Below, one piece after another: positions 1 to 10,768 of a stretch of 10,768 nt of DNA (its first letter is position 1; each line of letters starts with the position of its first letter). The notes beneath the pieces are model-generated. The model ran no database searches and was not told the origin of the DNA. It saw nothing but the letters and a program-made list of their open reading frames with translations. This DNA comes from Chloroflexi bacterium RIFCSPLOWO2_02_FULL_71_16 (GTDB taxonomy: Bacteria > Chloroflexota > Limnocylindria > P2-11E). The DNA is taken from contig MGON01000066.1 in assembly GCA_001795345.1 (NCBI GenBank), forward strand, positions 40,362 to 51,129. The letters run 5' to 3'. The translations under genes and the position numbers were made by a program.

Positions 1-1
1 G

Positions 2-55
2 GACGCCTTCACCCAGGCGCGCAAGGCGCTGGAGCTCGTCGGCCCGAAGATCTAG
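2..55 (+). CDS. C-terminal fragment of an unidentified upstream gene
   Basis: The window opens inside a reading frame that ends at TAG 53-55. Only 17 residues are visible ([17 protein letters not shown]). This frame has the G/C-rich third positions of the rest of the window (every codon except the stop ends in G or C), so it is probably the true end of a gene. No motif is present and I do not recognise the family. A 45-nt gap with a promoter-like box separates it from guaB, so it may be a separate transcription unit. Confidence 0.55.
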
Positions 56-79
56 CGCGGCGGTTTCGTTAGCGCCCCT

Positions 80-93
80 CGCGTCGATAGACT
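80..93 (+). promoter_or_regulatory. Leaderless-type promoter of guaB (-10 TAGACT)
   Basis: TAGACT at 88-93 fits the TANNNT -10 consensus and lies 7 nt before the GTG start of guaB, so transcription would begin at or beside the start codon. No Shine-Dalgarno sequence lies in front of that GTG. The 14-mer CGCGTCGATAGACT (80-93) matches CGCGTCGGTAGGCT upstream of purL (9571-9584) at 12 of 14 positions. A weak -35 candidate, TTCGTT, sits at 65-70 with a 17-nt spacer. The promoter reading is an inference from position and similarity. Confidence 0.5.
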
Positions 94-100
94 TGCGTGG

Positions 101-1222
101 GTGACGGGGCGGGACGTGAAGTTCGGTCGGGAAGGACTTGCCTTCGACGACGTCCTCCTGATCCCCGCCCGCAGCGACGTCCTCCCGACGCAGGTCTCGA
201 CGAAGACTGTCCTGACGCGCTCCATCGAGCTGGACATCCCGCTCCTGTCGGCCGCGATGGACACCGTGACCGAGGCGCCCATGGCGATCGCCCTCGGGAA
301 GCTGGGCGGCCTCGGCGTCATCCACCGGAACCTCTCCGTCGAGGCGCAGGTCGCCGAGGTGCAGAAGGTCAAGGCCGCGGGGGTGCGGGTCGGCGCGGCG
401 GTCGGCGTCTCCGGCGACGCGGACGAGCGCGTCGCCGCGCTGGTGGCCGCGGGCTGCGACCTCATCGTGGTCGACACGGCGCACGGGCACTCCGCGGGGG
501 TCATCCGCATGGTCGAGAAGGTCAAGGCACGCCACCGCGTGGAGGTCATGGCCGGCAACGTGGCCACGGCCGAGGGCGCCGAGGAGCTCATCAGCTCGGG
601 CGCCGACGCGGTGAAGGTCGGCATGGGGCCGGGTGCCATCTGCACGACGCGGGTCGTAGCCGGCGCGGGCATGCCGCAGATCACCGCGGTCTTCGACTGC
701 GCGGACGTGGCCGCCAAGCACGGCATCCCCATCTGCGCGGACGGCGGGATCCAGCACTCCGGCGACATCCCGAAGGCGATCGGCGCAGGCGCGCACACGG
801 TCATGATCGGCGGGCTCCTCGCCGGCGTCGATGAGTCGCCCGGCGAGCTCGTCGTCACGCCCGAGGGCCGCATGAAGTCGTACCGCGGCATGGGGTCCAT
901 GGGGGCGATGGCGGCGCGTGGCCAGACCGGGCCGAGCCGCGATCGCTACGGCCAGCAGGACGTCGGCGAGTTCAGCAAGCTCGTGCCCGAAGGCGTCGAG
1001 GGGCTCGTGCCGTCGCAGGGGCCGCTGGCACCGCTCGTCCACCAGCTCGTCGGCGGGCTGCGCGCCGGCATGGGCTACGTCGGCGCCGCGACCATCGAGG
1101 ACCTGCGCACCAGGGCGCGCTTCGTCCGCATCTCGGGCGCGGGCATCCGCGAGTCGCACCCGCACAGCGTCCGTATCACGACGGAGCCGCCAAATTACAG
1201 GCTAGCGAGGCCGAGCAGATGA
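101..1222 (+). CDS. guaB: IMP dehydrogenase lacking the CBS (Bateman) domains
   Basis: GuaB oxidises IMP to XMP with NAD+, the first step of the GMP branch. The 373-residue product has FDDVLL near residue 15, the catalytic loop GPGAICTTR with Cys181, ADGGI near 213, YRGMGS near 261, the flap RDRYGQ near 280, and the C-terminal block RESHPH/PPNY. The Arg-Tyr flap and GMGS block mark an IMP dehydrogenase rather than a GMP reductase. The family is normally about 490 residues. Here the chain passes from IHRNLS and the following helix (residues 75-92) directly to VRVGAAVG (from 95), exactly where the two CBS domains are normally inserted. CBS-less IMPDHs are known in a few organisms, so the enzyme is probably active but without Bateman-domain control by purine nucleotides. 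The loop serine usually preceding Ile-Cys is Ala179. The GTG start is chosen because homology begins at once and a -10 box precedes it. Confidence 0.95.
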
Positions 1223-1237
1223 GCCGCAGCTCATCTG
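1216..1237 (+). promoter_or_regulatory. Perfect 9-bp hairpin across the guaB stop codon
   Basis: CAGATGAGC (1216-1224) and GCTCATCTG (1229-1237) are perfect inverted repeats around a CGCA loop. The guaB stop TGA (1220-1222) and an overlapping ATG (1219) lie in the left arm. No T-run follows, so it does not look like an intrinsic terminator. It could modulate reinitiation or mRNA processing between guaB and guaA. The pairing is seen directly; the function is not known. Confidence 0.5.
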
Positions 1238-1287
1238 TGAGGACGAGCGACGGCTGTATGACGAAGTCATATCGGATCCGCGCCTGA
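1219..1287 (+). CDS. Possible 22-codon linker ORF between guaB and guaA
   Basis: An ATG overlaps the guaB stop as ATGA and opens a 22-codon frame that ends at TGA 1285-1287, 5 nt before the guaA ATG. Most codons end in G or C. It starts [10 protein letters not shown] and resembles nothing I know. Its value may lie only in carrying ribosomes from guaB to guaA, since guaA has no Shine-Dalgarno sequence. Both inverted repeats of this gap lie within it. At this length it could easily be chance. Confidence 0.25.
1257..1271 (+). repeat. Short inverted repeat before guaA
   Basis: TATGAC (1257-1262) and GTCATA (1266-1271) are perfect inverted repeats around GAA, 21 nt upstream of the guaA ATG and in a locally AT-richer stretch. 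It could be a small operator or a short RNA hairpin. There is no second copy to support either reading. Confidence 0.35.
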
Positions 1288-1292
1288 CCCCC

Positions 1293-2999
1293 ATGGCGGG
1301 TCCGAGGTCGAGGGGAGGCCCGATCGCGCGAGGGAGCGACGAGCCGACGACGACGCCAGAGGAAGTCCAGCTCACGAAGGCGAGGAGCGACCGAGGCACA
1401 GCGACGGGCCGACCCGAGGACACGTCGGACCCGCCTGGGGGTCGCGCCAAGCGCCCGACGATCGCGATCGTCGACTACGGCTCTCAGTACACGCAGCTGA
1501 TCGCGCGGCGCGTGCGCGAGTCGCGCGTCTACTGCGAGATCTTCCCGCACGACGTCACGCCCGCCGAGCTGGCGTCCAAAGGCGTCGTGGGCGTGATCCT
1601 CTCCGGCGGGCCCTCGAGCGTCTACGAGGCGAACGCGCCCCGGATCGACCCCGAGGTGGTGGACGGGCGCTTCCCCGTGCTCGGCATCTGTTACGGCATG
1701 CAGCTCATGGCCCACGTGCTGGGCGGCGAGGTCGGGCCCGAGGGCACGCGCGAGTACGGCCCCGCCACGGTCGAGATCGGCGAGCACGGCGGCATCTTCG
1801 AAGGGCTCGCGCCCAGCGAGCGCGCGTGGGCCAGCCACGGCGACTCGGTGCTCCGTCTCCCCGCCGGCTTCCACGCGATCGCGCGCACCGAGCGCCTCCC
1901 GGTGGCGGCGATGAGCGACGGCCGGACGAGGTTCGGCGTGCAGTTCCACCCGGAGGTCGTGCACACGCCGCGCGGCGCGGAGGTCCTGCGGAACTTCCTC
2001 TACCGCGTGTGCGGCGCGACGGGCGACTGGACGCCCGCGGCCTTCGTGGAGGAGGCGGTGGGGCAGCTCCGCCGCGAGATCGGCGACCGCCACGCCATCT
2101 GCGCGCTCTCGGGCGGCGTGGACTCCGCGGTCGCCGCGGCGCTGGTCGCGCGGGCGATCGGCGACCGGCTGACGTGCGTGTTCATCGACACCGGCCTGCT
2201 GCGCGAGCAGGAGCCCGAGCAGGTCGTCGCGACGTTCGGGCCGCGGCTGCGCCTCGTCGCCGTCGACGCCGTCGATCGGTTCCTCCTGCGGCTCGCAGGG
2301 GTGAGCGAGCCCGAGACCAAGCGCGCGATCATCGGCGAGGAGTTCGTGCGCTGCTTCGAGGAGGAGGCCGCGGCGCGGCTTCCGGCCGAGACCGTCGCCG
2401 GGCAGAAGCCGGTCCTGGTGCAGGGAACGATCTACCCCGACGTCATCGAGTCGCGCTCCCGGGAGTCGAAGACCTCGGCGCGCATCAAGACGCACCACAA
2501 CGTGGGCGGGCTACCCGAGGTGATGTCGCTCGAGATCGTCGAGCCGCTCCGGCGCCTCTTCAAGGACGAGGTCCGCCGCGTGGGCGCCGAGCTCGGCATC
2601 GCCGAGGACATCCTCTGGCGTCACCCCTTCCCGGGGCCCGGCCTGGCCGTGCGAGTGGTCGGGGACGTCGACCGCGAGAAGCTCGAGATCCTCAGGCGAT
2701 CGGACGCCATCTTCATCGAGGAGCTGCGGGCCGCCGACCTCTACACGAAGGTGGCGCAGGCGTTCGCGGTCCTGACGCCGGTCCGCAGCGTCGGCGTCCA
2801 GGGCGACTTCCGCACGTACGGCTATCTCGTCGCCCTGCGCGCCGTGACGACGGAGGACTTCATGACCGCCGACTGGGCACGCCTGCCGTACGACCTGCTC
2901 GAGCGCGTCTCGGCCCGCATCGTCAACGAGGTGCCGAGCGTGAACCGCGTCGTGTACGACGTCTCGTCGAAGCCGCCCGCGACGATCGAATGGGAATAG
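1293..2999 (+). CDS. guaA: GMP synthase (glutamine-hydrolysing) with N-terminal extension
   Basis: GuaA aminates XMP to GMP using glutamine and ATP. In the 568-residue product the class I glutamine amidotransferase domain starts near residue 56 (IAIVDYGSQYTQLIARR). It has the nucleophile in GICYGMQ (Cys133) and the His219/Glu221 pair in FHPEV. The ATP pyrophosphatase P-loop SGGVDSA is at 273-279, followed by a complete synthetase and dimerisation domain ending in TIEWE. The usual length is about 510-525. The excess is a Pro/Thr/Arg/Gly-rich, probably disordered segment at residues 1-53. No ATG, GTG or TTG occurs in frame between 1293 and the start of homology, so ATG 1293 is the only conventional start there. 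It has no clear ribosome binding site. The 3' end overlaps purD by 10 nt, implying translational coupling. Confidence 0.95.
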   Translation: MAGPRSRGGPIARGSDEPTTTPEEVQLTKARSDRGTATGRPEDTSDPPGGRAKRPTIAIVDYGSQYTQLIARRVRESRVYCEIFPHDVTPAELASKGVVGVILSGGPSSVYEANAPRIDPEVVDGRFPVLGICYGMQLMAHVLGGEVGPEGTREYGPATVEIGEHGGIFEGLAPSERAWASHGDSVLRLPAGFHAIARTERLPVAAMSDGRTRFGVQFHPEVVHTPRGAEVLRNFLYRVCGATGDWTPAAFVEEAVGQLRREIGDRHAICALSGGVDSAVAAALVARAIGDRLTCVFIDTGLLREQEPEQVVATFGPRLRLVAVDAVDRFLLRLAGVSEPETKRAIIGEEFVRCFEEEAAARLPAETVAGQKPVLVQGTIYPDVIESRSRESKTSARIKTHHNVGGLPEVMSLEIVEPLRRLFKDEVRRVGAELGIAEDILWRHPFPGPGLAVRVVGDVDREKLEILRRSDAIFIEELRAADLYTKVAQAFAVLTPVRSVGVQGDFRTYGYLVALRAVTTEDFMTADWARLPYDLLERVSARIVNEVPSVNRVVYDVSSKPPATIEWE

Positions 3000-4351
3000 G
3001 CCGTCTCCGGATCCTGCCGGAGGACAAGGTCTACGACACCATCCGGAAGCAGCGCCAGCAGCGCAGCCCGGGACGGTCGCCGGGCGCGCCAGGGATCAAC
3101 GCGCTGGTCCTCGGCGGCGGCGGCCGCGAGTACGCGATCGCCTGGCGGCTCGCGCGCTGCGACAGCGTGGCCACGATCGACGTGATGCCGGGGAACGCTG
3201 GCATGGCCATCTTCACGCGCCTCATCGACATCCCGCCCACGGACACGCAGGCCGTGCAGCAGCACATCGCCGCGTCGCACATCGACCTCGCGATCGTCGG
3301 GCCGGACGAGCTCATCGAGGCGGGCCTCGGCGACACCCTGCGCCGGGCCAGCATCGCGGTCGTCGGCCCGTCCAGGGCCGCGGGGCGCATCGAGTGGAGC
3401 AAGTCGTTCGCGAAGGAGCTCATGGACGAGGCCGGCGTGCCGACCGCGCCGTGGCGCGCCTTCCCGGACGGCGCGTCCGCGGCGGTGGCGCTGGCGGACG
3501 GCCCGGTGGTCGTGAAGGCCGACGGACTCGCCGCGGGGAAGGGCGTCGTCGTCGCGCGTGACCGGGAGGCGGCACGCGTCGCCCTCGCGACCGGGTCGAT
3601 CGGATCCGGCCCCGTCGTGCTCGAGGACGTCCTCGAGGGCGAGGAGGCCTCTCTCCAGACGCTCGTGGACGGCGAGACCGTGGTCGCGCTCCCGCCGGCG
3701 CGCGACCACAAGCGCGTCGGCGAGGGCGACACCGGGCCCAACACCGGCGGGATGGGCGCCTACTCGCCGACGGAGCTCCTCCCGGACGAGCAGGCGCAGG
3801 ATCTCGCGAACGAGCTCGTCGCCCCCGTAGCTCAGGCGCTGGTGCGCCGCGGGATCCCGTACCGCGGCGTGATCTACGCCGGGCTCATCCGCACGCGGGA
3901 CGGGTGGAAGGTGCTCGAGTACAACGCGCGCTTCGGCGATCCGGAGGCGCAGGTGACCCTGCCGCGCCTGGGAGGCGACTTCGCCCGGCTGATGGTCGCG
4001 CTCGGCGAGGGCCGTCTCGCGGAGCACGCCCGCGACCACCCACTGCGCTTCGGGCAGCGCGCGTACGTGAGCGTGGCCCTCTGCTCCGAGGGCTACCCGG
4101 GCAAGACCGAGGGGGGCCAGCCGATCGACGGGCTCGAGGACCTGCCCGACGGCGTATGGGCGTTCCACGCCGCGACGCGTCGCGCCGGAGCGCGGTTCCT
4201 CACCGCCGGCGGGCGCGTGATCCACGTCGTGGCGGGCGGCGACAGCGTCGCCGAAGCGCGGCGCCTGGCCAACCTGGGAGCCGAGCGGATCAGGTGGAAG
4301 GGCCGCTTCTATCGTTCGGACATCGCCGCACAGGAGGTGGCCGTCGCGTGA
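2990..4351 (+). CDS. purD: Phosphoribosylamine-glycine ligase (GAR synthetase)
   Basis: PurD joins phosphoribosylamine and glycine with ATP to form GAR, the second step of de novo purine synthesis. The 453-residue ATP-grasp enzyme shows the N-domain loop LGGGGRE (41-47), PGNAG (67-71), the GPDE nucleotide region (104-107), VVVKADGLAAGKGV (173-186), the loop DHKRVGEGDTGPNTGGMGAYSP (239-260) and the metal and ATP-binding motif NARFGDPEAQ (312-321). The usual GREHA is GREYA here (Tyr48 for His). Homology starts at residue 36. The first 35 residues are a basic, Gln/Arg/Ser-rich extension, with no other in-frame start before the glycine-rich loop. The ATG lies inside the end of guaA with no Shine-Dalgarno sequence, so translation probably depends on coupling. 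Its stop overlaps the purE GTG. Confidence 0.95.
   Translation: MGIGRLRILPEDKVYDTIRKQRQQRSPGRSPGAPGINALVLGGGGREYAIAWRLARCDSVATIDVMPGNAGMAIFTRLIDIPPTDTQAVQQHIAASHIDLAIVGPDELIEAGLGDTLRRASIAVVGPSRAAGRIEWSKSFAKELMDEAGVPTAPWRAFPDGASAAVALADGPVVVKADGLAAGKGVVVARDREAARVALATGSIGSGPVVLEDVLEGEEASLQTLVDGETVVALPPARDHKRVGEGDTGPNTGGMGAYSPTELLPDEQAQDLANELVAPVAQALVRRGIPYRGVIYAGLIRTRDGWKVLEYNARFGDPEAQVTLPRLGGDFARLMVALGEGRLAEHARDHPLRFGQRAYVSVALCSEGYPGKTEGGQPIDGLEDLPDGVWAFHAATRRAGARFLTAGGRVIHVVAGGDSVAEARRLANLGAERIRWKGRFYRSDIAAQEVAVA
4332..4337 (+). promoter_or_regulatory. Ribosome binding site of purE (AGGAGG)
   Basis: A perfect AGGAGG within the end of purD lies 10 nt before GTG 4348. It favours this GTG over the in-frame GTG two codons later, and it is the strongest Shine-Dalgarno sequence in the window. 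Confidence 0.65.
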
Positions 4352-4827
4352 CGGTGCGCGTCGCGATCGTCATGGGATCCGCGTCGGACCGCCCCACGAT
4401 GGAGGCCGCGGTCACGACCCTCCGCGAGCTCGGCGTCGAGGCGGAGGTGAAGGTGCTCTCCGCGCACCGCACGCCGGACGCGCTCCGCGAGTGGGTGCGC
4501 GGGCTCGAGCCGGGCGGCGTGCGCGTCGTCATCGCCGCCGCCGGCGGCGCGGCGCACCTCGCGGGCGCGGTCGCCGCTCACACCACACTGCCGGTCATCG
4601 GCGTACCCCTTGACACACCCAACGCGGTCGGTGGCGGGCTCGACGCGCTGCTATCTACGGTGCAGATGCCACGCGGGATCCCGGTCGCGACGGTCGCGGT
4701 GGGCGAGCCGGGCGCGGCGAATGCGGGGATCCTGGCGGCGCAGATCCTGGCGACGTCGGACGCCGACCTGGCCAAGCGCGTTCGCGCTCACCGCGAGGCC
4801 ATGGCCGAGAAAATACTCAGAGGATGA
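4348..4827 (+). CDS. purE: N5-carboxyaminoimidazole ribonucleotide mutase
   Basis: PurE forms CAIR, by rearranging N5-CAIR in class I enzymes or by direct carboxylation of AIR in class II. The 159-residue product has the phosphate-binding loop VMGSASD (8-14), SAHRTP near residues 38-43, the glycine-rich AGGAAHLAG near 71-79 and the conserved QMPRGIP near 107. It is full length for the family and looks like class I, although no purK (the usual partner) is in the window. The GTG start overlaps the purD stop as GTGA and has the AGGAGG site 10 nt upstream. The stop TGA overlaps the ATG of a small 49-codon ORF. The class assignment is by eye; the family call is firm. Confidence 0.93.
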
Positions 4828-4973
4828 TCGTCTCCAAGCGCGTCGGGTCGAGAGGATGGGTCCTGTTGAAGGAGAAGGTGGTGACTTTGCACCAAATTGG
4901 TGCAACACAGCACCGAATTGGTGCAGCTCCACCACTTCCCCTGAAGAAGACCCCAAAGCGGGAAACCCAGTGA
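4824..4973 (+). CDS. Small basic 49-residue ORF linking purE to purB (hypothetical)
   Basis: ATG 4824 overlaps the purE stop as ATGA, and the stop TGA 4971-4973 overlaps the purB GTG as GTGA, so this frame fills the whole purE-purB gap. The first 20 codons have 18 G/C third positions, like true genes here. The later part, over the palindromes, does not. The predicted peptide is Lys/Arg-rich. It contains an in-frame 7-residue tandem repeat (HQIGATQ then HRIGAAP) and a basic Pro-rich tail (KKTPKRETQ). I do not recognise a family. It could be a real small protein, or a translated leader that carries ribosomes from purE to purB and holds the hairpin open. The double 4-nt overlap is the main argument. 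A chance origin is possible, because GC-rich DNA often stays open for 50 codons. Confidence 0.5.
   Translation: MIVSKRVGSRGWVLLKEKVVTLHQIGATQHRIGAAPPLPLKKTPKRETQ
4876..4937 (+). promoter_or_regulatory. Long RNA hairpin upstream of purB
   Basis: Positions 4887-4903 pair with 4910-4926 around the loop AACACA. This gives 17 positions with one A-A mismatch and two G-U wobbles. After a symmetric 3x3 internal loop, 4876-4883 pairs with 4930-4937 (8 pairs, one wobble). The outer helix is not a by-product of the palindromes and argues for selection on RNA structure. No T-run follows, so an intrinsic terminator is unlikely. The structure lies 33 nt upstream of the purB GTG. Pairing was checked base by base; stability was not computed. 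Confidence 0.6.
4888..4925 (+). promoter_or_regulatory. Tandem palindromic operator, NtrC-enhancer-like
   Basis: TGCACCAAATTGGTGCA (4888-4904) is a perfect odd palindrome. AGCACCGAATTGGTGCA (4909-4925) is a near copy with one intact half-site. The copies start 21 bp apart, two helical turns, placing two dimers on the same DNA face. The first copy matches the established NtrC (NRI) consensus TGCACCA-N3-TGGTGCA at every defined base. I find no sigma-54 -24/-12 promoter (GG-N10-GC) between the sites or directly after them. The binder could instead be an unrelated regulator with a similar site. Confidence 0.6.
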
Positions 4974-6376
4974 CGTTCGGATCGCGATTCGATGCCGTGT
5001 CGCCGCTGGACTACCGCTTCTACGGCGGGGACGAAGCCCTCTTCAAAGTTCTCCGTCCCTACGTGTCCGCCGCCGCCGTGATCGAGTACCAGGCCCGCGT
5101 CGAAGGCGCGCTCGCCGAGGCCATGGCCGAGGAGGGGATCTGCGACCGCGCGGTCGCCGCCGCGATCTCGGGCGCGGCCCAGCGCGTCACCGCCGAGGAG
5201 GTCGCGCAGGAGGAGGCCAAGACCCGCCACGACGTGCGGGCGCTCGTGAACGTGATCCGCTCGAAGGTGCCGCAGGAGGCGCGGCGCTTCGTGCACCTGG
5301 GCGCGACGTCCTACGACATCGTCGACACCGCCAACGCGCTCCGCTACCGCGAGTGCGTCGAGCGCGTGGTGATCCCCGCCGTCGCCACGGCCGTCGCGCG
5401 GTGCATCGCCATCGCGGAGGCCGAGGCGGAGACGCCGCAGATCGGCCGCACCCACGGCCGCCACGCCGAGCCGGTCACCTTCGGGTTCGCGATGGCGTCG
5501 TACGTGTCGCGGCTCGGTGACCGCATCGGACGCCTCCAGTACTTCTCGAGGCGGCTGCCCGGGAAGCTCTCGGGTGCCGTGGGCGCGTACAACGCCATGG
5601 GTCTGCTGGTCGCGGACCCGCGGGCCCTGGAGGCGCGCTTCCTCGGATCGCTCGGGCTCGAGCGGCGGTCGACCTCCTCGCAGATCGTCGAGGCCGAGGG
5701 CTGGGCGGACCTCGCGCACGCCTGCGTGACGACGCTCGGCGTCCTGGCGAACCTGGCCGACGACATGCGCCAGCTGCAGCGGACCGAGATCGGCGAGATC
5801 GCGGAGGCCTTCGCCGCGGAGCAGGTCGGCAGCTCGACGATGCCGCACAAGCGCAACCCCGTGAGCTTCGAGAACGTCAAGAGCATCTGGAAGGCGATGG
5901 CGCCGCGCGTCCTGACCACGTACATGGACCAGATCAGCGAGCATCAGCGCGACCTCACGAACTCGGCCTCGCAGCGGTTCCTGGGGGAGATCGTCGCGGC
6001 GACCGCCTACGCCGCGCGGCGCATGGCGGGCTCGCTCGAGGGCATCCGGGTGGACCGCGAGCGGCTGCGCGCGAATCTCGCCATGACCCGCGGCGCCATC
6101 GTGGCCGAGCCGCTCTACGTGCTCCTCTCGAAGTACGGGCACCAGGATGCGCACGAGACGGTGCGCCGGCTCACTCTCGAGGCGGAGCGCAGCGGCCGCA
6201 CGGTGATGCAGGTCGCGCAGGTCGACGCCGAGGTCCGGCAGCACCTCCGCCGCTTCACCGAGGACGAGCGCCGCATCCTCGAACGGCCCGAGGAGTACCG
6301 CGGCCTGGCCGCTCAGGTCGCGCGCGACGTCGCCGCGGAGTGGCGCGCCAAGCTCGCGGAGCTCCTGCCGGAATGA
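4970..6376 (+). CDS. purB: Adenylosuccinate lyase
   Basis: PurB cleaves SAICAR to AICAR plus fumarate in the main pathway, and adenylosuccinate to AMP in the AMP branch. The 468-residue product belongs to the fumarase/aspartase superfamily. It shows GATSYDIVDTA (111-121), GRTHGRHAEPVTFG (159-172) with the conserved His, and the signature loop GSSTMPHKRNP (287-297) that carries the catalytic serine. RDLTNS follows at 327-332. The C-terminal domain is complete. GTG 4970 is chosen because family homology starts just after it (SPLDYRF) and because it overlaps the preceding small ORF as GTGA. An in-frame ATG at 4856 would add 38 residues encoded by the palindromes and hairpin. The stop overlaps the purC ATG as ATGA. 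Confidence 0.93.
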   Translation: MTFGSRFDAVSPLDYRFYGGDEALFKVLRPYVSAAAVIEYQARVEGALAEAMAEEGICDRAVAAAISGAAQRVTAEEVAQEEAKTRHDVRALVNVIRSKVPQEARRFVHLGATSYDIVDTANALRYRECVERVVIPAVATAVARCIAIAEAEAETPQIGRTHGRHAEPVTFGFAMASYVSRLGDRIGRLQYFSRRLPGKLSGAVGAYNAMGLLVADPRALEARFLGSLGLERRSTSSQIVEAEGWADLAHACVTTLGVLANLADDMRQLQRTEIGEIAEAFAAEQVGSSTMPHKRNPVSFENVKSIWKAMAPRVLTTYMDQISEHQRDLTNSASQRFLGEIVAATAYAARRMAGSLEGIRVDRERLRANLAMTRGAIVAEPLYVLLSKYGHQDAHETVRRLTLEAERSGRTVMQVAQVDAEVRQHLRRFTEDERRILERPEEYRGLAAQVARDVAAEWRAKLAELLPE

Positions 6377-7383
6377 GCCCGGCCGCCCGAGCCGGCGCCC
6401 CGGCCGCGACGCTCACCCAGGCGAAGATCCCCGGCGCCAGGCTCTTTCGCAGGGGCAAGGTCCGCGACGTGTACGAGGCCGGTGACGGGCTGCTCGTGAT
6501 GGTCGCGAGCGACCGCCTCTCCGCGTTCGACGTGGTCCTTCCGACGCCCATCCCGCAGAAGGGCCGGGTGCTGACGCGGCTCTCGAGCTTCTGGTTCGAG
6601 CGCACGAAGGCGATCGCCCCGAACCACATCGTGGAGACGGACCTCGCGAGATTCCCCGAGCCGTTCCGCTCGCACCCCGAGCTCGGCGGCCGCTCCGTGC
6701 TGGTACGCCGCTGTGAGCGGATCGACATCGAGTGCGTCGCCCGCGGCTACGTGAGCGGATCGGCCTGGGCCGAGTACCGGAAGATGGGCACGATCGCCGG
6801 CGAGCGGATGCCGCCCGGGCTCCTAGAGTCGGAGCAGCTGCGGGAGCCGATCTTCACTCCGGCGACGAAGGCGGTCACGGGCCACGACGAGAACATCTCG
6901 CGCGCCCAGCTCGCGGCGATGGTCGGGCACGAGCTCGCGAAGAAGCTCGAGGCCGTCACGATCGCCCTCTACCGCTCAGCGCACGCGTTCGCTCTCGGGC
7001 GCGGGCTGATCCTCGCCGACACGAAGTTCGAGTTTGGCTTTGGGCCGGAGCCGAACCCGGCGCCCCCGCCGTCGAAGGTCAGCGATCCGCGGTACATGGC
7101 GAGCGGCCCGCTGACGCTCATCGACGAGGTGCTCACCCCCGACTCGTCGCGCTATTGGGACGCCGCCCGCTACCGCGCCGGCGAGACTCCGCCCTCGTTC
7201 GACAAGCAGTACGTGCGGGACTTCCTGGTCGCGTCGGGGTGGAACAAGGAGCCACCCGCCCCGAAGCTGCCGCCGGAGGTGGTGGAGGGCACGAGCCAGA
7301 GGTACCTGGACTGCTACGAGCGGATCGTCGGGAGGCCGCTGGACGCGACCGACGCGCCGCCGGTCCGGACGGGTGGCCGATGA
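6373..7383 (+). CDS. purC: Phosphoribosylaminoimidazole-succinocarboxamide (SAICAR) synthase
   Basis: PurC joins CAIR and aspartate with ATP to give SAICAR, the substrate of PurB just upstream. The 336-residue product has GKVRDVYE (28-35), the signature ASDRLSAFDVVLP (45-57), CVARGYVSGSAW (121-132), the metal and nucleotide-binding LADTKFEFG (214-222) and the block LTLIDEVLTPDSSRYW (247-262), ending with SFDKQYVRDFL. It is the longer form of the family (about 300 residues and up). A Pro-rich insert (PEPNPAPPPSK, 225-235) lies between the last two motifs. ATG overlaps the purB stop as ATGA, with GGAG 11 nt upstream. The stop overlaps the purS ATG in the same way, giving a tightly coupled purB-purC-purS block. 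Confidence 0.95.
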   Translation: MSPAARAGAPAATLTQAKIPGARLFRRGKVRDVYEAGDGLLVMVASDRLSAFDVVLPTPIPQKGRVLTRLSSFWFERTKAIAPNHIVETDLARFPEPFRSHPELGGRSVLVRRCERIDIECVARGYVSGSAWAEYRKMGTIAGERMPPGLLESEQLREPIFTPATKAVTGHDENISRAQLAAMVGHELAKKLEAVTIALYRSAHAFALGRGLILADTKFEFGFGPEPNPAPPPSKVSDPRYMASGPLTLIDEVLTPDSSRYWDAARYRAGETPPSFDKQYVRDFLVASGWNKEPPAPKLPPEVVEGTSQRYLDCYERIVGRPLDATDAPPVRTGGR

Positions 7384-7628
7384 GATTCGTCGCCACCATC
7401 CACGTGCGGCCCAAGCCCGAGGTGCGCGACCCCCAGGGCGAAGCCGTGCTGGGCGCGCTCCGATCGATCGGACTCGACGTCGCGAATGTGCGGACCGGCA
7501 AGGAGATCGTCGTGACCCTGGAAGCGCCGAGCGAGGCCGCGGCGCGCGAGGCTGCGGACCGCATGGGCCAAGAGCTGCTCGCGAATCCCGTGATCGACGA
7601 CTTCTCGGTGGAGCTGCGGGCGAGCTGA
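7380..7628 (+). CDS. purS: Phosphoribosylformylglycinamidine synthase subunit PurS
   Basis: PurS is the small structural subunit that bridges PurQ and PurL in the three-part FGAR amidotransferase. The 82-residue product is the usual length and contains the family core RPKPEVRDPQGEAV (10-23), ALRSIGLDVANVRTGK (26-41) and the second beta-alpha half ending in DDFSVEL. The ATG overlaps the purC stop as ATGA. In most genomes purQ follows purS directly. Here an antitoxin-like gene comes between, starting 18 nt after the purS stop. Confidence 0.93.
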   Translation: MRFVATIHVRPKPEVRDPQGEAVLGALRSIGLDVANVRTGKEIVVTLEAPSEAAAREAADRMGQELLANPVIDDFSVELRAS

Positions 7629-7634
7629 CACGAA

Positions 7635-7640
7635 TATGCT
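7635..7640 (+). promoter_or_regulatory. Possible leaderless promoter of the VapB-like gene (-10 TATGCT)
   Basis: TATGCT fits TANNNT and ends 6 nt before ATG 7647. No Shine-Dalgarno sequence is present in the 18-nt gap after purS. No convincing -35 is visible, so this is weaker than the guaB and purQ cases. Confidence 0.35.
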
Positions 7641-7646
7641 CGCCGC

Positions 7647-7850
7647 ATGAGCAGGATCACGGTTCGCATCGACCCGGAGTTGATCGCTCGCGTCATGCTC
7701 AAGTACGGCTTTCGGACGAAGCGCGAAGCGATCGACTTCGCACTGCGCCAGGCGGCCGGCTACGACGCCAGTGAGATCCTCGCGCTTAGGGGGACCGGCT
7801 GGGAAGGCGACCTGCGGAAGATGCGGAGGACCAGAAACCTGGAGATCTGA
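7647..7850 (+). CDS. Orphan VapB-type antitoxin / ribbon-helix-helix protein
   Basis: The 67-residue product looks like a VapB-family antitoxin. A beta strand SRITVRID (2-9) and helices over ELIARVMLKYGFRTKREAIDFALRQ form the ribbon-helix-helix DNA-binding dimer. The tail LALRGTGWEGDL (46-57) is the toxin-binding segment typical of this family. The normal partner VapC, a PIN-domain RNase, usually starts in a TGATG overlap. Here TGATG is present (7848-7852) but leads only to a 16-codon frame with no PIN motif, so the antitoxin is an orphan. Codons such as TTG, AGG, AGA and GCA make its usage less biased than its neighbours, suggesting acquisition. It may act as a local DNA-binding regulator. 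The gene call is firm and the VapB assignment good; any role in purine control is speculation. Confidence 0.82.
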   Translation: MSRITVRIDPELIARVMLKYGFRTKREAIDFALRQAAGYDASEILALRGTGWEGDLRKMRRTRNLEI

Positions 7851-7900
7851 TGCGCGAGCGTCACCGATCTCCCCTCGTAATTCGCGCGGCGATCGCCTAG
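7850..7900 (+). other. 16-codon frame in the expected vapC position
   Basis: ATG 7850 overlaps the stop of the VapB-like gene as TGATG, the junction typical of vapBC pairs. The frame closes after 16 codons at TAG 7898-7900, within the -10 box of purQ. Its peptide (MRERHRSPLVIRAAIA) has none of the PIN-domain start (a hydrophobic strand then Asp). It is either a deletion scar of vapC or a chance frame. Confidence 0.2.
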
Positions 7901-7903
7901 CAT
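7875..7903 (+). promoter_or_regulatory. Leaderless-type promoter of purQ (-10 TAGCAT)
   Basis: TAGCAT (7898-7903) lies 7 nt before the purQ ATG, the same spacing as TAGACT before guaB. TCGTAA at 7875-7880 is a possible -35 region and resembles TCGTTA at 66-71 upstream of guaB at nearly the same distance. GAAGG at 7905-7909 is too close to the ATG to serve as a normal ribosome binding site, which favours leaderless initiation. Confidence 0.45.
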
Positions 7904-7910
7904 CGAAGGC

Positions 7911-8699
7911 ATGACGAAGATCGCGGTCCTCCGCTTCCCTGGAACGTGGAGCGAGCGCGACTTCGAGCACGCGCTCGGGCTGGTAGGCGCGGAGACGCGG
8001 ATCCTGTGGCACGAGGACGTCCGGCTCGAGGGCTTCGACGCCGCGGTCGTCCCCGGCGGCTTCGCCTACGGCGACTACGTCCGCGCCGGCGCGATCGCGC
8101 GCCTCTCGCCGGCGATCCGCGAGCTGCGCCGCTTCGCCGAGGCGGGCGGCCCCGTGCTCGGCAGCTGCAACGGCTTCCAGATCCTGTGCGAGGCGGGACT
8201 GCTGCCGGGCGCGCTGACGCGCAACACCGGTCTCGAGTTCCGCTGCGACTGGGTCGGCATGAGGATCGAGACCGACGCGACCCCGTTCACGCGCGGCCTG
8301 AGGGGGGACCTGGTGCGCATGCCCATCGCGCACGGCGAGGGCTGCTGGGTGGCCGACGCGGCGACCGTCGCCAGGGTCGAGGAGCGTGGCCTCGTGGTCT
8401 TCCGCTACGTCGACGAGCACGGCCGCGCCACGCCGGAGGCCAACCCGAACGGATCGGTGAACAACATCGCGGGCCTGCGGAACGAGATGGGCAACGTGGT
8501 CGGCCTCATGCCGCATCCCGAGCGCTGCGCCGAGCCGCTCATGGGCGGCACAGACGGACTCAAGGTGCTTCGCAGCCTCGTCGCGTCAGTCGGCAAGGAA
8601 GTTGCCGAGGAGGCACCTGTGACATCGGGAACGAAAGCGGCCGATCAGCAAGGTGCGGCCTACTTAAAAGGCGCGGCCTACTTGAAAGGCTGCGGCTGA
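7911..8699 (+). CDS. purQ: Phosphoribosylformylglycinamidine synthase subunit PurQ, with repeat-bearing tail
   Basis: PurQ hydrolyses glutamine and supplies ammonia to PurL. The 262-residue product has PGGFAYGDYVRAGAIAR (48-64), the nucleophile elbow GSCNGFQIL (Cys86) and the His202/Glu204 pair in MPHPER, so the glutaminase triad is intact. The usual early GSNCD motif reads GTWSE (11-15). The family normally ends near DGLKVLRSLV (215-224). Here a tail of about 38 residues follows, rich in Ala, Gly and Lys, and ending in a DNA-level tandem repeat (GAAYLK twice). Part of the tail (PVTSGTKAA, 236-244) resembles the PurL N-terminus (PVLTGTKAA). The gene has its own promoter-like box and is separated from purS by the VapB-like gene and from purL by the MNT-HEPN gene. 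Confidence 0.94.
   Translation: MTKIAVLRFPGTWSERDFEHALGLVGAETRILWHEDVRLEGFDAAVVPGGFAYGDYVRAGAIARLSPAIRELRRFAEAGGPVLGSCNGFQILCEAGLLPGALTRNTGLEFRCDWVGMRIETDATPFTRGLRGDLVRMPIAHGEGCWVADAATVARVEERGLVVFRYVDEHGRATPEANPNGSVNNIAGLRNEMGNVVGLMPHPERCAEPLMGGTDGLKVLRSLVASVGKEVAEEAPVTSGTKAADQQGAAYLKGAAYLKGCG
8626..8641 (+). repeat. Direct repeat, left copy (partner at 9643-9658)
   Basis: CGGGAACGAAAGCGGC in the purQ tail matches CGGGGACGAAAGCGGC at 9643-9658 in the purL start at 15 of 16 positions. Both are read in the same phase, giving GTKAA. The copies flank the MNT-HEPN gene, 1017 bp apart. Confidence 0.5.
8652..8697 (+). repeat. 18-bp tandem repeat at the 3' end of purQ
   Basis: GGTGCGGCCTACTTAAAA (8652-8669) is followed directly by GGCGCGGCCTACTTGAAA (8670-8687), 16 of 18 identical. 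A partial third copy, GGCTGCGGCT (8688-8697), ends at the stop codon. It encodes GAAYLK twice then GCG. The first copy uses TTA, a very rare codon in DNA this GC-rich. It may be a slippage product or a short regulatory repeat before the next gene. Confidence 0.7.
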
Positions 8700-8703
8700 T
8701 CAA

Positions 8704-9558
8704 GTGGATCTATTCGAACGGCAGGCGCAGATGGCGACGCTCTTCCAGACCAATCCGGTCGACGCCGCCTACGCGCACGCGCTCGCCCAGGGCAAGCGCG
8801 TGGTCGGCAAGAGCTCGGAGGTCGTGGACATCGCCCTGCTGCTCCTCGACCAGGTCCGCGCCAACGAGTTCTTCGACTACCAGGTGTACTTCGTGAGCGA
8901 GCTCTCGAAGGCGCTCGAGACGAGCGACGTCGACGTGCTCATCCTCAACCGCGCCTCGCTCCTCCAGCGCGCCAAGGTGGTCCGCAGCTGGGGGCTCCTC
9001 TACCAGCGGGACCAGAAGCGCCGGGTCGTGTTCGAGGCCCGCGCGGTCATGGACTACCTCGAGTTCCAGAAGTACGACGACCTGCAGTCGAAGGCGCTGG
9101 CCGAGCGGACGCGCGGCGAGCGCTTCGCCATCGACGAGACGTACGTGCGGGCGCGGCTCGCGCGGCTGCGCGAGTACGTGCGCCTGCTGATGGACCTGCG
9201 GCCCATCGAGCCGACGAAGTTCAAGGCCGACCCGAAGCTGTACGGCCTCGCCCAGTGGTACCTGCAGCAGGCGGTCGAGCTCCTGTTCGGCACCGGCGCC
9301 TACCTAGTGATGGCCCTCGCTCTGCCGAAGCCGGAGGCGTACCACGACATCCTCGACGCCATCGCCGGCCGCGGGATCATCGACAAGCCGCTCGCGTACA
9401 AGCTCGAGCAGCTGGCGAACCTCCGGAACCTGCTCGCCTACGACCGGGAGCAGACAGACATCGACGAGGTGCACGGCCACATCCAGACGCGCCTCGGCGA
9501 GCTGGCCGCCTTCGCGGACCAGGTCGAGGCCTTCCTAGGGGGCGACGCGCAGGTCTAG
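8704..9558 (+). CDS. Fused MntA-like nucleotidyltransferase and HepT-like HEPN protein, both motifs degenerate
   Basis: The 284-residue product reads as a minimal nucleotidyltransferase domain (about 20-125) joined to a HEPN/DUF86 domain (about 145-278). MntA-like marks are the DVDVLILNRASLLQRAKVV block (75-93) and LLYQRD/VFEARAVMDYLEF (98-121). HepT-like marks are ARLREYVRLL, the helix around WYLQQAVELLFGTGAYLV, and FRNLL-type RNLLAYDRE (241-249). In active MNT enzymes a GS motif and a D-x-D pair bind nucleotide and metal. Here the aligned places read HA (25-26) and SEVVD (38-42). The HEPN RNase motif RN-x3-H-x-Y reads RNLLAYDR, so His is Tyr246 and Tyr is Arg248. Normally these are two genes forming the type VII toxin-antitoxin pair, in which MntA AMPylates HepT. 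This looks like a domesticated, non-catalytic fusion, perhaps a nucleotide-sensing or scaffold partner of PurQ/PurL (inference). GTG 8704 lies 4 nt after the purQ stop; ATG 8731 is an alternative. Confidence 0.8.
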   Translation: MDLFERQAQMATLFQTNPVDAAYAHALAQGKRVVGKSSEVVDIALLLLDQVRANEFFDYQVYFVSELSKALETSDVDVLILNRASLLQRAKVVRSWGLLYQRDQKRRVVFEARAVMDYLEFQKYDDLQSKALAERTRGERFAIDETYVRARLARLREYVRLLMDLRPIEPTKFKADPKLYGLAQWYLQQAVELLFGTGAYLVMALALPKPEAYHDILDAIAGRGIIDKPLAYKLEQLANLRNLLAYDREQTDIDEVHGHIQTRLGELAAFADQVEAFLGGDAQV

Positions 9559-9570
9559 CCGGGGGCTCCG

Positions 9571-9584
9571 CGCGTCGGTAGGCT
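9571..9584 (+). promoter_or_regulatory. Leaderless-type promoter before purL (-10 TAGGCT)
   Basis: TAGGCT (9579-9584) ends 7 nt before ATG 9592, the spacing seen at guaB and purQ. The 14-mer CGCGTCGGTAGGCT matches the guaB promoter region (80-93) at 12 positions. The start it serves is that of a 10-codon ORF, not of purL itself. No good -35 is visible. Confidence 0.45.
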
Positions 9585-9591
9585 AGAGGTG

Positions 9592-9624
9592 ATGGCGCGG
9601 CGCGGAGAGTTCCTCCGGTCATGA
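9592..9624 (+). CDS. 10-codon upstream ORF coupled to purL
   Basis: ATG 9592 follows a -10 box by 7 nt. It opens the frame MARRGEFLRS, ending at TGA 9622-9624, which overlaps the purL ATG (9621) as ATGA. A leaderless mRNA would begin with this mini-ORF. A ribosome reading it would melt the downstream hairpin (9603-9617) and stop exactly at the purL start. It has no amino-acid run typical of attenuation. Small size means chance cannot be excluded. Confidence 0.4.
   Translation: MARRGEFLRS
9603..9617 (+). promoter_or_regulatory. Hairpin pairing the purL ribosome binding site
   Basis: CGGAG (9603-9607) pairs with CTCCG (9613-9617) around AGTTC. The left arm begins the only Shine-Dalgarno-like sequence before purL, GGAGAG (9604-9609), 11 nt upstream of ATG 9621. 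The stem is short but GC-rich and could limit purL initiation unless opened by translation of the mini-ORF. Confidence 0.4.
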
Positions 9625-10768
9625 GCCCGTCCCCGGTGCTCACGGGGACGAAAGCGGCGCAGCCTAGCCCGCAGCAGGACATCGCTCGCGAGGTCGGCCT
9701 GACCCCGAACGAAGCGGGGCACGTTCGCGCGCTCGTCGCCCGTGAACCCAACCACCTCGAGTGGGGGATGTTCGGTGCGATGTGGAGCGAGCACTGCGCC
9801 TACAAGCACTCGAAGCCGCTCCTCCGGACGCTCCCGTCGACGGGCGCGCGCGTGGCCATCGGCCCCGGCGAGAACGCCGGCGCGGTCGACCTCGGCGACG
9901 GCCTCCTCTGCGTCTTCAAGGTCGAGAGCCACAACCACCCGAGCGCGGTCGAGCCCTACCAGGGCGCCGCGACCGGCGTCGGCGGGATCCTCCGGGACGT
10001 CTTCGCCATGGGCGCGCGGCCCGTCGCGGTCCTCAACGCGCTCTTCTTCGGCCCGCCCGAGCACCAGCGGACGCGCCGCCTCGTGTCCGGCGTCGTCGGC
10101 GGCATCTCCTTCTACGGGAACTGCGTCGGCATCCCCGACGTGGGCGGCCACGTCTCTTTCGAGCCGTGCTACGCCGACAACCCGCTGGTGAACGCGATGT
10201 GTGTCGGGATCGTCCACCGCGACGACCTACGGCGCGCCGACACCGCTCGTCCCGGCAGCGCCGTCTACCTCGTGGGCAGCGACACCGGGCGCGACGGCAT
10301 CGCCGGTGCGTCGCTCCTCGCCTCCTTCGAGCTGGGCGCGGCCGACGACAGCAAGCGCCCCTCGGTGCAGGTGGGGAACCCGTTCCTCGAGAAGCTGCTC
10401 ATGGAGGCCACCATCGAGCTCGTGCGCAGCGACGCGGTCGAGGCGATCCAGGACCTGGGTGCGGCCGGCCTGACCTGCGCGACCAGCGAGGTGGCGGCTC
10501 GCAGCGGCGTCGGCATGCGCATCGACGTGGACCTCGTGCCGCGGCGGGCGACCGGGATGATCCCGTACGAGGTGATGCTCTCGGAGTCGCAGGAGCGGAT
10601 GCTCGTCGTCGCCCGGCCCGGGCGGGAGCGCGACGTCGAGGACACCTTCCGCCGCTGGGAGCTCCACGGCACGCTAATCGGCGAGGTCATCCCCGAGCCG
10701 GTGCTCGAGATCCGCTCGGGCGGGGAGGTCGTCGCGACGCTGCCGCCGAAGGCGCTCGCCGACGATGC
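9621..10768 (+). CDS. purL: Phosphoribosylformylglycinamidine synthase subunit PurL (5' part)
   Basis: PurL is the ATP-dependent synthetase subunit that converts FGAR to FGAM with ammonia from PurQ. The window holds 382 codons, about half of the usual small PurL (roughly 720-750), and the frame is open at the right edge. Visible motifs are MWSEHCAYKHSK (54-65), VESHNHPSAVEPYQGAATGVGG (101-122) with the nucleotide and metal-binding residues, the loop GSDTGRDGIAGA (219-230), VQVGNPFLEKLLMEA (249-263), DLGAAGLTCATSE (278-290) and SESQERM (321-327). ATG 9621 is chosen because it precedes the family N-terminus and overlaps the mini-ORF stop. The first 18 or so residues are a variable leader whose PVLTGTKAA resembles the PurQ tail. 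Confidence 0.95.
   Translation, partial: MSPSPVLTGTKAAQPSPQQDIAREVGLTPNEAGHVRALVAREPNHLEWGMFGAMWSEHCAYKHSKPLLRTLPSTGARVAIGPGENAGAVDLGDGLLCVFKVESHNHPSAVEPYQGAATGVGGILRDVFAMGARPVAVLNALFFGPPEHQRTRRLVSGVVGGISFYGNCVGIPDVGGHVSFEPCYADNPLVNAMCVGIVHRDDLRRADTARPGSAVYLVGSDTGRDGIAGASLLASFELGAADDSKRPSVQVGNPFLEKLLMEATIELVRSDAVEAIQDLGAAGLTCATSEVAARSGVGMRIDVDLVPRRATGMIPYEVMLSESQERMLVVARPGRERDVEDTFRRWELHGTLIGEVIPEPVLEIRSGGEVVATLPPKALADD

Follow-up and report, generated by a model that had tools for sequence, protein, structure and literature searches.

A fused MntA-HepT-like protein, probably disarmed and domesticated, encoded between purQ and purL in an order of Chloroflexota

The general idea of RNase-dead, domesticated proteins in which an MNT and a HEPN domain are fused is already in print: the domestication of MNT-HEPN pairs was proposed in 2013, and fused MNT-HEPN proteins, reported to be typically devoid of the RNase residues, are said to have given rise to the regulators of glutamine synthetase (PMC3710099). 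Among the closest described systems is the MntA-HepT pair of Shewanella (SO_3165/SO_3166; PDB 5yep, 6m6u, 7bxo). The motif of its MntA is GSX10DXD, and changing the GS, or both Asp residues to Glu, is reported to have abolished the modification of HepT (PMC7641770). GlnE/GlnD are described as domesticated proteins that join a nucleotidyltransferase to a HEPN-like helical domain without the RNase motif, and MtlR, an often inactive HEPN regulator of the mannitol operon, as a motif-less HEPN protein in a metabolic operon (PMC3710099). Concerning purine synthesis, the PurF of Methanospirillum hungatei carries a C-terminal HEPN domain, fused to the enzyme and reported as unique to that species (PMC3261824). 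A literature search, mostly over titles and the first part of abstracts, found no paper on an MNT-HEPN fusion in a purine operon.

Such a fusion is encoded in the window (the whole stretch of 10,768 nucleotides analysed here) at 8704..9558 of the forward strand, as a gene of 284 codons with a GTG start and a TAG stop. It has the HEPN family and, going by weaker profile matches, the MNT family in common with Shewanella MntA-HepT, but it is one chain, lacks RX4HXY, has an eroded GSX10DXD and is fixed in a metabolic operon. GlnE/GlnD are catalytic, whereas the equivalent site of the window's fusion is eroded, and neither of them appeared among the family, PDB-sequence or fold results for it; the gene adjoins purQ, and PurQ is a glutamine amidotransferase domain. 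As in the case of MtlR, the HEPN domain is encoded inside an operon, but the operon is a different one and the window's protein has an additional MNT half.

The earlier note, made from the letters alone, had described one chain with an MNT-like half and a HEPN/DUF86 half, and this description holds. A type VII toxin-antitoxin system consists of two genes, whereas the fusion is a single uninterrupted frame; its relatives give full-length matches without stops, and their start, MDLFEKQAQ, lies at the same place as its GTG start. The HEPN (HepT-like) half comprises residues 151-273 (9154..9522, forward strand). In the profile search proposed in that note, the C-terminal half matched Pfam PF01934 (E 1.6e-14) and passed the cut-off of NCBIfam HepT (61.9 bits, cut-off 60), so that the HepT/HEPN domain of type VII toxins is present. 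The MntA-like half (residues 1-125; 8704..9078, forward strand) stayed below the cut-offs, with 42.3 bits against 60 for NCBIfam MntA (E 5.3e-11, residues 41-124 only) and 21 bits against 26.9 for Pfam Polbeta, and the MntA model recognises every one of the 70 sequences in alignment A2 (E 0.001). Structure prediction, which had also been suggested, was informative for one half: in the models built from 63 and 70 aligned sequences the MNT half is mostly under pLDDT 50-60, and the structural list of VIA-align covers the HEPN half only, so the missing MNT fold is no evidence against MNT. Since this half could not be modelled, the assignment of the MNT fold rests on profiles. PADLOC gave no match.

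The former RNase motif, at residues 241-248 (9424..9447, forward strand), reads RNLLAYDR, as the earlier note had it, and not RX4HXY: Arg and Asn are kept, the catalytic His is replaced by Tyr and the target Tyr by Arg. The same losses extend through the window's order. The relatives listed are 215 proteins, namely the best 120 of 571 and the best 120 of 493 protein matches, and in the 214 of them with residues at these positions Arg is always present, Asn is present in 213, the catalytic His is always Tyr or Phe, and the target Tyr is always Arg or Lys. By genome, none of 25 keeps the His and none of 25 keeps the target Tyr. Moreover, 36 residues that never vary in the listed proteins of the order do not occur in the proteins listed for the Ktedonosporobacter family of another branch; the HEPN half holds 25 of these 36, N242 and R248 of the old pocket among them. 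This is the distribution expected if the HEPN half took on a role specific to the clade, and it points to a binding role.

Some of these proteins (P0044, P0216) are named "HepT family RNase toxin" in public databases. The names claim more than the motifs bear out: the target Tyr is missing, and P0044 belongs to the window's order, where the catalytic His is absent as well.

On the MNT side, the GS position reads A26 L27 (8779..8784) and the D-x-D position E39 V40 V41 D42 with a one-residue insertion (8818..8829), while the third acidic residue, D77, is kept (8932..8934; all on the forward strand). With AL and EVVD the window has neither the antitoxin motif GSX10DXD, whose spacing is X11 in the relatives, nor the intact nucleotidyltransferase site of GlnE/GlnD. 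The previous statement that GS and D-x-D are absent is therefore right for the window, but D77 remains there, and D-x-D is intact in 160 of the 215 matches listed (Glu at the first place without insertion in 24), D77 being Asp in 206. The GS position is more variable among these 215, with GT in 97, GS in 46, GM in 41 and AL in 14, so the full set of GS, D-x-D and D is found in 31 of them, or in 112 with GT allowed. Counted by genome within the order, 19 of the 26 genomes with residues there retain D-x-D, and all 26 retain D77. As most relatives keep D-x-D, the loss of both sites fits the window's branch only and had to be given up as a property of the family. Judging by these motifs, both sites of the window's protein are probably inactive, and in most relatives the erosion of the MNT side is just partial.

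A frameshift artefact was rejected as the origin of the inserted residue, since the same insertion occurs in proteins from separate contigs (15 of the 215 matches listed).

The location between purQ and purL was confirmed. The stop of purQ (7911..8699, forward strand) lies 4 nt before the start of the fusion, and purL (9621..10768, forward strand) follows and runs off the window. Of the 177 genomes of the class, 28 have a match (E 0.001); 27 of them are in the window's order, and the other, G001, has an ordinary split pair (E 4e-9). Orthologs are present in 27 of the 29 genomes of the order (26 of 28 in the window's family and the single genome of a second family), counts that include many incomplete genomes, the window's own being 77.8% complete. 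The two genomes without the gene are 71% and 66% complete, one without a purL match and the other with a purL fragment only. The named copies come from metagenome-assembled genomes of Chloroflexota, some of them labelled Limnocylindria by their sources. Conservation of the locus in relatives, on which the earlier note had made its reading depend, is thus observed. A chance open reading frame was rejected given the conservation of the fusion across the order, and a recent toxin-antitoxin insertion given its presence in two families.

Regarding the neighbouring genes, the context search suggested in that note found purL downstream, in the same orientation, in each of the 24 genomes with enough sequence to tell (within 75 nt in 19 and at 0.34-1.34 kb in five); three genomes lack that room, and one of these, G146, ends in the element at the purL start described below. 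Upstream, purQ is present in 24 of the 26 genomes with room, the exceptions being G144 and G152 (in G144 and G145 the front of the fusion was taken as a second partial match on another contig). The tie to purL is therefore tighter than the tie to purQ, and these two exceptions, together with the five genomes with sequence before purL, indicate that strict adjacency is not required. From the end of purQ to the start of the fusion there are -4 to +9 nt in 20 rows (L063, with masked bases, was left out), and the stop of the fusion overlaps the start of purL as ATGA or GTGA in 10 of 21. In all 30 loci read from the sister family f3, out of 39 genomes with a purL match, purL comes directly after purQ, so the fusion was either gained in the window's order or lost in f3.

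The sequences inserted before purL include other open frames (L056:4879-5898, L058:4891-6117, L060:4698-5603 and L068:4930-5580), and these inserts leave the element at the purL start with purL.

The comparison of substitution rates across homologs, which had been recommended, revealed a strong purifying constraint. The 15 pairs listed give dN/dS values of 0.10-0.41 for the fusion, which are rough since dS is a simple Jukes-Cantor count on GC-rich DNA. When all pairs are taken, the fusion has a median dN of 0.178, compared with 0.211 for purQ and 0.174 for purL (first 382 codons); the fusion evolves about as slowly as purL. Its fastest part is residues 1-50, with the old MNT active site (mean pN 0.22 versus 0.13-0.16 elsewhere).

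Outside the order, alignment A1 was used as the query against 400 genomes of the phylum and matched in 63 of them (E 1e-5), and full-length fused relatives were found in several families of another branch. In a tree of 46 rows, the proteins of the order split from this second branch (86/83). The gene is present in 25 of the 29 genomes of the Ktedonosporobacter rubrisoli family, which includes P0216, a full-length relative, and the rows aligned are 41-45% identical to the window's protein. All 25 genomes keep D77 and, unlike the window's protein, D-x-D, and 16 of 25 have GS or GT; on the HEPN side, all of 24 genomes have the Arg and 10 of them the His, but the target Tyr is missing from every one. 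A third protein search, in which the full MNT set was found in 107 and the His in 120 of the best 120 of 1111 matches, is more uniform than the family by genome because it lists the nearest matches. In three further families (f13, f35 and f38; five sequences), D-x-D and D77 are kept, with GS or GT in four and GA in one, and the HEPN His is replaced by Arg or Ser. Two sequences of the family f69 (G360, G419) are canonical fused pairs, one chain with the same domain order as the window's fusion, but they keep GSX10DXD and RNxxxHxY and are separated from it by a very long branch. The absence of homologs with intact motifs, on which the former reading also depended, is consequently contradicted on the MNT side and, in part, at the RNase His, which is present in those 10 of 24 genomes and in none within the order.

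With regard to the neighbourhood of these relatives, nine pur and gua proteins of the window, used as tblastn queries, had no match in 23 loci outside the order (flanks of about 1.5 to 5 kb), among which 13 genomes of the Ktedonosporobacter family are represented. A purine link, as put forward in the earlier note, is thus supported by the fixed place within the window's order and does not extend to the relatives outside it.

Taken together, the reading we favour, tentatively, is that of a domesticated, non-toxic regulatory or assembly partner of PurS-PurQ-PurL that acts at the protein level. More generally, the fusion probably does a harmless regulatory job in the purine operon and is conserved like a housekeeping gene. 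Domestication, as previously suggested, agrees with the intact frame, the purifying constraint, the fixed place and the loss of the RNase residues throughout the order, but the loss of both sites, which was part of the argument, is not family-wide. In the course of events that we propose, a type VII toxin-antitoxin pair would have become one chain in an ancestor within Chloroflexota. The fused chain would then have lost the AMPylated Tyr and afterwards the RNase His, completely in the window's order and repeatedly or partially in the other branch. It would have arrived between purQ and purL in the ancestor of the order and become fixed there as a non-toxic part of the purine operon, the erosion of the MNT site coming after this arrival. 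With RNase activity presumably gone, and nucleotidyl transfer also gone in the window's branch, the old HEPN pocket (Arg and Asn, no His) and the eroding nucleotide site could serve as ligand-binding or docking surfaces and not as catalytic centres. The fusion is closely co-translated with PurQ and PurL, and this, together with the glutamine synthetase precedent, makes partnership with PurQ and PurL at the protein level the likeliest of the functions considered; most plausibly the fusion is small and helps to regulate or assemble the PurS-PurQ-PurL enzyme. Contact with PurQ or PurL, and any sensing of a ligand such as the ATP or AMP named in the earlier note, are expectations of this scheme. 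If the fusion controls FGAM synthase, it would add an unrecognised layer to purine regulation.

What speaks most strongly against a reading without any catalysis comes from the other branch, in which the transferase acids have lasted longer than the RNase His. D-x-D and D77 persist in most relatives and in every Ktedonosporobacter-family genome with the residues, and this makes a role entirely without catalysis less likely for those proteins. Of 24 genomes in that family, 14 have lost the His, so that the decay of the RNase residue precedes that of the transferase acids there. It was considered that in many relatives the MNT half is an active nucleotidyltransferase that modifies PurL, PurQ or another target in the manner of GlnE/GlnD, with HEPN as a regulatory domain and the window's branch as a late degenerating version. 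The 112 listed matches with GS or GT plus the acids are consistent with it, as is the general precedent of such enzymes (PMC3710099). However, within the order the complete set occurs in no more than 31 of the 215 listed matches, GS or GT is found in only 16 of the 25 Ktedonosporobacter-family genomes, the spacing is one residue longer than in GSX10DXD, and, in a protein that evolves slowly, the region of the active site changes fastest. Furthermore, Met and Glu occur here at positions whose GS or Asp-to-Glu changes are reported to abolish modification in Shewanella (PMC7641770). We regard an active transferase as rather unlikely, and return to the preferred non-catalytic partner of the purine enzyme.

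Several intermediates of the proposed course exist within the family: the canonical fused pair (2 sequences), the chain with the Tyr lost and the His kept (10 genomes), the chain with the His lost and the transferase acids kept, and the eroding transferase with a dead HEPN half. These make the steps from toxin to housekeeping protein testable one by one.

The start of purL carries a second conserved feature, a hairpin element of 57 nt over the start codon (9621..9677, forward strand). In it, the start codon is followed by a GC hairpin, which has 7-8 bp in most rows, and the hairpin typically by ACGGCGCAGCCTAA. A covariance model scores at least 29.7 bits in 25 of the 28 genomes of the window's family, 24 of them at the purL start. 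In the remaining one, G152, the element lies before purF, after the end of purL (L130:480-536), with a ribosome-binding-like AAGGAGG behind it, and the purL start is without it. In G146 the contig ends inside the element, and in G131 (L149) purL changes frame shortly after it in the assembly. At E 0.01 the model matches 90 of 177 genomes, and the best match outside the 25 counted reaches 26.8 bits, close enough to the lowest one counted that location decides for the weakest matches. In the class searched, the element is counted in the window's family only, and no match outside that family exceeds these 26.8 bits. A plain pattern with up to 3 mismatches was found in 29 of 177 genomes, 22 of them in the family; the other seven have 3 mismatches each.

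Codon choice within the element is uniform: Pro is CCT in 21 of 21 rows (baseline 0.05), Ser TCC in 18 of 18 (0.16) and Gly GGG in 17 of 17 (0.21), the rows being related and hence not independent. The purL starts of the sister family are without the element. The median z of the hairpin is -1.41 in the family (21 rows) versus +0.41 in the sister family (28 rows), a comparison in which 3 of 24 family rows and 2 of 30 sister-family rows gave no value, and the starts of the latter were taken as the nearest start codon (that of L069 being mis-assigned). An alignment of 19 purL starts (A3) showed no stem, because the loop lengths differ, whereas a set of 14 rows of equal length (A4) did; its counts are biased by the choice of rows, as 7 of 21 with variant spacing or sequence were left out (L004, L007, L010, L012, L013, L015 and L019). 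Covariation supports the stem weakly.

At gathering scores Rfam gave no match in the window, the element included. At 8560-9760, three weak hits to families of eukaryotic RNAs (E up to 5) were put down to chance, and a likeness of the element's tail to the c-di-GMP-I riboswitch was dropped for lack of support in Rfam.

This element raises a reading that appears about as improbable as the active transferase, in which the fusion regulates at the RNA level: the disarmed HEPN half would bind this hairpin, or else the mRNA of the operon, and so control translation. The position of the element, over the start of purL in 24 family genomes and ahead of purF in G152, the constraint at nucleotide level on its CCT, TCC and GGG codons, and a hairpin weaker or absent at the purL starts of the sister family, where the fusion is absent too, are all compatible with it. 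So are the Arg and Asn retained in the former RNase pocket and the precedent of inactive HEPN proteins of the MtlR family (PMC3710099). Nevertheless, the single genome of the second family (G127) carries the fusion and gives no match to the covariance model. The z values of single sequences are modest, just 2 of 21 lying below -2, and the covariation is thin, since its two pairs changed on both sides were reached by 49 of 500 shuffles. A narrower form, that fusion and element make one control device in which the RNA-binding pocket of the former RNase reads the hairpin and sets the translation of purL, is more doubtful still; we think equally little of its further parts, a bound nucleotide perhaps, and translation of purF where the element moved. 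A partner that works through contact with the purine enzyme is still the preferred reading.

The fusion could also be a passenger without a purine role, with a general cell function and merely co-transcribed with purL. Its relatives are nearly universal in the Ktedonosporobacter family (25 of 29 genomes) and located elsewhere; in seven loci of that family the gene lies among what we take to be YccA-, GntR-, TPR- and moaD/moaE-like genes, and the position beside presumed moaD/moaE-like genes in some of them was counted for this reading. However, in the window's order the position with purL is kept in all 24 testable genomes, and the stop and start codons overlap in about half of the rows, which leaves the passenger very improbable.

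Least probable of all, although by a little, is a toxin-antitoxin or addiction module lying by chance within an essential operon, for which a VapB-like antitoxin gene between purS and purQ in the window (7647-7850; Pfam 28.4 bits, cut-off 23.4) and the toxicity of motif-less HEPN proteins in a genome-scale screen cited by PMC3710099 could be invoked, but which is at odds with a single chain lacking the RNase His and the target Tyr, kept at one place across two families under housekeeping-like constraint.

Other features of the region were also noted. Beside the VapB-like gene of the window, no toxin gene was noticed by eye. The gap between purS and purQ varies: in L057:2474-3243 it holds two small adjacent genes that look by eye like a toxin-antitoxin pair, and in L056 and L060 a different frame. 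No tRNA was found. PurQ has a short C-terminal tail, often GTxPA, in the window's family (purQ 3' ends, L052-L073). Upstream of purB, two tandem 16-nt palindromes, GCACCAAATTGGTGCA and GCACCGAATTGGTGCA, lie 21 nt apart at 4889-4925, and we take them to resemble NtrC operators.
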